Shown: piece after piece, positions 1 to 64,000 of the stretch
How the letters are laid out: each line of letters begins with the position of its first letter
Position numbering within the stretch: position 1 is the first letter of the stretch
Source: an uncultured Roseburia sp.
Lineage (GTDB): Bacteria; Bacillota; Clostridia; Lachnospirales; Lachnospiraceae
Length of the DNA stretch: 64,000 nt
Direction: 5' to 3'
Assembly (NCBI GenBank): GCA_946002055.1
Contig: CAMFYL010000002.1
Coordinates: 78,014-142,013, forward strand
Position numbers and translations under genes: made by a program
The notes under the pieces: model-generated
Told to the model about the DNA's origin: nothing
The model's input: only the letters and a program-made list of their open reading frames with translations
Database searches by the model: none

Positions 1-1
1 G

Positions 2-229
2 AAGAAAAAAGCAGGAGCGCTGGCAGGAGGCGTTGTGATGATTGTGCTGATGTGTTTGTTCATTGGTCTCGTTATTTGGGGCATGAGTACGGACCCCGAG
101 ATGCCACTTTTGGCGGGAATACTTTTCATTGGCATACCGGCAATCATTGTTATCGCAATTATTGTATCTATTAGAAACAGAGTAAAAGAAATTGACGGAG
201 GAGAAGAAGATGAAGCTGCTAAGTATTGA
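2..229 (+). CDS. C-terminal part of a small membrane protein, truncated at the left window edge
   Basis: Frame is open from position 2 (KKKAGALAGGVVMIVLMCLFIGLVIWG...), before the first ATG at 35. Two hydrophobic segments. Confidence 0.6.
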   Translation, partial: KKKAGALAGGVVMIVLMCLFIGLVIWGMSTDPEMPLLAGILFIGIPAIIVIAIIVSIRNRVKEIDGGEEDEAAKY

Positions 230-524
230 TTATATCCCTGACACCAAGATTGAAGCATTGGGTATGGTAAAGGGAACTATTGTACAGACAAAAAATATCG
301 GCCGCGATTTTATGGCCGGAATGAAAACTCTGGTGGGTGGTGAGATTGTAGGATACACCGAGATGTTAAATGAGGCTCGACAGATTGCCGTGAAGCGTAT
401 GGTGGATGAGGCCAAAGCCCTGGGGGCAGATGCGGTAATTGGAGTGAAATATGGATCCTCTCAGGTTATGCAGGGCGCCGCAGAGGTGATTGCCTACGGA
501 ACTGCAGTTAAAATTATGCAATAG
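210..524 (+). CDS. YbjQ/UPF0145 family putative heavy-metal-binding protein
   Basis: MKLLSIDYIPDTKIEALGMVKGTIVQTKNIGRDFMAG...ALGADAVIGVKYGSS is typical of UPF0145. Start at 210 follows GGAGGAGAAG. Confidence 0.8.
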   Translation: MKLLSIDYIPDTKIEALGMVKGTIVQTKNIGRDFMAGMKTLVGGEIVGYTEMLNEARQIAVKRMVDEAKALGADAVIGVKYGSSQVMQGAAEVIAYGTAVKIMQ

Positions 525-573
525 GCCAATAGGGACATATCAGGGTGCCATTAGTATCCGTCCCTAATGGCTC
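524..573. repeat. REP-like palindromic repeat, copy I
   Basis: GCCATTAG-tatccgtcc-CTAATGGC hairpin at 547-571. Related to copies at 3875 and 58306. Confidence 0.75.
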
Positions 574-587
574 AAGGAGGAAAGAAA

Positions 588-1037
588 GTGAAATTTGTAA
601 TACAGCGGGTGCAACACGCGTCATGCGTGGTGGATGATAAAGTAACAGGAGAAATTGAAAAAGGTTTTTTGGTACTGATTGGTGTGGCAGAGACAGACAC
701 CAGAGAAATTGCAGATAAGATGGTGAAAAAGCTTGTGGGTCTTCGGATTTTTGAAGATGAGGAAGGCAAGACCAATATGTCCCTGTCTCAGGTACAGGGG
801 GCGCTGCTGCTCATTTCTCAATTCACGTTGTATGCAGATTGTAAAAAGGGAAACAGACCTTCTTTTATCAAGGCAGGGAAGCCGGATATGGCCAGCGAAA
901 TGTATGAGTATATCATTGCAAAATGTAAGGAGAGTGTAGAGAAGGTAGAGCGAGGCATCTTTGGGGCGGATATGAAGATTTCCCTATTAAATGATGGACC
1001 ATTTACCATTGTCTTGGATTCAGACGAAATCTGTTGA
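588..1037 (+). CDS. dtd: D-aminoacyl-tRNA deacylase
   Basis: [33 protein letters not shown]...[23 protein letters not shown] start at 588 after AAGGAGG. Confidence 0.93.
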
Positions 1038-1143
1038 TGGAAGCATCTTATCGTGAATATATGCATTTGGTCGGCGTGATATTGCTATCACGCCGTTTCG
1101 CCTTTATGATACTCCCATAAGGATTTCAAAGGAGGATGTGATC

Positions 1144-1314
1144 ATGAAAAATATTTTTGATTACGCGTTATTAGGGGTGACCATTGCTATGGGTGTGGCT
1201 GTAGTGGTCATTTCAAATCTAGGAGAATTGCAGGTGGAAACAGCTGTTACTATGCTTGGCATTGGCTTGGCTTGCGTTGGTGTATATCTACTGTCAAAAA
1301 AGGATGAAATGTAG
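1144..1314 (+). CDS. Small membrane protein (56 aa), absent from the ORF track
   Basis: MKNIFDYALLGVTIAMGVAVVVISNLGELQVETAVTMLGIGLACVGVYLLSKKDEM*. Two TM-like segments, AAGGAGG RBS upstream. Confidence 0.65.
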   Translation: MKNIFDYALLGVTIAMGVAVVVISNLGELQVETAVTMLGIGLACVGVYLLSKKDEM

Positions 1315-1331
1315 CGGGAAAAGGAGAATTT

Positions 1332-1895
1332 ATGGAAGTTACAAAAGAGTTACCGGAAATGAAAATCTTGGCAAAGCAGGCGAAGGTGAGCATTTATCTT
1401 ATGGTGTTTGTTTTTGGAGGGATTTTCGGTTTTATATATGAAGAATTGTTTTACCGTATTGACCTGGGGATGTTTGTGAAGCGTGGTACCACCTTTGGAC
1501 CTTGGATTCCCATCTATGGTTTTGGCGCCATGCTTATTATCTTTGCAACCAACCGCTTCCGAAAGCAGCCATGGGTGGTGTTTGCCCTTTCTGTGGTGGT
1601 ATCCGGCTTGTTGGAATTTGCCACAGGATATGTGTTGTATCACACCATGAGACTGCGTCTGTGGGATTACAATGTGGAGATTTGGAACTGGATGAATATC
1701 GGAGGCTATGTATGTCTGCGCTCCGTTATGTTTTTTGGTGTGTCCGCATTGTTTTTGCAGTATGTGATTTATCCAATGCTGGTAAAAGCTACCCAGCGCT
1801 ATCAGCTTGATCGTGTGATGCTTTTTTCAGGTGTTATGTCAGCAATGTTTTTCTATGACATTTTGATTAGCATGTTTTATGGATCAAAATGGTAA
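1332..1895 (+). CDS. Putative ABC-transporter type IV membrane protein (PF06541-like)
   Basis: Multi-TM; pattern FGFIYEELFYR...GPWIPIYGFGAMLII...LLEFATGYVLYH resembles this family. Confidence 0.7.
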   Translation: MEVTKELPEMKILAKQAKVSIYLMVFVFGGIFGFIYEELFYRIDLGMFVKRGTTFGPWIPIYGFGAMLIIFATNRFRKQPWVVFALSVVVSGLLEFATGYVLYHTMRLRLWDYNVEIWNWMNIGGYVCLRSVMFFGVSALFLQYVIYPMLVKATQRYQLDRVMLFSGVMSAMFFYDILISMFYGSKW

Positions 1896-1904
1896 GGGGG
1901 AAAT

Positions 1905-2396
1905 ATGAAAAAAATTGTCGTATATGAAAGTGGAACAGGCTTTACCGAAAGGTACGCAAAGTGGATTGCAGAGGAACTTGCCTGTGATGCAAAGGAGCGA
2001 AAGCAGGTAACAGCCAAGGAATTGAGCGATTATGATCAAGTCATTTACGGAGGCTGGGTTATGGCCGGTATGATTTCCGGCTATAAGAAAATAAAGGCCA
2101 TGAACCTCAAGGATGTGGTGGTCTTTGCCGTGGGAATGACCATTCCCAGTGATGAGGTTGTGGCAAAGCTTACGGAACAAAACCAGATTCCTGCAGGTAA
2201 GGTTTTCTATTTTGAAGGAGGATTTGCTCCGGATAAGTTGGGCTTCTTCAAAAAGAAGATTATTGGCATGATTAAGAAGTCCATTGAGGATAAGCCGGAA
2301 AAGACAGAGGAAGATTTGTATATGCTAGAGACCTGCGGTGGAAAGGACCGCACGAAACGTGAAGCTATCGCAGATTTGATTGCAGCGTGTAAATAG
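1905..2396 (+). CDS. Flavodoxin-domain protein
   Basis: MKKIVVYESGTGFTERYAKWIAEEL...VIYGGWVMAGMI; flavodoxin FMN-binding pattern. Confidence 0.75.
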   Translation: MKKIVVYESGTGFTERYAKWIAEELACDAKERKQVTAKELSDYDQVIYGGWVMAGMISGYKKIKAMNLKDVVVFAVGMTIPSDEVVAKLTEQNQIPAGKVFYFEGGFAPDKLGFFKKKIIGMIKKSIEDKPEKTEEDLYMLETCGGKDRTKREAIADLIAACK

Positions 2397-2401
2397 TAAA
2401 G

Positions 2402-2440
2402 AGAACCGCCATTGGCCCGTTGCCCTTGGTGGTTCTTTTT
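2402..2440 (+). terminator. Rho-independent terminator
   Basis: AGAACCGCCA...TGGTGGTTCT followed by a T-run. Confidence 0.75.
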
Positions 2441-2453
2441 GTGTGAAAACACC

Positions 2454-2482
2454 TTGCGAAAAAGGGCCCTTTATACTATGAT
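2454..2482 (+). promoter_or_regulatory. Candidate sigma-A promoter for pyrBI
   Basis: TTGCGA - 17 bp - TATGAT. Confidence 0.5.
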
Positions 2483-2524
2483 ATTCTAGATAAAAAGTGT
2501 ACAAAAATAATACGGAGGTTTGAT

Positions 2525-3445
2525 ATGCGACATCTTATGAGCCCTCTGGATTTTTCCACAGAGGAATTAGAAACGTTGATGGATTTGGCCGACGATATGA
2601 AGGACCATCCTGAGAAATATAGCGAGAGCTGCCATGGAAAGAAACTTGCCACTTGCTTTTACGAACCAAGCACTCGTACAAGACTGAGCTTTGAGGCGGC
2701 TATGATGAATCTGGGAGGAAATGTATTGGGATTTTCCAGTGCAGACAGCAGCTCTGCTGCCAAGGGCGAAAGCGTATCCGATACCATTCGCGTTATTTCC
2801 TCTTATGCAGATATTTGCGCTATGCGCCATCCAAAGGAAGGTGCTCCTCTTGTGGCATCTACCCATTCTACCATTCCGGTGATTAATGCAGGTGACGGTG
2901 GACACCAACATCCAACCCAAACCCTTACTGATTTATATACCATTCGTTCTTTGCAGGGCTCCATTGGCAATTTGACCATTGGTCTCTGCGGAGATTTGAA
3001 ATTCGGACGTACCGTTCATTCTTTAATCAACGCACTGGTGCGTTACGAGAATATTAAATTTGTATTAATCTCACCGGAAGAGCTTCGTGTTCCGGAGTAC
3101 ATTCGTGAGGATGTTTTGGACAAGAACAACATTCCATATGTGGAAGTGGAGCGCTTGGAAGAGGCTATGCCCAAGCTGGATATTCTCTACATGACACGTG
3201 TACAGAGAGAACGTTTCTTTAACGAAGAGGATTACCTGCGCATGAAGGACTTCTACATTTTAAATAGTGAGAAGATGGAACTGGCAAAGGAGAATATGAT
3301 GGTTCTTCATCCGCTTCCCCGTGTAAATGAGATTTCCGTTGAAGTAGATAATGATCCAAGAGCCGCATACTTTAAGCAGGCCCAGTATGGTGTCTACATT
3401 CGTATGGCCCTTATCTATACTTTGTTGGAGGTGGGAACATGTTAA
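2525..3445 (+). CDS. pyrB: Aspartate carbamoyltransferase catalytic subunit
   Basis: [27 protein letters not shown] and [12 protein letters not shown] motifs. Confidence 0.97.
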
Positions 3446-3867
3446 ATATCAGTGGTATTCAAGAAGGATTTGTTTTAGATCATATCAAAGCCGGCATGAG
3501 CATGAAGATTTTCCACGATTTGCATCTGGATGAAGCTGACTGTACTGTGGCTATGATTATGAACGTTAAGAGTAATAAAATGGGCCGCAAGGACATTTTA
3601 AAGGTGGAATGCTCCATTGATGAAATGGATCTTGATATTTTGGGATACATTGATCACAACATTACGGTAAATGTGATTCAGGGCAATAAGATTGTTGAGA
3701 AGCGCGCCTTGAAACTGCCTAGGGAGATTCACAACGTTATCAAATGTAAGAACCCACGCTGCATCACCTCCATTGAACAGGAGCTGGAGCAGGTGTTTGT
3801 TCTTACTGACGAAGAAAACGAAGTATATCGCTGCAAATACTGTGAAGAGAAATATTCAGGAAAATAG
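3439..3867 (+). CDS. pyrI: Aspartate carbamoyltransferase regulatory subunit
   Basis: Follows pyrB. C-terminal zinc motif CKNPRCIT...CKYCEEKY. Confidence 0.95.
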
Positions 3868-3874
3868 TAAAAGT

Positions 3875-3947
3875 GAGCCATTGGGGACAGATATGGATGC
3901 CATAGGGGACAGACCTGGGTGCCATTAGGGACTGTCCCTAATGGCTC
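3875..3947. repeat. REP-like palindromic repeat, copy II
   Basis: GCCATTAGGGA-ctg-TCCCTAATGGC hairpin at 3921-3945, preceded by degenerate GAGCCATTGGGGACAG and GCCATAGGGGACAG. Confidence 0.8.
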
Positions 3948-3969
3948 AAAGATATGTGAGGGATAATAT

Positions 3970-5439
3970 ATGAAGCATGGAATGGAATTATTTGCAAAAT
4001 TAGAATATGAAATTGTGCAGGGAACGCTGGATCAAGAGATTAGCAACCTGGTGTATGACTCCAGAAAGGTGACGGAGGGTAGCGTCTTTGTTTGCATCAA
4101 GGGGGCTGTATCGGACGGCCATTCTTATGCGGCTGAGGTTGCCTCCAAGGGAGCTGCAATTATCGTGGTTCAGGATGACGTAAATGTACCATCAACAGTT
4201 ACTGTAGTAAAAGTGGCTGACACTCGCATTGCCTTGGCAGAACTTTCCGCAGCATTCTTTGATTACCCTGCCGACACCTTGAAGGTCATTGGTATCACAG
4301 GAACTAAGGGCAAGACCACAACCACCTATATGGTAAAGTCCATTTTGGAGAATGCCGGATATAAGGTTGGCTTGATTGGCACCATTGAAGCCATTATTGG
4401 TGATGAAGTGATTCCCGCTGCAAATACCACACCGGAGTCGTACGTTGTTCAGGAGTACTTCCGCAGGATGTTAGATGCAGGATGCGACTTTGCAGTGATG
4501 GAGGTTTCCTCCCAAGGACTTATGATGCACCGTGTGGATGGCTTTACCTTTGAAATTGGTATCTTTACAAACATTGAACCGGATCATATCGGACCAAACG
4601 AGCATGCTTCCTTTGAGGAATATATGGCTTGCAAGGCTCTTCTGTTTCAAAAGTGTAAGCTTGGCATTGTGAATGGAGATGATGCCCATGTGGAAGATAT
4701 CCTAAAAAATCACACTTGTCAGGTAGAGCGCTATGGATTTTCAGAACACGCGGATATTCGCGCCACAAACGTAGAACTTGTGAATCGTCCGGGTTATTTA
4801 GGGGTTTCTTATGATGTGGATGGCTTGGTACGAGGACCCATTGAGATTGATGTGCCGGGTAGATTTAGCGTGTACAATTCCCTAACTGCCATTGCCATTT
4901 GCCACCATTATCAGGTGACCATGGAAGATATGCAAAAAGCATTAAAGGTGGCCAAGGTTAAGGGGCGCATCGAGATGATTCCGGTGTCACCGGAGTTTAC
5001 CCTGATGATTGATTATGCCCACAACGCCATGAGTCTTAAGAGTTTGCTTACCACTTTAAAAGAGTACAACCCAACACGTCTTGTGTGTCTCTTCGGATGT
5101 GGAGGTAACCGCTCAAAGCTTCGCCGCTTTGAAATGGGAGAGGTATCCGGTAACTTAGCAGACCTTACGATCATCACCTCGGATAATCCAAGATTTGAGG
5201 AGCCCCAGGCTATCATTGACGATATCAAGGTTGGCATTGGCAAGACAAAGGGAGCATATGTGGAGATTATTGACCGCAAGGAGGCAATCAAGTATGCCAT
5301 TTCCCACGGACAAAAAGGGGATGTGATTGTCTTGGCAGGAAAAGGTCACGAAGATTACCAGGAGATTGAGGGAAAGAAATATCCTATGGATGAACGCGTA
5401 TTAATCGCGGAAGTGCTGGAGGAGCTTTCTCAGGAGTAA
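3970..5439 (+). CDS. murE: UDP-N-acetylmuramyl-tripeptide synthetase (probably meso-DAP type)
   Basis: Mur ligase motif GITGTKGKTTTTYM, DYAHN, and SDNPRFEEP (the DNPR motif of DAP-adding MurE). Confidence 0.93.
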   Translation: MKHGMELFAKLEYEIVQGTLDQEISNLVYDSRKVTEGSVFVCIKGAVSDGHSYAAEVASKGAAIIVVQDDVNVPSTVTVVKVADTRIALAELSAAFFDYPADTLKVIGITGTKGKTTTTYMVKSILENAGYKVGLIGTIEAIIGDEVIPAANTTPESYVVQEYFRRMLDAGCDFAVMEVSSQGLMMHRVDGFTFEIGIFTNIEPDHIGPNEHASFEEYMACKALLFQKCKLGIVNGDDAHVEDILKNHTCQVERYGFSEHADIRATNVELVNRPGYLGVSYDVDGLVRGPIEIDVPGRFSVYNSLTAIAICHHYQVTMEDMQKALKVAKVKGRIEMIPVSPEFTLMIDYAHNAMSLKSLLTTLKEYNPTRLVCLFGCGGNRSKLRRFEMGEVSGNLADLTIITSDNPRFEEPQAIIDDIKVGIGKTKGAYVEIIDRKEAIKYAISHGQKGDVIVLAGKGHEDYQEIEGKKYPMDERVLIAEVLEELSQE

Positions 5440-5442
5440 TAC

Positions 5443-7674
5443 ATGATATACGCAGATGTGATTATCGACATTTCATTGGAAAAATTAGATAAGACATTTC
5501 AGTATCTGATTCCCAAGGAGCTGGAAGATGTGATTGGTCTGGGAACACAGGTGGTGATTCCTTTTGGAAATGGAAGCCGTCGTATCAAAGGATATGTGGT
5601 GGACATTTCAGAGGAACCCAAAATCGACCCGGCCTGTATCAAACCACTTTGCGGTGTGGCAAAGGACAGTCTTGCCATTGAGTCTCAGCTTATTTCTCTG
5701 GCAGGATGGATGAAACGCAACTATGGCTCCACCATGAATCAGGCTCTTAAGACGGTAATTCCTATCAAAAAGAAGGAAAGCGTCAAGGAGAAAAAGGTTG
5801 TCAGTCTCGTCCTCAGTGAAGAACAGGCAAAAGTGGAGTTTACCAATCTGGTGGCAAGAAAAGGTCACAGCGTTGCCAAGGAGAGATTGTTAGCTGCTTT
5901 GATGGAAAACCGCAAAATTCCATGGGAGGATATCACGGGAAGACTTCACGTTTCCACGGCAATCATTCGTGAGTTTGAGAAGAACAACTGGGTGAGTATT
6001 TCTGCCTATAGGGATTATCGCAATCCCATCAATATTGACCAGGGTGAGAAGAAGGATATCACCTTAAATGAGGAGCAGCAGCAGGTGGTAAATCAGGTGT
6101 TTGCCCACTGGCAACAGGATTTGCAAAAGACGTATCTTCTCTACGGTGTCACCGGCAGCGGTAAGACCCAGGTATATATGGAGCTGATTGCAGGTTGCAT
6201 TGAGAGAGGGCGTTCTGCCATTGTGTTGATTCCGGAGATCGCTCTTACCTATCAGACAGTGATGCGCTTTTACGGACGTTTTGGCAATAAGGTGTCCATC
6301 ATAAATTCCAGAATGACGCCGGGGGAACGTTTCGATCAGTTTGAGCGAGCAAAGAATGGTGACATTCAGATTATGGTGGGACCGCGAAGTGCGCTGTTCA
6401 CACCGTTTTCTAATCTGGGCATTATTATCATTGACGAGGAGCATGAGACATCTTATAAGAGTGAGACAGTGCCCAAGTATCATGCCAGGGAAACCGCCAT
6501 CGCAAGAGCAGCTATGAATCACGCCACCGTGGTGCTTGGGTCAGCCACGCCATCTGTTGAGAGTTTTGCCAGAGCAAAAAGTGGTGAGTATGAGCTCCTT
6601 ACCCTAACCAAGCGTGTGGAGGAAAAGCCACTGCCGGCGTGTGAAATTGTTGACTTGCGTCAGGAGCTTCGAAAGGGCAATCGCTCGATTTTAAGTGAAC
6701 GACTGGTGGAGCTTATGGAGGATCGACTGGCAAAAGGGGAGCAGACCATGCTCTTTATCAATCGCCGGGGACTTATGGGCTTCATTTCTTGCAGGGCCTG
6801 TGGCCATGTGATAAAATGTCCACACTGTGATGTATCCTTGAGTCTTCACAGGGGAAGCAAGATGCAATGTCACTACTGTGGTTATGAGACGGAGCAGCCC
6901 AAGGTCTGTCCTGAATGTGGTTCCAAATATATCGGAGGCTTTAAGGCGGGAACTCAGAAATTTGAGGAAGTGGTCAAGGCACGATTTCCTCAGGCTAGAG
7001 TGCTTCGTATGGATATGGATACCACAAAGGGGAAAAATGGACATCAGCAGATTTTGGAAGCCTTTTCCAATGAAGAGGCTGACATCTTAATTGGAACCCA
7101 AATGATTGTGAAGGGACACGATTTTCCGAAGGTTACCCTTGTGGGCGTGCTGGCGGCAGATATGTCCTTAAATTCCAGTGATTTTCACAGTGCTGAGCGA
7201 ACCTTTCAGCTGTTAACCCAGGCAGCAGGCCGGGCAGGTCGAGGAAGCGAACCAGGTCAGGTAGTGATTCAGACTTATCAGCCGGAACATTACAGCATTG
7301 TGGCGGCCAGCCAGCAGGATTACGAAAAGTTTTTCAATCAAGAGATTCTGTATCGCAAGATCATGGGATATCCACCGGCAGCCCATATGCTGGTGATTCA
7401 GGTAAATGGCGCTGATGAGAACCGGGCCCAGATGCAGGCAGAGCGCATAGCAGAAGTGATACAAAGGGCAGACTCGTCTGTGATTTGTATGGGCCCATCG
7501 GATGCAACCATTGCCCGCATCAATGACGTATACAAAAAGATACTTTACCTAAAAGATAAAGATTATCAGCGCCTTGTGAAAATGAAAGACGCTGTGGAGG
7601 CATATATATTAGAAGAAAAGGAATTAAAAGACATATCCGTGTGGTTCGATTTTGATCCTATGAGCGGATTTTAG
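5443..7674 (+). CDS. priA: Primosomal protein N' (replication restart helicase)
   Basis: LLYGVTGSGKTQVYMELI, DEEH, Zn motifs CRACGHVIKCPHCDVSLSLH...CHYCGY...CPECGS. Confidence 0.97.
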   Translation: MIYADVIIDISLEKLDKTFQYLIPKELEDVIGLGTQVVIPFGNGSRRIKGYVVDISEEPKIDPACIKPLCGVAKDSLAIESQLISLAGWMKRNYGSTMNQALKTVIPIKKKESVKEKKVVSLVLSEEQAKVEFTNLVARKGHSVAKERLLAALMENRKIPWEDITGRLHVSTAIIREFEKNNWVSISAYRDYRNPINIDQGEKKDITLNEEQQQVVNQVFAHWQQDLQKTYLLYGVTGSGKTQVYMELIAGCIERGRSAIVLIPEIALTYQTVMRFYGRFGNKVSIINSRMTPGERFDQFERAKNGDIQIMVGPRSALFTPFSNLGIIIIDEEHETSYKSETVPKYHARETAIARAAMNHATVVLGSATPSVESFARAKSGEYELLTLTKRVEEKPLPACEIVDLRQELRKGNRSILSERLVELMEDRLAKGEQTMLFINRRGLMGFISCRACGHVIKCPHCDVSLSLHRGSKMQCHYCGYETEQPKVCPECGSKYIGGFKAGTQKFEEVVKARFPQARVLRMDMDTTKGKNGHQQILEAFSNEEADILIGTQMIVKGHDFPKVTLVGVLAADMSLNSSDFHSAERTFQLLTQAAGRAGRGSEPGQVVIQTYQPEHYSIVAASQQDYEKFFNQEILYRKIMGYPPAAHMLVIQVNGADENRAQMQAERIAEVIQRADSSVICMGPSDATIARINDVYKKILYLKDKDYQRLVKMKDAVEAYILEEKELKDISVWFDFDPMSGF

Positions 7675-7689
7675 TTAAGGGAGGATGTT

Positions 7690-8175
7690 ATGGCTTTAAG
7701 ACAAATTAGAATTCAGGGAGACGAGGTTTTAGAAAAGGTATGTCGACCAGTGGAGAAAATATCTCCTCGAATCGCCACCTTGATTGAGGATATGATTGAG
7801 ACTATGTATGAAAATGACGGTGTTGGGCTGGCTGCACCTCAGGTGGGTGTACTTCGCCGCATCGCTGTTATTGACGTGGGAGAAGGACCAATTATTTTGA
7901 TAAACCCAGAGGTTCTTGAAACATCAGGCTCTCAGACCGGCGAAGAGGGATGCCTTTCTCTTCCGGGAAAAGCAGGACAGGTAACTCGCCCGAACTATGC
8001 TAAGGTTCGGGCCTTTGACGAAAACATGCAGGAATACGAAATCGAAGGGGAAGAACTTTTAGCGAGAGCCTTGTTACACGAGATTGACCATTTGGACGGT
8101 CATATGTATACAGAATTAGTAGAAGGTCCTATTCACGATGTGACCTATGAGGTGGAGGAAGAAGAGTGCGAGTAG
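7690..8175 (+). CDS. def: Peptide deformylase
   Basis: GVGLAAPQVG, EEGCLSLPG, LLHEIDHLDGHMY. Confidence 0.96.
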   Translation: MALRQIRIQGDEVLEKVCRPVEKISPRIATLIEDMIETMYENDGVGLAAPQVGVLRRIAVIDVGEGPIILINPEVLETSGSQTGEEGCLSLPGKAGQVTRPNYAKVRAFDENMQEYEIEGEELLARALLHEIDHLDGHMYTELVEGPIHDVTYEVEEEECE

Positions 8176-9116
8176 TTTTTATGGGAACACCTGATTTTGC
8201 AGTGGAGACGGTAGATGCCATCGCAAAGGCAGGCCATGAGATTGTATTGGTGGTAACACAACCGGATAAGCCCAAGGGCAGAGGAAAGGAGATTTCTTTC
8301 CCACCCGTAAAGGAGTGGGCAGTTGAGAGAAATATTCCTGTATTTCAGCCAATGAAGATTCGGGAGCCGGAGGCCATCGAAACCTTGAAAAAGTATGATG
8401 CGGATATTTTTGTGGTGGCTGCCTTCGGTCAGATTTTGCCAAAGGAAATTTTGGATATGCCACCTCTTGGATGTGTGAATGTTCACGCATCCCTGCTTCC
8501 AAAGTATCGCGGAGCAGCTCCGATTCAGTGGGCAGTGATTAACGGTGATAAGGTCAGCGGCGTCACCACAATGCAGATGGGTGTAGGCCTTGACGACGGG
8601 GATATGCTCCTAAAACAGGAAGTGGTATTGTCAGAAGATGAGACAGGAGGAAGTCTCTTTGACCGCTTGGCAAAGGTTGGTGGAGAGCTTATCCTTCGCA
8701 CCATGGAAGGACTTGAGGCCGGAAATATCATCCCTGTTCCACAAAATGAAGCAGAGGCAACCCACGTGGGTATGATTAAAAAAAGTCTTGGACAGCTGGA
8801 TTTTTCAGAAGAAGCTATGGTTTTGGAACGAAAAATCCGTGGTTTGAATCCATGGCCAAGTGCATATACTAAGCTTGGCAACAAAACCTTAAAGGTTTGG
8901 TGGGCAAGGGTGGAATCCTCCTTACCTGACGGTGCTGCAGCAGACAACGTAGAATCCGGCACCATTTGTCTTGCAGATCAATCCGGCATCTGGGTATCAA
9001 CCGGCAAGGATTACTTGGTTCTGGAGGAAATTCAACTGGAAGGCAAAAAACGCATGAATGTGGCCGACTTCCTTCGGGGCAGAAATTTAGATGTGGGAAC
9101 CAAATTGGGCGAGTAA
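8166..9116 (+). CDS. fmt: Methionyl-tRNA formyltransferase
   Basis: MRVVFMGTPDFAVETV, VNVHASLLPKYRGAAPIQWAVINGD, NPWPSAYT. Confidence 0.97.
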   Translation: MRVVFMGTPDFAVETVDAIAKAGHEIVLVVTQPDKPKGRGKEISFPPVKEWAVERNIPVFQPMKIREPEAIETLKKYDADIFVVAAFGQILPKEILDMPPLGCVNVHASLLPKYRGAAPIQWAVINGDKVSGVTTMQMGVGLDDGDMLLKQEVVLSEDETGGSLFDRLAKVGGELILRTMEGLEAGNIIPVPQNEAEATHVGMIKKSLGQLDFSEEAMVLERKIRGLNPWPSAYTKLGNKTLKVWWARVESSLPDGAAADNVESGTICLADQSGIWVSTGKDYLVLEEIQLEGKKRMNVADFLRGRNLDVGTKLGE

Positions 9117-9156
9117 GTCTTCACAGAAATAACATAATTAAATCTTATAAACATGA

Positions 9157-9394
9157 GTTGTGTGGTGTGAATCTTCGGATTTTAGGGTACTTCTGACGTA
9201 GACACAGCGCAAGGAGTAACATATTTCTATGCAAGGGTACTTCTGGCGCGGTCGGTACTTAGCTGGTGCGCAAGCAACAGGTTAGTACCGCTACCAGCGT
9301 CCAGGTAGCGCAAGCGTGCCCGGCATGGAAATATGTTAGCTCCTTGCGCTATAGAAGTAGCGTGCCCTGAAATATTAATTCCACACTACACAAC
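9157..9394. repeat. Outer foldback element of a nested pair (family 'GGGTACTT/AGCGTGCCC')
   Basis: Arms GTTGTGTGGTGTG(-)AAT...TTTTAGGGTACTTCT pair with AGAAGTAGCGTGCCCTGAAA...ATTCCACACTACACAAC. It encloses the element at 9206-9350. Confidence 0.7.
9206..9350. repeat. Inner foldback element, copy A
   Basis: Arms AGCGCAAGGAGTAACATATTTC / GAAATATGTTAGCTCCTTGCGCT around core GGGTACTTCTGGCGCGGTCGGTACTTAGC...TAGTACCGCTACCAGCGTCCAGGTAGCGCAAGCGTGCCC. Confidence 0.8.
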
Positions 9395-9421
9395 AGTTAT
9401 TTTTTTAATGTAAAAGGAGAT

Positions 9422-10141
9422 ATGGCAATGTACGGTGGATATTATGGGTTTTATTGGGACCCAACGTATTTTATGGTGGTAATTGGAGCAATCATTTGTC
9501 TGATTGCATCCGCTAGAGTAAAGAGCACCTTTAACCGGTTTGATAAGGTGAGAAGCTATTCCGGATTGACAGGGGCACAGGCTGCAGAGAGAATGCTTCA
9601 GATGTCCGGCATTTATGATGTTAAGGTGGGACATGTGAGAGGCAATTTGACGGATCATTATAATCCGAAGACAAAGACATTAAATTTGTCGGATAGTGTG
9701 TACAATTCTACCAGCGTGGCAGCCATTGGTGTGGCGGCTCATGAGTGCGGACATGCCATTCAACATCAGAAGGGGTATGCGCCACTTCAGCTTCGAAGTG
9801 CCATTGTCCCGGTGGCAAATATTGGCTCCACCTTGGCGTGGCCTTTGATTTTGGTGGGATTGCTTTTTAACAGTGCTACAGGTTCTCTTTTGATTTCCAT
9901 TGGTATTTGGGCATTTTCCTTGGCGGTGCTTTTCCAGTTGGTGACACTTCCGGTGGAGTTTAATGCCTCGGCCAGAGCAGTGAATTTTTTGGATAGCACC
10001 GGAATGCTTTCCCAGGAAGAGTTGCATGGCACAAAGAAGGTGCTGAAGGCGGCAGCTCTTACCTATGTTGCTAGTGCCGCAGCGGCAATTTTGCAGCTCC
10101 TTCGTCTTGTATTGTTATTTGGAGGAAGAGATCGTGACTGA
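9422..10141 (+). CDS. Zinc metallopeptidase, YugP-like family
   Basis: AAHECGHAIQHQKGY (HExxH), multi-TM, ARAVNFLDSTGMLSQEEL. Confidence 0.9.
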   Translation: MAMYGGYYGFYWDPTYFMVVIGAIICLIASARVKSTFNRFDKVRSYSGLTGAQAAERMLQMSGIYDVKVGHVRGNLTDHYNPKTKTLNLSDSVYNSTSVAAIGVAAHECGHAIQHQKGYAPLQLRSAIVPVANIGSTLAWPLILVGLLFNSATGSLLISIGIWAFSLAVLFQLVTLPVEFNASARAVNFLDSTGMLSQEELHGTKKVLKAAALTYVASAAAAILQLLRLVLLFGGRDRD

Positions 10142-11420
10142 TCCAAATCTTAGAGATATTACGTATGAAATTTTAGATCAAATCTTAGAGCAAGATGGGT
10201 ATTCCCATCTTGTTTTAGGTGGAGCCTTAGAAAAGTATCAGTATCTTTCTAAGCAGCAGCGGGCCTTTATTACTCGTGTGGTTCAAGGAACCGTGGAGCG
10301 CTTAATTCAGTTGGATGCTGTTATCAACCAGTTTGTGAAAAAACCTAAGGTTGCCAAGATGAAACCGGCCATTCGCACCATTTTAAGGAGCAGTGTGTAT
10401 CAGCTTCTTTATATGGATGGAGTGCCGGATTCTGCTGTTTGTAATGAGGCTGTGAAACTGGCAAAGAAAAAGGGATACGCCGGTCTTGGCGGCTTTGTCA
10501 ATGGCGTGCTTCGCAACATTTCAAGAAACAAGGATACCATCACCTTTTCCGGGCTTAGTGAGCAATATGCTATGCCCCAGTGGATTGTGGATTTGTGGAG
10601 TGATGCCTACGATAAGCAGCAAGTGGAGGATATGCTATCTGCTTTTTTGGCAGACAAGAAGACCTGTATCCGCATCAATACGGCCAGAACTTCTAAGGAA
10701 GCCTTGATAGAGAGTCTTACTTCCCAAAATATTACTGTGGAAGAATGTAGGGAGATTCCCTATTGCCTGTACATATCAGGATATGATTACTTGAGGGCAA
10801 TCCCGGAATTTTCGGAGGGACTTTTCTATGTGCAGGACTTTAGTTCCATGATGGTGGCCCATGTGGCTGACATCAAAAAGGATGACGTTGTGATAGACGT
10901 GTGTGCAGCACCGGGAGGAAAGAGTCTTCACGCTGCAGAGCTGTTGCAGGGCACCGGCAGTGTGGAGGCCAGAGATGTTTCTGACTATAAGGTTTCCCTG
11001 ATGCAGGAAAATATAGAAAAAAGCGGTATGAAAAATATTCGTGCTGTGAAAATGGATGCCACAGTTTATGATGAGGCGTCCAAGGAAAAAGCAGATGTTG
11101 TTATCTGTGATGTGCCTTGTTCCGGACTAGGCGTTTTGGCGAAAAAGCCTGACATCAAATACCATATGACCAGAGAGGCACAGTTGGAGCTGGTAAAGCT
11201 TCAGCGTCAGATTCTTGATACGGTACATTCTTATGTGAAGCCGGGGGGAATCTTTGTGTATTCTACCTGTACCATTTGTAAGGATGAGAATGAGGACAAC
11301 GTAAATTGGTTTTTAGAAAAGCACAAGGAGTTTGTCCTTGAGGATATGAAACAGCTTTTGCCAGAGGCGGGAACCAGGGACGGTTTCTTCTTTGCCAAGC
11401 TGAAAAAGGAGATTTCATGA
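10134..11420 (+). CDS. rsmB: 16S rRNA (cytosine-967-C5)-methyltransferase
   Basis: NusB-like N-terminus; CAAPGGKSLHAAELL; CDVPCSGLGVLAKKPDIK; YSTCTI. GTG start at 10134 with GGAGGAAGAG RBS. Confidence 0.93.
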   Translation: MTDPNLRDITYEILDQILEQDGYSHLVLGGALEKYQYLSKQQRAFITRVVQGTVERLIQLDAVINQFVKKPKVAKMKPAIRTILRSSVYQLLYMDGVPDSAVCNEAVKLAKKKGYAGLGGFVNGVLRNISRNKDTITFSGLSEQYAMPQWIVDLWSDAYDKQQVEDMLSAFLADKKTCIRINTARTSKEALIESLTSQNITVEECREIPYCLYISGYDYLRAIPEFSEGLFYVQDFSSMMVAHVADIKKDDVVIDVCAAPGGKSLHAAELLQGTGSVEARDVSDYKVSLMQENIEKSGMKNIRAVKMDATVYDEASKEKADVVICDVPCSGLGVLAKKPDIKYHMTREAQLELVKLQRQILDTVHSYVKPGGIFVYSTCTICKDENEDNVNWFLEKHKEFVLEDMKQLLPEAGTRDGFFFAKLKKEIS

Positions 11421-12460
11421 GTGGTGAATTTACAGACATCAAATCCTTAACCTATGATGAGGTGATGGCGTTTGTTACATCCATAGGAGAAAAGCCGTTT
11501 CGCGGTAAGCAACTCTATGAGTGGATGCACGTACATAGGGTGGCGTCTTATCAGGAGATGACCAATTTGTCCAAGGCCTTTCGCCAGCAGTTGGAGGATA
11601 CAACTACATATACATCCTTAACAAAGGTAGACTGTCAGATATCCAAGGAAGACGGGACGAGAAAGTATCTCTTCGCCCTGGCTGACGGCAACGTGGTGGA
11701 GAGTGTGCTGATGCGCTATAAGCACGGCAATTCTGTCTGCGTTTCTTCTCAGGTTGGATGCCGCATGGGATGTCGCTTCTGCGCCTCCACCTTAGACGGA
11801 CTTTTGCGAAATTTAACGGCTTCAGAAATTTTAGATCAGATTTACGCTATTGAACGGGATACAAAGGAACGTGTATCCAATGTGGTTGTTATGGGAACAG
11901 GGGAACCTATGGACAACTACGATAACATTGTCCGCTTTGTTAAGCTGTTGTCAGACGAACACGGTGCAAACATTTCCCAGAGGAACATTACCGTCTCCAC
12001 CTGCGGCATTGTGCCAAGAATGCGTCAGCTGGCAGATGAGAAATTGCAAATTACACTGGCTCTTTCCCTTCACGCCTGCAATCAGCAGAAGCGCTTGGAA
12101 TTAATGCCGGTGGCCAATAAATATGATATCCATGAGGTGGTGGATGCCTGCCGCTACTATTTTGAGCAGACAGGACGTCGTATTACCTTCGAGTATAGTT
12201 TGGTTGGGGGAGTCAATGACAGCAGTCAGGATGCGGAAGAATTGACCGCCCTATTGCAGGGAATCAATTGCCATGTAAATCTGATTCCGGTGAATCCCAT
12301 TAAGGAGCGGGACTATGTTCAGTCTAACCGGGCTGTGGTTGAGGCCTTCAAAAATAAACTTGAAAAAAACGGAATAAATGTTACTATTAGAAGGGAAATG
12401 GGCCGGGATATTGACGGGGCCTGTGGACAACTTAGGAGAAAACATATATCTGAGACATAG
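11417..12460 (+). CDS. rlmN: Dual-specificity 23S rRNA/tRNA methyltransferase, radical SAM
   Basis: SSQVGCRMGCRFCASTLDG (CxxxCxxC), MGTGEPMDNYDN, RREMGRDIDGACGQL. Confidence 0.96.
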   Translation: MSGEFTDIKSLTYDEVMAFVTSIGEKPFRGKQLYEWMHVHRVASYQEMTNLSKAFRQQLEDTTTYTSLTKVDCQISKEDGTRKYLFALADGNVVESVLMRYKHGNSVCVSSQVGCRMGCRFCASTLDGLLRNLTASEILDQIYAIERDTKERVSNVVVMGTGEPMDNYDNIVRFVKLLSDEHGANISQRNITVSTCGIVPRMRQLADEKLQITLALSLHACNQQKRLELMPVANKYDIHEVVDACRYYFEQTGRRITFEYSLVGGVNDSSQDAEELTALLQGINCHVNLIPVNPIKERDYVQSNRAVVEAFKNKLEKNGINVTIRREMGRDIDGACGQLRRKHISET

Positions 12461-12472
12461 GAAGGTTGTACC

Positions 12473-13219
12473 ATGAGAGTATCTTTCATGACGGATACCG
12501 GACGCACACGTTCCCAGAATCAGGATGCAGTTTTTGCCACAGAAAAACCCATTGGCATTTTGCCAAATCTATTTGTAATTGCAGATGGAATGGGAGGACA
12601 CAACGCAGGAGATTATGCATCCAAGAAGGCAATTGATTTGTTAACCCAAACCATTGCCACCAGCAAAGAACAAGAGGCGATTTCGGTAATCCAGCAGGGG
12701 ATTACAATTGCAAATGAAGCCATTTACCAGGAGGCATCCTTGGATTCTGCCAAGGTAGGTATGGGTACCACAATGGTAGTAGCAACCATTGAGAATCATA
12801 TGCTCCACGTTGCCAATGTGGGAGACAGTCGTTTGTATGTACTGTATCAGGGGCAACTGCGGCAGGTGACCAGGGATCACTCTGTGATTGAAGAAATGGT
12901 TCGCAAGGGTGAGGTGTCCAAGGAAGTGGCGGCTCATCATCCGAAGCGCAATCTGATTACAAGAGCAGTGGGCGCAGAGGAAGAAATACGGGTGGATTTC
13001 TTTAATGTGAATATTGAAGATGCAGATGCTGTGCTAATGTGCTCCGATGGTTTGACCAATATGTTAGAGGAAGACAGAATGACAGATATTATGTCTTTGG
13101 ACATATCTGTAGAGGATAAGGTGGCAACATTGGTAAAGGAAGCAAATGAGGCCGGTGGTAACGACAATATCACAGTATTAATCATAGAAGCAATAGTGGA
13201 TGAGGTGAAAACATGTTAA
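12473..13219 (+). CDS. stp: PP2C-family Ser/Thr protein phosphatase (Stp/PrpC)
   Basis: DTGRTRSQNQDAV, VIADGMGGHNAGDYAS, VGDSRLY, SDGLTNML; next to prkC. Confidence 0.92.
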   Translation: MRVSFMTDTGRTRSQNQDAVFATEKPIGILPNLFVIADGMGGHNAGDYASKKAIDLLTQTIATSKEQEAISVIQQGITIANEAIYQEASLDSAKVGMGTTMVVATIENHMLHVANVGDSRLYVLYQGQLRQVTRDHSVIEEMVRKGEVSKEVAAHHPKRNLITRAVGAEEEIRVDFFNVNIEDADAVLMCSDGLTNMLEEDRMTDIMSLDISVEDKVATLVKEANEAGGNDNITVLIIEAIVDEVKTC

Positions 13220-15159
13220 CAAAGGGAAGTTATATCGCAGACCGTTATGAGATTTTGGATAAAATTGGCACTGGTGGAATGTCAGATGTCTATAAGGCAA
13301 AGGATCACATTCTCGGACGTGAGGTAGCAGTTAAGGTATTAAAACAGGAATTTGCAGAGGACGTGAGCTTTGTCACAAAGTTCCGCTCAGAGGCACAGTC
13401 AGCTGCCGGCCTGGAGCATGCCAACATTGTAAATATCTACGATGTAGGTAGCGAAAACGGTATGTATTACATTGTTATGGAATATGTGGAGGGCATTACC
13501 CTAAAGACTTATATTGAGAAGAAGGGACAGCTGAATTTCAAGGAAGCCATCAGTATAGCTATTCAGGTAGGCAGAGGTATTGAGGCTGCTCACAATAAGG
13601 GGATTATTCACAGAGACATTAAGCCTCAGAATATTATTATTTCCACAGAGGGTAAGGTCAAGGTAACAGACTTTGGTATTGCCAGAGCAACAAGCTCTAA
13701 CACCATTCATGCGGATGTGATGGGCTCTGTTCATTACTCTTCACCGGAGCAGGCCAGAAATGGATATGTAGACGGTAAGTCTGATATCTATTCTCTTGGA
13801 ATTGTAATGTATGAAATGGTGACAGGTCGTGTGCCATTTGACGGAGATACCACAGTTGCTGTTGCATTGCAACATTTACAGGAAGATATGGTGGCACCAT
13901 CTGCATATGCAGCTGATTTGCCAATTAGTTTAGAAAAGATTATTCAGAAGGCTACCATGAAGAGCCCGGATCGTCGCTATGCTTCTATGGAAGATTTGTT
14001 GATGGATTTGAAGAAGGCACTGGTAAGTCCAAATGAAGATTTCGTTACCATAGTTGACGCAGAAGAAGCAGAGAGAACACGGGTGATTTCTGCAGCAGAG
14101 CAGGAAAAGATCCAAAAGGAGCTTTTGGATAGCCAGTCGGATGAGGATGAATTTGAGGATGAGGACGAGGAAGATGGTCCGGTAAATCCTAAGCTTGATA
14201 AGGCAATTACCATTATGGCAATCGCCGCAGCTGTGATTATTCTTGGTATCGTCATCTATATTATTGGAAGCTTTGCAGGTATTTTCCACTTTGGTTCAAA
14301 GAAGGACGAGGATGCACAGGAAAAGGTGGAAAAGGTTGAGATGATTAACGTTGTGGGTATGGATGAGGAAGAAGCTGCTGTTGCCCTGAAGAAGGCCAAG
14401 ATTCCATACAAGTTTGAGTATGAATCCTCTGAAGACGTGGATGAGGGTTATGTTATCAAGCAGCAGTATGATAAGGGTGAGATGGTATCCACTGACAAAA
14501 AGGTTAAGATTACCGTTAGCAGTGGCGTAGGCGATTTGGATATTCCGGATGTGGATGGAATGTCAGAGGATGCGGCCATCAAGACCTTAAAGGATAAGGG
14601 ATTTAAGTACAACCGCACTTACAAATATACAGCTGATGTTGCGGAGGGAACTGTCATCAGTCATACACCTACAGGAACCGGTAAGAAAGGTGATACCATT
14701 ACCATTGAAGTAAGTGCCGGCATTGAGTCTGTACAGGTTCCCGGCGTAACAGGTAAGACTCAGCAGGAAGCAGCCAACGCTTTGGCACAGGCTGGTCTTG
14801 CTGTTGGAAATATCACTACAGAGTACAGCGACAATGTGGAGGCTGGTCGTGTCATCAGTCAGGGCATTGCCCAGGGCAAGACTGTAGATTCCGGAACATC
14901 CGTTGATCTCGTCATCAGTGATGGAAAGAAACCGGTTTACTACAAGTATTCTGGCGATGTGAATAACACGTATGGTGTTGATGTAACAGTTACCATGTAT
15001 GATGCAGAGGGAGTGGCAATTCCCGGGGCAAGCTGGAGTGTTCCGGCAGGAAAGACGCTGTCCATTAATGCAAGTGATATCGCAACAGCTACTGGTAAGA
15101 TGACAATCACAGGTGAAAATGTTAACGAAACGAAAGACTTGTCTTTCACAAAACAGTAA
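13213..15159 (+). CDS. prkC: Ser/Thr protein kinase with TM and PASTA repeats
   Basis: Hanks kinase motifs HRDIKPQNI and DFGIARA; TM at about residues 335-357; repeated PASTA-like segments (VVGMDEEEAAVALKKAKIPYKF...). Confidence 0.94.
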   Translation: MLTKGSYIADRYEILDKIGTGGMSDVYKAKDHILGREVAVKVLKQEFAEDVSFVTKFRSEAQSAAGLEHANIVNIYDVGSENGMYYIVMEYVEGITLKTYIEKKGQLNFKEAISIAIQVGRGIEAAHNKGIIHRDIKPQNIIISTEGKVKVTDFGIARATSSNTIHADVMGSVHYSSPEQARNGYVDGKSDIYSLGIVMYEMVTGRVPFDGDTTVAVALQHLQEDMVAPSAYAADLPISLEKIIQKATMKSPDRRYASMEDLLMDLKKALVSPNEDFVTIVDAEEAERTRVISAAEQEKIQKELLDSQSDEDEFEDEDEEDGPVNPKLDKAITIMAIAAAVIILGIVIYIIGSFAGIFHFGSKKDEDAQEKVEKVEMINVVGMDEEEAAVALKKAKIPYKFEYESSEDVDEGYVIKQQYDKGEMVSTDKKVKITVSSGVGDLDIPDVDGMSEDAAIKTLKDKGFKYNRTYKYTADVAEGTVISHTPTGTGKKGDTITIEVSAGIESVQVPGVTGKTQQEAANALAQAGLAVGNITTEYSDNVEAGRVISQGIAQGKTVDSGTSVDLVISDGKKPVYYKYSGDVNNTYGVDVTVTMYDAEGVAIPGASWSVPAGKTLSINASDIATATGKMTITGENVNETKDLSFTKQ

Positions 15160-15173
15160 CATAAGGAATCTTT

Positions 15174-16052
15174 ATGGTAGGAAAGATTGTAAAAGGAATT
15201 TCCGGATTTTACTACGTTTACGTGGTAGAATCCGGAATTTATGAATGTAAGGCAAAAGGTGTATTTCGCAAGAAGCAGTTAAAGCCCCTTGTGGGTGACA
15301 ATGTGGAAATTGATGTGCTGGATCAGGAAGCACGTCTGGGAAACATTGTTCAGATTCTTCCAAGGCAGAATCAGTTGATCCGACCGGCAGTGGCAAACGT
15401 GGATCAGGCCCTGGTGATTTTTGCAACAGATGCGCCAAAGCCCAACTTTAACCTGTTGGACCGGTTTTTGGTGATGATGGAATATCAGAACGTACCGGTT
15501 CATATTTGTTTTAACAAGTCAGATTTAGCCAGCGATGAGGAACAGAGAGAGCTGGCAAAGATATACGAGAAGACCGGATATCAGGTACATTTTACCCATG
15601 CTCTGGCAGGAGAGGGAAAGCAGGAGATTTTAGAGCTTCTCAGAGGGAAAACCACCACAGTGGCCGGGCCATCCGGTGTTGGCAAATCCACACTGATTAA
15701 CCAACTTCAGGAAGGTGTTGTTATGGAGACGGGAAGCATCAGCGAAAAGATTGGTCGCGGGAAGCACACCACAAGACACAGCGAGCTGATTGCTATTGAT
15801 GGCAATACCTTTATTATGGATACTCCGGGATTTAGCTCCATGTATGTTCCGGAGATAGAAAAGACGGACTTGAGAGATTGCTATCCCGAGTTTACGGAGC
15901 ATCAGACTGCTTGCAGGTTCTTGGGATGCGTGCATATTCATGAACCGGATTGTGGAGTGAAGGAGGCCGTAGAAAAGGGACTTATTTCCCGGACTCGATA
16001 CGAAAACTATAAGCTTCTCTATGAGGAGCTGGCAAATCAAAAGAAGTATTAA
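15174..16052 (+). CDS. rsgA: Ribosome small subunit-dependent GTPase A
   Basis: Circularly permuted GTPase: NKSD ... GPSGVGKSTLIN ... DTPGFS; C-terminal CRFLGCVHIHEPDCGVKEAV. Confidence 0.95.
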   Translation: MVGKIVKGISGFYYVYVVESGIYECKAKGVFRKKQLKPLVGDNVEIDVLDQEARLGNIVQILPRQNQLIRPAVANVDQALVIFATDAPKPNFNLLDRFLVMMEYQNVPVHICFNKSDLASDEEQRELAKIYEKTGYQVHFTHALAGEGKQEILELLRGKTTTVAGPSGVGKSTLINQLQEGVVMETGSISEKIGRGKHTTRHSELIAIDGNTFIMDTPGFSSMYVPEIEKTDLRDCYPEFTEHQTACRFLGCVHIHEPDCGVKEAVEKGLISRTRYENYKLLYEELANQKKY

Positions 16053-16067
16053 CAAGGAGTGTATCAT

Positions 16068-16718
16068 ATGAAGTGTTTATCCCCATCTATTTTGGCAGCA
16101 GATTACGGTAAATTAGCAGAGGAAATCAGAAAGGTTGACGAGGCTGGCGCTCAGTACATTCACATCGATGTGATGGATGGTGCGTTTGTGCCCAATATTA
16201 CCATTGGTGCTCCGGTTCTTGCAGATTTGCGCAAATACACAGATAAAATTATGGATGTGCATTTGATGGTGAAGGAGCCTGACCGATTTGTTGAGGATTT
16301 CGTTGAGGCGGGAGCTGATATTATTACAGTTCACGCTGAGGCATGTACGCACCTGGATCGCACCATTTCTCATATTAAGGAGCAGGGAGTGTTGGCCGGT
16401 GTTGCCTTAAATCCCGCAACTCCGATTTCAACCATTACCCATGTGCTTGAGATGGTGGATATGGTTTTGATTATGTCTGTAAATCCCGGATTTGGAGGTC
16501 AGAGCTTTATTCCCTATACCTTGGACAAAATTGTTGATTTGAGAAGATGCTTAGGCGAGAGAGGATTGAAGCTTGACATTCAGATTGACGGTGGCGTGAC
16601 TCTTGACAACATTGACGATATTTTGGATGCCGGCGCCAATATTATTGTGGCAGGCAGCTCGGTATTTCACGGGGATGCAGGGGCCAATGTGGCGGCATTT
16701 TTGGAGCATATGAGTTAA
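16068..16718 (+). CDS. rpe: Ribulose-phosphate 3-epimerase
   Basis: SILAADYGKL, HIDVMDGAFVPNITIG, MSVNPGFGGQSFI. Start at ATG 16068. Confidence 0.96.
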   Translation: MKCLSPSILAADYGKLAEEIRKVDEAGAQYIHIDVMDGAFVPNITIGAPVLADLRKYTDKIMDVHLMVKEPDRFVEDFVEAGADIITVHAEACTHLDRTISHIKEQGVLAGVALNPATPISTITHVLEMVDMVLIMSVNPGFGGQSFIPYTLDKIVDLRRCLGERGLKLDIQIDGGVTLDNIDDILDAGANIIVAGSSVFHGDAGANVAAFLEHMS

Positions 16719-16719
16719 T

Positions 16720-17370
16720 ATGGCAACCTATATTTTTTCCGGAGGACATCTTGATTTGGACTTTGCCAGAAAAATGCTTGGCAATGAGGAGGCCTGCACT
16801 GTGATAGCTGCGGACCGTGGCGCGGAAGCCTGTGCAAAGCTTCGTATTACGCCTGATTACATCATTGGAGATTTTGACTCCATCTCTGATGAGGGCAAGG
16901 CGTTTCTTGAGAACTTTGCTGGTGAAATGGTAACCTTACATCCAGTGAAGGATGATACGGATACGGAGGCGGCCCTTCATCTTGCATTTGATAAGACGGA
17001 AGGTGACATCGTGATTTTGGGTGGCATTGGTACAAGACTAGATCACGTCATAGGTAATATCTCTATTTTGAGGCAGGGGATTATTAAAAATCGAAAGGTG
17101 ATTCTATTAGATGCTTACAACCGGATACAGGTGGTAAGCGACTGCCTAACCATTGATAGAGAGACACAATTTGGAAAATATGTTTCCATTTTTCCCATGG
17201 GAGGAGTGGCAAAAGGCGTGAGACTTCAAGGGTTTTATTATCCTTTAGAGGACGCAACTCTGGTGGGTGATTCTTCCCTTGGCGTAAGCAACGAGATTGT
17301 GGAAGAAAAGGGCGAAATTTCTGTGAGAGAAGGTTGCCTTCTTGTTATCGAATCTCGAGATGAAAAATAA
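16720..17370 (+). CDS. thiN: Thiamine pyrophosphokinase
   Basis: AADRGAEACAKLRITPDYIIGDFDSIS, DDTDTEAALHLA, GGIGTRLDHVIGNI. Confidence 0.93.
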   Translation: MATYIFSGGHLDLDFARKMLGNEEACTVIAADRGAEACAKLRITPDYIIGDFDSISDEGKAFLENFAGEMVTLHPVKDDTDTEAALHLAFDKTEGDIVILGGIGTRLDHVIGNISILRQGIIKNRKVILLDAYNRIQVVSDCLTIDRETQFGKYVSIFPMGGVAKGVRLQGFYYPLEDATLVGDSSLGVSNEIVEEKGEISVREGCLLVIESRDEK

Positions 17371-17373
17371 TAT

Positions 17374-17401
17374 TTGCCAAATCCATAAATATGTGTATAA
17401 T
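17374..17401 (+). promoter_or_regulatory. Candidate sigma-A promoter
   Basis: TTGCCA - 16 bp - TATAAT upstream of the DUF975-like gene. Confidence 0.55.
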
Positions 17402-17446
17402 ATATAAAATAACTGATGTTATATAACAAAAACGGAGGAAGAGGAA

Positions 17447-18331
17447 ATGTGGAACAGAAAAGCAATTAAGGAGGCTGCTAAGAAACGTGTATCAGCCAAC
17501 TATTGGAAAATGGTGTTGGTTGGATTGATATTAGCACTGCTGACAGGCGGAACAGGCGTGAGTTATTCCTTTGGAGGAAACAACTTCTCGAATGAAAATC
17601 AGCAGGAATCAGACGAATTTATCACTGATTTCGAGGATGATATTGTGGATAGCTTTGGCAGAGGAATTCCCGGTATGGTGGATCCATTCTTTGGCAGAGG
17701 AGAGAGTGTGGCTTTCGGTATGTTTATGGGAATGTTTGCACTCGTTATGCTTATTGTCATTGCAATCGCTATCCCACTGGCAATCTTTGTATTTAATCCA
17801 TTGGTTCTTGGAGCAAAGAGTTTCTTCTATGTGAACATTAAGGAGGATGCTGATATCAAGGAACTTGGCAAGGGATTTGACAAGAGTTATCTCAACAGGG
17901 TGAAGATTTTATTCTTGGTGGATTTGTTTGTATTCCTGTGGTCGCTTCTCTTTGTGATTCCGGGTATCATTAAGGCCTACGAATATCGTATGATTCCTTA
18001 TCTTTTGGCTGAGAATCCTGATATGAGTCGTGAGGAGGCTTTTGCAACCAGTAAGAAAATGATGACAGGTAACAAGTGGAACGCATTTGTATTTGACTTG
18101 TCCTTCATTGGATGGTTCCTTCTTTCCGGTATCACTTGTGGTATTGTTGGTATTTTCTACACCAATCCATATTACTATCAGGCTGATGCAATGCTCTACG
18201 ACGCAATCAAGTATGAGCGCGGTATGCATGGAATTGCATCCCATGCACAGGCGGCTACAGATAATGTATTCGACGCTGAAACAGTAACGGTAGAGGATGT
18301 GACGGAAGAGAATTCCGACCATAGCATCTAA
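17447..18331 (+). CDS. DUF975-like integral membrane protein
   Basis: N-terminal WNRKAIKEAAKKRVSANYWKMVLVGLILALLTGG, several TMs, NPDMSREEAFATSKKMMTGNKW. Confidence 0.75.
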   Translation: MWNRKAIKEAAKKRVSANYWKMVLVGLILALLTGGTGVSYSFGGNNFSNENQQESDEFITDFEDDIVDSFGRGIPGMVDPFFGRGESVAFGMFMGMFALVMLIVIAIAIPLAIFVFNPLVLGAKSFFYVNIKEDADIKELGKGFDKSYLNRVKILFLVDLFVFLWSLLFVIPGIIKAYEYRMIPYLLAENPDMSREEAFATSKKMMTGNKWNAFVFDLSFIGWFLLSGITCGIVGIFYTNPYYYQADAMLYDAIKYERGMHGIASHAQAATDNVFDAETVTVEDVTEENSDHSI

Positions 18332-18353
18332 TTCATAAGAGACCGGAAGCAGT

Positions 18354-18398
18354 TGTGTGTAAATTAGATTTTTATCTAGTTTACACACATTTTTTTTT
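18354..18398 (+). terminator. Rho-independent terminator
   Basis: TGTGTGTAAATTAGATTTTTATCTAGTTTACACACA then T-run. Confidence 0.85.
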
Positions 18399-18434
18399 GT
18401 ATAATGGGGATGTAATTTTACGATGGAGGGGAAT

Positions 18435-21400
18435 ATGTCCTTACAGTTTATTCAGGGAAATGCGGGAAGTGGAAAATCCACTTATTTGTATCAGACAATT
18501 ATAAAAGAGGCCATGAAATATCCGAAGAAAAACTATCTGGTAGTGGTACCGGAGCAGTTTACGATGCATACACAGCAACAGCTGGTTTTTATGCATCCGG
18601 CCCATAGTATTATGAATATTGATGTGCTTAGCTTTGATAGGATGGCATATCGTGTGTTTGACGAACTGGGAACGGATACCTTGCAGGTGCTGGAAGAGAC
18701 AGGAAAGCATCTTCTGTTGCGAAAGATTGTTCAGGAACAGCGGGATAACCTGCAGGTGTTGCAGAAGAACAGTAGAAGACCTGGCTATATTGCTCAGATA
18801 AAGTCATTGATTTCTGAGCTGATGCAGTATGATATTTCACCGGAGAATTTAGAGGAGATGATGGCACATCCCAAGATGCAGGATAACTTTCGTCAGAAGG
18901 CGGGGGATATCCTTGTGTTGTATCAGGAGTATCGCAGTCGTCTGGCAGGAAAATATATTACTGCTGAGGAGATTCTGCAAAAGCTCATGGATGTGGCGGA
19001 ACGGTCAGCAATTTTGCGGGGAGCTACGGTGGTGTTTGATGGTTTCACCGGATTTACCCCCATTCAGAATCAGTTTTTGCAAATGCTACTTACCCTTGCA
19101 GATAAGGTTATGGTAACTGTGACCTGTGAGCCTGATGAGAGGCTGTTTGAAGAGCCTAAGGAGCAGGACTTGTTTGCTATGGGAAAGCGCATGGCATTGA
19201 CACTATCTACGATGGCAACAAGTGTTGGCTGTGACATTGAGCCTGTCATTCGTTTGGAGCCCTCCCCAAAAGGTCGTTTTTCTCCGGAAGGATACCTGTG
19301 GCATTTGGAACAAAATCTATTTCGCCCGGAGGCAAAGCCATTTACGGGAGAAGACCCTAAGGATGCATTTGCCATGGTCAGCTTGTCAAATCCCCGCCAG
19401 GAGCTTACCTATGTGGCCTGTGAGATTGAAAAACAGGTGCGAGAGCAAAATATGCGGTATCAGGATTTTGCAGTGGTGTGTGCGGATATGGATACCTATG
19501 CCCATTTAGTTCCTGGTATTTTTGATAAGTTACACATTCCATATTTTTTAGATGCCAAGACGGAAATCGTGTTTCACCCATTTATCGAGGCCATGAAGAG
19601 CCTGTTTATGATGGTGGAGGAAAACTGCAGTTATGAGAGTGTGATGCGTCTTCTTCGCTCTGGAATGACAGACCTTAGCATCGAAGAGATTGATGCATTG
19701 GAGAACTATTTGTTAGCGGCAAACATCAGAGGGTTCGGGAAATATAAAAAGCTCTTTACCTATATGCCAATGGGGTATACCCCTGAGATGTTGGTGGAAC
19801 TCAATGAAATTCGCGAGAAGCTGGCAAAACCATTGGGGCAGTTTTATGAGAGATTTCCGGCCAAGCGGGGAACGGTGACTGCCATATCAGAGGCATTATA
19901 TCAATGGATTACCTACTATGACATGGAATTGCAGTTAAAGCAGCGAGGGGAAATGTTTGACGGCATAGGTGAGGAAAGCAAGGCCAGAGAGTACCAGCAG
20001 GTTTATGGGGTGGTTATGGATTTGATTGATAAGCTGGTGGCAATTCTCGGAGATGAGGAGATGAGCTTGGCAGAGTATGGCGAACTTCTCTCTACCGGAT
20101 TTGAGGCCTTGCGCATCGGCGTGATTCCACCGGGAAATGATCGGATCGTTGTGGGTGATATGGAGCGAAGTCGACTTTCTGACATTAAGGTGCTGTATTT
20201 GGTGGGAGCATGTGATGGGGCCATTCCAAAAAACATGGGAGGTGGCGGCATACTGACGCAGATGGAGAGACAGCAGCTACGGGATGCAGATTTTATTTTG
20301 GCGCCGACAGACCGAGAGAAAGCTTTTATGCAGCGCTTTTATCTCTATTTTGTTATGACACAGCCATCGGAGAAGCTTGTGGTTACTTACGCAAGAGTGG
20401 ACAATGGTGGAAATGCCACAAGGCGCTCTTATCTCATTGGTGTGCTGGAGAAGCTGTTTCCACAAGTGCCGGTGACAACTATGGAAACGCTACCTGTTTC
20501 TCATCAACTGCTAACCCCGGAGGTGGCAAAGGATTACATGGCGGAAGCCTTGCGAAATTGCGCCGCAGGGAATGAAATTCCACAAGAGCTTTTGGGCCTG
20601 CTTGCATGGGAAGAAACTCAGGATAAAACCGCCATGAGAAAGCTTGTGCAGGCGGCATATTATACCCATAAGAGTGAGCAGCTTTCAGCAGCGGCAGTGG
20701 ACGCTATTTTTGGAAAGGAACGCTCAGAAAGCGTGAGCCGTATGGAGCAGTATGCCCGCTGTGCTTATGGTTATTTCCTAAAATATGGGTTATACCTTCA
20801 GCCAAGAGCGGAATATGGCTTTGAGTCTATGGATATGGGTAACCTTTATCACACTGCGCTGGAGTATTATTCCAGAGCACTTGAAGCAAGGGAGGACGTG
20901 AATTGGTACACCATTTCCCAGGAGCAAATGGATGCATTGGTAAAGGAAGCCATTGGCCATACCTATCAGACCATGACAAAAACCCAGGTTATGGAATCTG
21001 CCAGAGATACCTATCTTTTACGCAGAATGGAAGCCACCCTATCACAGACCGTCTGGGTTTTGACCGAACAAGTGCGAAAAGGGGCGTTTGTGCCAAAGGC
21101 TTACGAGGTATCCTTTGATGCAGTCAGTGACGTGGAGGCTTTAAGGTTCCGGCTAGACGAAATGCATACCATGCGTCTGGTGGGCAAAGTGGACCGCGTG
21201 GATTTGTGTGAAGAACCGGATAAAGTGTATGTTAAGATTGTGGATTACAAGTCGGGGAAAAAGGATGTGGATTTGAACCAGCTTTACCATGGATTGCAGG
21301 TGCAGCTGGTTATGTATCTTAGCGCAACCATGGAAGGCCTTAAAGAAAAGTATCCGGATAAGGAGATTGTTCCGGGGGCTATGTTTTATTATCACATCCA

Positions 21401-21872
21401 CAAGCCATTTCTCTCCGGTGAAGCGGTGAGAAAATATGGAAAAGAGGACGCTTTATTAAAAGAACTGCAGATGCGAGGGGTGTTAAATAGGGATGATCAT
21501 ATCATCGAAGCCTTGCATCACGGTTTGGAAGGAAAGTCTAACGTGATTCCGGCTGGCCGAAAGGCAGACGGAACGTTGGATGCCACAACAAAGGCACTGG
21601 ATATCAAACAGTTTCAGGTGCTGAGAGATTACGTGAATCTTCTGGTAAGAGAATACGGAGAGCATATGGTAAAGGGTGATATCGATTGCAAGCCATATAA
21701 GATGGGAGATATGACGGGATGCACCTATTGCGATTTTCACAGTATCTGCGGCTTCGATAGCAGGATGCCGGGATATGAATTCCGTCAGCTGTCAGAGGAG
21801 AAGGACAGGGACCGAATTGTGGAGAATATGAAACGAGATTTGGAAATAGCGAAGGGACAATCAGATGACTAA
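18435..21872 (+). CDS. addB: ATP-dependent helicase/nuclease subunit B
   Basis: GNAGSGKSTYLYQ near N-terminus; C-terminal Fe-S cysteines (CTYCDFHSICGF and an upstream CAYGYFLKYGL). Upstream of addA. Confidence 0.94.
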   Translation: MSLQFIQGNAGSGKSTYLYQTIIKEAMKYPKKNYLVVVPEQFTMHTQQQLVFMHPAHSIMNIDVLSFDRMAYRVFDELGTDTLQVLEETGKHLLLRKIVQEQRDNLQVLQKNSRRPGYIAQIKSLISELMQYDISPENLEEMMAHPKMQDNFRQKAGDILVLYQEYRSRLAGKYITAEEILQKLMDVAERSAILRGATVVFDGFTGFTPIQNQFLQMLLTLADKVMVTVTCEPDERLFEEPKEQDLFAMGKRMALTLSTMATSVGCDIEPVIRLEPSPKGRFSPEGYLWHLEQNLFRPEAKPFTGEDPKDAFAMVSLSNPRQELTYVACEIEKQVREQNMRYQDFAVVCADMDTYAHLVPGIFDKLHIPYFLDAKTEIVFHPFIEAMKSLFMMVEENCSYESVMRLLRSGMTDLSIEEIDALENYLLAANIRGFGKYKKLFTYMPMGYTPEMLVELNEIREKLAKPLGQFYERFPAKRGTVTAISEALYQWITYYDMELQLKQRGEMFDGIGEESKAREYQQVYGVVMDLIDKLVAILGDEEMSLAEYGELLSTGFEALRIGVIPPGNDRIVVGDMERSRLSDIKVLYLVGACDGAIPKNMGGGGILTQMERQQLRDADFILAPTDREKAFMQRFYLYFVMTQPSEKLVVTYARVDNGGNATRRSYLIGVLEKLFPQVPVTTMETLPVSHQLLTPEVAKDYMAEALRNCAAGNEIPQELLGLLAWEETQDKTAMRKLVQAAYYTHKSEQLSAAAVDAIFGKERSESVSRMEQYARCAYGYFLKYGLYLQPRAEYGFESMDMGNLYHTALEYYSRALEAREDVNWYTISQEQMDALVKEAIGHTYQTMTKTQVMESARDTYLLRRMEATLSQTVWVLTEQVRKGAFVPKAYEVSFDAVSDVEALRFRLDEMHTMRLVGKVDRVDLCEEPDKVYVKIVDYKSGKKDVDLNQLYHGLQVQLVMYLSATMEGLKEKYPDKEIVPGAMFYYHIHKPFLSGEAVRKYGKEDALLKELQMRGVLNRDDHIIEALHHGLEGKSNVIPAGRKADGTLDATTKALDIKQFQVLRDYVNLLVREYGEHMVKGDIDCKPYKMGDMTGCTYCDFHSICGFDSRMPGYEFRQLSEEKDRDRIVENMKRDLEIAKGQSDD

Positions 21873-24800
21873 GTGGACAGATGAACAACAGAAAGTCATT
21901 GATACAAGAGAAAAGAATATGCTGGTGTCGGCGGCAGCCGGTTCCGGAAAGACAGCGGTGTTAGTGGAGCGAATTGTTCAAAAGGTATTAGATACAAAGC
22001 ACCCGGTGGATATTGATGAGATCCTTGTGGTGACATTTACCAGAGCAGCAGCAGCGGAAATGCGCCAGCGTGTACTGGATGCCATTAACGATGCCTTGGA
22101 AAAGGATCCCCAAAATCCCCATTTGCTTCGTCAGGCTACCTTGGTTCACACAGCATTTATCACCACCATCGACAGCTTTTGTAGTTACGTGGTTCGCAAT
22201 CACTTCTATGAGATTGATTTGGAACCCGGCTATCGCATTGGTGACCAGGGTGAGATGAAGCTGTTGGAAAATGCTGCCATGGACGCCATGATGGAGGAGC
22301 AATATGACATTGCAAAGTGTGAGGAGAACTCTGTATTTATCGCTTTGATTGATGCCTATGGGAAAGAGAATTCCGATGGGCCGGTGACAGAAATTGTGCA
22401 CACCCTTTTTCAAAAATCCCAGAGTTTCCCCTGGCCGGATGAGTGGTTGGATACATTGGCAAAGCCATATCAGGTTACCAATGTGAAAGAACTGGTAAAC
22501 ACCGACTGGTTTGCATGGATGATTTCTCTCATCCGGGGCACAGTGGAAGAAGCCTTAGAAGATACAAAACGATTACTGGAAACTTGCCGGTTGCCGGATG
22601 GACCGGATTGCTATCAGGCAGGTTTGGAAGCGGATATTGTGATGTATGAAGATCTGCTTGCGTATGGGGAAAGACAGAGGTTTTACGAGGCCATCAGAGA
22701 GTGCAAATATGGGCAGATTGGCCGTAAGCCGAGAAACTATGACAGAGATGTAGACATACTTGAGGGAGTAAAGAGTCGTCGGGATGAGATCAAAAAGAGA
22801 ATAGAGAGCTGTATAAAGGATTACTGTGCCAAGAGTCTGGAAGAGGTAGTAACCGAGATGCAATCTCAGCGACCATATGTCGAGGAACTGGTTCGCTTGA
22901 CAAAGTGTTTTGCGAAAACCTTTGCTGCGTTGAAAGCAAGAAAGAACATTTTGGATTTTTCGGATGTGGAACATTTCGCTCTTGATATCTTAAAGGATAA
23001 GGACACCCATGAATGTAAGCAGGCTGCCATAGAATTTCAAAAGCAGTTTGACGAGGTTATGATTGATGAGTATCAGGATAGTAACTACATTCAAGAAGAG
23101 ATACTGACTGCCATCACAAGAGAAGACAAGGGACAGCACAACCTTTTTATGGTGGGAGACGTAAAGCAGAGTATTTATCGATTCCGTCAGGCTTGCCCAT
23201 CGCTGTTTGTAGATAAGTATGATCGATATACCAAGGGAGAAGAGGGCTGTGTGGCTATTGATTTGCCGAAGAATTTTCGAAGCAGAGAACAAGTGCTTTC
23301 CTTTGCCAATGATGTATTCTATCAGCTGATGCATAGGGATTTGGGAGATGTGGAATACAATGAGGAGGCCGCATTATACTGTGGAGCCAGCCAATACCTT
23401 CCTGCGGAAGGTATGTTTGAGGGGGAGATTCTCATTGGAGATTCTTCTGACGCTGAGGACAAGGTTGCCTTTGAAGCCAAGCTGGTGGCAGACCGGATCA
23501 ATAGGCTTTGCCGCCATCAGATGGTTACAGACAAAGAGACAGGAAAGCTGAGAAAAATGAAGTTTTCCGATGTGGTGGTTCTCATGCGAAGCCCCGGTGC
23601 ATGGGCGGATTCCTTTATCGATGTTCTTCAGGAAAATGGAATTCCTGCTTTTGCAGAGAGTAAGACGGGATATTTTACCACCAGAGAAGTAGAAACCATG
23701 CTGAATCTGTTGCGGGTGCTGGATAATCCCTATCAGGATATTCCCCTGGCGGCAGTTCTCCACTCCGAAATCTTTGGATTTACCAATGAGGACTTGGTTC
23801 ATATCTCGCAGAAGAAAAAGTCGCTCATGACGTCTCTTATGGAGTATGCCCATACACATCCTCAGGATGAGAAGGTGGCATCTTTCTTAGATTTTTTGCA
23901 TAAGAAAAGAGAAATGATACAAGATATTCCTATCCATCAGTTGCTAGAGGATTTGATGGAGGAAACAGGATACCTGGCATATGTAACGGCAATGCCTCGA
24001 GGGGAAATGCGAAGAGCAAATCTGCAGAAACTTATGGACCAGGCAGTGGCATATGAGTCCACCAGCTACAAGGGGCTGTTTCATTTCGTAAATTATATTC
24101 AAAAGCTTGGAGAGTACAGCGTGGAAATGGGCGAGGCGGCAATCATTGGTGAGAACGATGATGCAGTGTCTATTATGAGTATTCACAAGAGTAAGGGTCT
24201 GGAATTCCCGGTTGTCATTGTGGCTGGTATGGGAAAGCAATTTAATAAGGCGGATAGCAGCGGCATGATGCTTTTGCATTCGGATCTGGGCATTGGGCTG
24301 GAGGCAAGAGATTTGTCCGGTCAGACCACAGACACCCCCCTTTATAAACGAATCGTGGCCCGGGCCAACAAGTGGGATATGTATGGGGAGGAGATGCGTG
24401 TCCTTTATGTGGCCATGACCCGTGCAAAAGAAAAAATGATACTTGTAGGTACGGTGAAGGATACAGACAAGGTTCTGGAAAAATGGGAGGAAAATCGGGG
24501 GCGCCTATCTCTTGGTGTCCGTGAAAGCGCCAATAGCTTTATGGAATGGGTGGTGCGCTCTACAGCAAGTAAGCGTGATATCTACCCTATTACGGTAGTG
24601 ACACCGGCACAGGTGGTAGTCTCTGAAGTGGCGCAGCTTCTGGAGGGACAGCAGACAAAGGAGAGGCTTCTTCATCCACAGGTATCCGCCGAGATGGTGG
24701 AGGCAATTTCCAAACAGCTGACCTATGTGTATCCTTATGAACAGTCAGAACCTTATAAGAATAAATACTCTGTGTCCGAAATTAAGCACCGGCGTATGGA

Positions 24801-25413
24801 AGAGTTTTTTGAACCTGAGGAAGTTAAGAGACCGGATTTTTTGGAAAAAGAATTCGAACCTACCGTGCCATCCTTTGTTTCAAAGAGAGAAGCTGGTGGT
24901 GTGAATCAGGGGGCACTTCGTGGAACGGCAATGCATCGCTTCCTGGAGTGTTATGATTTTGCATCCCATGCATCGATGCAAACACAGTTAGATGCCATGT
25001 GCCAAAAAGGGTATCTCTCTTCTAACCAGCGGGATCTGCTTTTGGAGGATAAACTGGAAAAATTCCTTGCAACACCACTTGCCGGCAGAATGGGTGTGGC
25101 GGCTGAGGCAGACGAACTCTATAAGGAGAAACCATTTGTCATGAGTGTTACTCCTGGGGAGCTGTTTTTGGATGCAAAAGAAAACAATGACACTCTTTTG
25201 GTGCAGGGAATCATTGACGTCTTTTTCGTTGAAGACGGAGGCATTGTGTTGCTTGACTATAAAACCGACCGGGTAAGTAGTGCCCAAGAACTGATCAACC
25301 GATATCAAATTCAGTTGCAATTGTATGGCAGAGCGTTGGAACGCAGCCTGAATCTACCGGTGAAGGAAATTTTAATTTACTCCTTCGCCCTGGAGGAAAC
25401 CATTTCCATCTAG
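21865..25413 (+). CDS. addA: ATP-dependent helicase/nuclease subunit A (UvrD-like)
   Basis: WTDEQQKVIDTREKNMLVSAAAGSGKTAVLVERI, DEYQDSN, VGDVKQSIYRFRQA; C-terminal nuclease LLDYKTDRV. Confidence 0.96.
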   Translation: MTKWTDEQQKVIDTREKNMLVSAAAGSGKTAVLVERIVQKVLDTKHPVDIDEILVVTFTRAAAAEMRQRVLDAINDALEKDPQNPHLLRQATLVHTAFITTIDSFCSYVVRNHFYEIDLEPGYRIGDQGEMKLLENAAMDAMMEEQYDIAKCEENSVFIALIDAYGKENSDGPVTEIVHTLFQKSQSFPWPDEWLDTLAKPYQVTNVKELVNTDWFAWMISLIRGTVEEALEDTKRLLETCRLPDGPDCYQAGLEADIVMYEDLLAYGERQRFYEAIRECKYGQIGRKPRNYDRDVDILEGVKSRRDEIKKRIESCIKDYCAKSLEEVVTEMQSQRPYVEELVRLTKCFAKTFAALKARKNILDFSDVEHFALDILKDKDTHECKQAAIEFQKQFDEVMIDEYQDSNYIQEEILTAITREDKGQHNLFMVGDVKQSIYRFRQACPSLFVDKYDRYTKGEEGCVAIDLPKNFRSREQVLSFANDVFYQLMHRDLGDVEYNEEAALYCGASQYLPAEGMFEGEILIGDSSDAEDKVAFEAKLVADRINRLCRHQMVTDKETGKLRKMKFSDVVVLMRSPGAWADSFIDVLQENGIPAFAESKTGYFTTREVETMLNLLRVLDNPYQDIPLAAVLHSEIFGFTNEDLVHISQKKKSLMTSLMEYAHTHPQDEKVASFLDFLHKKREMIQDIPIHQLLEDLMEETGYLAYVTAMPRGEMRRANLQKLMDQAVAYESTSYKGLFHFVNYIQKLGEYSVEMGEAAIIGENDDAVSIMSIHKSKGLEFPVVIVAGMGKQFNKADSSGMMLLHSDLGIGLEARDLSGQTTDTPLYKRIVARANKWDMYGEEMRVLYVAMTRAKEKMILVGTVKDTDKVLEKWEENRGRLSLGVRESANSFMEWVVRSTASKRDIYPITVVTPAQVVVSEVAQLLEGQQTKERLLHPQVSAEMVEAISKQLTYVYPYEQSEPYKNKYSVSEIKHRRMEEFFEPEEVKRPDFLEKEFEPTVPSFVSKREAGGVNQGALRGTAMHRFLECYDFASHASMQTQLDAMCQKGYLSSNQRDLLLEDKLEKFLATPLAGRMGVAAEADELYKEKPFVMSVTPGELFLDAKENNDTLLVQGIIDVFFVEDGGIVLLDYKTDRVSSAQELINRYQIQLQLYGRALERSLNLPVKEILIYSFALEETISI

Positions 25414-25431
25414 CTATTGCTTTGTGGGGCG

Positions 25432-25505
25432 GTTGTGGTTATACTATAGCTTGGTTTTGAAAAGAGAGCGTGCCGGGCATAGGGATGGATAACCCTGTGT
25501 AACCG
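25432..25505. repeat. Degenerate member of the foldback family
   Basis: AGAGCGTGCCGGGCAT matches the conserved 3' core. GGTTAT/ATAACC and CATAGGG...CCCTGTG complementarity. Confidence 0.35.
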
Positions 25506-25538
25506 GAAGTTATATGAAGTATATAGGAGGTTTATATC

Positions 25539-25805
25539 ATGAGTAGTTATGAATATGACGAGGCTTGTGTAGAGGCGTTTTTAGAGCAGCAGTTACAGCT
25601 GTTTCCGGAGAAAGTGGCAGAGAACTTTGAGGAGGCCGAGGCTTTTCTGGAGGACTGTATGGCTGTGGTGTGCCGGAATCAGGATGAAGTGATGGCATAT
25701 TTGGAAGAAGAAATGGATATTGTTGGCATGAGTCCGGAGGAGATTTTGGATGCGGAAGAAGTCTTTTCCATTGGTGATGGCAGATATTTGATTGTTGAGG
25801 GATAA
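25539..25805 (+). CDS. Acidic hypothetical protein (88 aa)
   Basis: Good RBS (TAGGAGG); ORF SSYEYDEACVEAFLEQQLQLFPEKVAENFEEAEAFLEDCMAV. Confidence 0.7.
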   Translation: MSSYEYDEACVEAFLEQQLQLFPEKVAENFEEAEAFLEDCMAVVCRNQDEVMAYLEEEMDIVGMSPEEILDAEEVFSIGDGRYLIVEG

Positions 25806-25810
25806 GATTA

Positions 25811-26806
25811 ATGAAAAGACATAAGAGGTTTGCTGCAGGACTGTTGTGTGGAATGCTTATTGTGAGCACGCTGTTCACAGGATGTTCTGTGGGAAAAAGA
25901 CAGATTTATTTTGACTCTAAGTCCGGTCGGGGCGATGTATTTAAGATTGGTGAGTTGTCCTGTCCAAAGGAAGAGGCAAAGGTTTATTTGGCAAACTACA
26001 AGAACCTGTATGGAAATTTGTACGGAACAGATTTGTGGACAGAGGAATATGATACGGGAGCAATGGAAGATAGCATCAAGGATGCGGTGCTCAGTCATTT
26101 GACAAAGGTGTATGCCTTGAATTTGTATGCAATGCAGCAGGAGATTACATTATCAGATGCAGAGAAGGAAGAGGTGGATAAGGCTGCCAAGGCCTATTAT
26201 GATTCTTTAAATCGAAAAGAAAAATCATATACCGGGGCCTCAAAGTCTGATGTTCAACAGATGTATGCACGATATGCCCTTGCAGAGAAAATGTATGTTT
26301 CTTTGATGGAAAGCGTGGATGGCAATGTCAGCGAGGATGAGGCCAGAGTCATTGACGCCTATGTGCTAATGGTCAAGAATGAGAAGCTTGCCGACAAGAT
26401 CGATAAAAAGATAAAAAACGGAGTCTCCTTTGACCGTTTGGCCAGTAGTTATAATGAACTGGATTCTATGAAGGCAACCTTTGGGAGAGGAACCTACGAA
26501 AAGGCCATTGAGGATGTGGTATTCTCCCTTGATAACGATGAGGTGTCATCAAAAATCACCACAGAGGATGGATATTATTTCTTCCAGTGTAGAAATAAAT
26601 ATAACGAACAACTCTCTGAGGAGAACAAGCTTGTGATTGTAGAACAGAGACAAAAACAGGCTATGGAAGATGTGAAATCCGCCATTGAAAAAGAGTATTA
26701 TTCTCATTTCAATACAAAGCTTTGGGATAAGATTTCTGCCCCCACTAGTTCAGAAGTTACAACAAATAGCTTTTTTTCTACGTTAGATTCGTATATGTCA
26801 CACTAG
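25811..26806 (+). CDS. Lipoprotein of the SurA/PrsA-type peptidylprolyl isomerase superfamily
   Basis: Lipobox LFTGC after signal peptide; parvulin-like pattern ...VSFDRLASSYNELDSMKATFGRGTYEKAIEDVVFSLDNDEVSSKITTEDGYYFFQ. Confidence 0.72.
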   Translation: MKRHKRFAAGLLCGMLIVSTLFTGCSVGKRQIYFDSKSGRGDVFKIGELSCPKEEAKVYLANYKNLYGNLYGTDLWTEEYDTGAMEDSIKDAVLSHLTKVYALNLYAMQQEITLSDAEKEEVDKAAKAYYDSLNRKEKSYTGASKSDVQQMYARYALAEKMYVSLMESVDGNVSEDEARVIDAYVLMVKNEKLADKIDKKIKNGVSFDRLASSYNELDSMKATFGRGTYEKAIEDVVFSLDNDEVSSKITTEDGYYFFQCRNKYNEQLSEENKLVIVEQRQKQAMEDVKSAIEKEYYSHFNTKLWDKISAPTSSEVTTNSFFSTLDSYMSH

Positions 26807-26877
26807 ATTTTTGGGAATAAAAGGATTATAATGGACAGAGTTAGTTTATTGGGTCTTTTGCAGATAAGGAGTTAGAG

Positions 26878-27300
26878 ATGGCAGAGAACAAAAAGGTAGA
26901 TGTTAAGAAAGTGGCTGAAGAAGCTAAAAAGGCAACTGAGACAGTTAAGGCAACTGCAGAAAAGAAAGCAGAGGCAGTTAAGGCAACTGCAGAAAAGAAG
27001 GCAGAGGCTGTAAAGGCCACAGCAGAGAAAACAGCAAAGAAAGCAACAGAGACAGCAAAGAAGGCTACAGCAAAGAAGACAACAAAGAAAGTTGTTGCTA
27101 CTAAGACAGCAGTTCTTCAGTTCGCCGGAGAAGAGGTTAAGGTAGATGATGTGATTGCTAAAGCAGAGCAGGCTTTTAAGGCTGAGAATAAGAGAAAGGC
27201 TATTCACGACATCAAGGTATACTTAAAGCCGGAAGAGAGAGCAGCATATTATGTTGTTACTTCAGGTGAGAGTGAGTACGCAGGAAGAATTGATTTATAA
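26878..27300 (+). CDS. Lys/Ala-rich protein with DUF6465-like C-terminal domain
   Basis: AEKKAEAVKATAEKKAEAVKATAEKTAKKATETAKKATAKKTTKK then globular FAGEEVKVDDVIAKAEQAFKAENKRKAIHDIKVYLKPEERAAYYVV. Confidence 0.7.
   Translation: MAENKKVDVKKVAEEAKKATETVKATAEKKAEAVKATAEKKAEAVKATAEKTAKKATETAKKATAKKTTKKVVATKTAVLQFAGEEVKVDDVIAKAEQAFKAENKRKAIHDIKVYLKPEERAAYYVVTSGESEYAGRIDL
26935..27090 (+). repeat. In-frame imperfect tandem repeats (AAG-GCA rich)
   Basis: Repeated units gttaaggcaactgcagaaaagaa(a/g)gcagaggc encoding KATAEKKAEAV. Confidence 0.8.
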
Positions 27301-27317
27301 TCCTTTAAGAAGAATTA

Positions 27318-27346
27318 AGATCGACCATTTGGTCGGTCTTTTTTTG
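27318..27346 (+). terminator. Rho-independent terminator
   Basis: AGATCGACCATTTGGTCGGTCT + TTTTTT. Confidence 0.85.
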
Positions 27347-27419
27347 TTGCAGCAAGGAGATAGGGACAAAGGGAATGGAAGTTAGCAGCCCATAGGCATC
27401 ATCCAATCCTTGCGCAACA
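27345..27419. repeat. Foldback sequence of uncertain class
   Basis: TGTTGCAGCAAGGA / TCCTTGCGCAACA arms around a ~48-nt loop. Confidence 0.4.
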
Positions 27420-27513
27420 TACACGCGGAAGTGTGGCATAAAACACGGTGTGCAAATTATATGAATATGTGCGACACGATTTGTGCAATATGACATTTTT
27501 CCCCAAATGTGTA

Positions 27514-27528
27514 TTTGTGAGTCGCAAA
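27514..27528. promoter_or_regulatory. Candidate operator upstream of the reductase operon
   Basis: 15-bp quasi-palindrome TTTGTGAGTCGCAAA, about 75 bp before the cooC-like start. Confidence 0.35.
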
Positions 27529-27603
27529 TCGCCCCTTGTTATGTTAGAATTTTCTCAAGGTCCCCACTAGGGGGTTATTAGAAGTTTTAAGGGAGACAAG
27601 AAG

Positions 27604-28377
27604 ATGAATAGCGAGAAAAGAGATGCTACGATTCTTGCTGTGGCAGGCAAGGGTGGTGTTGGCAAAACTTCTCTGGCTGCTGTTATGGTGAAGCTCTTAG
27701 TTGCGGCATATCCCCACAAGAGAATCTTGGCTATTGATGCAGATCCGGCAGTTGGCCTTTCCACGGCTCTTGGCGTGAATGTTACTAAGACAGTAGATGA
27801 CATCCGCAAAGAGGTTGTGGCTAACGCAGAAGATGGTAACGCCAAAGCAGCAATCGAATTACTAGGAGAAGCCAGAACCCAGATACTCGACGCCTTGGTT
27901 GAGATGGATGGCTTTTCTTTTATTGCCGTTGGCCGTCCGGAGGCGGCAGGATGCTACTGCAAGATTAATAGTTACCTGAAGGAAGTTATTGGTATTTTGG
28001 CAGGCAATTATGACTATATTGTAATAGATGGTGAAGCTGGTATAGAACAAATCAATCGTCGTGTAATGGAAAAGGTAACACACCTGCTTTTGATTACAGA
28101 CTCCAGCAGAAAGGGTACGCAAGTAGTACAGACTATCAAGAAAGTTGCAGATGAGTTGGTGATGTATGAAAAGGTGGGGGCAATTGCCAACAGACTGCCT
28201 GATTTAGGAGTGAAGGAATATATGGATTTGGGGGATATACCGGTTTTGTCCTATATCCTATCGGATGCTTCCCTTGCAGAGTTTGATCTGAAAGGGGAGA
28301 ACGTATTTTATCTAAATGATGAAGCGCCAATTGTCAAGGGGGCGAAAGAAGCCTTAACAAAGATGGGCATCATATAA
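27604..28377 (+). CDS. CooC-type P-loop ATPase (Ni-insertion / CODH-maturation family)
   Basis: AVAGKGGVGKTSLA Walker A; AGCYCKIN containing the CxC motif characteristic of CooC; YDYIVIDGEAGIEQINR. Confidence 0.85.
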   Translation: MNSEKRDATILAVAGKGGVGKTSLAAVMVKLLVAAYPHKRILAIDADPAVGLSTALGVNVTKTVDDIRKEVVANAEDGNAKAAIELLGEARTQILDALVEMDGFSFIAVGRPEAAGCYCKINSYLKEVIGILAGNYDYIVIDGEAGIEQINRRVMEKVTHLLLITDSSRKGTQVVQTIKKVADELVMYEKVGAIANRLPDLGVKEYMDLGDIPVLSYILSDASLAEFDLKGENVFYLNDEAPIVKGAKEALTKMGII

Positions 28378-28394
28378 GAAAAAGGGGGAAACAA

Positions 28395-29591
28395 ATGAAG
28401 GATTTAAAGCATCTATACTACTTTGAAAAGTTGTTGGAAGAAGCAAACAACGACTTGATTCGTCAAGCCCAGGACGAAGGCAAAAAATGTGTAGCTACGG
28501 TATGTGAAAACATTCCGGAGCCACTGTTGAATTTGCCGGGCACCTTTTCTGTGCGCTTGCGAGCACCTCGCACCGGTTCTATGGAGATGGCTACATATTA
28601 TATGACCAGCTTTCTTTGCGAGTACACAAGAGCTCTTTTAGAGAGAGCTATGGAGGGAGGATTCAATTTTGCAGATTGTATTATCTCGCCGGATGGTTGT
28701 TCTATGATGAACCGTTGCGTAGAGAATATGGAACTCCTGAATACCATGGGGGCTGGTAAGGAGAATTTCTTCTACGAGTTTATGGAGATTCCACAGAAGG
28801 GGGATCAGAACGGTTTAGACCTGTATGTATTACAGTGTAAGAATCATATCTTAAAGCCTTTGCAGGAGAAGTATGGCATTGATGTATCTGATGGAGCTAT
28901 TCGCAAAGCTGTGGAAGAACACAATGAGCTCTGTCGCATTATTCGGGAATTGGGAGACTTCCGCAAGGAGGAGAATCCTCGCATTACCGGTTACGAGTAT
29001 CATATTCTTACCATGGCAACCTATGTTGCGCCTAAGTATCTCTTAATGGATAAGCTGAGAGAGACCTTAGAGGAGGTTAAGACAAGGGAACCTGATGCAG
29101 ACAGCAAGTTTAGAGCAAGAGTTGTCTTTGTAGGTTCTGAGGTGGACGATGTTGATGTTATTAAGCTGGTAGAGGATTCCGGTGCATATGTTTGTGCAGA
29201 CCGTTTCTGTTTGGGATCTTTGCCGGGGCGTGATGAGATTGTACTTACAGATGATGAGGATGCGTTGACACAGGTGTGTCGTGCGTACCTGAAGAGAGGT
29301 CAGTGTCCACGTTATTGGGATACACCAAAGGTGGTTGGACGCCGTGAGTATGTGGAACAGGTTGCCAAGGAATACAATGCGGACGGTATTATTTACGAGC
29401 AGATTAAATTCTGCGATCCATGGGCATATGAGCGCATGGTAGGTACCGTTGTTATGCGAGACGATTATGGTTATCCTGTTTTGGCAGTTGACCGTCCATA
29501 TTCTATTGGTACATCAGGACAGATGCGTACAAGAGTACAGGCGTTTGTTGAGAGTATTGAGATTAAGAAAATCCAAGGAGGTGCGAAATAA
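28395..29591 (+). CDS. 2-hydroxyacyl-CoA dehydratase-like (HgdB superfamily) protein, subunit 1
   Basis: Cys motifs at family-typical places: SPDGCSMMNRC, CADRFCLGS, EQIKFCDPWAYE. Confidence 0.82.
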   Translation: MKDLKHLYYFEKLLEEANNDLIRQAQDEGKKCVATVCENIPEPLLNLPGTFSVRLRAPRTGSMEMATYYMTSFLCEYTRALLERAMEGGFNFADCIISPDGCSMMNRCVENMELLNTMGAGKENFFYEFMEIPQKGDQNGLDLYVLQCKNHILKPLQEKYGIDVSDGAIRKAVEEHNELCRIIRELGDFRKEENPRITGYEYHILTMATYVAPKYLLMDKLRETLEEVKTREPDADSKFRARVVFVGSEVDDVDVIKLVEDSGAYVCADRFCLGSLPGRDEIVLTDDEDALTQVCRAYLKRGQCPRYWDTPKVVGRREYVEQVAKEYNADGIIYEQIKFCDPWAYERMVGTVVMRDDYGYPVLAVDRPYSIGTSGQMRTRVQAFVESIEIKKIQGGAK

Positions 29592-31153
29592 TGGCTAAAG
29601 AAGTAGGCGCGGAAGAATTAGGCAGATTTTTCACCGACGGTAAGGTTAGAAAACGTCGTGAATGGCGTGGGTTTAAGGATACTTGGTATGATTACACAAG
29701 ATGGCTGTACATTATGAGCGTACTGATCAAATTCGTAATGAAGCCTCGCAATGTTAAGGCTATGTTCCGCTATCGTTGGATGGTGAATTATTTGGCAGTG
29801 CCAATGATGGTAGATAAACACACCCAGGGCCTACGCGGACCATACCTTAGAATTTGCCACTTAGAGCAGGATTTGGTTGTATATGACGTGGCTAAGCTTT
29901 TGGACAACTTGTTCAGAGGCGACAGACGTATTGGCAATGATACAGAGTTTTCCAAGAAGGTTTGTCTTGTGGACGAGAACGAGATGACAGCTGTACTTAT
30001 GGGATTCCCTAACGTTAAGGGATTGAGCCGTGAGACACCATCCACATACGTTGCTGTTCTCTTGAATCAGACAGCAGCCCTTCACTACATTGATGTGGCG
30101 CAAGAGTATGGACTTCCCGGAGATGTTTGCCCAATGCCTGAAGCAGAGGCAGGCCTTTCCATTGATGATGATGCACCAATCCTTGGGGCATGTGCTGTTC
30201 AGTGTAACACCACCTGTGATGGTTCTTTGATGGGTAACGGTGTTATCTCTAAGAGACTTGAACTTGAGGATGGCATTCCTGTATTCCAGTTGGCAGCTCC
30301 ACTTCGTCACAGAGAGGATGATGTACAGGAATATGCTGCACAGGAAATCCGCAATGCTATCGCATTTATCGAGGAGCATACAGGAGAGAAATGGGATTGG
30401 AAATACTACTTTGAATGTGCGAAGCGTGTAAACGAGTCCACCCGTCATCGTATGGATTGGTTGGATATGAACAAGACAGATTACCCACAGGTATTCGGTT
30501 CTAACCTGGCCCTTTACACAGAGACCAACTATATGGCTATCTGCGGTAAGGTTCCGGAATTTGTTGAGGTTGACCGCAAGATTTCTGCATTGGCAGAGCA
30601 GGCATACAAAGAGAAGAAGATGATGGCGAGAGAATATCGTCACCGTGCTATTATCTGGGGTGTACAGTCTCACTTCTATTTCGACTTCTTGCTTTGGCTT
30701 TTAAATTGCTGGGGTATTGTTCCGCTTACAGATATGCTTTCTATGGTTTCCACCAAGATGATTGCAGAAGAGGATACACCGGAAAACAGAGAACAGGCCA
30801 TCTATGATATGGCATGGCTTACTGAGAATATGATCATGCGTAACCGTACACACGGTGGATACAAGGTACTTCTTGATGAGCTTTGGGAGTTCTGTGAGGA
30901 GTTCAATGCAGATACCGTTATCCTTTGGGAGCATATGGCATGTAAAGCTTTGGATGGTATGCATGGACAGTTCGAGGAGAAGGCAAGAGAGCGCGGTATT
31001 CATTTGATTTGGGTAACTCATGATTTGTTTGACCCACGTATTGTATCTCGTCAGGGAATCAGAGATCAGGTTAACCGCTATATGAGAACGGTATTTAACG
31101 AGGAACCATTGGATCCATCATTGGAAGTTCTTCCGGATGAACATTCATGGTAA
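29591..31153 (+). CDS. 2-hydroxyacyl-CoA dehydratase-like (HgdB superfamily) protein, subunit 2
   Basis: 520 aa; Cys-containing motifs ACAVQCNTTCDGSLMGNG, LLNCWGIVPLTD, LWEHMACKALDG; ATG overlaps the previous stop (TAATG). Confidence 0.7.
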   Translation: MAKEVGAEELGRFFTDGKVRKRREWRGFKDTWYDYTRWLYIMSVLIKFVMKPRNVKAMFRYRWMVNYLAVPMMVDKHTQGLRGPYLRICHLEQDLVVYDVAKLLDNLFRGDRRIGNDTEFSKKVCLVDENEMTAVLMGFPNVKGLSRETPSTYVAVLLNQTAALHYIDVAQEYGLPGDVCPMPEAEAGLSIDDDAPILGACAVQCNTTCDGSLMGNGVISKRLELEDGIPVFQLAAPLRHREDDVQEYAAQEIRNAIAFIEEHTGEKWDWKYYFECAKRVNESTRHRMDWLDMNKTDYPQVFGSNLALYTETNYMAICGKVPEFVEVDRKISALAEQAYKEKKMMAREYRHRAIIWGVQSHFYFDFLLWLLNCWGIVPLTDMLSMVSTKMIAEEDTPENREQAIYDMAWLTENMIMRNRTHGGYKVLLDELWEFCEEFNADTVILWEHMACKALDGMHGQFEEKARERGIHLIWVTHDLFDPRIVSRQGIRDQVNRYMRTVFNEEPLDPSLEVLPDEHSW

Positions 31154-31190
31154 AGATAAGATTTGATAGACAGTAAGGAGAGTAAATATT

Positions 31191-31985
31191 ATGAAGTATT
31201 ATGGTGGATGTGACTCAGGAAGTACATACACAAAATGTGTGATTATTGACGAGACCGGTAAGATGGTAGCAAATGTTACCCTTCGTTCTCGTATTAACGC
31301 AGTACTCAGCTGTGAAGATTCTTTAAAGGAAGCCATTGCACAGGTTCCTGAATTAAACAGCGCAGAAGATTTAGATTACTTAGTAGGTACCGGATATGGC
31401 CGTAATAAGGTGCCTTTTGCAGACGAGAATATTTCTGAGATTAGCTGTCATGCAATGGGCGTACATATTGCAGACCCTTCGGTTAAGGCTATTATCGATA
31501 TCGGTGGGCAGGATGTTAAGGGTATTGCTATTGATGCTGACGGAACCGTTCTAAACTTTGCTATGAACGACAAGTGTGCAGCCGGCACCGGCCGTTTCTT
31601 TGAGACTATGGCCAAGGCCTTTGAGATGTCATTGGATGAATTCTCTAAGCTTTCCCTGAAGGCAAAGAATGTGATTCCAATCACAGCACAGTGTACGGTA
31701 TTCGCAGAGTCAGAGGTTATCTCTCTTGTGGGAGAGGGTAAGCCAATGGACGAAATTGCAGCAGGTATTGAGCTTTCTGTGGCAAAGAGATGTTTCGTAA
31801 TGTCTAAGAAGGCAGGTGCCGTGGATTCCATTACCTTGACAGGTGGCTGTGCGAAAAATGACGGTTTGAAGGAAGCAATTGAGAAGGTGTTGAACCTTAA
31901 GGTAATCGATCTTCCAATCGACCCACAGCTTATGGGTGCATTAGGAGCAGCTGAGTTCGCTCGTCAAAAGGGAATGGCTAGATAG
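31191..31985 (+). CDS. BadF/HgdC-type acyl-CoA dehydratase activase ATPase
   Basis: GGCDSGSTYTKCVIID, DIGGQDVKGIAID, NDKCAAGTGRFFE, QCTVFAESEVISL, LTGGCAKNDGL. Confidence 0.95.
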   Translation: MKYYGGCDSGSTYTKCVIIDETGKMVANVTLRSRINAVLSCEDSLKEAIAQVPELNSAEDLDYLVGTGYGRNKVPFADENISEISCHAMGVHIADPSVKAIIDIGGQDVKGIAIDADGTVLNFAMNDKCAAGTGRFFETMAKAFEMSLDEFSKLSLKAKNVIPITAQCTVFAESEVISLVGEGKPMDEIAAGIELSVAKRCFVMSKKAGAVDSITLTGGCAKNDGLKEAIEKVLNLKVIDLPIDPQLMGALGAAEFARQKGMAR

Positions 31986-31996
31986 GAGGAAGTGTT

Positions 31997-32164
31997 ATGG
32001 CAACATTTTTACATGTATTATTGATTATTGCTATCGTGTTTGTTTGCTTATTTGTGTTGAGCTTTATCGTTTATTTCTTCAACCTGGATATGAAGATGAT
32101 GACACTCTTAGAGCCAATGATGAACAAGCACTACGATAAGATTAAGAGGGATAAGCATCTGTAA
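31997..32164 (+). CDS. Small membrane-anchored protein (55 aa), absent from the ORF track
   Basis: MATFLHVLLIIAIVFVCLFVLSFIVYFFNLDMKMMTLLEPMMNKHYDKIKRDKHL*; AGGAGG RBS; stop overlaps next ATG (TAATG). Confidence 0.75.
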   Translation: MATFLHVLLIIAIVFVCLFVLSFIVYFFNLDMKMMTLLEPMMNKHYDKIKRDKHL

Positions 32165-32880
32165 TGAAACTATACGATGAAATAATTGCTAGTTGGAATG
32201 GGATGCTTTTAGAGTGTGAGGCCAAGTCTTTGCCAATAGAGGCTGATGTTAACTGGCCGGATGTTGGCAAAGACAATATGATTCTTCGCTCGGATATGGC
32301 GTATGAATTGGGAGGTAGCAGTGCCTCCATTCCCGCTTTAGGCGGAACCGCAATTACGGATGATAAGAATCTTGTTTCACAGGATGAGATTCTGCTTGTG
32401 GGACCGGATCTTCCGGAAATAAAAGCAGATGTCCCTTACGCCAGAATTGCTATGGCAAGAGTCCGCGGGGAGGAGATGGGTGAAGGGAACACCCTTTACA
32501 ATGCCATTCGCAACATTGAGTATGTGCGCTATCGTGTGAATCCACAAGGCTTTATGATGCGGGTGTCTTCTATGCACGAACGGGAGAGCGTTCGCGTGTC
32601 CAAGGATGCCATTGCAAATGGCCTTGACTTTAAAACCGTTGGAAATATGATGCTTCAGAGCTTTCATAGAAACACCAAGGTGGAGGCTGTAAAGATTATC
32701 TTTATTACCGCCCCGGATTTCCCTTACAACCAATTGGATAAGGATATCAGACAGGGTGAGAAAATCACCAAAACCATCGACCATATGTTAAAGAACGTAA
32801 TGTCAGATTGCAGCGCATGTAGCCTGCAGGAAATCTGCGATGAAGTAGAGGGCTTAAGAGAGTTACATTTTAAGCAGTAA
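32164..32880 (+). CDS. Stand-alone acetyl-CoA synthase (AcsB/CdhC) middle-domain-like protein
   Basis: LRSDMAYELGGSSA..., ILLVGPDLPEI, VRVSKDAIANGLDFKTVGNMML resemble AcsB RKGDMYVEMGG, IEVIGPDIDQI, LRVSKDAVAKGFRFKNYGEILV (recalled). C-terminal CSACSLQEIC. Confidence 0.65.
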   Translation: MKLYDEIIASWNGMLLECEAKSLPIEADVNWPDVGKDNMILRSDMAYELGGSSASIPALGGTAITDDKNLVSQDEILLVGPDLPEIKADVPYARIAMARVRGEEMGEGNTLYNAIRNIEYVRYRVNPQGFMMRVSSMHERESVRVSKDAIANGLDFKTVGNMMLQSFHRNTKVEAVKIIFITAPDFPYNQLDKDIRQGEKITKTIDHMLKNVMSDCSACSLQEICDEVEGLRELHFKQ

Positions 32881-32907
32881 CCGGTATTCTTACACATGGT
32901 AAAATGG

Positions 32908-32935
32908 TTGAGAAAATGTCAAAAAATGGTACAAT
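32908..32935 (+). promoter_or_regulatory. Candidate internal sigma-A promoter
   Basis: TTGAGA - 16 bp - TACAAT in the 115-bp gap before the 956-aa gene. Confidence 0.5.
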
Positions 32936-32995
32936 ATATACTAATAAAACCATTTACGAAACAATATAAAGTTTTATAAGAGGAGAGAAAGAAAA

Positions 32996-35866
32996 ATGGA
33001 CATGAACAAGTACAATGAGTGGCCGGCTAATCACAAGCATGATGCAAACCCAAGTCCTAAGATTATCGCTTTGGGTAAGAAGATTACTGATGTTGCAGGT
33101 CACATGATTGGTGGGGTTAAGGTTGAAGATCCGGAATACTGGGGTCTTGCTGAAATCATCACCGAAGAGATGGCTGAGGTTGGTCTCACCATGAAAAAGA
33201 GAGCTCATTACACCTTCGATCAGATGTGTGAAATGAACAAGGATAAGGTTGAGAAGCTTGGTAAAGATGGCTTCCAGAAGCTTTTGGATGACATGAGCTA
33301 CATTGGTTTGTTGGAGTATGACTATGGTTACCACTATGATCACAATGGCCGTACCGCTCCACAATCAGAGCGCAGATACATTCTTCCTATGTTTGTACCC
33401 GGTTCTGCAGAGTTGTTTAACATGGAAGAGCTTCCGGATGGCAGCAATCCTCGTTTGAAGGATCACCCGGATGTGGCATCTTTCTTCGAGAGAATGACAT
33501 ACATCCCATTGGAGGGTATTACCCAGATGGTACCTCCGGGAGGTGCCGGTGTAGGTATGCACGTTATTCCTGTTGAGAAAGCTATTGAGATGGATAACGA
33601 AGCTATTGATATTGAGAAGCTTTCTTACTGGCTCAGCAAATACGAAGGTAAGATTGGTGTAGGTCGTTGCTCCTGTCGTGCATCCCGTAAGGTGATCGGT
33701 GAAGGTGTAGCTGATGACGATTTCGCATGGTGTATCGGTGTTGGTGATTTCGCAGACTACTGTCGTGAGACCAATAAGGGTCACGATATCACTAAGGAAG
33801 AAGCACTTGCCATCTTAAAGAGAGCAGAAGAGAACGGTTTTGTTCACCAGATTACCAACATCGATGGAGAGAACAAGATTTTTGGTATCTGTAACTGTAA
33901 CGTTAATATTTGTAATGCACTTCGTACATCACAGTTATTTAACACTCCTAATATGTCACGTTCTGCATATGTTGCACATGTTGATAAGGATAAGTGTGTT
34001 GCCTGTGGTCGATGTGTAGAGTATTGCCCGGCAGGTGCTACCCGCCTGGGACAGAAGCTTTGCCAGAAAGATGGAAGTGAAGTGAAATATCCTAAGCAGT
34101 TGTTGCCGGATCACGTGAAATGGGGCAAGGAGTTCTACGATCCCGATTATCGTGACAACAACCGCGTGAATACACATAAGACAGGTACTGCACCATGTAA
34201 GAGTGCATGCCCTGCACATATCGCAGTACAGGGTTACTTGAAGAAGGCTGCACAGGGACAGTACAGAGATGCCCTTGCACTGATCAAGAAGCAGAATCCA
34301 TTCCCAGCTGTTTGTGGTCGCATTTGTAACCGTCGCTGTGAGGATGCTTGTACCAGAGGTACCATCGATCAGCCAATCGCTATCGATGCAGTTAAGAAGT
34401 TTATTGCAGATTTGGATTTGAATGCTGAGACAAGATATGTTCCTCCGGTAGTTATCCCAGCTAGTACATACAAAGATCATTGGGATGAGAAGATTGCTAT
34501 TATCGGTGGTGGTCCTGCAGGTTTATCAGCAGCATTCTTCCTGGCAGAGAAAGGTTATAAGCCTACTGTATTTGAGAAGAACGCTGAACCAGGTGGTATG
34601 CTTCGCTATGGTATTCCTTCCTACAAGTTGGAGAAGGATGTTATCGCAGCTGAAATCGACGTTATGAGAGAGATGGGTGTTGAGATTAAGACCGGCGTTG
34701 AGGTTGGTAAGGACATTAGTCTGAATGAGCTTCGTGCACAGGGCTACAAGGCATTCTACATTGCAATTGGATGTAGCGCAGGTCGTCGTCCCGGAGTCCC
34801 GGGTGATGATGCAGAAGGCACATTTACAGCAATCGATTACCTGAAGGATGCTAACTGTGGCGGTGCTGAATTTGGTGGTAAGGTAGTCGTTATCGGTGGT
34901 GGTAACGTTGCTATTGATGCATCCAGAGTAAGTGCCAGAAATGGTGCTTCAGAAGTAACACAGCTTTGCTTGGAGCCGGAAGGTTCTATGCCGGCATCTG
35001 ACGAAGAGATTCGTGAGGCTGGAGAAGACGGCGTAACCATTAAGTGTGGCTGGGGTCCTAAGGAAGTACTTGTTACTGACGGCAAGGTTTCCGGTATTGT
35101 CTTTAAGAAGTGTACACAGGTATTTAATGCCGAGGGTAGATTTGATCCTAAGTATGATGAGAATGAGACAATCACACTTGAGTGCGATAGAGTGATCTTT
35201 GCAGTAGGTCAGGCTTCTGTATGGGGCGATTTGCTGAAGGATGAGAACGTTGAATTTAGAGGACCTGCTCTTGTTGCTGATAAGGTTACATATCAGGTAC
35301 AGGGTGCTCCTGATCTCTTCATCGGTGGTGATGTTTATACAGGTCCTAAGTTTGCTATCGATGCAATCGCAGCAGGTAAGTTTGCCTCTGAGACATTGCA
35401 TAGATACGTACAGGGTGGACATATGACCATCGGTTTGAATCGTTGGGAGTTCATTCAGATTGACACAGATAACATCAAGGTTGAGAGTTATGACAACTCT
35501 TCACGTCAGGTGGAAGGTGTAGATAGCAGTGTTGCAGACAAGTCATTTAAGGATGCACACTTGACACTGACAGAAGAGCAAGTTAAGATTGAAACATCTC
35601 GCTGCCTTGGATGTGGTGCAACCATTATCGATGAGAATAAGTGTATCGGTTGTGGTGTATGTACAACCAAGTGTATGTTTGATGCCATCTACTTAAAGAG
35701 AGATCATCCAGAATGTTCTGAGATGACAGTGGCTGAGGATAAGTTTAAGAAGATCATTCCATACGAGTTAAAGCGTGCGGCTAAGATCGTATTTACTCCA
35801 AAGACTGCAGAAGAGAAGCGTCAGATTAAAGAATACAAGGAAGCATACGCAGCGAAGAACAAGTAA
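32996..35866 (+). CDS. Multidomain Fe-S flavoprotein: Cys-rich N-terminal domain, ferredoxin, GltD-like FAD/NAD(P) oxidoreductase, C-terminal ferredoxin
   Basis: CSCRASRK, ICNCNVNIC, CVACGRCVEYCP; GltD-type CGRICNRRCEDAC, IIGGGPAGLSAAFFLAEKGY, VVIGGGNVAIDASR; C-terminal CIGCGVCTTKC. Confidence 0.88.
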   Translation: MDMNKYNEWPANHKHDANPSPKIIALGKKITDVAGHMIGGVKVEDPEYWGLAEIITEEMAEVGLTMKKRAHYTFDQMCEMNKDKVEKLGKDGFQKLLDDMSYIGLLEYDYGYHYDHNGRTAPQSERRYILPMFVPGSAELFNMEELPDGSNPRLKDHPDVASFFERMTYIPLEGITQMVPPGGAGVGMHVIPVEKAIEMDNEAIDIEKLSYWLSKYEGKIGVGRCSCRASRKVIGEGVADDDFAWCIGVGDFADYCRETNKGHDITKEEALAILKRAEENGFVHQITNIDGENKIFGICNCNVNICNALRTSQLFNTPNMSRSAYVAHVDKDKCVACGRCVEYCPAGATRLGQKLCQKDGSEVKYPKQLLPDHVKWGKEFYDPDYRDNNRVNTHKTGTAPCKSACPAHIAVQGYLKKAAQGQYRDALALIKKQNPFPAVCGRICNRRCEDACTRGTIDQPIAIDAVKKFIADLDLNAETRYVPPVVIPASTYKDHWDEKIAIIGGGPAGLSAAFFLAEKGYKPTVFEKNAEPGGMLRYGIPSYKLEKDVIAAEIDVMREMGVEIKTGVEVGKDISLNELRAQGYKAFYIAIGCSAGRRPGVPGDDAEGTFTAIDYLKDANCGGAEFGGKVVVIGGGNVAIDASRVSARNGASEVTQLCLEPEGSMPASDEEIREAGEDGVTIKCGWGPKEVLVTDGKVSGIVFKKCTQVFNAEGRFDPKYDENETITLECDRVIFAVGQASVWGDLLKDENVEFRGPALVADKVTYQVQGAPDLFIGGDVYTGPKFAIDAIAAGKFASETLHRYVQGGHMTIGLNRWEFIQIDTDNIKVESYDNSSRQVEGVDSSVADKSFKDAHLTLTEEQVKIETSRCLGCGATIIDENKCIGCGVCTTKCMFDAIYLKRDHPECSEMTVAEDKFKKIIPYELKRAAKIVFTPKTAEEKRQIKEYKEAYAAKNK

Positions 35867-35884
35867 TAAAGGACGAGTGAAAGT

Positions 35885-36316
35885 ATGCATGAATTAGGAA
35901 TCGTGTTTCATATTGTGAAGACCGTTGAGGAGCTTGCAGTAGAGAATCATGTGAACCGTGTCAACAAAGTTACCTTGCAGGTGGGAGAGGTTTCTACAGT
36001 TATCCCGGAATATCTGGTGGACTGCTGGAACTGGAAATGCTCTAAGAGCGAAATTATGCAGGGGTGTGAACTGGAAGTGGAGATGATCCCGGCAGTGACC
36101 TACTGTGAGGATTGTCAACAGACCTATGGTACGGTAGAACACGGTAAGATATGTCCACATTGTGGAAGCGAGAATACTTATCTGGTACAGGGCAATGAAC
36201 ACGCCATCAAAGAAATCGAAGTATATAACGATGATGAAGCAAGCGACACTCCGCAAGTGAGTGCAGATGCTGATGGATTAGAGAGAATTCCGGAGATGGA
36301 AGAATCTCAAGAGTAA
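35885..36316 (+). CDS. hypA: HypA/HybF-type nickel metallochaperone
   Basis: MHELGIVFHIVKTVEELA (N-terminal MHE Ni motif), zinc site CEDCQQ...CPHCGS. Confidence 0.88.
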   Translation: MHELGIVFHIVKTVEELAVENHVNRVNKVTLQVGEVSTVIPEYLVDCWNWKCSKSEIMQGCELEVEMIPAVTYCEDCQQTYGTVEHGKICPHCGSENTYLVQGNEHAIKEIEVYNDDEASDTPQVSADADGLERIPEMEESQE

Positions 36317-36320
36317 AACA

Positions 36321-36365
36321 AAACACTTTGTGGTCTCAGGGGGGCTGCAAAGTGTTTTTTTTATT
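36321..36365 (+). terminator. Rho-independent terminator closing the operon
   Basis: AACACTTTG...CAAAGTGTT + T-run. Confidence 0.85.
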
Positions 36366-36463
36366 TCAATTTTGGAGGTTATATATTAAAATATATAGTA
36401 ACGATACACTTACAAACTATGAGCAAAAGAGGATGAGAATATGATGACAAGGGAAAAATTGTA

Positions 36464-36541
36464 ATGGAAAAGGTTTATGAAGCGGCTTTCAATCTTAGTG
36501 AAGAAGAATTGGATCAAATTGATTTTTCAGCCTTCCATTGA
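36464..36541 (+). CDS. Candidate micro-ORF (25 aa)
   Basis: MEKVYEAAFNLSEEELDQIDFSAFH*; start overlaps a preceding stop (TAATGG). Confidence 0.2.
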   Translation: MEKVYEAAFNLSEEELDQIDFSAFH

Positions 36542-36612
36542 CAAGGGGGTGGAAGAATTATAAACTCATAGTAAAATAATCCTATCAAAATGGTAGGAAA
36601 AGGAGTGAAGCT

Positions 36613-37014
36613 ATGAAAGTATCAACAAAAGGCAGATATGCCATTCGATTTTTGCTGGATTTAGCCCGGAATAGTCAGGGAAAGCCGGTGCGTATTAAGG
36701 ATGTGGCTTCCAGACAAGAGATTTCTGATAAGTATTTGGAACAGGTGGTGTCGGTGCTTCAGAAGGCGGGGTTTGTAAATAGTGTCCGGGGCCCTCAGGG
36801 GGGATATACCTTGTCCCGACAGCCACAGGAATATACCATTGGTGATATTCTTCGCCTTACAGAGGGAAATATGGCACCGGTGGCATGTTTGGCTGAAGAG
36901 GACAATGTTTGCCAGCGGGCAGGGCAGTGTAGCACATTGCCACTATGGAAAAAACTGGATGATGCAATCCGAGGTGTGATTGACACCACTACATTGGCAG
37001 ATTTGATTGAGTGA
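36613..37014 (+). CDS. Rrf2-family transcriptional regulator, possibly Fe-S
   Basis: MKVSTKGRYAIRFLLDLA...SDKYLEQVVSVLQKAGFVNSVRGPQGGY; three clustered Cys (CLAEEDNVCQRAGQC). Confidence 0.92.
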   Translation: MKVSTKGRYAIRFLLDLARNSQGKPVRIKDVASRQEISDKYLEQVVSVLQKAGFVNSVRGPQGGYTLSRQPQEYTIGDILRLTEGNMAPVACLAEEDNVCQRAGQCSTLPLWKKLDDAIRGVIDTTTLADLIE

Positions 37015-37027
37015 GGAGGAGAGGATC

Positions 37028-37210
37028 ATGAATCAGGCACAGGAAGAGTATTTAGAGCGTTTCTGTGAGCACAAAAGCATTACCAGAGAAGAGGCTATGG
37101 AGTATGCAGTTGTGAAGGGTGTGATGCAACAGCTGGAGAATTATAGACCTCCTGTAAGAGAAAAGCAGGGGGGCGATGGCCTGGATCGATTGAGTTGTAA
37201 TTGCTCATAA
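37028..37210 (+). CDS. Small conserved-looking hypothetical protein (60 aa)
   Basis: MNQAQEEYLERFCEHKSITREEAMEYAVVKGVMQQL...; AGGAGAGGAT RBS. Confidence 0.6.
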   Translation: MNQAQEEYLERFCEHKSITREEAMEYAVVKGVMQQLENYRPPVREKQGGDGLDRLSCNCS

Positions 37211-37360
37211 AGAATGCAAAATGTTAAATGGGCAACATATTGTGGTATATTTATTTTTAGATTGTGATTTTCCACATTATGTTGTAGAATATATGTAAGT
37301 GTTTTCGTGGGACCGACAGATAATATAGAGCGATATACAAAGGAATCGGGGGAAGATAGT

Positions 37361-38830
37361 ATGACATTACAAAAGAAGCAGATGGGAGAACGCAATCAGA
37401 TAGGTATGATGATTGGTATGATGATTACAATCGCTATGATTGCTTTGGAAATTACGTCAGTTATTATGAAGGGCGTTTCCATTGGCAGAATCATCACACT
37501 TGTAGTTGGTGTGGAAACTGTATTTATGTTGCTGTTCGGATTTAAGAAGAAGAGATATGAGGATAATTATCATCATATTTGTATTTACCCTGTATTTTTA
37601 CTCTTTTTATTTATGTTGTTTACAGGAGATAATTTCTTTTATTTTGTTATCATCTTTCCGATTGCTGTTCTGGTTATGATGTTCCAGAAGGTGAAGATAG
37701 TTAAGCTGGGAGCTGTTATGGCTGTGGCAAGTGCTATTGCTTATGATGTTTACCATGCGGCGTTTATTGCTACAGAGAATTGCCTTCCGGATTACATTAT
37801 TCAGGTGGCTGCAGTGGCTGTGGCTGCCACGGCAGAGATTTTGATTTCAGCACAACAGCAGAGACATCAGGAAGAGACCATTGGACAGATTGAGAAGGAT
37901 GCTGCCAAACAGGCGAATGTGGCTAAGGAGATTGTGGAGCATGCCAATGATTTGGCAGAACAGTTTACACTGGCTACAGAAGTATCGGATAGATTAAATG
38001 AGTGTATGGCTGACAATCATGATTCTGCAAATGGTATTGCAGAGAGCACGAAACTGACCGCTGAGGCAGTGGAACAGCAGACTATGCATACTGTTGAGAT
38101 TCAGAATATTTTGCAGGAAGTAGACGAGCAGACCAAGGAGATGAGCCAGCTTTCAGACTCCACTCGTGTAGCAGTGGAAGAGGGTGTGAAACTTATCAAT
38201 CAGTTGGAGGAGCAGGCTAAGGAGGTTGCCAGAATCAACCAGCAGACAGAGGAGTCTACCAATAATCTGAACAATCGTATTCACGACGTGGATGCTATTA
38301 CAGATACGATTCTTGGTATTTCCTCACAGACCAATTTGTTGGCGTTGAATGCTTCGATTGAGGCAGCTAGAGCTGGTGAAGCTGGTAAGGGATTTGCCGT
38401 GGTTGCTGATGAGATTCGTCAGTTGGCGGAAGAGACAAGACAAGCGACCGAACAGATTGGTGCTATTATTACAAAGCTTACCGATGAAGCAGAGATTGCA
38501 ATTCATAGTATGGAGAAGTCAACAGAATGTATTGTTCGCCAAAACGAGATGATCAATTCTACTGGTGAGAAACTTGGGGATATCCAGAATAACACCCATT
38601 CCCTTACAGGGGGCGTGGCAAGGGTGGCAGAATCTGTTGCAGATGTATTGGATGCCAATGCACGGATTACAGACAGTATTGCAAATCTTTCAGCCACATC
38701 TGAGGAGGTGGCTGCATCTTCTGAAACCGCTCTTGCATTAAGTGAAAGCAGTATGCATGCTATGGAAGAGATGAATGGTTATTTGACCAAGATTTCTGAG
38801 GTTGCAGAGGCTATGAGAAGTATGTCATAA
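37361..38830 (+). CDS. Methyl-accepting chemotaxis protein with multi-TM sensor domain
   Basis: Signalling hairpin [47 protein letters not shown]; several hydrophobic segments N-terminally. Confidence 0.9.
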
Positions 38831-38853
38831 ATGTATGATGATTTTGAAATGTT

Positions 38854-38887
38854 AGACCCTTGTCTTTTTATGGCAAGGGTCTTTTTT
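38854..38887 (+). terminator. Rho-independent terminator
   Basis: AGACCCTTG tctttttatgg CAAGGGTCT TTTTT. Confidence 0.85.
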
Positions 38888-38903
38888 AAAACGCCTCTAT
38901 GTT

Positions 38904-38940
38904 CCGCTACCAGCGTCCGGGTAGCGAAAGCGTGCCCGGC
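38904..38940. repeat. Truncated member of the foldback family, copy C
   Basis: CCGCTACCAGCGTCCGGGTAGCGAAAGCGTGCCCGGC matches the 3' half of copies A and B; no left arm visible. Confidence 0.75.
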
Positions 38941-39114
38941 AGTGTGATGTATATCCCTATATCCTGGTATTAATCCACAAATGTGGCAATAATGCGTTAA
39001 TGCCCATAAAAGAAGGCTTTTTTTTTGCTTTTTTATGCAATGTTTTGGTTGAAAAGAGTCTGGGAATACTTTATTATAGTAAAGTGTAAAGTTGAATGGG
39101 AAGGAAGTATAGTT

Positions 39115-40215
39115 ATGGATTACAAGGTGGGAGTAATTTATGGTGATGGTATTGGTCCAGAAGTAGTGAGAGAAGCCCAGAAGGTTTTGGATAAGGTTTG
39201 TGCTACCTTTGGTCATACATTTACCTATGATGAGATTTTGATGGGAGGCTGTTCCATTGATGCAACGGGAGTGCCATTGACTGATGAGGCCATTGCACAG
39301 GCAAAGGCAAGCGATGCTGTTTTGATGGGATCCATTGGTGGAAATACAGCAACATCTCCTTGGTATAAGTTGGCTCCGGAACTTCGTCCAGAGGCTGGTC
39401 TTTTGAAGCTTCGTAAGGAGTTGAATTTGTTTGCAAATCTTCGTCCGGCATATTTGTATCAGGAGTTGAAGGGAGCATGTCCGCTTCGGGATGATATTAT
39501 CGGAGATGGCTTTGATATGATGATTATGCGTGAGCTTACAGGGGGGCTCTATTTTGGAGAGCGAAGCACCACAGAGATTGACGGTGTGATGACAGCCTGT
39601 GACTCCCTTACATATAATGAGAATGAGATTCGCCGTATTGCAAAGCGAGGCTTTGATATTGCCATGAAGCGTCGCAAGAAGGTGACAAGCGTGGATAAGG
39701 CTAACGTTCTTGACTCCTCCCGCCTTTGGAGAAAGGTGGTTGAGGAAGTTGCCAAGGATTATCCGGAAGTGACCTACGAGCATATGCTTGTTGACAACTG
39801 TGCAATGCAGCTTGTAAAGGATCCAAAGCAGTTCGACGTTATTTTAACCGAGAATATGTTTGGTGATATCTTATCTGACGAGGCTAGTATGGTAACAGGG
39901 TCCATCGGCATGTTGTCTTCCGCTAGTTTGAATGAAACTAAGTTTGGCTTGTATGAGCCAAGTGGCGGTTCTGCTCCGGATATTGCAGGAAAGGGCATTG
40001 CCAATCCAATTGCCACCATCTTAAGTGCAGCTATGATGCTTCGCTACAGCTTTGATCTTGACAAAGAAGCTGACGCTGTAGAAGCAGCTGTAAAGAAAGC
40101 ATTAGCGGATGGTTATCGCACCATTGACATTATGCCACGGGAAGGCGATGACTTAGACGGAATTACTCAGGTTGGAACGGAAAAGATGGGGGACATTATT
40201 TGTTCGTATATTTAG
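39115..40215 (+). CDS. leuB: 3-isopropylmalate dehydrogenase
   Basis: VIYGDGIGPEVVREAQKVL, LYFGERST, DNCAMQLVKDPKQFDVILTENMFGDILSDEASM. Start at 39115 rather than 39025. Confidence 0.94.
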   Translation: MDYKVGVIYGDGIGPEVVREAQKVLDKVCATFGHTFTYDEILMGGCSIDATGVPLTDEAIAQAKASDAVLMGSIGGNTATSPWYKLAPELRPEAGLLKLRKELNLFANLRPAYLYQELKGACPLRDDIIGDGFDMMIMRELTGGLYFGERSTTEIDGVMTACDSLTYNENEIRRIAKRGFDIAMKRRKKVTSVDKANVLDSSRLWRKVVEEVAKDYPEVTYEHMLVDNCAMQLVKDPKQFDVILTENMFGDILSDEASMVTGSIGMLSSASLNETKFGLYEPSGGSAPDIAGKGIANPIATILSAAMMLRYSFDLDKEADAVEAAVKKALADGYRTIDIMPREGDDLDGITQVGTEKMGDIICSYI

Positions 40216-40308
40216 TAGGTTAGATGAGAAGTTACCTGATGATAAACTACTGAGTAGTGAATTGCCTGCTATCTGGTAGATGACATATTAATTACACAAT
40301 ACAACGCA

Positions 40309-40444
40309 GCGGGGGAGAGGTCCATATTATGATGACTGACCTTAGAAAAACGTCCTCACTTAATGAGCATTGCGAATTTAGTGAGGCTACGTTTTTCTCA
40401 GAGCGAGAGCGTGTCAGGAATCAAGATATGGACCTCTCCCTCGC
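40309..40444. repeat. Diverged foldback element, copy D, between leuB and ilvD
   Basis: Outer arms GGGAGAGGTCCATAT / ATATGGACCTCTCCC; inner arms AGAAAAACGTCCTCACT / AGTGAGGCTACGTTTTTCT; 3' motif GAGCGAGAGCGTGTCAGG. Confidence 0.7.
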
Positions 40445-40459
40445 GGAAAAGAGGGAAAA

Positions 40460-42127
40460 ATGAGAAGTGATAATGTAAAGAGTGGTATGCAACAGGCACC
40501 ACACAGAAGTTTGTTTAACGCTTTGGGATTTACCGAAGAAGAGATGAAAAAGCCTATGGTTGGTATCGTTAGTTCCTACAACGAGATTGTACCAGGCCAT
40601 ATGAATCTGGATAAAATTGTGAATGCAGTTAAAATGGGAGTTGCTGAAGCTGGGGGTGTGCCAGTGGTATTTCCAGCCATTGCTGTCTGTGATGGTATCG
40701 CCATGGGACACACTGGAATGAAGTATTCTCTGGTGACAAGAGATTTGATTGCAGATTCTACCGAGTGTATGGCACTTGCACATCAGTTTGACGCTCTTGT
40801 GATGGTTCCTAACTGTGACAAGAATGTACCTGGTCTTTTAATGGCTGCAGCCCGTGTCAATGTACCAACCGTATTTGTATCCGGTGGACCAATGCTTGCC
40901 GGAAAAGTTAAAGGACAGAAGAGATCACTTTCTTCCATGTTTGAGGCTGTTGGTTCTTATGAGGCCGGAACAATGACAGCAGAGGATGTAAGAGAGTATG
41001 AGGAAAAGGTATGTCCTACTTGTGGCTCTTGCTCAGGTATGTATACTGCAAACTCTATGAACTGCTTAACTGAGGCACTTGGTATGGGACTTGGCGGAAA
41101 TGGAACAATCCCAGCAGTTTATTCTGACCGTATTCGTCTTGCTAAGCATGCGGGTATGGCCGTTATGGAGATGTATCGCAAAGACATTCGCCCAAGAGAT
41201 ATTATGACAAAGGAAGCCATCATCAATGCCCTTACGGTTGATATGGCGTTGGGATGCTCCACAAACTCTATGCTTCATTTGCCGGCAATTGCACATGAAG
41301 TTGGATTTGACTTTGATATTTCATATGCTAATCCAATTAGTGAGAAAACACCAAACCTTTGCCATTTGGCACCGGCAGGTCCTACCTATATGGAGGACTT
41401 GAACGAAGCCGGCGGTGTATACGCAGTAATGAAAGAATTAGCAGACATCGGTTTGCTTCATCTTGATTGTATGACAGTAACAGGTAAGACAGTTGGAGAG
41501 AATATTGCAAATGCAGTGAATAAGAATCCGGAAGTCATTCGCCCAGTTGACAATCCATATTCTAAGACAGGTGGTCTTGCTGTATTGAAGGGTAACATCG
41601 CTCCGGACGGTGGTGTTGTTAAACGCTCTGCCGTTGTAGATGAGATGCTTGTTCACTCTGGCCCGGCTCGCGTCTTTGACTGCGAGGAAGATGCCATTGC
41701 AGCCATTAAGGGAGGCAAGATTGTTGACGGTGATGTTGTTGTTATTCGTTACGAGGGACCTAAGGGTGGTCCTGGTATGAGAGAGATGTTAAATCCTACA
41801 TCTGCTATCGCAGGTATGGGACTTGGCTCAACCGTTGCTCTTATTACAGACGGACGTTTCTCTGGAGCCTCCAGAGGAGCTTCTATTGGTCATGTTTCAC
41901 CTGAGGCTGCAGTAGGTGGCCCAATTGCTTTGGTGGAAGAGGGAGATATCATTTCCATTAACATTCCGGAAATGACCATCAATATGGAAGTTTCTGAGGA
42001 AGAGTTAGAAAGACGTAGAGCGACTTGGCAGCCTAGAGAGCCAAAGATAAAAGAAGGTTACTTAAGAAGATATGCAGCACAGGTTACATCAGGTAATATG
42101 GGTGCAATCTTAAAGCAGCCTGAGTAG
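40460..42127 (+). CDS. ilvD: Dihydroxy-acid dehydratase
   Basis: [58 protein letters not shown]. Confidence 0.97.
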
Positions 42128-42139
42128 GGGGATAAATAA

Positions 42140-43825
42140 ATGCAGTTAACAGGAGCACAAATTGTAATCCAGTGCTTAAAGGAACAAAAGGTAGATACCG
42201 TTTTCGGTTATCCGGGCGGTTCGATTTTAAATGTATATGATGAGTTATATAAGCATAGGGATGAGATTCATCACGTGTTGACTTCCCACGAGCAGGGAGC
42301 CAGCCACGCAGCAGATGGCTATGCCAGAAGTACAGGAAAAGTTGGTGTATGTTTTGCCACCAGTGGTCCTGGAGCCACCAACTTGGTCACAGGTATTGCC
42401 ACCGCCTATATGGACTCTGTTCCAATGGTAGCAATCACCTGTAATGTTACCGTTCCACTTTTGGGAAAAGACAGTTTTCAGGAAGTAGATATTGCCGGTG
42501 TGACAATGCCGGTAACGAAGCATAACTTCATTGTAAAAGATGTGACAAAGCTTGCTGATACCATTCGTCGAGCATTTACCATTGCAAAGACAGGAAGACC
42601 TGGTCCAGTCCTTGTGGATATTCCCAAGGATGTAACAGCGGCTAAGACAGAGTACACATTCTGTGAGGCAGCTGAAGTGGCACCGGTGACCAAGAATATT
42701 ACAGAAAAGTCTTTGGAAATGGCAGCAGAGTTGATTCGCAAGTCCAAGAAGCCATATATCTTTGTAGGTGGTGGCGCTGTTATCAGTGAAGCAGGTGAGG
42801 AACTGAAGAAGTTTGTAGAACTTGTGGATGCACCGGTTTGTGATTCCTTGATGGGTAAGGGAGCCATCGATGGTAATTCGGATAGATATACAGGTATGCT
42901 TGGTATGCACGGAACGAAGACATCCAACCTAGGTGTCAGCGAGTGTGATTTGCTTATCGCTATCGGAACCAGATTCAGTGATCGTGTTCTTGGAAATCCT
43001 AAGAAATTTGCAAAGCAGGCTAAGGTGCTTCAGTTTGATGTGGATCCGGCAGAAATTAATAAGAATGTTGTCGTAACATCCAGTGTTATCGGAGATGTGA
43101 AAGAAATCCTAAAGCGTCTTAATCCAATGCTTCCCCAGAAGGATAATGGAGAATGGATGGCTCACATAGAAGAAATGAAACAGAAATATCCGGCAACATA
43201 TTGTCAGGAAGGCTTGTCTGGCCCATTTGTTATTGAAGAAATTTATCGCCAGACAAAGGGGGATGCCATTATCGCAACTGAGGTGGGACAGCATCAGATG
43301 TGGGCAGCACAGTACTATAAGTACAACAGACCACATCAGCTTTTGACCTCCGGTGGATTGGGAACCATGGGATATGGCCTGGGAGCTGCCATTGGAGCAC
43401 AGGTTGCAAATCCGGATAAGCAGGTAGTTAACATTGCAGGAGATGGCTGTTTCCGTATGAATATGAATGAGGTGGCAACAGCAGTGAGAGAGCAGGTGCC
43501 AATGATTGAGGTGGTAATTAACAACCATGTGCTGGGTATGGTTCGTCAGTGGCAAACCTTGTTCTATGAAAAGAGATATTCTTCCACGATCTTGAACGAT
43601 GGTGTTGATTTTGTAAAATTAGCAGAAGCCATGGGGGCAAAGGGCCTTCGTGCCACAACCCAGGAAGAATTTAAGGAGGCATTCAAGGAGGCCTTAGAGA
43701 GTAAGGTTCCGGTAGTTCTTGATTGTGTCATCGATTGTGATGACAAGGTGTGGCCAATGGTTGCACCGGGAACACCAATCAATGAGTGCTTTGATGAAAA
43801 AGATTTAAAGGAGAGGAACAAGTAA
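42140..43825 (+). CDS. ilvB: Acetolactate synthase large subunit
   Basis: [52 protein letters not shown]. Confidence 0.96.
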
Positions 43826-43826
43826 A

Positions 43827-44909
43827 ATGAGCAGAGTGTACAATTTTTCAGCGGGACCTGCAGTACTTCCGGAAGAAGTATTGCGCGAAGCAGCAGATGA
43901 GATGATGGATTACAGAGGATGTGGTATGTCGGTAATGGAGATGTCCCATCGCTCCAAGGTTTACGATAACATTATCAAAGAAGCTGAAGCTGATTTGAGG
44001 GAACTTATGAATATTCCTGACAACTATAAGGTGCTTTTCCTTCAGGGTGGAGCTTCACAGCAGTTCGCGGCAATTCCTATGAACTTAATGAAGAACCGCA
44101 AGGCAGGATACATTGTTACCGGTCAGTGGGCTAAGAAAGCTTATCAGGAAGCTAAGATGTACGGTGAGGCTGTTGAATTGGCATCCTCTGCTGACGAAAC
44201 GTTTTCTTACATTCCGGATTGTTCTGACCTTGATATTCCGGAGGATTTGGACTATGTATATATTTGCGAGAACAATACCATTTACGGAACAAAGTTCAAG
44301 GAACTTCCAAATACAAAGGGCAAGCTTTTGGTAGCAGATGTTTCTTCTTGCTTCTTATCAGAGCCTGTGGATGTAACTAAGTATGGTGTAATCTACGGTG
44401 GTGTACAGAAGAACATTGGACCAGCCGGTGTTGTGATTGTGATTATTCGTGAGGATTTGATTACCGATGATGTTCTCCCCGGAACACCAACCATGCTTAA
44501 ATATAAGACCCAGGCTGACGCAGATTCGCTTTACAACACACCTCCTTGCTATGGTATTTACATCTGCGGCAAGGTGTTTAAGTGGATTAAGAACATGGGC
44601 GGCCTTGAGGCTATGAAAAAGCACAACGAGGAAAAGGCCAAAATTCTTTATGATTTCCTTGATGAGAGCAAGTTGTTCAAGGGTACTGTTCGCAAGGAAG
44701 ACCGCTCTCTTATGAATGTGCCATTTGTCACAGGAGATGCTGACTTAGATGCAAAATTTGTGGCAGAAGCGAAGGCAGCAGGCTTCGAGAATTTGAAGGG
44801 ACATCGTTCTGTTGGTGGTATGCGTGCATCTATTTACAATGCTATGCCAAAGGAAGGTGTGGAAGCCTTGGTGGCATTTATGAAGAAATTCGAGGAAGAG
44901 AACGCATAG
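43827..44909 (+). CDS. serC: Phosphoserine aminotransferase
   Basis: VYNFSAGPAVLPEEVL, FLQGGASQQFAAIPMNL, YGGVQKNIGPAG. Confidence 0.96.
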   Translation: MSRVYNFSAGPAVLPEEVLREAADEMMDYRGCGMSVMEMSHRSKVYDNIIKEAEADLRELMNIPDNYKVLFLQGGASQQFAAIPMNLMKNRKAGYIVTGQWAKKAYQEAKMYGEAVELASSADETFSYIPDCSDLDIPEDLDYVYICENNTIYGTKFKELPNTKGKLLVADVSSCFLSEPVDVTKYGVIYGGVQKNIGPAGVVIVIIREDLITDDVLPGTPTMLKYKTQADADSLYNTPPCYGIYICGKVFKWIKNMGGLEAMKKHNEEKAKILYDFLDESKLFKGTVRKEDRSLMNVPFVTGDADLDAKFVAEAKAAGFENLKGHRSVGGMRASIYNAMPKEGVEALVAFMKKFEEENA

Positions 44910-44919
44910 GAGGAAAGAC

Positions 44920-46083
44920 ATGTTTTCATATCATTGCTTAAATCCAATCGCTGAGGTTGGTTTAGATTTATTTTCAACAGACTACAAGAAGGTAGACAAT
45001 CTGGAAAATGCAGAGGCAGTATTAGTGCGAAGCGCTTCTATGCATGATCTTGATCTGCCGGATAGTTTATTGGCAGTTGCCAGAGCCGGTGCCGGTGTCA
45101 ACAATATTCCATTGGATAAGTGTGCTGAGAAAGGTATTGTTGTATTTAACACACCAGGTGCCAACGCTAACGGTGTTAAGGAATTGGTATTTGCAGGAAT
45201 GCTTCTTGCGTCCAGAGATATCATCGGTGGTATCGACTGGGTAAAGGAGAATAAGGACGAAGAAGATATTGCTAAGATGGCTGAAAAGGCGAAAAAAGCC
45301 TTCGCTGGTACAGAGATTGCCGGTAAGAAGTTAGGTGTTATCGGACTGGGAGCTATCGGTGTTAACGTTGCAAACGCAGCAACACATTTGGGCATGGACG
45401 TATACGGATATGATCCATACATTTCTGTACAGGCAGCTTGGAATTTGAGTCGTTCCGTAAAGCATATCAATTCTTTGGAAGATATTTATAAAGAATGTGA
45501 TTTTATCACCATTCATGTTCCTTTGATGGATGCAACAAAAAAGATGATTAACAAGGAAGCAATTCAGTTGATGAAAAAAGATGTTATCCTCTTAAACTTC
45601 GCTAGAGATGCCCTTGTTGATGAGCAGGCTGTTTTAGATGGCATTGCAGCAGGAAAGATTCGCAAGTATGTATCTGATTTCGCTAACCCAACAACAGCTG
45701 GTCAGGAAGGTGTTATCTTGATTCCGCACTTGGGAGCATCTACTGCAGAGGCAGAAGATAACTGTGCTAAGATGGCGGTACAGGAGATTGCAGACTTTAT
45801 GGAAAATGGTAACATTTCTCACTCTGTGAATTATCCTGATTGTCAGGTGGGGGTATGTCGCACCGCAGGTCGTATTACTTTGATGCACAGAAATAACAAG
45901 GGTGTGATTGCTCAGTACACCACTATTTTAGGAGATGCTAATATTAACATTTCTGATATGTTTAACAAGACAAGGGGAGACTTCGCATACGCAGTTCTTG
46001 ATATCGATGCACCTGTAACGGATGAGGTTGTAGAAAGACTGAATGCTATTGAAGATGTCATTCGCGTACGCGTAGTAAAGTAG
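44920..46083 (+). CDS. serA: D-3-phosphoglycerate dehydrogenase with C-terminal ACT-like domain
   Basis: AGAGVNNIPLDKCAEKGIVVFNTPGANANGVKELV, GVIGLGAIGVNVAN, HLGASTAEAEDNCA. Confidence 0.94.
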   Translation: MFSYHCLNPIAEVGLDLFSTDYKKVDNLENAEAVLVRSASMHDLDLPDSLLAVARAGAGVNNIPLDKCAEKGIVVFNTPGANANGVKELVFAGMLLASRDIIGGIDWVKENKDEEDIAKMAEKAKKAFAGTEIAGKKLGVIGLGAIGVNVANAATHLGMDVYGYDPYISVQAAWNLSRSVKHINSLEDIYKECDFITIHVPLMDATKKMINKEAIQLMKKDVILLNFARDALVDEQAVLDGIAAGKIRKYVSDFANPTTAGQEGVILIPHLGASTAEAEDNCAKMAVQEIADFMENGNISHSVNYPDCQVGVCRTAGRITLMHRNNKGVIAQYTTILGDANINISDMFNKTRGDFAYAVLDIDAPVTDEVVERLNAIEDVIRVRVVK

Positions 46084-46092
46084 GAAAAGAAT

Positions 46093-47328
46093 ATGGCAAA
46101 GATTATACCATTTAAGGGAATAAGACCATCTAAGGAGAGAGCTGCAAATATTGCTGCTCTCCCTTATGACGTTTATAACAGAAAAGAAGCAAAGGAAATT
46201 GTAGCTAAAAATCCAGAGAGTTTTTTGGCTATTGACCGTGCTGAGACGAATTTTTCCGATGATGTAGATACCTATGATGAGGTGGTTTACCAAAAAGCAC
46301 ATGATCTCCTTTGGCAGTGGGTAGAGGAAGGCAGATTTGTTCGGGATGAGGAACCTTGTTATTATCTCTACGAATTAACAATGAATGGAAGAAGTCAGAC
46401 AGGTATCGTGGCTTGTGCTTCCATTGATGATTACGAGAATGAGGTTATCAAGAAACACGAAAATACCAGGGCAGAAAAGGAAGCAGATAGAATTCACCAT
46501 GTGGATTCCTGCAATGCCCAGACTGGTCCAATCTTTTTAGCCTATCGAAATCAGGAGAAAATTGATATACTAGTGGAGCAGATTAAGAGTAGAGATGCTC
46601 TCTATGACTTTACCTCTGATGATGGTATCCGCCATCGTGTATTTCTGGTGGATGATAGGACAGAGATTTCCATGATCGAAAATGCCTTTGGTGAAATGTC
46701 AGAGATTTATATTGCTGACGGTCATCACAGGGCAGCGTCTGCTGTTCGTGTAGGACAGAGAAGAAGAGAAGCGAATCCAGGCTATACTGGAGAGGAAGAG
46801 TTTAACTATTTCTTGTCGGTGCTTTTCCCGGATAACCAGCTGATGATTATGGACTACAACCGCGTGGTCAAAGATTTGAATGGCCTAAGTGAAGAGGAGT
46901 TACTGGGTGAAATTAAAGACAGATTTAATATTATCAAAACGGACAAGCATGCAATGAAGCCGGAGAAAAAGGGACAATTCTCTATGTATCTGGGAGAACA
47001 CTGGTATCTTTGTGAAATTCGCCCGGAAGATAAGAGCGAAGATCCTGTAGAGGGATTGGATGTGTCCTTACTTCAGAACTTGCTTCTGGATCCTGTACTT
47101 GGCATTAAGAATCCGAAGACGGATGATCGCATTGACTTTGTGGGAGGCATTCGCGGTTTATCTGAGCTGGAACGCAGATGTGCTACGGACTGTAAGGTTG
47201 CCTTTGCAATGTATCCAACGGATATTTCTGAATTATTTGCAGTGGCGGACGCGGGACTTTTGATGCCTCCAAAGTCCACATGGTTTGAACCAAAACTTCG
47301 TAGCGGATTATTTATTCATGAGATATAA
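46093..47328 (+). CDS. DUF1015-family protein
   Basis: IIPFKGIRPSKERAANIAALPYDVYNRKEAKEIVAKNPESFLAIDRAE; IADGHHRAASA. Confidence 0.88.
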   Translation: MAKIIPFKGIRPSKERAANIAALPYDVYNRKEAKEIVAKNPESFLAIDRAETNFSDDVDTYDEVVYQKAHDLLWQWVEEGRFVRDEEPCYYLYELTMNGRSQTGIVACASIDDYENEVIKKHENTRAEKEADRIHHVDSCNAQTGPIFLAYRNQEKIDILVEQIKSRDALYDFTSDDGIRHRVFLVDDRTEISMIENAFGEMSEIYIADGHHRAASAVRVGQRRREANPGYTGEEEFNYFLSVLFPDNQLMIMDYNRVVKDLNGLSEEELLGEIKDRFNIIKTDKHAMKPEKKGQFSMYLGEHWYLCEIRPEDKSEDPVEGLDVSLLQNLLLDPVLGIKNPKTDDRIDFVGGIRGLSELERRCATDCKVAFAMYPTDISELFAVADAGLLMPPKSTWFEPKLRSGLFIHEI

Positions 47329-47365
47329 TGGGACTATAACTGATACAAAGTGATAGGAGAGAGGT

Positions 47366-48235
47366 ATGATTTTACTTTCACAAGTTTTATCAAATGGTAT
47401 TGTTGAACACTTGGAAGAGGGAGTGATGAAAAGTTGGCTGGAGTCGGTACTTCCTTCCATATTGAGCTTCTTTTGGAGCGTCTTTTTGGCCCTTGTGGTG
47501 GCTTATATCGGAGGCAAGGTTATCAACCTGCTTAGAAAAGGCTTGCGCAAGTCTCTGGAACGCAAAGATGCAGAAGAAGGGGTAAAGCAGTTTGTTGACC
47601 AAGTGTTTAAGGTGTTCTTATGGATTGTGGTGATTATCCTGATTTTAGGATTGTTTGGATTTACCGCATCATCCCTTGCTGCTGCAGTGGCATCTCTTGG
47701 TGTGACAGCTGGTCTGGCTTTACAGGGAAGCTTATCTAACTTCGCAGGTGGAGTGTTGATTTTGATGCTGCATCCATTTAGAGTAGGGGACTACATTATC
47801 GAGGATAATCATAAGAACGAAGGGACAGTTATTGAAATATCCATTTTTTACACCAAGCTTCGCACGGTAGATAACAAGATTATCGTGGTTCCAAATGGAA
47901 CCCTGGCTAATAACAGTTTGACCAATGCCACGAAAAGTGATCGACGTCAGATGGATTTGGTTATTCCAATTGGTTATGATGCGGATATCAAGAAAGCCAA
48001 GGATATTTTGCATAGACTTGTTATGGAAGAACAGAGAAGACTTCCGGAAGCGGATACGAATGTTTTCGTAAAGGAGTTAAACGGAAGCTCTGTGGACCTG
48101 GGGGTTCGTTTCTGGGTGCCCACAGAGGAATACTGGAAAGTGCGTTGGGATATGCTAGAGAATATTAAGCTGACCTTTGACGCAGAAGGAATTAGCATTC
48201 CATATACACAGATGGATGTACATGTGAAAAATTAA
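47366..48235 (+). CDS. Small-conductance mechanosensitive channel (MscS family)
   Basis: SLGVTAGLALQGSLSNFAGGVLILMLHPFRVGDYI and VVPNGTLANNSLTN. Confidence 0.93.
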   Translation: MILLSQVLSNGIVEHLEEGVMKSWLESVLPSILSFFWSVFLALVVAYIGGKVINLLRKGLRKSLERKDAEEGVKQFVDQVFKVFLWIVVIILILGLFGFTASSLAAAVASLGVTAGLALQGSLSNFAGGVLILMLHPFRVGDYIIEDNHKNEGTVIEISIFYTKLRTVDNKIIVVPNGTLANNSLTNATKSDRRQMDLVIPIGYDADIKKAKDILHRLVMEEQRRLPEADTNVFVKELNGSSVDLGVRFWVPTEEYWKVRWDMLENIKLTFDAEGISIPYTQMDVHVKN

Positions 48236-48267
48236 ATACAAAATTAATATATAGTATTGGAGAGAAT

Positions 48268-51171
48268 ATGATGCATAGTGCATATCAGCTGATTCGTACA
48301 GAACAGCTCACAGACATTAATTCAGAAGGTTATGTGTTGCGCCACAAGAAAAGTGGCGCTCATATTAGTTTAATCAAAAATGATGATGACAATAAGGTAT
48401 TCTACATTGGATTCCGCACACCGCCTATGGACTCAACCGGTGTGCCACACATTGTAGAGCATACCGTGCTTTGCGGTTCGGAAAAGTATCCCCTGAAGGA
48501 TCCCTTTGTAGAGTTGGTTAAGGGATCTTTGAATACATTTCTCAATGCCATTACCTATCCGGATAAGACGGTTTACCCCATTGCAAGTTGTAACGACAAG
48601 GATTTTAAGAACTTGATGGATGTATATTTGGATGCAGTGTTACATCCCAATATCTATCACGATCCTGAAATCTTTATGCAGGAGGGATGGCACTATGAAC
48701 TGGAACATGAAGATGACGAGCTTACCATTAATGGAGTTGTGTACAACGAGATGAAGGGAGCATTCTCCTCTCCGGATGATGTGGTAAATCGTGAGATGCT
48801 GGGCTCCTTGTTCCCTGATACCACGTATCATCACGAGTCCGGCGGCGACCCGGAGGTGATACCGGATTTAACCTACGAAGATTTTATTGATTTCCACAAG
48901 CGCTACTATCATCCTTGCAATTCTTATATTTACCTTTACGGTAATATGGATATGGAAGAGCGTCTTGACTATTTGGACAAGGAGTATTTGTCAAAATATC
49001 AGGCCATCGATTTGGATTCCGGCATTGGTATGCAGGCTCCTTTCGAAGAGGTGCGTATGGTGGATGCTACCTATCCTATTTCCGCCGGGGAAGATGAGAA
49101 GGACGCCACATACCTTGCGTATTCTGTAGCAGTGGCAGATGCCTTGGACCAGGAGTTATATCAGGCCTTTGATGTGTTGGAGTATGCACTTCTCAGTGCT
49201 CCGGGAGCACCGGTAAAAAATGCACTTCTGGAAAAGGGCATTGGAAAAGATATTATAGGCTCCTATGATACCGGAATGCTACAGCCAATGTTTTCGGTTG
49301 TGGCAAAGGGTGCCAATCCGGAAGATAAGCAGCGTTTCTTAGATACTGTAATGGAAGTATTTCGGGAGCAGGCAGAAAATGGAATTGATAAGAAGGCACT
49401 TCTTGCCGGAATCAATGCATCACAGTTTAGCTTCCGGGAGGCGGACTTTGGCAGTTTTCCTAAGGGATTGATTTTTGGCCTTAACTGTCTGGATAGCTGG
49501 CTTTACGATGACAATCAGCCTTTTACGCATCTCTACGGCGTAAAGGTGTTAGATGGCCTGAAGGAAAAGGTAAATACAGATTACTTCGAAAAGCTCATTG
49601 ATAAGTATTTGCTTCACAATACACATGCATCCCTTTTGATGGTGGCACCGGAAAAGGGACTGGTAACCCGTCAAGAAGAGAAATTAAAAGAAGAATTAAG
49701 AAACAAGAAAACGGCTATGTCAAAGGAGGATATCCAAAAGCTGATTCAACAGACAAAAATGTTAAAACAGCATCAGCAGGAGCCTTCTACCAAGGAACAG
49801 TTGGAATGCCTGCCGATGCTTACAAGAGCGGATCTTAAGAGGGAAGCCAGAAAGCTGGATTTGGAAGAGAAGAAGATTTCAGATATCACAGTGCTTCATC
49901 ACAACGTCTTTACCAGTGGAATTCATTACTTGAACCTTGTATTTGACGTGGCTGACATTTCTCAGGAGGACTGGGGATATCTTTCTCTTATGAGCCGTAT
50001 GCTTGGACTTGTTGACACAGAGGAGTACACCTACGGTGAATTCGCCAATGAGGTGAACATTCACACCGGCGGCATCAATGCTTCCCTGGCTGTGTATGCA
50101 AGAGAAAACAATGATTACCGTATGACGCTGGAAGTTCGCGGTAAGTTCTTATATGAGAATATGGCGCAGGCTACACATTTGATGGAGCAGATGATGCTTC
50201 ACTCAAAATTTGATGATGAGAATCGTATCCGGGAAATGATCGCCTTACAGAAGTCTCGCTTGGAAATGCGTATGAACAGTGCGGGAAATGCCGTTGCTGC
50301 CAGCAGAGCGTTGGCTGGATTTTCGGTGCCGGCTAAGATTTCTGAATCAACATCCGGCATTGCATATTATCAGTTCTTAAAAGACTTGGAAGAAAACTAT
50401 GAAGAAAAGAAAGCCATGATCGCTAAAAAGTGTCAGGAATTAATGGTGCATGTGTTTAGAGCCCAGCATCTTTTGGTTAGTTCCACAGGTGATGATGTTG
50501 CCTTGCGTCAGGTGGAAAGCTATTTGCCTGACCTAAAGGAGAAACTCTTTACAACACCATTTACGCCGGTTGAGAACAACATTGTGTTAGAACCTAAGAA
50601 GGAAGGCTTCGGGGATGCTTCACAGGTGCAGTATGTGTGCAGAGCAGGTAACTTTGTGAAAGCCGGGTATGAAAAGACAGGGGTGCTTAACATCCTAAAG
50701 GTGATTTTGAGTTATGATTACTTCTGGATTCATATTCGCGTAAAAGGTGGCGCTTATGGCTGCCGCAGCGTATTTTCAAGAAATGGTGATACCTACTTTG
50801 TGTCATACCGTGATCCAAACTTAGAAAAGACCAATCAGGTCTTTGAAGAGACGGCAGATTACCTGGCAGATTTTTCTGTAGATGAACGAGACATGACAAA
50901 GTATATCATTGGCACCATCAGTGAGATGGACACACCACTGACTCCGTCTCAGCGGGGAACTCGTGCCCTTTCAGCATACTTACAGGGCATCACCTTTGAG
51001 GAAATTCAGAACACAAGAAATCAAGTCATTGATGCAACCGTAGAGGATGTGCGTGCCGCAGCCAAACTTGTGGAAGACACCATGAAGCAGGGATATTTCT
51101 GCGTGGTAGGTAATGAAGATGTGTTAGAGGAATCCAAGGATTTGTTTGATTCTTTGGAGAATCTATTTTAA
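48268..51171 (+). CDS. M16C-family insulinase-like metalloprotease
   Basis: GVPHIVEHTVLCGSEKYPLKDPFVEL (HxxEH), NTFLNAITYPDKTVYP, ~967 aa. Confidence 0.94.
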   Translation: MMHSAYQLIRTEQLTDINSEGYVLRHKKSGAHISLIKNDDDNKVFYIGFRTPPMDSTGVPHIVEHTVLCGSEKYPLKDPFVELVKGSLNTFLNAITYPDKTVYPIASCNDKDFKNLMDVYLDAVLHPNIYHDPEIFMQEGWHYELEHEDDELTINGVVYNEMKGAFSSPDDVVNREMLGSLFPDTTYHHESGGDPEVIPDLTYEDFIDFHKRYYHPCNSYIYLYGNMDMEERLDYLDKEYLSKYQAIDLDSGIGMQAPFEEVRMVDATYPISAGEDEKDATYLAYSVAVADALDQELYQAFDVLEYALLSAPGAPVKNALLEKGIGKDIIGSYDTGMLQPMFSVVAKGANPEDKQRFLDTVMEVFREQAENGIDKKALLAGINASQFSFREADFGSFPKGLIFGLNCLDSWLYDDNQPFTHLYGVKVLDGLKEKVNTDYFEKLIDKYLLHNTHASLLMVAPEKGLVTRQEEKLKEELRNKKTAMSKEDIQKLIQQTKMLKQHQQEPSTKEQLECLPMLTRADLKREARKLDLEEKKISDITVLHHNVFTSGIHYLNLVFDVADISQEDWGYLSLMSRMLGLVDTEEYTYGEFANEVNIHTGGINASLAVYARENNDYRMTLEVRGKFLYENMAQATHLMEQMMLHSKFDDENRIREMIALQKSRLEMRMNSAGNAVAASRALAGFSVPAKISESTSGIAYYQFLKDLEENYEEKKAMIAKKCQELMVHVFRAQHLLVSSTGDDVALRQVESYLPDLKEKLFTTPFTPVENNIVLEPKKEGFGDASQVQYVCRAGNFVKAGYEKTGVLNILKVILSYDYFWIHIRVKGGAYGCRSVFSRNGDTYFVSYRDPNLEKTNQVFEETADYLADFSVDERDMTKYIIGTISEMDTPLTPSQRGTRALSAYLQGITFEEIQNTRNQVIDATVEDVRAAAKLVEDTMKQGYFCVVGNEDVLEESKDLFDSLENLF

Positions 51172-51188
51172 AAACAAGGGAGAAGCAT

Positions 51189-52103
51189 ATGACGAATCAG
51201 TTTAAATCAGGTTTTGTCACCATTATTGGAAGGCCCAATGTGGGAAAATCCACATTGATGAATCAATTGATTGGACAGAAAATAGCCATCACCTCCAATA
51301 AGCCACAAACTACGAGAAATCGAATCCAGACAGTCTATACAGACCCAAAAGTAGGACAGATTGTATTTCTGGATACCCCTGGTATTCATCAGGCAAAGAA
51401 CAAGCTGGGTGAGTATATGGTAAATGTGGCACATCACACCATGAGGGATGTGGATGTGATTCTTTGGCTGGTAGAGCCTTCGGATTTTATCGGAGGAGGC
51501 GATCGCCATATTATTGAACAGCTAAAAAAGACCACCACGCCGGTCATTCTTGTAATTAATAAGATTGATTCTGTGGATAGAGAGTCTATTTTTGGCGTTA
51601 TCGATGCCTTTAGCAAGCTTTATGATTTTGCAGAGGTGGTTCCGCTTTCTGCCCTTCGAGGTCAGAATTGTGATGTTTTGCTGGAACAGATTTTCAAATA
51701 CTTGCCCTATGGCCCTGCCTACTATGATGAGGATGTGGTAACAGACCAGCCACAGCGTCAGATTGTGGCAGAGATTATCCGTGAAAAGGCACTCCACGCT
51801 TTAAATGACGAGGTGCCTCACGGCATCGCAGTTTCCATTGATCAGATGAAATGGTGCGATGGCAAACCGGGCATTTACAATATTGATGCCACTATTATCT
51901 GTGAGCGGGATTCTCATAAAGGTATCATTATTGGAAAGGGTGGAGCCATGCTGAAAAAGATAGGTTCCAATGCCCGTTTTGAATGTGAAAAAATGCTGGA
52001 AGAAAGAGTGAATTTAAAACTCTGGGTTAAGGTTAAGAAGGACTGGAGAGATAGTGATTATCTCATCAAGAACTTTGGATATCGCAAGGACGATATGGAA
52101 TAG
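51189..52103 (+). CDS. era: GTPase Era
   Basis: GRPNVGKSTLMNQLIGQKIAITSNKPQTTRNRI, DTPGIH, NKID, KH-domain IGKGGAMLKKIG. Confidence 0.97.
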   Translation: MTNQFKSGFVTIIGRPNVGKSTLMNQLIGQKIAITSNKPQTTRNRIQTVYTDPKVGQIVFLDTPGIHQAKNKLGEYMVNVAHHTMRDVDVILWLVEPSDFIGGGDRHIIEQLKKTTTPVILVINKIDSVDRESIFGVIDAFSKLYDFAEVVPLSALRGQNCDVLLEQIFKYLPYGPAYYDEDVVTDQPQRQIVAEIIREKALHALNDEVPHGIAVSIDQMKWCDGKPGIYNIDATIICERDSHKGIIIGKGGAMLKKIGSNARFECEKMLEERVNLKLWVKVKKDWRDSDYLIKNFGYRKDDME

Positions 52104-52182
52104 ACTTTCCATTTTTTCTCTCGTATATCCCCAAGAGGGCTGGCAATCCTAATACCAAGACAGGTATGGGAGGAGCGGCTAT

Positions 52183-52383
52183 ATGGGCGAGTTATGGGAC
52201 AAATTCTATGCCACCGGAAAGGTGGATGACTATTTGGCGTATTGCAGTAAGGAGGAGAAAACATCCCATGGGATTTCATATCGTTCTAACGGGAATGGTA
52301 CTCTCTGCAATTCCCATAGGAGAGTACGACAAGAGAGTGACGATTCTCACCAAGGAGAGAGGGAAGATAACAGCTTTTGTTAG
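52183..52383 (+). CDS. YqzL-like small protein overlapping recO
   Basis: MGELWDKFYATGKVDDYLAYCSKEEK resembles YqzL (position between era and recO also fits); continues out of frame ~115 nt into recO. Confidence 0.45.
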   Translation: MGELWDKFYATGKVDDYLAYCSKEEKTSHGISYRSNGNGTLCNSHRRVRQESDDSHQGEREDNSFC

Positions 52384-53005
52384 AGGAGCCAGAAGGTCCA
52401 ACAATCAGATGTTGGCAGCGGCGAATCCGTTTGCCTTTGGTCAGTTTGAAGTGTACCAGGGCAAAAGTACATATACGGTTGCCAGAGCAGAAATATCCAA
52501 TTATTTCCGGGAATTGGCGGAAGATTTTGATATGGTCTGCTATGGCTATTATTTTTTGGAAGTGGCGGAATACTTTTCACAGGAAAATGCAGATGAGAAG
52601 GAGCGGCTCCGTCTTTTGTATCAGACCCTTCGGGCGTTGGAGAGCCGCAAGTTTTCCTTTGAGCTGATTCGAGGAATATACGAGCTGCGCAATATGGCAA
52701 TCAACGGTGAGTATCCCAATATATACTCCTGTGTAAAATGTGGAAAAGAAGAAGACATTGATTTTTTTAGTATGCGCTTGCGGGGCTGTCTCTGCAAGGA
52801 TTGTGCCAAGAAAGAAGGAGGAAATCCTATGGATGGCGCAACCCGCTACGCTATGCAGTATGTGATTTCTACCCCCATTGAAAGGCTTTATACGTTTCAA
52901 TTATCCCCACAGGTTATGGATGAATTTTTGCGTCTGATTACGTCCTATCGGAAGCATGATTGGGCCCATACATTTAAGTCGGAGGAGTTTTTGAAAATAG
53001 GTTAG
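52269..53005 (+). CDS. recO: DNA repair protein RecO
   Basis: IVLTGMVLSAIPIGEYDKRVTILTKERGKITAFVRGARR; zinc Cys CVKCGKEED...CLCKDCA. ATG at 52269 preceded by TAAGGAGG. Confidence 0.9.
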
Positions 53006-53022
53006 TTTGTGGGTTCTATGTC

Positions 53023-53051
53023 TTGAAAATCCAAGGGTTACATAGTATAAT
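53023..53051 (+). promoter_or_regulatory. Strong candidate sigma-A promoter
   Basis: TTGAAA - 17 bp - TATAAT. Confidence 0.7.
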
Positions 53052-53086
53052 AGTGCGGATTATTAGAAAAACACGAGGTGAATAAT

Positions 53087-53809
53087 ATGAACGAAGGGCT
53101 AAATACAAAACCTTCATCAAAGGAAGCAAAGGCAAAGCGTGCGAAAGAGATGCAGGTGAAGCGCAATAAGGCAATCAGAAATCGTTTGATTGCGCTCTGT
53201 GTGATCGCTGTGGCAGTGATTGGAGCTGTGGCATTTTTCGTGTGTAAGATGCTGGGAGTCTTTGATAAGCAAACTGAAGTTAGCACACTTACACTGACTG
53301 ACGATGGCAAAGTGATTTGCGAAGAAGTAACTACGTTTGATGAGAGTTTTTATGATAAAGGAGAACTGAAGAAGTTCATAAAGACCGAAATTGATAAATA
53401 CAATCAAAAGGCCGGTTCCGGTAAAGTGAAGCTTGATACCTTAAAGGTTTCAGGTAAAACTGCATATGCTAAGACAATCTACGCATCTTGTGAGGATTAC
53501 CAGGCATTTACCGGCATTGATGTATATGCAGGCACTGTAAAAAAGGCTAAGAAGTCATATGATTTCCAGGATGCATTTGTCACTGTAAAAGAGGGTGTGA
53601 AGGGCACACAGGCAGAGACCCTTGACATTACCTCACAGGGCAAGCTGAAAGTGTTGATTGTCAAAGAGAATATCAATGTGGTTGTTCCCGGGGAAATCAT
53701 CTACGTTTCCGATGGTGCTACCACCATGGTGGACAAGAACACAGTGTCCATCGCCCAGCCGGATGGCAACCAGGACGCAACCCAGTTGACCTATATTTTG
53801 TATAAGTAG
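53087..53809 (+). CDS. Membrane-anchored protein of unknown function
   Basis: Basic N-terminus then a single TM (RLIALCVIAVAVIGAVAFFVCKM) and an extracytoplasmic domain. Confidence 0.7.
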   Translation: MNEGLNTKPSSKEAKAKRAKEMQVKRNKAIRNRLIALCVIAVAVIGAVAFFVCKMLGVFDKQTEVSTLTLTDDGKVICEEVTTFDESFYDKGELKKFIKTEIDKYNQKAGSGKVKLDTLKVSGKTAYAKTIYASCEDYQAFTGIDVYAGTVKKAKKSYDFQDAFVTVKEGVKGTQAETLDITSQGKLKVLIVKENINVVVPGEIIYVSDGATTMVDKNTVSIAQPDGNQDATQLTYILYK

Positions 53810-53846
53810 GGTGGTTTGCTACTTGGTTTTTAACGATGTAACATAA

Positions 53847-53991
53847 GTTGTACCCGGTAACTCTTCTGGATGTGGGGTACTTTGGTCGCGGTCGGTACTT
53901 ATGTGGTGCTTTGGCAGCACATTATGTACCGCTACCAGCGACCAGTAGCGAAAGCGTGCCCTACATGCAGAATGAGTTATCTGGGTGCAAC
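53847..53991. repeat. Foldback element, copy B, upstream of glyS
   Basis: Arms GTTGTACCCGGTAACTCTTCTGGATGT / ACATGCAGAATGAGTTATCTGGGTGCAAC around GGGTACTTTGGTCGCGGTCGGTACTTATG...ATGTACCGCTACCAGCGACCAGTAGCGAAAGCGTGCCC. Confidence 0.8.
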
Positions 53992-54025
53992 GTAGAGTAT
54001 ATATAGATAGAGAGAGGAAAAAGTT

Positions 54026-55423
54026 ATGGAAAAGACAATGGACAAGATTGTGGCTTTGTGTAAGTCAAGAGGTTTTGTATATCCGGGTTCTGAGATTTAT
54101 GGAGGTTTGGCTAACAGCTGGGATTACGGTAATCTTGGTGTGGAGCTGAAGAATAATATTAAGAAGGCATGGTGGCAGAAGTTTGTGCAGGAGAACCCTT
54201 ACAACGTAGGTATTGATAGTGCCATCATTATGAATCCACAGACATGGGTGGCTTCCGGACATCTTGGAGGTTTTTCGGATCCATTGATGGATTGTAGAGA
54301 GTGTCATGAGAGATTTCGTGCAGATAAGATTATTGAGGATTTTGCAGCAGAAAATGGGATTGAGCTTGAGACTTCAGTAGATGGTTGGTCGACAGATGAG
54401 ATGATGGGATTCATTAAGGAGCACAGTGTTCCATGTCCAACCTGTGGCAAGCATGACTTTACAGATATCCGTCAGTTTAACTTAATGTTCAAGAGTTTTA
54501 TGGGTGTAACTGAGGATGCTAAGAATACGGTATACCTTCGTCCTGAGACGGCACAGGGTATTTTCGTTAATTTCAAGAATGTGCAGCGTACATCAAGAAA
54601 GAAGCTTCCATTTGGTATCGGTCAGATTGGAAAGTCTTTCCGTAACGAGATTACACCGGGTAACTTTATTTTCCGTACAAGAGAGTTTGAGCAGATGGAG
54701 CTTGAATTCTTCTGTGAGCCGGGAACAGACCTTGAGTGGTTTCAGTACTGGAGAGGCTTCTGCCGTGATTGGCTGTTGTCTCTTGGTATGAAGGAAGAGG
54801 AACTTCGTCTTCGTGACCATGATCCGGCTGAGTTGGCATTTTACTCTAAGGGAACAACAGACATTGAGTTCTTATTCCCATTTGGATGGGGTGAGCTTTG
54901 GGGTATTGCCGATCGTACCGATTACGATTTGACACAGCATCAGAATACATCCGGTCAGGATCTGACATACTTCGATGATGTTAAGGGCGAGAGATATGTG
55001 CCATATGTTATTGAGCCATCCTTGGGGGCTGACCGTATCTTGCTTGCATTTCTTTGTGCAGCGTATGATGAGGAGAATATCGGCACAGAAGAGAAGCCGG
55101 ATATGAGAACCGTGCTTCATTTACATCCGGTGTTGGCACCGGTTAAGATTGGTGTGTTGCCACTTTCCAAGAAGTTAAATGAGGGTGCTGAGAAGGTGTT
55201 TGCCCAGTTGTCTAAGAAGTACAACTGTGAGTTTGACGACAGAGGTAACATCGGTAAGCGTTATCGTCGCCAGGACGAGATTGGTACACCATTCTGTGTA
55301 ACATATGATTTCGAGTCAGAAGAGGATGGTGCAGTTACTGTCCGTGACCGTGATACCATGGAGCAGGAGCGTATCAAGATTGAGGATTTAGAGAGCTATT
55401 TTGCCAAGAAATTTGAGTGGTAA
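54026..55423 (+). CDS. glyS: Glycyl-tRNA synthetase (class II, homodimeric)
   Basis: [75 protein letters not shown]. Confidence 0.96.
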
Positions 55424-55437
55424 TTCTATAACGTATG

Positions 55438-55477
55438 GAAACTGTCATTTCAGTGTGCTGAAATGGCAGTTTTTTTG
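55438..55477 (+). terminator. Rho-independent terminator
   Basis: AAACTGTCATTTCAG tgtg CTGAAATGGCAGTTT TTTT. Confidence 0.85.
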
Positions 55478-55498
55478 TGGAAAAAACAGAAAAAAACA

Positions 55499-55526
55499 TT
55501 GATAAATTGCCAAATTATGATAAAAT
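55499..55526 (+). promoter_or_regulatory. Candidate sigma-A promoter for ppdK
   Basis: TTGATA - 16 bp - TAAAAT. Confidence 0.5.
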
Positions 55527-55615
55527 TGATAAGGACGCTTAGCGTCAGGAATGAAGTAATCAGTAAGATGAAATTCAAAGCTGTTACGAATTATGTGTTT
55601 TAGGAGGAAAAAAAG

Positions 55616-58252
55616 ATGGCAAACAAATGGGTCTACACCTTCGCTGAAGGTAACATGTCCATGAGAAACCTTCTTGGTGGTAAGGGTGCAAACCTTGCAG
55701 AGATGACTGAAATCGGTCTTCCGGTACCACAGGGTTTCACAATCACAACAGAGGCTTGTACTCAGTACTATGAGGACGGTCGTAAGATCAATGACGAGAT
55801 TATGTCACAGGCTATGGAAGGTGTAGCTTGGATGGAGAAGGTAAACGGTAAGAAGTTTGGTGATCTCGAGAATCCACTTCTTGTTTCTGTTCGTTCCGGT
55901 GCTCGTGCTTCAATGCCGGGTATGATGGATACAATCCTTAACCTTGGTTTGAATGACGAAGTAGTAGAGGCTATGATCAAGGGTAACCCAGATCCAGCTT
56001 TCGAGCGTTTCGTTTACGATTCATATAGAAGATTTATCCAGATGTTCTCTGACGTTGTTATGGAAGTTGGTAAGAAGTATTTCGAGCAGCTTATCGACGA
56101 GATGAAGGAGAAGAAGGGTGTTCAGTTCGACGTAGAACTTACAGCAGCTGACCTTAAGGAATTGGCTGGACAGTTCAAGGCTGAGTACAAGAACCAGATC
56201 GGTGAAGACTTCCCTTCAGATCCAGTAGAGCAGTTGAAGTTGGCTATTGAGGCTGTATTTAAGTCATGGGATAACCCACGTGCTAACGTATACCGCCGTG
56301 ACAACGATATCCCATACTCTTGGGGTACAGCTGTTAACGTAATGCCAATGGTATTCGGTAACTTGAATGATAAGTCAGGTACTGGTGTTGCATTTACTCG
56401 TGACCCAGCTACCGGTGAGAATAAGTTGATGGGTGAGTTCCTTATCAACGCACAGGGCGAGGACGTAGTTGCCGGTGTTCGTACACCAATGCCAATCGCT
56501 GAGATGGAAGAGAAGTTCCCAGAGGCATATGCTCAGTTCATCGAAGTATGTGAGACTCTTGAGAACCACTACCATGACATGCAGGATATGGAGTTCACAA
56601 TTGAGAACGAGAAGTTGTACATGCTTCAGTGCCGTAACGGTAAGAGAACAGCTCCAGCTGCTCTTAAGATTGCATGTGATTTGGTTGATGAAGGACATAA
56701 GACAGAGGAAGAAGCAGTTGCTATGATCGATCCTCGTAACTTAGATACACTTCTTCACCCACAGTTCGACGCAGCATCTTTGAAGTCTGCTACACCAATC
56801 GGTAAGGGTCTTGGAGCTTCTCCGGGAGCTGCTTGCGGTAAGGTTGTATTTACAGCAGATGACGCTGTAGAATGGGCTGAGAGAGGCGAGAAGGTTGTTC
56901 TTGTTCGTCTTGAGACATCTCCAGAAGATATTACAGGTATGAAGGCTGCTCAGGGTATCTTGACAGTTCGTGGTGGTATGACATCTCACGCTGCTGTAGT
57001 TGCTCGTGGTATGGGTACTTGCTGTGTATCTGGTTGTGGCGATATCAACATGGATGAGGAGAACAAGAAGTTCACATTGGCTGGTCAGACATTTACAGAG
57101 GGATCTGAGATCTCTATCGATGGTACAACAGGTAACATCTACGCTGGTTTGATCCCAACTGTTGATGCAACAATCGCTGGTGAGTTCGGCCGCGTTATGG
57201 CTTGGGCTGACAAGATTAGAACTCTTAAGGTTCGTACAAATGCAGATACTCCTGCAGATGCTAAGAAGGCTCGTGAGCTTGGTGCAGAAGGTATCGGTCT
57301 TTGCCGTACAGAGCATATGTTCTTCGAGGAAGACAGAATTGCTGCTTTCCGTGAGATGATCTGTGCAGATACAGTAGAAGAAAGAGAAGCTGCTCTTGAG
57401 AAGATTCTTCCATATCAGCAGGGAGACTTCAAGGCACTTTATGAAGCATTGGAAGGATGCCCAGTTACCATTCGTTTCTTGGATCCACCACTTCATGAGT
57501 TCGTTCCTACAGAGGAAGCTGACATTAAGAAGTTGGCTGACGCTCAGGGCAAGAGTGTAGAAGACATTAAGGCAATCATCGACAGCTTACATGAGTTCAA
57601 CCCAATGATGGGTCACAGAGGATGCCGTCTTGCTGTAACATATCCGGAAATTGCTAAGATGCAGACTAAGGCTGTTATCCGTGCAGCAATCGAAGTTCAG
57701 AAGGCACATGCTGACTGGAACGTTAAGCCTGAAATCATGATTCCACTTGTATGTGAAATCGAAGAGCTTAAGAATGTTAAGAAGGTAGTAGTAGAGACAG
57801 CTGACGCTGAAATCGCTGCTGCTGGTGTTAACTTAGAGTACGAAGTTGGTACAATGATCGAGATCCCAAGAGCTGCTCTTACAGCTGATGAGATCGCTAC
57901 AGAAGCTGATTTCTTCTGCTTCGGTACAAACGACTTGACTCAGATGACATTTGGATTCTCTCGTGACGATGCTGGTAAGTTCTTGGATGCTTACTATGAT
58001 GCTAAGATCTTCGAGAACGATCCATTTGCTAAGTTGGATCAGAACGGTGTTGGTAAGTTAATGGAGACAGCTATCAAGCTTGGTAAGCCTGTTAATCCTA
58101 ACCTTCACATCGGTATCTGTGGTGAGCACGGTGGAGATCCTTCATCTGTTGAGTTCTGCCACAAGATTGGTCTTGACTATGTGTCATGTTCACCATTCCG
58201 TGTGCCAATCGCAAGACTTGCTGCAGCTCAGGCTGTAATTAACAACAAGTAA
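55616..58252 (+). CDS. ppdK: Pyruvate, phosphate dikinase
   Basis: GGKGANLAEMTEIGLPVPQGFTITTEAC, GGMTSHAAVVARGMGTCCVSGC, GLCRTEHMFF, ICGEHGGDPSSVEFCHKIGLDYVSCSPFRVPIARLAAAQA. Confidence 0.98.
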   Translation: MANKWVYTFAEGNMSMRNLLGGKGANLAEMTEIGLPVPQGFTITTEACTQYYEDGRKINDEIMSQAMEGVAWMEKVNGKKFGDLENPLLVSVRSGARASMPGMMDTILNLGLNDEVVEAMIKGNPDPAFERFVYDSYRRFIQMFSDVVMEVGKKYFEQLIDEMKEKKGVQFDVELTAADLKELAGQFKAEYKNQIGEDFPSDPVEQLKLAIEAVFKSWDNPRANVYRRDNDIPYSWGTAVNVMPMVFGNLNDKSGTGVAFTRDPATGENKLMGEFLINAQGEDVVAGVRTPMPIAEMEEKFPEAYAQFIEVCETLENHYHDMQDMEFTIENEKLYMLQCRNGKRTAPAALKIACDLVDEGHKTEEEAVAMIDPRNLDTLLHPQFDAASLKSATPIGKGLGASPGAACGKVVFTADDAVEWAERGEKVVLVRLETSPEDITGMKAAQGILTVRGGMTSHAAVVARGMGTCCVSGCGDINMDEENKKFTLAGQTFTEGSEISIDGTTGNIYAGLIPTVDATIAGEFGRVMAWADKIRTLKVRTNADTPADAKKARELGAEGIGLCRTEHMFFEEDRIAAFREMICADTVEEREAALEKILPYQQGDFKALYEALEGCPVTIRFLDPPLHEFVPTEEADIKKLADAQGKSVEDIKAIIDSLHEFNPMMGHRGCRLAVTYPEIAKMQTKAVIRAAIEVQKAHADWNVKPEIMIPLVCEIEELKNVKKVVVETADAEIAAAGVNLEYEVGTMIEIPRAALTADEIATEADFFCFGTNDLTQMTFGFSRDDAGKFLDAYYDAKIFENDPFAKLDQNGVGKLMETAIKLGKPVNPNLHIGICGEHGGDPSSVEFCHKIGLDYVSCSPFRVPIARLAAAQAVINNK

Positions 58253-58273
58253 TTATTGCATTCGTGCATAATA

Positions 58274-58304
58274 AATCGCCCCGCATTTTGCGGGGCGATT
58301 TTTT
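58274..58304 (+). terminator. Rho-independent terminator
   Basis: AATCGCCCCGCATTTTGCGGGGCGATT + TTTT. Confidence 0.92.
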
Positions 58305-58305
58305 G

Positions 58306-58356
58306 TGCCATTAGGGACGGATACTAATGGCATGCAGGTCTGTTCCCAATGGCTCC
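58306..58356. repeat. REP-like palindromic repeat, copy III (inverted relative to copy I)
   Basis: TGCCATTAGGGACGGATACTAATGGCA...TGTTCCCAATGGCTCC; the segment GCCATTAGGGACGGATACTAATGGC equals the reverse complement of copy I. Confidence 0.8.
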
Positions 58357-58541
58357 GGATAGATACCTGCTTGACAATTAGAAATGGTTGATATGAGACT
58401 TTTATTTTGAATGTACGTATATCACTTTGATGCAAATCCTTTCTCTTTCATAAATTATATTGATAAATCCCTGATTTTCACATATAATATTACAAACACA
58501 TGCAAAACAACTACACAAAGTATGGTGAAGGAGGAATTGTT

Positions 58542-58838
58542 ATGGCAGAACAGGTATTGATTCAATTTCGTGCAGATAAAGCATTAAAACAGGAGGTTGC
58601 AGAGATTTACGAGAGTCTTGGTATGGATTTACCAACAGCTTTCCGCATGTTTATGACTAGAAGTAAGATGGTTAAAGGGCTTCCATTTGAGGCGACATTA
58701 CCAGACACAACTATTACAAGGGCAGAGGCTAAGAATGCATTCTATGAGCTGAGAGAGCAGGCTGCTGATGTGCCAGAGATGTCTCTTGATGAAATTAATG
58801 CTGAAATATCAGCTGTTAGAGCTGAAAGAAAAAGGTAA
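58542..58838 (+). CDS. RelB/DinJ-family antitoxin
   Basis: VLIQFRADKALKQEVAEIYESLGMDLPTAFRMFMTRSKMVKGLPFEA. Likely start at ATG 58542 after GGAGG. Confidence 0.85.
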   Translation: MAEQVLIQFRADKALKQEVAEIYESLGMDLPTAFRMFMTRSKMVKGLPFEATLPDTTITRAEAKNAFYELREQAADVPEMSLDEINAEISAVRAERKR

Positions 58839-58844
58839 GTGCTT

Positions 58845-59276
58845 ATGGTGTATTATGCAGTTATAGATACAAACGTTTTCATTTCAGCCTTGCTTTCAAA
58901 ACGAGCAGATGCGGCAACAGTACGAGTATTAGATGCAATGTTTGATGGTAAAATTGTACCGTTGTATCATGAGGATATTTTGGCGGAATATGATGAAGTG
59001 CTCCATAGAAGCAAGTTTCATTTTAAAGAAGAGACAATCCAGCTGGTTATAAATTCAGTGAAGCAATATGGTGTGGAAGTGTTTCCAAAACCTACAGGTG
59101 AGATACTGGTTGACATGGATGATTTGGTATTTTATGAGGTTGCTATGGAGAAGAGAGATGATGATGCCTATTTGGTAACAGGTAATCAGAAGCATTATCC
59201 GATAAAGGACTTTATTGTAACACCAGCTGAAATGATGGAGATTATTGATAGCAGTTACGAATGTAGTAGAAGATAG
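58845..59276 (+). CDS. PIN-domain toxin, PIN_3/COG1569-like
   Basis: YYAVIDTNVFISALLSKRADAATVRVLDAMFDGKIVPLYHEDILAEYDEVL...DDAYLVTGNQKHYP; immediately after the antitoxin. Confidence 0.85.
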   Translation: MVYYAVIDTNVFISALLSKRADAATVRVLDAMFDGKIVPLYHEDILAEYDEVLHRSKFHFKEETIQLVINSVKQYGVEVFPKPTGEILVDMDDLVFYEVAMEKRDDDAYLVTGNQKHYPIKDFIVTPAEMMEIIDSSYECSRR

Positions 59277-59301
59277 AATAATGATTCGTGGAGGTGTAAG
59301 G

Positions 59302-59583
59302 ATGAAAAAGAATGTGATATGTATTCTCATGTTGATAGCAGTCGTGGCTTTGGCAATTTGCTCGTGGTTTGTTTTGCCGGATGTTGTGACAGTGCAGATC
59401 AATCATAAGGGACAGGCTACCAACGCATTGCCAAAGGCTCTTGCAATTGCAATTCCAACCATAATCACATTTGCCGGTTCTATATGGCAAATGTGGTGGA
59501 AGGACGAGAAAAATGTAAAAGGGTATGTTGTTGCCATAGTTGGAATCTTTGTGATGATAGCAACGGTTTTATTTAACAGATAA
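59302..59583 (+). CDS. Small membrane protein, DUF1648-like
   Basis: LPDVVTVQINHKGQATNALPKALAIAIPTIITFAG pattern; start at 59302 after GGAGG. Confidence 0.65.
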   Translation: MKKNVICILMLIAVVALAICSWFVLPDVVTVQINHKGQATNALPKALAIAIPTIITFAGSIWQMWWKDEKNVKGYVVAIVGIFVMIATVLFNR

Positions 59584-59626
59584 ATGGAAACATAGATGAT
59601 GCAAGATAAACATTTAGGGGAAAACA

Positions 59627-60271
59627 ATGAAAAATCAAATCAAGTACATTTTGGCATCCAATTCGCCACGAAGGCGCCGGCTTTTAGGACAAATGGGAAT
59701 TGATTTTGAGGTACAGGCTTATGATGTGGATGAATCCACATCGCTCACAGATCCATCGGAAATCGTCTTGGAACTTTCAAAGAAAAAAGCAGAAGCCTAC
59801 TTCAACCATCTGCCATTGGTAGAATACAATGAGCCGGCCTTGGAACGAATCGTCATAGCGGCAGATACCATTGTATGTGTCGATCAAAAAATTCTTGGCA
59901 AACCGGAGACAAAAGACGAGGCGTATCGTATGTTAAACCTTCTCTCAGGCAAGGTACATCAGGTCTACACGGGTGTGACCATCATATGGATCACACCTAG
60001 CGAGGGCTTAGAAAAACGATGCGATAAATTTACAAAGTCCTTTTACGAAAAGACCGATGTCTTTGTAAAGGAAATGAGCGATCAGGAAATCTGGGACTAC
60101 ATAGCCACGGATGAACCCATGGATAAAGCCGGGGCATACGGCATACAGGGAGTCTTTGCAAAATACATTGACCACATTGAAGGGGATTACAACAACGTGG
60201 TGGGCTTACCAACAGATAGATTGAGAAGAGAGTTGGACAATCTTGCTGATACAGATAACATAGAAAAATAA
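59627..60271 (+). CDS. maf: Maf-family nucleoside triphosphate pyrophosphatase
   Basis: YILASNSPRRRRLLGQMGIDFEV, VIAADTIVCVDQKILGKPETKDEAYRMLNLLSGKVHQVYTGV. Confidence 0.94.
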   Translation: MKNQIKYILASNSPRRRRLLGQMGIDFEVQAYDVDESTSLTDPSEIVLELSKKKAEAYFNHLPLVEYNEPALERIVIAADTIVCVDQKILGKPETKDEAYRMLNLLSGKVHQVYTGVTIIWITPSEGLEKRCDKFTKSFYEKTDVFVKEMSDQEIWDYIATDEPMDKAGAYGIQGVFAKYIDHIEGDYNNVVGLPTDRLRRELDNLADTDNIEK

Positions 60272-60297
60272 AAAAGAGTTTGATGGAGGAAACGAAG

Positions 60298-60768
60298 ATG
60301 ATTAAATACTTGACAATGACAATTGAAAAACAAAAAAATATTGCGCTGATTGCACATGATGGGAAAAAGGCAGATATGTTGAAATGGTGTATGGACAATA
60401 AGGATATTTTACAGCAACATAACTTGTCAGGAACCGGTACAACGGCGAGAATGATAGCTGATCACGTGGGGCTTACCATAAAGGGATATAACAGCGGTCC
60501 ATTGGGCGGAGATCAGCAGATAGGAGCCAAAATCGTGGAAGGCAAGATTGATATGGTTATCTTTTTCTCAGATCCACTTGCGGCACAACCACATGATCCG
60601 GATGTTAAGGCGCTTTTGAGAATTGCACAGGTATATGACATACCGATTGCAAATAATATAGCAACGGCAGATTTTTTGATTCATTCCACATTGATGAATG
60701 AGCAGTATTCCCATGAGATAGAAAACTTTGAGAATACTGTGAAAGTGAGAGCGCAAGAAATGCAGTAA
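60298..60768 (+). CDS. mgsA: Methylglyoxal synthase
   Basis: IALIAHDGKKADMLKWC, GTGTTARMI, SGPLGGDQQIGAKIVEGKIDMVIFFSDPLAAQPHDPDVKALLRIA. Confidence 0.95.
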   Translation: MIKYLTMTIEKQKNIALIAHDGKKADMLKWCMDNKDILQQHNLSGTGTTARMIADHVGLTIKGYNSGPLGGDQQIGAKIVEGKIDMVIFFSDPLAAQPHDPDVKALLRIAQVYDIPIANNIATADFLIHSTLMNEQYSHEIENFENTVKVRAQEMQ

Positions 60769-60906
60769 TGTAAGTATGGAGTATTATCTTTCAATTCAAG
60801 GAAAACAGGCTCTATTTTTATATTGGAAAAACAAAGAAAAATCTTGTATAGTGAATGTATAAGGACAAAGGATATGTAAGGACAAACTTTATGGGGGAGA
60901 CATTAT

Positions 60907-63330
60907 ATGATGGGTATCAATAATCAATTTCTGGAGGAAACAGTTTTTGCTGTGGCTAACGGTTATGGCAATGTGAATCTTACCAAGGATATCATTCAGG
61001 GGGAAATGATGTATCAGCTCATTGACGGGGAGCCAAAGAGCTTAAATAAAAAACTGGGATTACCGGCAAATTCATCATATACAGATTATTTGAAGCATAG
61101 TGTTATGGGTGTTGCAGAGGAAGACCGAGAAGAATTTTTACAAATGTTTGATCGGAATCATCTTCTAAAATGCTATGAAAACGGAGAACACCATGTGTCA
61201 AACCGGTATTGGATTCGCTTCCCGAATCAGGAACCACTTTATGTGGAAAATCACTTTGCAATGTTTCGGGATGAGGAAACAGGAGATATTCTTGCTGTAG
61301 ATTATATTTTGGATCGGACCGAGCATTATCGCATCAAAAAACAGCAAGAAGAATTAGAAGAGAAGAATAAGAGACTGCAACATGCCCTTAGATATGAGCG
61401 GGAATATGCAGGCATGCTTTCAGCTCTTAAGAGAACATATTGGCAGGTTCTTTATGTGGATTTATCCACAGGTGTCTACAGCATCATCCATTCAGACAAG
61501 AACGTGGATGTGACAGGTAAGATAACGGGAGATGCAAAGGATGTCTTTCAAAAGTCTGCTATGTCATATGTTAAGGATGAGTACAGGGAAGAGATTAGCA
61601 ATTTTTTAGACATCAACACCTTGTGTCATCGCATTGTGGGAGGCGATGTCATATCAGCAGAGTATATGGATAGCACAGGCGAATGGAAAGAGTGTGCCTT
61701 CATTGCGTTGCAAAGAAATAGCGAGGGGGCTGTTTTGTCAGCTCTATTTACGATACGCGATATTAGCAAAGAGAAAAAACAGCAGATGGAACATAATCGT
61801 TTGCTGGAGCTTCGCATGAATACCATTTCAGAGGCCATTCATGGTGGATTTAAGCTGGGAAAGAACGATGAGAAGTTTTCTTTCATCAGAGTCTCAGAAC
61901 AGCTTGCAAATATGCTGGGATATGATACGGCCCAGGAGTTGGTAGAAGCTTCTGAGGGATGTATGGTTACAATCGTTCATCCTGAGGATGCGGCTCGTGA
62001 GATGCCGGGGGCAAAAAAATCCATTGAAACCGGCGAAATGTATACCATGCACTATAGGCTTCGCTGTAAGGATGGTACATGGAAGAATGTTGAGGACCGG
62101 GGGCGTCTGATTGTAAATGAAAAGGGTGAGGAGGAATTCTGGAGTTTCATTGTAGATCAGGATTTGTTGACGCAGTTGGAAACAGCAAACATTGCCAAGT
62201 CCAACTTCCTCTTTAATATGTCCCATGACATTCGAACACCGATGAACGCATTGCTGGGATATAACAAATTAATGAAAAAGGAGCTGAGTGATCCTAAGCT
62301 ATTAGAGTATCAAGAAAAAATGGAGCAGTCAGGTAATTTACTGCTTTCCATTATTAACAACGTGCTGGATATGGCTCGTATCGAAAGTGGCAAGACGGAG
62401 CTGAATGAGGGATGTTATGCTGTTGATCATTTATTAGATGATGTGGTGTGCGTATTTGAGGAGGCGGCCCAGAAGAAGGATATACACTTTACCTATGAGC
62501 TTCATGTAGAACATACATACGTTATGTGTGATGCAACGAAGGTAAAGGAAATCTTTATCAATCTTATTAGCAATGCCATCAAATACACCCCGGAGGGGGG
62601 CAGTGTAACAGTTGTGACAGGGGAGATTCCTTGTGAAAAAGATGGATATGTCTGTATCAAGACAGAGGTTATAGATACAGGTGTTGGTATGAGCAAGGAG
62701 TATTTACCACAACTCTTTGAATCCTTCTCCCGTGAAAGAAACACCACAATGGGAAAGGTGGCCGGAACAGGTCTTGGCATGTCCATTGTAAAAAGCCTTG
62801 TGGATATGATGGGTGGAACCATTGATGTGGAAAGTGAGCTGGGAAAGGGAACAAAATTTTCAGTCATCCTTCAACACAGAATTTCCGATGAGATTAGCCG
62901 GAAACACAAGAATATGATATCGGAAGCCGAGATGAGAGAAGTGATCAAAGGAAAAAAGATTCTCTTGGCTGAAGATAACGAGATGAATGCAGAAATCGCC
63001 ATGATTATTTTAGAGGATATGGGGTTTGTTGTGGAGCGCGTGGAAGACGGGTGCCAATGCGTGGCTAAGATAGAGCAGATGCCACCGGATGCCTACGACG
63101 TGATACTGATGGACATTCAGATGCCCAATATGGATGGCTATAATGCCACACAGCATATTCGACAGTTAAGTGATGGTGCAAAGGCAAATATCCCCATTGT
63201 GGCTATGACGGCAAATGCATTTTTGGAAGACAAGAATAGAGCTTTGGAAAATGGCATGAATGCTCATATTGCTAAGCCCATTGACGAGGAGAAGGTGATG
63301 GAGATTCTATTTACTATTTTTGAACAGTAG
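60907..63330 (+). CDS. Hybrid sensor histidine kinase with C-terminal receiver domain
   Basis: PAS-like region, His[18 protein letters not shown], HATPase [39 protein letters not shown], receiver [14 protein letters not shown]...[14 protein letters not shown]. Confidence 0.93.
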
Positions 63331-63389
63331 GAGAAAACTGTGGCAAGAACCTCGGAAGATGGTCTCTTGATGACATGCATAAGATTATA

Positions 63390-64000
63390 TTACCATACAC
63401 GGTTAACCAGGTCCTTACAGTAAGATAAAGAAAAGGAACTGTCTTGATTGCGAATCTCATTTTCGTTTGCCAGCGCGTCGGTGTATGCATCAAGGGGACA
63501 AACCGTTACACCATTTGTTCCTGTGGTTACGTGAGATACAAGCGGGATGATTTGGTGTTCATCGATGATAACGTTTCCCGTATCATCCTTTTTCAGTGTG
63601 ACTTGCGCCATACCTCCAATCATGCGATTGGCTATGCCGGCACCACTATCGCTTGTCCAGTTTACGAAGTTGCCGAGAGAGTAGTAAACAAGCATATGAT
63701 CTATTTGCTCCATAGGGCCAATGACGTGAGGGTGCGTGCCAAGAACAAGATCCACGCCATTTTCCGCAAAAAGCTTTGCCCATTTCTTTTGCATGGCGTC
63801 AGCTTCCAGATAGTACTCTGTTCCCCAGTGAGGACAAACAATGGTAAAATCTGCTTCTTCCTCGGCTCGTTTCATGTCTGCAATCACACTTTCTTCGGAT
63901 AGATAATCTACGGCGTAGGGCATATCCTTTGGTGGGGCAATGCCGTTGGTTCCGTGACAAACCACATCAAAACCTGCATTCACCAGTGCATCTGCCATTT
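63390..64000 (-). CDS. CapA/PgsA-type metallophosphatase-fold protein, 5' end beyond the window
   Basis: VCPHWGTEYYLEADAMQKKWAKLFAENGVDLVLGTHPHVIGPMEQIDHMLVYYSLGNFV is characteristic of PGA_cap proteins; frame open to the window edge. Confidence 0.85.
   Translation of the reverse strand, partial: MADALVNAGFDVVCHGTNGIAPPKDMPYAVDYLSEESVIADMKRAEEEADFTIVCPHWGTEYYLEADAMQKKWAKLFAENGVDLVLGTHPHVIGPMEQIDHMLVYYSLGNFVNWTSDSGAGIANRMIGGMAQVTLKKDDTGNVIIDEHQIIPLVSHVTTGTNGVTVCPLDAYTDALANENEIRNQDSSFSLSYCKDLVNRVW

Follow-up and report, generated by a model that had tools for sequence, protein, structure and literature searches.

A new, MITE-like element family, whose RNA-like interior is unusually conserved, is present in nested form between fmt and yugP; nesting recurs in the family yet is secondary. 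We consider it probable that the fmt-yugP structure consists of nested copies of this one family, and that its structured interior has a leader-RNA processing role here for yugP. That the family is undescribed so far rests on Rfam 15 and on the accessible literature. In Rfam 15 (4227 families), no match at gathering score was obtained with the window (the whole stretch of 64,000 nucleotides that was analysed), with the element alone to E = 10, or with 20 diverse loci, and no account of such a repeat in Lachnospiraceae was found in a literature search whose scope lay outside most subscription journals. Plasmid and phage collections held no match to the one copy, from G113, with which they were searched.

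Reading of the sequence confirmed the arms of two concentric hairpins in the fmt-yugP intergenic region, present as the initial annotation had described them. The outer arms are GTTGTGTGGTGTGAAT.../...ATTCCACACTACACAAC and the inner arms AGCGCAAGGAGTAACATATTTC / GAAATATGTTAGCTCCTTGCGCT; the motif GGGTACTTCTG occurs exactly at 9185-9195 and at 9235-9245, one per level, with no third occurrence in the window. The features are as follows:

8166-9116, + strand: fmt, the upstream gene
9156-9395, + strand: the nested structure in full, lying between fmt and yugP and oriented by the RNA model
9156-9195, + strand: 5' half of the outer copy, with foot AGTTGT, variable arm and GGGTACTTCTG, where the core breaks off
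9206-9350, + strand: inner copy, a complete ~145-nt element (model match 9205-9351, 131 bits, E = 3.6e-41)
9206-9232, + strand: left arm of the outer stem of the inner copy
9235-9321, + strand: conserved core of the inner copy, GGGTAC...GTGCCC
9307-9316, + strand: GNRA side hairpin of the inner core, AGC-GCAA-GCG (loop 9310-9313)
9324-9350, + strand: right arm of the inner copy
9353-9395, + strand: 3' half of the outer copy, with AGAAGTAGC(GNRA loop lost)GTGCCC, variable arm and foot ACAACA
9422-10141, + strand: yugP-like gene, directly downstream, with SD-like AAAGGAG at about 9413
38901-38941, + strand: decayed half copy; the same locus of G003 has a complete copy (L207)
53846-53992, + strand: second complete family copy in the window; the gene downstream of it was read as glycyl-tRNA synthetase

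Nothing is missing from the inner copy between A-G and C-T, and it abuts the remnant of the outer core, with neither a terminal repeat nor a target duplication at its edges. The feet and arms of the outer copy survive on both sides, as do GGGTACTTCTG and AGTAGC/GTGCCC; its central helices are gone, and so is its GNRA loop (AGCGNNAGCG reduced to AGCG). Because the outer copy has lost most of its core, the picture of one element sitting in the loop of another is too simple for this site. RNA folding of 9140-9400 yielded -124.3 kcal/mol, compared with -73.3 +/- 4.7 for shuffled sequences (n=200; z = -10.8), bearing out the expectation that the region would fold better than shuffled controls. Folding of the nested structure with DNA parameters gave z = -11.1, the inner element folded by itself z = -10.0, and the outer level minus the inner z = -5.8.

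Both levels belong to one element family, for which the window's own genome (G000) contains about 18 BLAST matches to the inner core. The covariance-model search that had been proposed returned 24 matches in G000, 19 in G003, 14-24 in each of G002, G012, G014, and G015, and fewer elsewhere. A broader model, with at most 10 matches scored per genome, found the family in 122 of 299 sampled genera (~40%) of the window's family, which gene content indicates to be probably Lachnospiraceae. Matches in a class-wide sample of 292 genomes were confined to eight, seven of them within the window's family and one, weak and partial, outside it. Two further Lachnospiraceae matches, to a 14-base pattern, were discarded as chance occurrences in coding sequence, the pattern being too short. 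The family is multi-copy, short, intergenic, and non-coding, as MITEs are, in genomes of MAG quality with genes called from ORFs only.

Several arrangements of neighboring copies were also recorded. All close copy pairs (under ~1.2 kb) among the matches listed are divergent (- then +), and lie at G012:C22 and C47; G015:C52, C85, and C126; G021:C1, C2, and C12; G045:C19; G280:C3 and C28; G226:C18; and G492:C11. The idea of paired elements carrying a gene between them was dropped, no convincing gene being found in the spacers examined. At G015:C85 (L185:1641-2421), a tandem repeat of ~74 bp separates two element copies, and a TwoAYGGAY RNA (RF01731, 102.5 bits) lies near one copy in G012 (L184:1168-1331).

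The interior has a conserved fold. Sixteen complete copies, aligned as ~145-nt units, yielded a consensus of 53 pairs, 30 of which have compensatory changes. Its parts are a long outer stem of ~30 bp, GGGTAC/GTGCCC, a small GNRA hairpin, and an apical stem-loop, with an inner in-line helix CTTCTGGCG.../...CCAGGTAG and a helix CGGTAC...GTACCG; the family helix CGGTACTTA...TTAGTACCGCTACG is common to the copies. When 95 sequences from 10 genomes were aligned, 92.9% of pair cells were standard pairs (62% in shuffles), 52 of the 53 pairs had changes on both sides, and the covariation score was 0.74, compared with 0.20 for shuffles and at most 0.12 for slid pairings; this alignment was fitted to the structure, hence favors it, and includes three rows that are reverse-strand matches. 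The excess of compensatory change over both shuffles and slid pairings is that expected of a structured RNA. A plain DNA alignment of the arms, independent of the structure fit, contained 118 G.U mismatches and 61 A.C mismatches (p = 2e-5), and one strand is therefore read as RNA. Of 119 copies, 112 have a GNRA side loop. Further, six orthologous pairs from G000 and G003 show 23 double compensatory changes, relative to 3.2 expected (maximum 9) from independent change, an excess to which gene conversion between copies could contribute in part.

The cores within one genome are alike, whereas the arms differ from copy to copy but still pair. Arm sequence is kept between orthologous copies, and the arms therefore diverge with age under a pairing constraint; the upkeep of pairing would be explained either by selection or by repair in which one arm is corrected from the other. 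The initial annotation had noted that the arms are unrelated between levels, which is correct letter by letter but fails as a mark of two events: nearly every copy has its own arms round a shared core, so that a lack of relation between arms is not enough to establish two insertions. An origin of the variable arms by insertion into pre-existing hairpins was rejected because arm length is fixed in most copies and because, in G093, the arms belong to the amplified unit.

The family is mobile. At least 40 relatives of the query element, at 88-96% identity, are present in G093; they have the ends gTAACAGTTCAGCC...GGCTGAACTGTTAc, start with GTAACAG, and carry a palindrome extended to ~70 bp. Target duplications of 8 bp, with at least 7 of 8 flanking bases matching, were found at exactly one offset in 16 of 31 G093 elements. 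In four other genomes (G113, G170, G207, and G150), YAGGYRATTGCGAAAC repeats lie ~20-30 nt outside the palindrome, and 28 of 50 elements have duplications of 9-14 bp (controls: mean 1.2, maximum 4). Target duplications are also carried by short elements that have these terminal repeats and no interior (L378, L380, L381, and L414); the interior is therefore dispensable for movement. The terminal inverted repeats and target duplications that characterize MITEs are thus present in the family, and were not detected for the window copy. Only some G000 copies have terminal repeats (e.g., L013, L019, and L021), and target duplications at a fixed offset were absent from G000, G003, G012, G014, G015, and G002, as expected for old copies.

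The IS66 family has 5'-GTAA ends and 8-bp duplications. The G093 version of the element resembles it in beginning with GTAACAG and in its 8-bp duplications, a likeness drawn from ends and duplication length. The YAGGYRATTGCGAAAC ends and 9-14-bp duplications of the other genomes are unlike IS66. When transposases of two Pfam families, DUF772 and DDE_Tnp_1, were searched for in five and seven incomplete genomes, none had matching ends nearby; an autonomous relative sharing its ends is usual for a MITE, though not required of each one. The target duplications also argue, we infer, against an HUH mechanism of the kind that would make these elements REPs or REPINs, which are short hairpins with a conserved 5' tetranucleotide moved by a Y1/RAYT transposase.

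Comparison with sister genomes, as had been proposed, revealed the fmt-yugP junction with the element absent in five relatives (G001-G005). The metal-ATPase locus is full in G000, reduced to the feet and a single arm in G003, and empty in both G004 and G001; a second further locus has a remnant in G003 and is empty in G004. G000 and G003 have ten loci in common, with copies that are full, decayed, or rearranged. A separate observation concerns a core-deleted hairpin region (L262 and L214; G000:C1:41397-42479 and G003:C79) that is 99.6% identical over 1083 bp between two species with about 80% identity at the other loci they share, pointing to recent transfer or contamination.

Most copies in the window's genus are old and have no recognisable terminal repeats. 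The next gene is on the same strand for 29 of the 33 copies of G000 and G003 (p = 1e-5), a set that includes orthologs, so that its members are non-independent, and for which genes were called from ORFs only. A Shine-Dalgarno-like sequence usually follows soon after the element. This same-strand upstream placement suggests that the elements function, or are tolerated, as 5'-leader RNA. No such strand bias to the downstream gene was seen in G012, G002, G014, G015, or G093.

The initial annotation had proposed that one element inserted into the loop of another. A shared mobile family, empty sites, and other nested cases uphold this in part, but not as transposition of the inner copy: that copy is without terminal repeats and a target duplication of its own, which makes insertion only one of the ways in which the nesting could have come about; a later loss of its flanks, or an exchange between copies by recombination, would explain it as well. 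Among the other cases, L210 (G003) is a second element within the remains of a first, replacing most of it, and five copies of ~258 bp in G207 (L408-L412) carry an extra ~66-nt hairpin at differing core positions. The hairpin in L408-L412 is itself a second small hairpin element (..CTAAGCTCGG..CCTCGCTAAGT..), unrelated to its host copy and present in at least five copies. An unrelated multi-hairpin insert of ~150 nt was also seen at the base of the apical stem of L386 in G113 (L386:1500-1844; G113:C7:85654-85997), inside intact terminal repeats and target duplication. In G003, L206 (G003:C70:183-330) is chimeric, its left arm and flank being like those of L202 and its right arm coming from another copy; copies therefore act as recombination points.

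These cases bear on an origin of the nesting through recombination or template switching that involved two copies, with the shared GGGTACTTCTG and AGTAGCGTGCCC as homology, and not by transposition, a substantial possibility that falls somewhat short of being probable. The bare edges of the inner copy, the mismatched arms of the L206 chimera, the replacement of most of the first element in L210, and the frequency of core deletions between short repeats (L214-L216 and L413-L415) all favor such a route, but the product of a simple crossover at a common motif would be a single chimera and no concentric pair, so that at least two junctions are required. A different reading takes the interior to be mainly a DNA feature, a cruciform or single-strand hairpin recognised in transposition or replication, whose RNA look is incidental. 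The long perfect arms, the ~70-bp palindrome of G093, the DNA folding z = -11, and the frequent hairpin-type deletions that leave feet alone (L414 and L415) speak for it; we nevertheless think it unlikely, given that G.U is about twice as frequent as A.C in unbiased arm alignments, that the GNRA rule holds in 112 of 119 copies, that conserved U.G pairs occur in GGGUAC/GUGCCC, and that interior-less elements (L378, L380, L381, and L414) still have target duplications.

That we are dealing with a vertically inherited cis-regulatory RNA, riboswitch-like and only apparently repetitive, is very improbable and largely refuted. Strong covariation would suit it, as would the placement in leaders and the strand bias that the window's genus shows, but terminal repeats, target duplications, and empty orthologous sites do not, nor do the missing strand bias in other genera and the lack of an Rfam match. 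A riboswitch is expected to hold a steady position before functionally related genes; here the position is steady in one genus only, and the downstream genes, read as yugP, glyS, ksgA, truA, cbiM, mntP, and a metal ATPase, are unrelated. Integron attC sites were dropped by inspection, the feet being in the opposite sense and the core being the conserved part. More speculatively, the interior may be a selected functional RNA module that sits on different transposon chassis across the family (in one genus GTAACAG ends and duplications of 8 bp, in others YAGGYRATTGCGAAAC ends and duplications of 9-14 bp) and has repeatedly been adopted as a 5'-leader RNA, an extension that we offer tentatively.

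The NEMIS/Correia elements of Neisseria are intergenic mobile hairpins of ~100-160 bp near genes; their transcripts form long stem-loops, and RNase III-type control of neighboring mRNA has been proposed (PMC2229807). The new family likewise consists of small intergenic mobile hairpins near genes, but its interior is a three-way junction with a GNRA loop, kept over about 120 genera with variable arms, its terminal repeats and duplication lengths vary between genomes, and RNase III processing would apply to it by analogy. It shares its intergenic palindromic character with the enterobacterial ERIC/IRU/RU-1 repeats, which are co-transcribed with their neighbors and implicated in mRNA stability; the comparison is by description and not by sequence, and the description of ERIC/IRU/RU-1 gives their interior no junction fold with arms that are specific to each copy and compensate (PMC2229807). 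QMITE2 of Coxiella burnetii is non-autonomous, with terminal inverted repeats, duplications of 7-9 bp, and a structured transcript (PMC10969869). The new family agrees with QMITE2 and other bacterial MITEs in being non-autonomous and in having terminal inverted repeats and target duplications; it differs in a fold conserved family-wide inside differing terminal repeats, of which we found no mention for MITEs in that account (PMC10969869).

Under the favored reading, of nested MITE-like copies with a structured interior, the mobile unit is the ~220 bp seen in recent copies of other genera, namely terminal inverted repeats and a ~145-nt interior, probably moved by a transposase supplied in trans. 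The interior folds as RNA, on one strand, into an outer stem of ~30 bp, a junction that bears the GNRA hairpin, and a conserved helix topped by an apical stem-loop. At the fmt-yugP site, an interior that is still intact lies within another copy, the own core of the latter having been lost, by whichever route the inner copy may have entered. Terminal repeats are gone from most copies in the window's genus; these copies lie a few tens of nt upstream of a gene on the same strand and would presumably be transcribed in its 5' leader, here with yugP. By analogy with NEMIS and ERIC, the long stem may serve as a processing or stability element for the downstream gene, through RNase III-type cleavage.

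The interiors of MITEs are commonly taken as leftovers. In about 120 genera of a major family of gut bacteria, the ~145-nt interior described here has one and the same fold, in which mutations compensate each other, and the terminal repeats around it vary by genome. Strong covariation is by itself no proof of a riboswitch. A large repeat family was missing from the catalogue, and its description would be useful for annotation. If selection acts on the interior RNA, then either (i) the transposon needs it, or (ii) hosts have adopted it many times.
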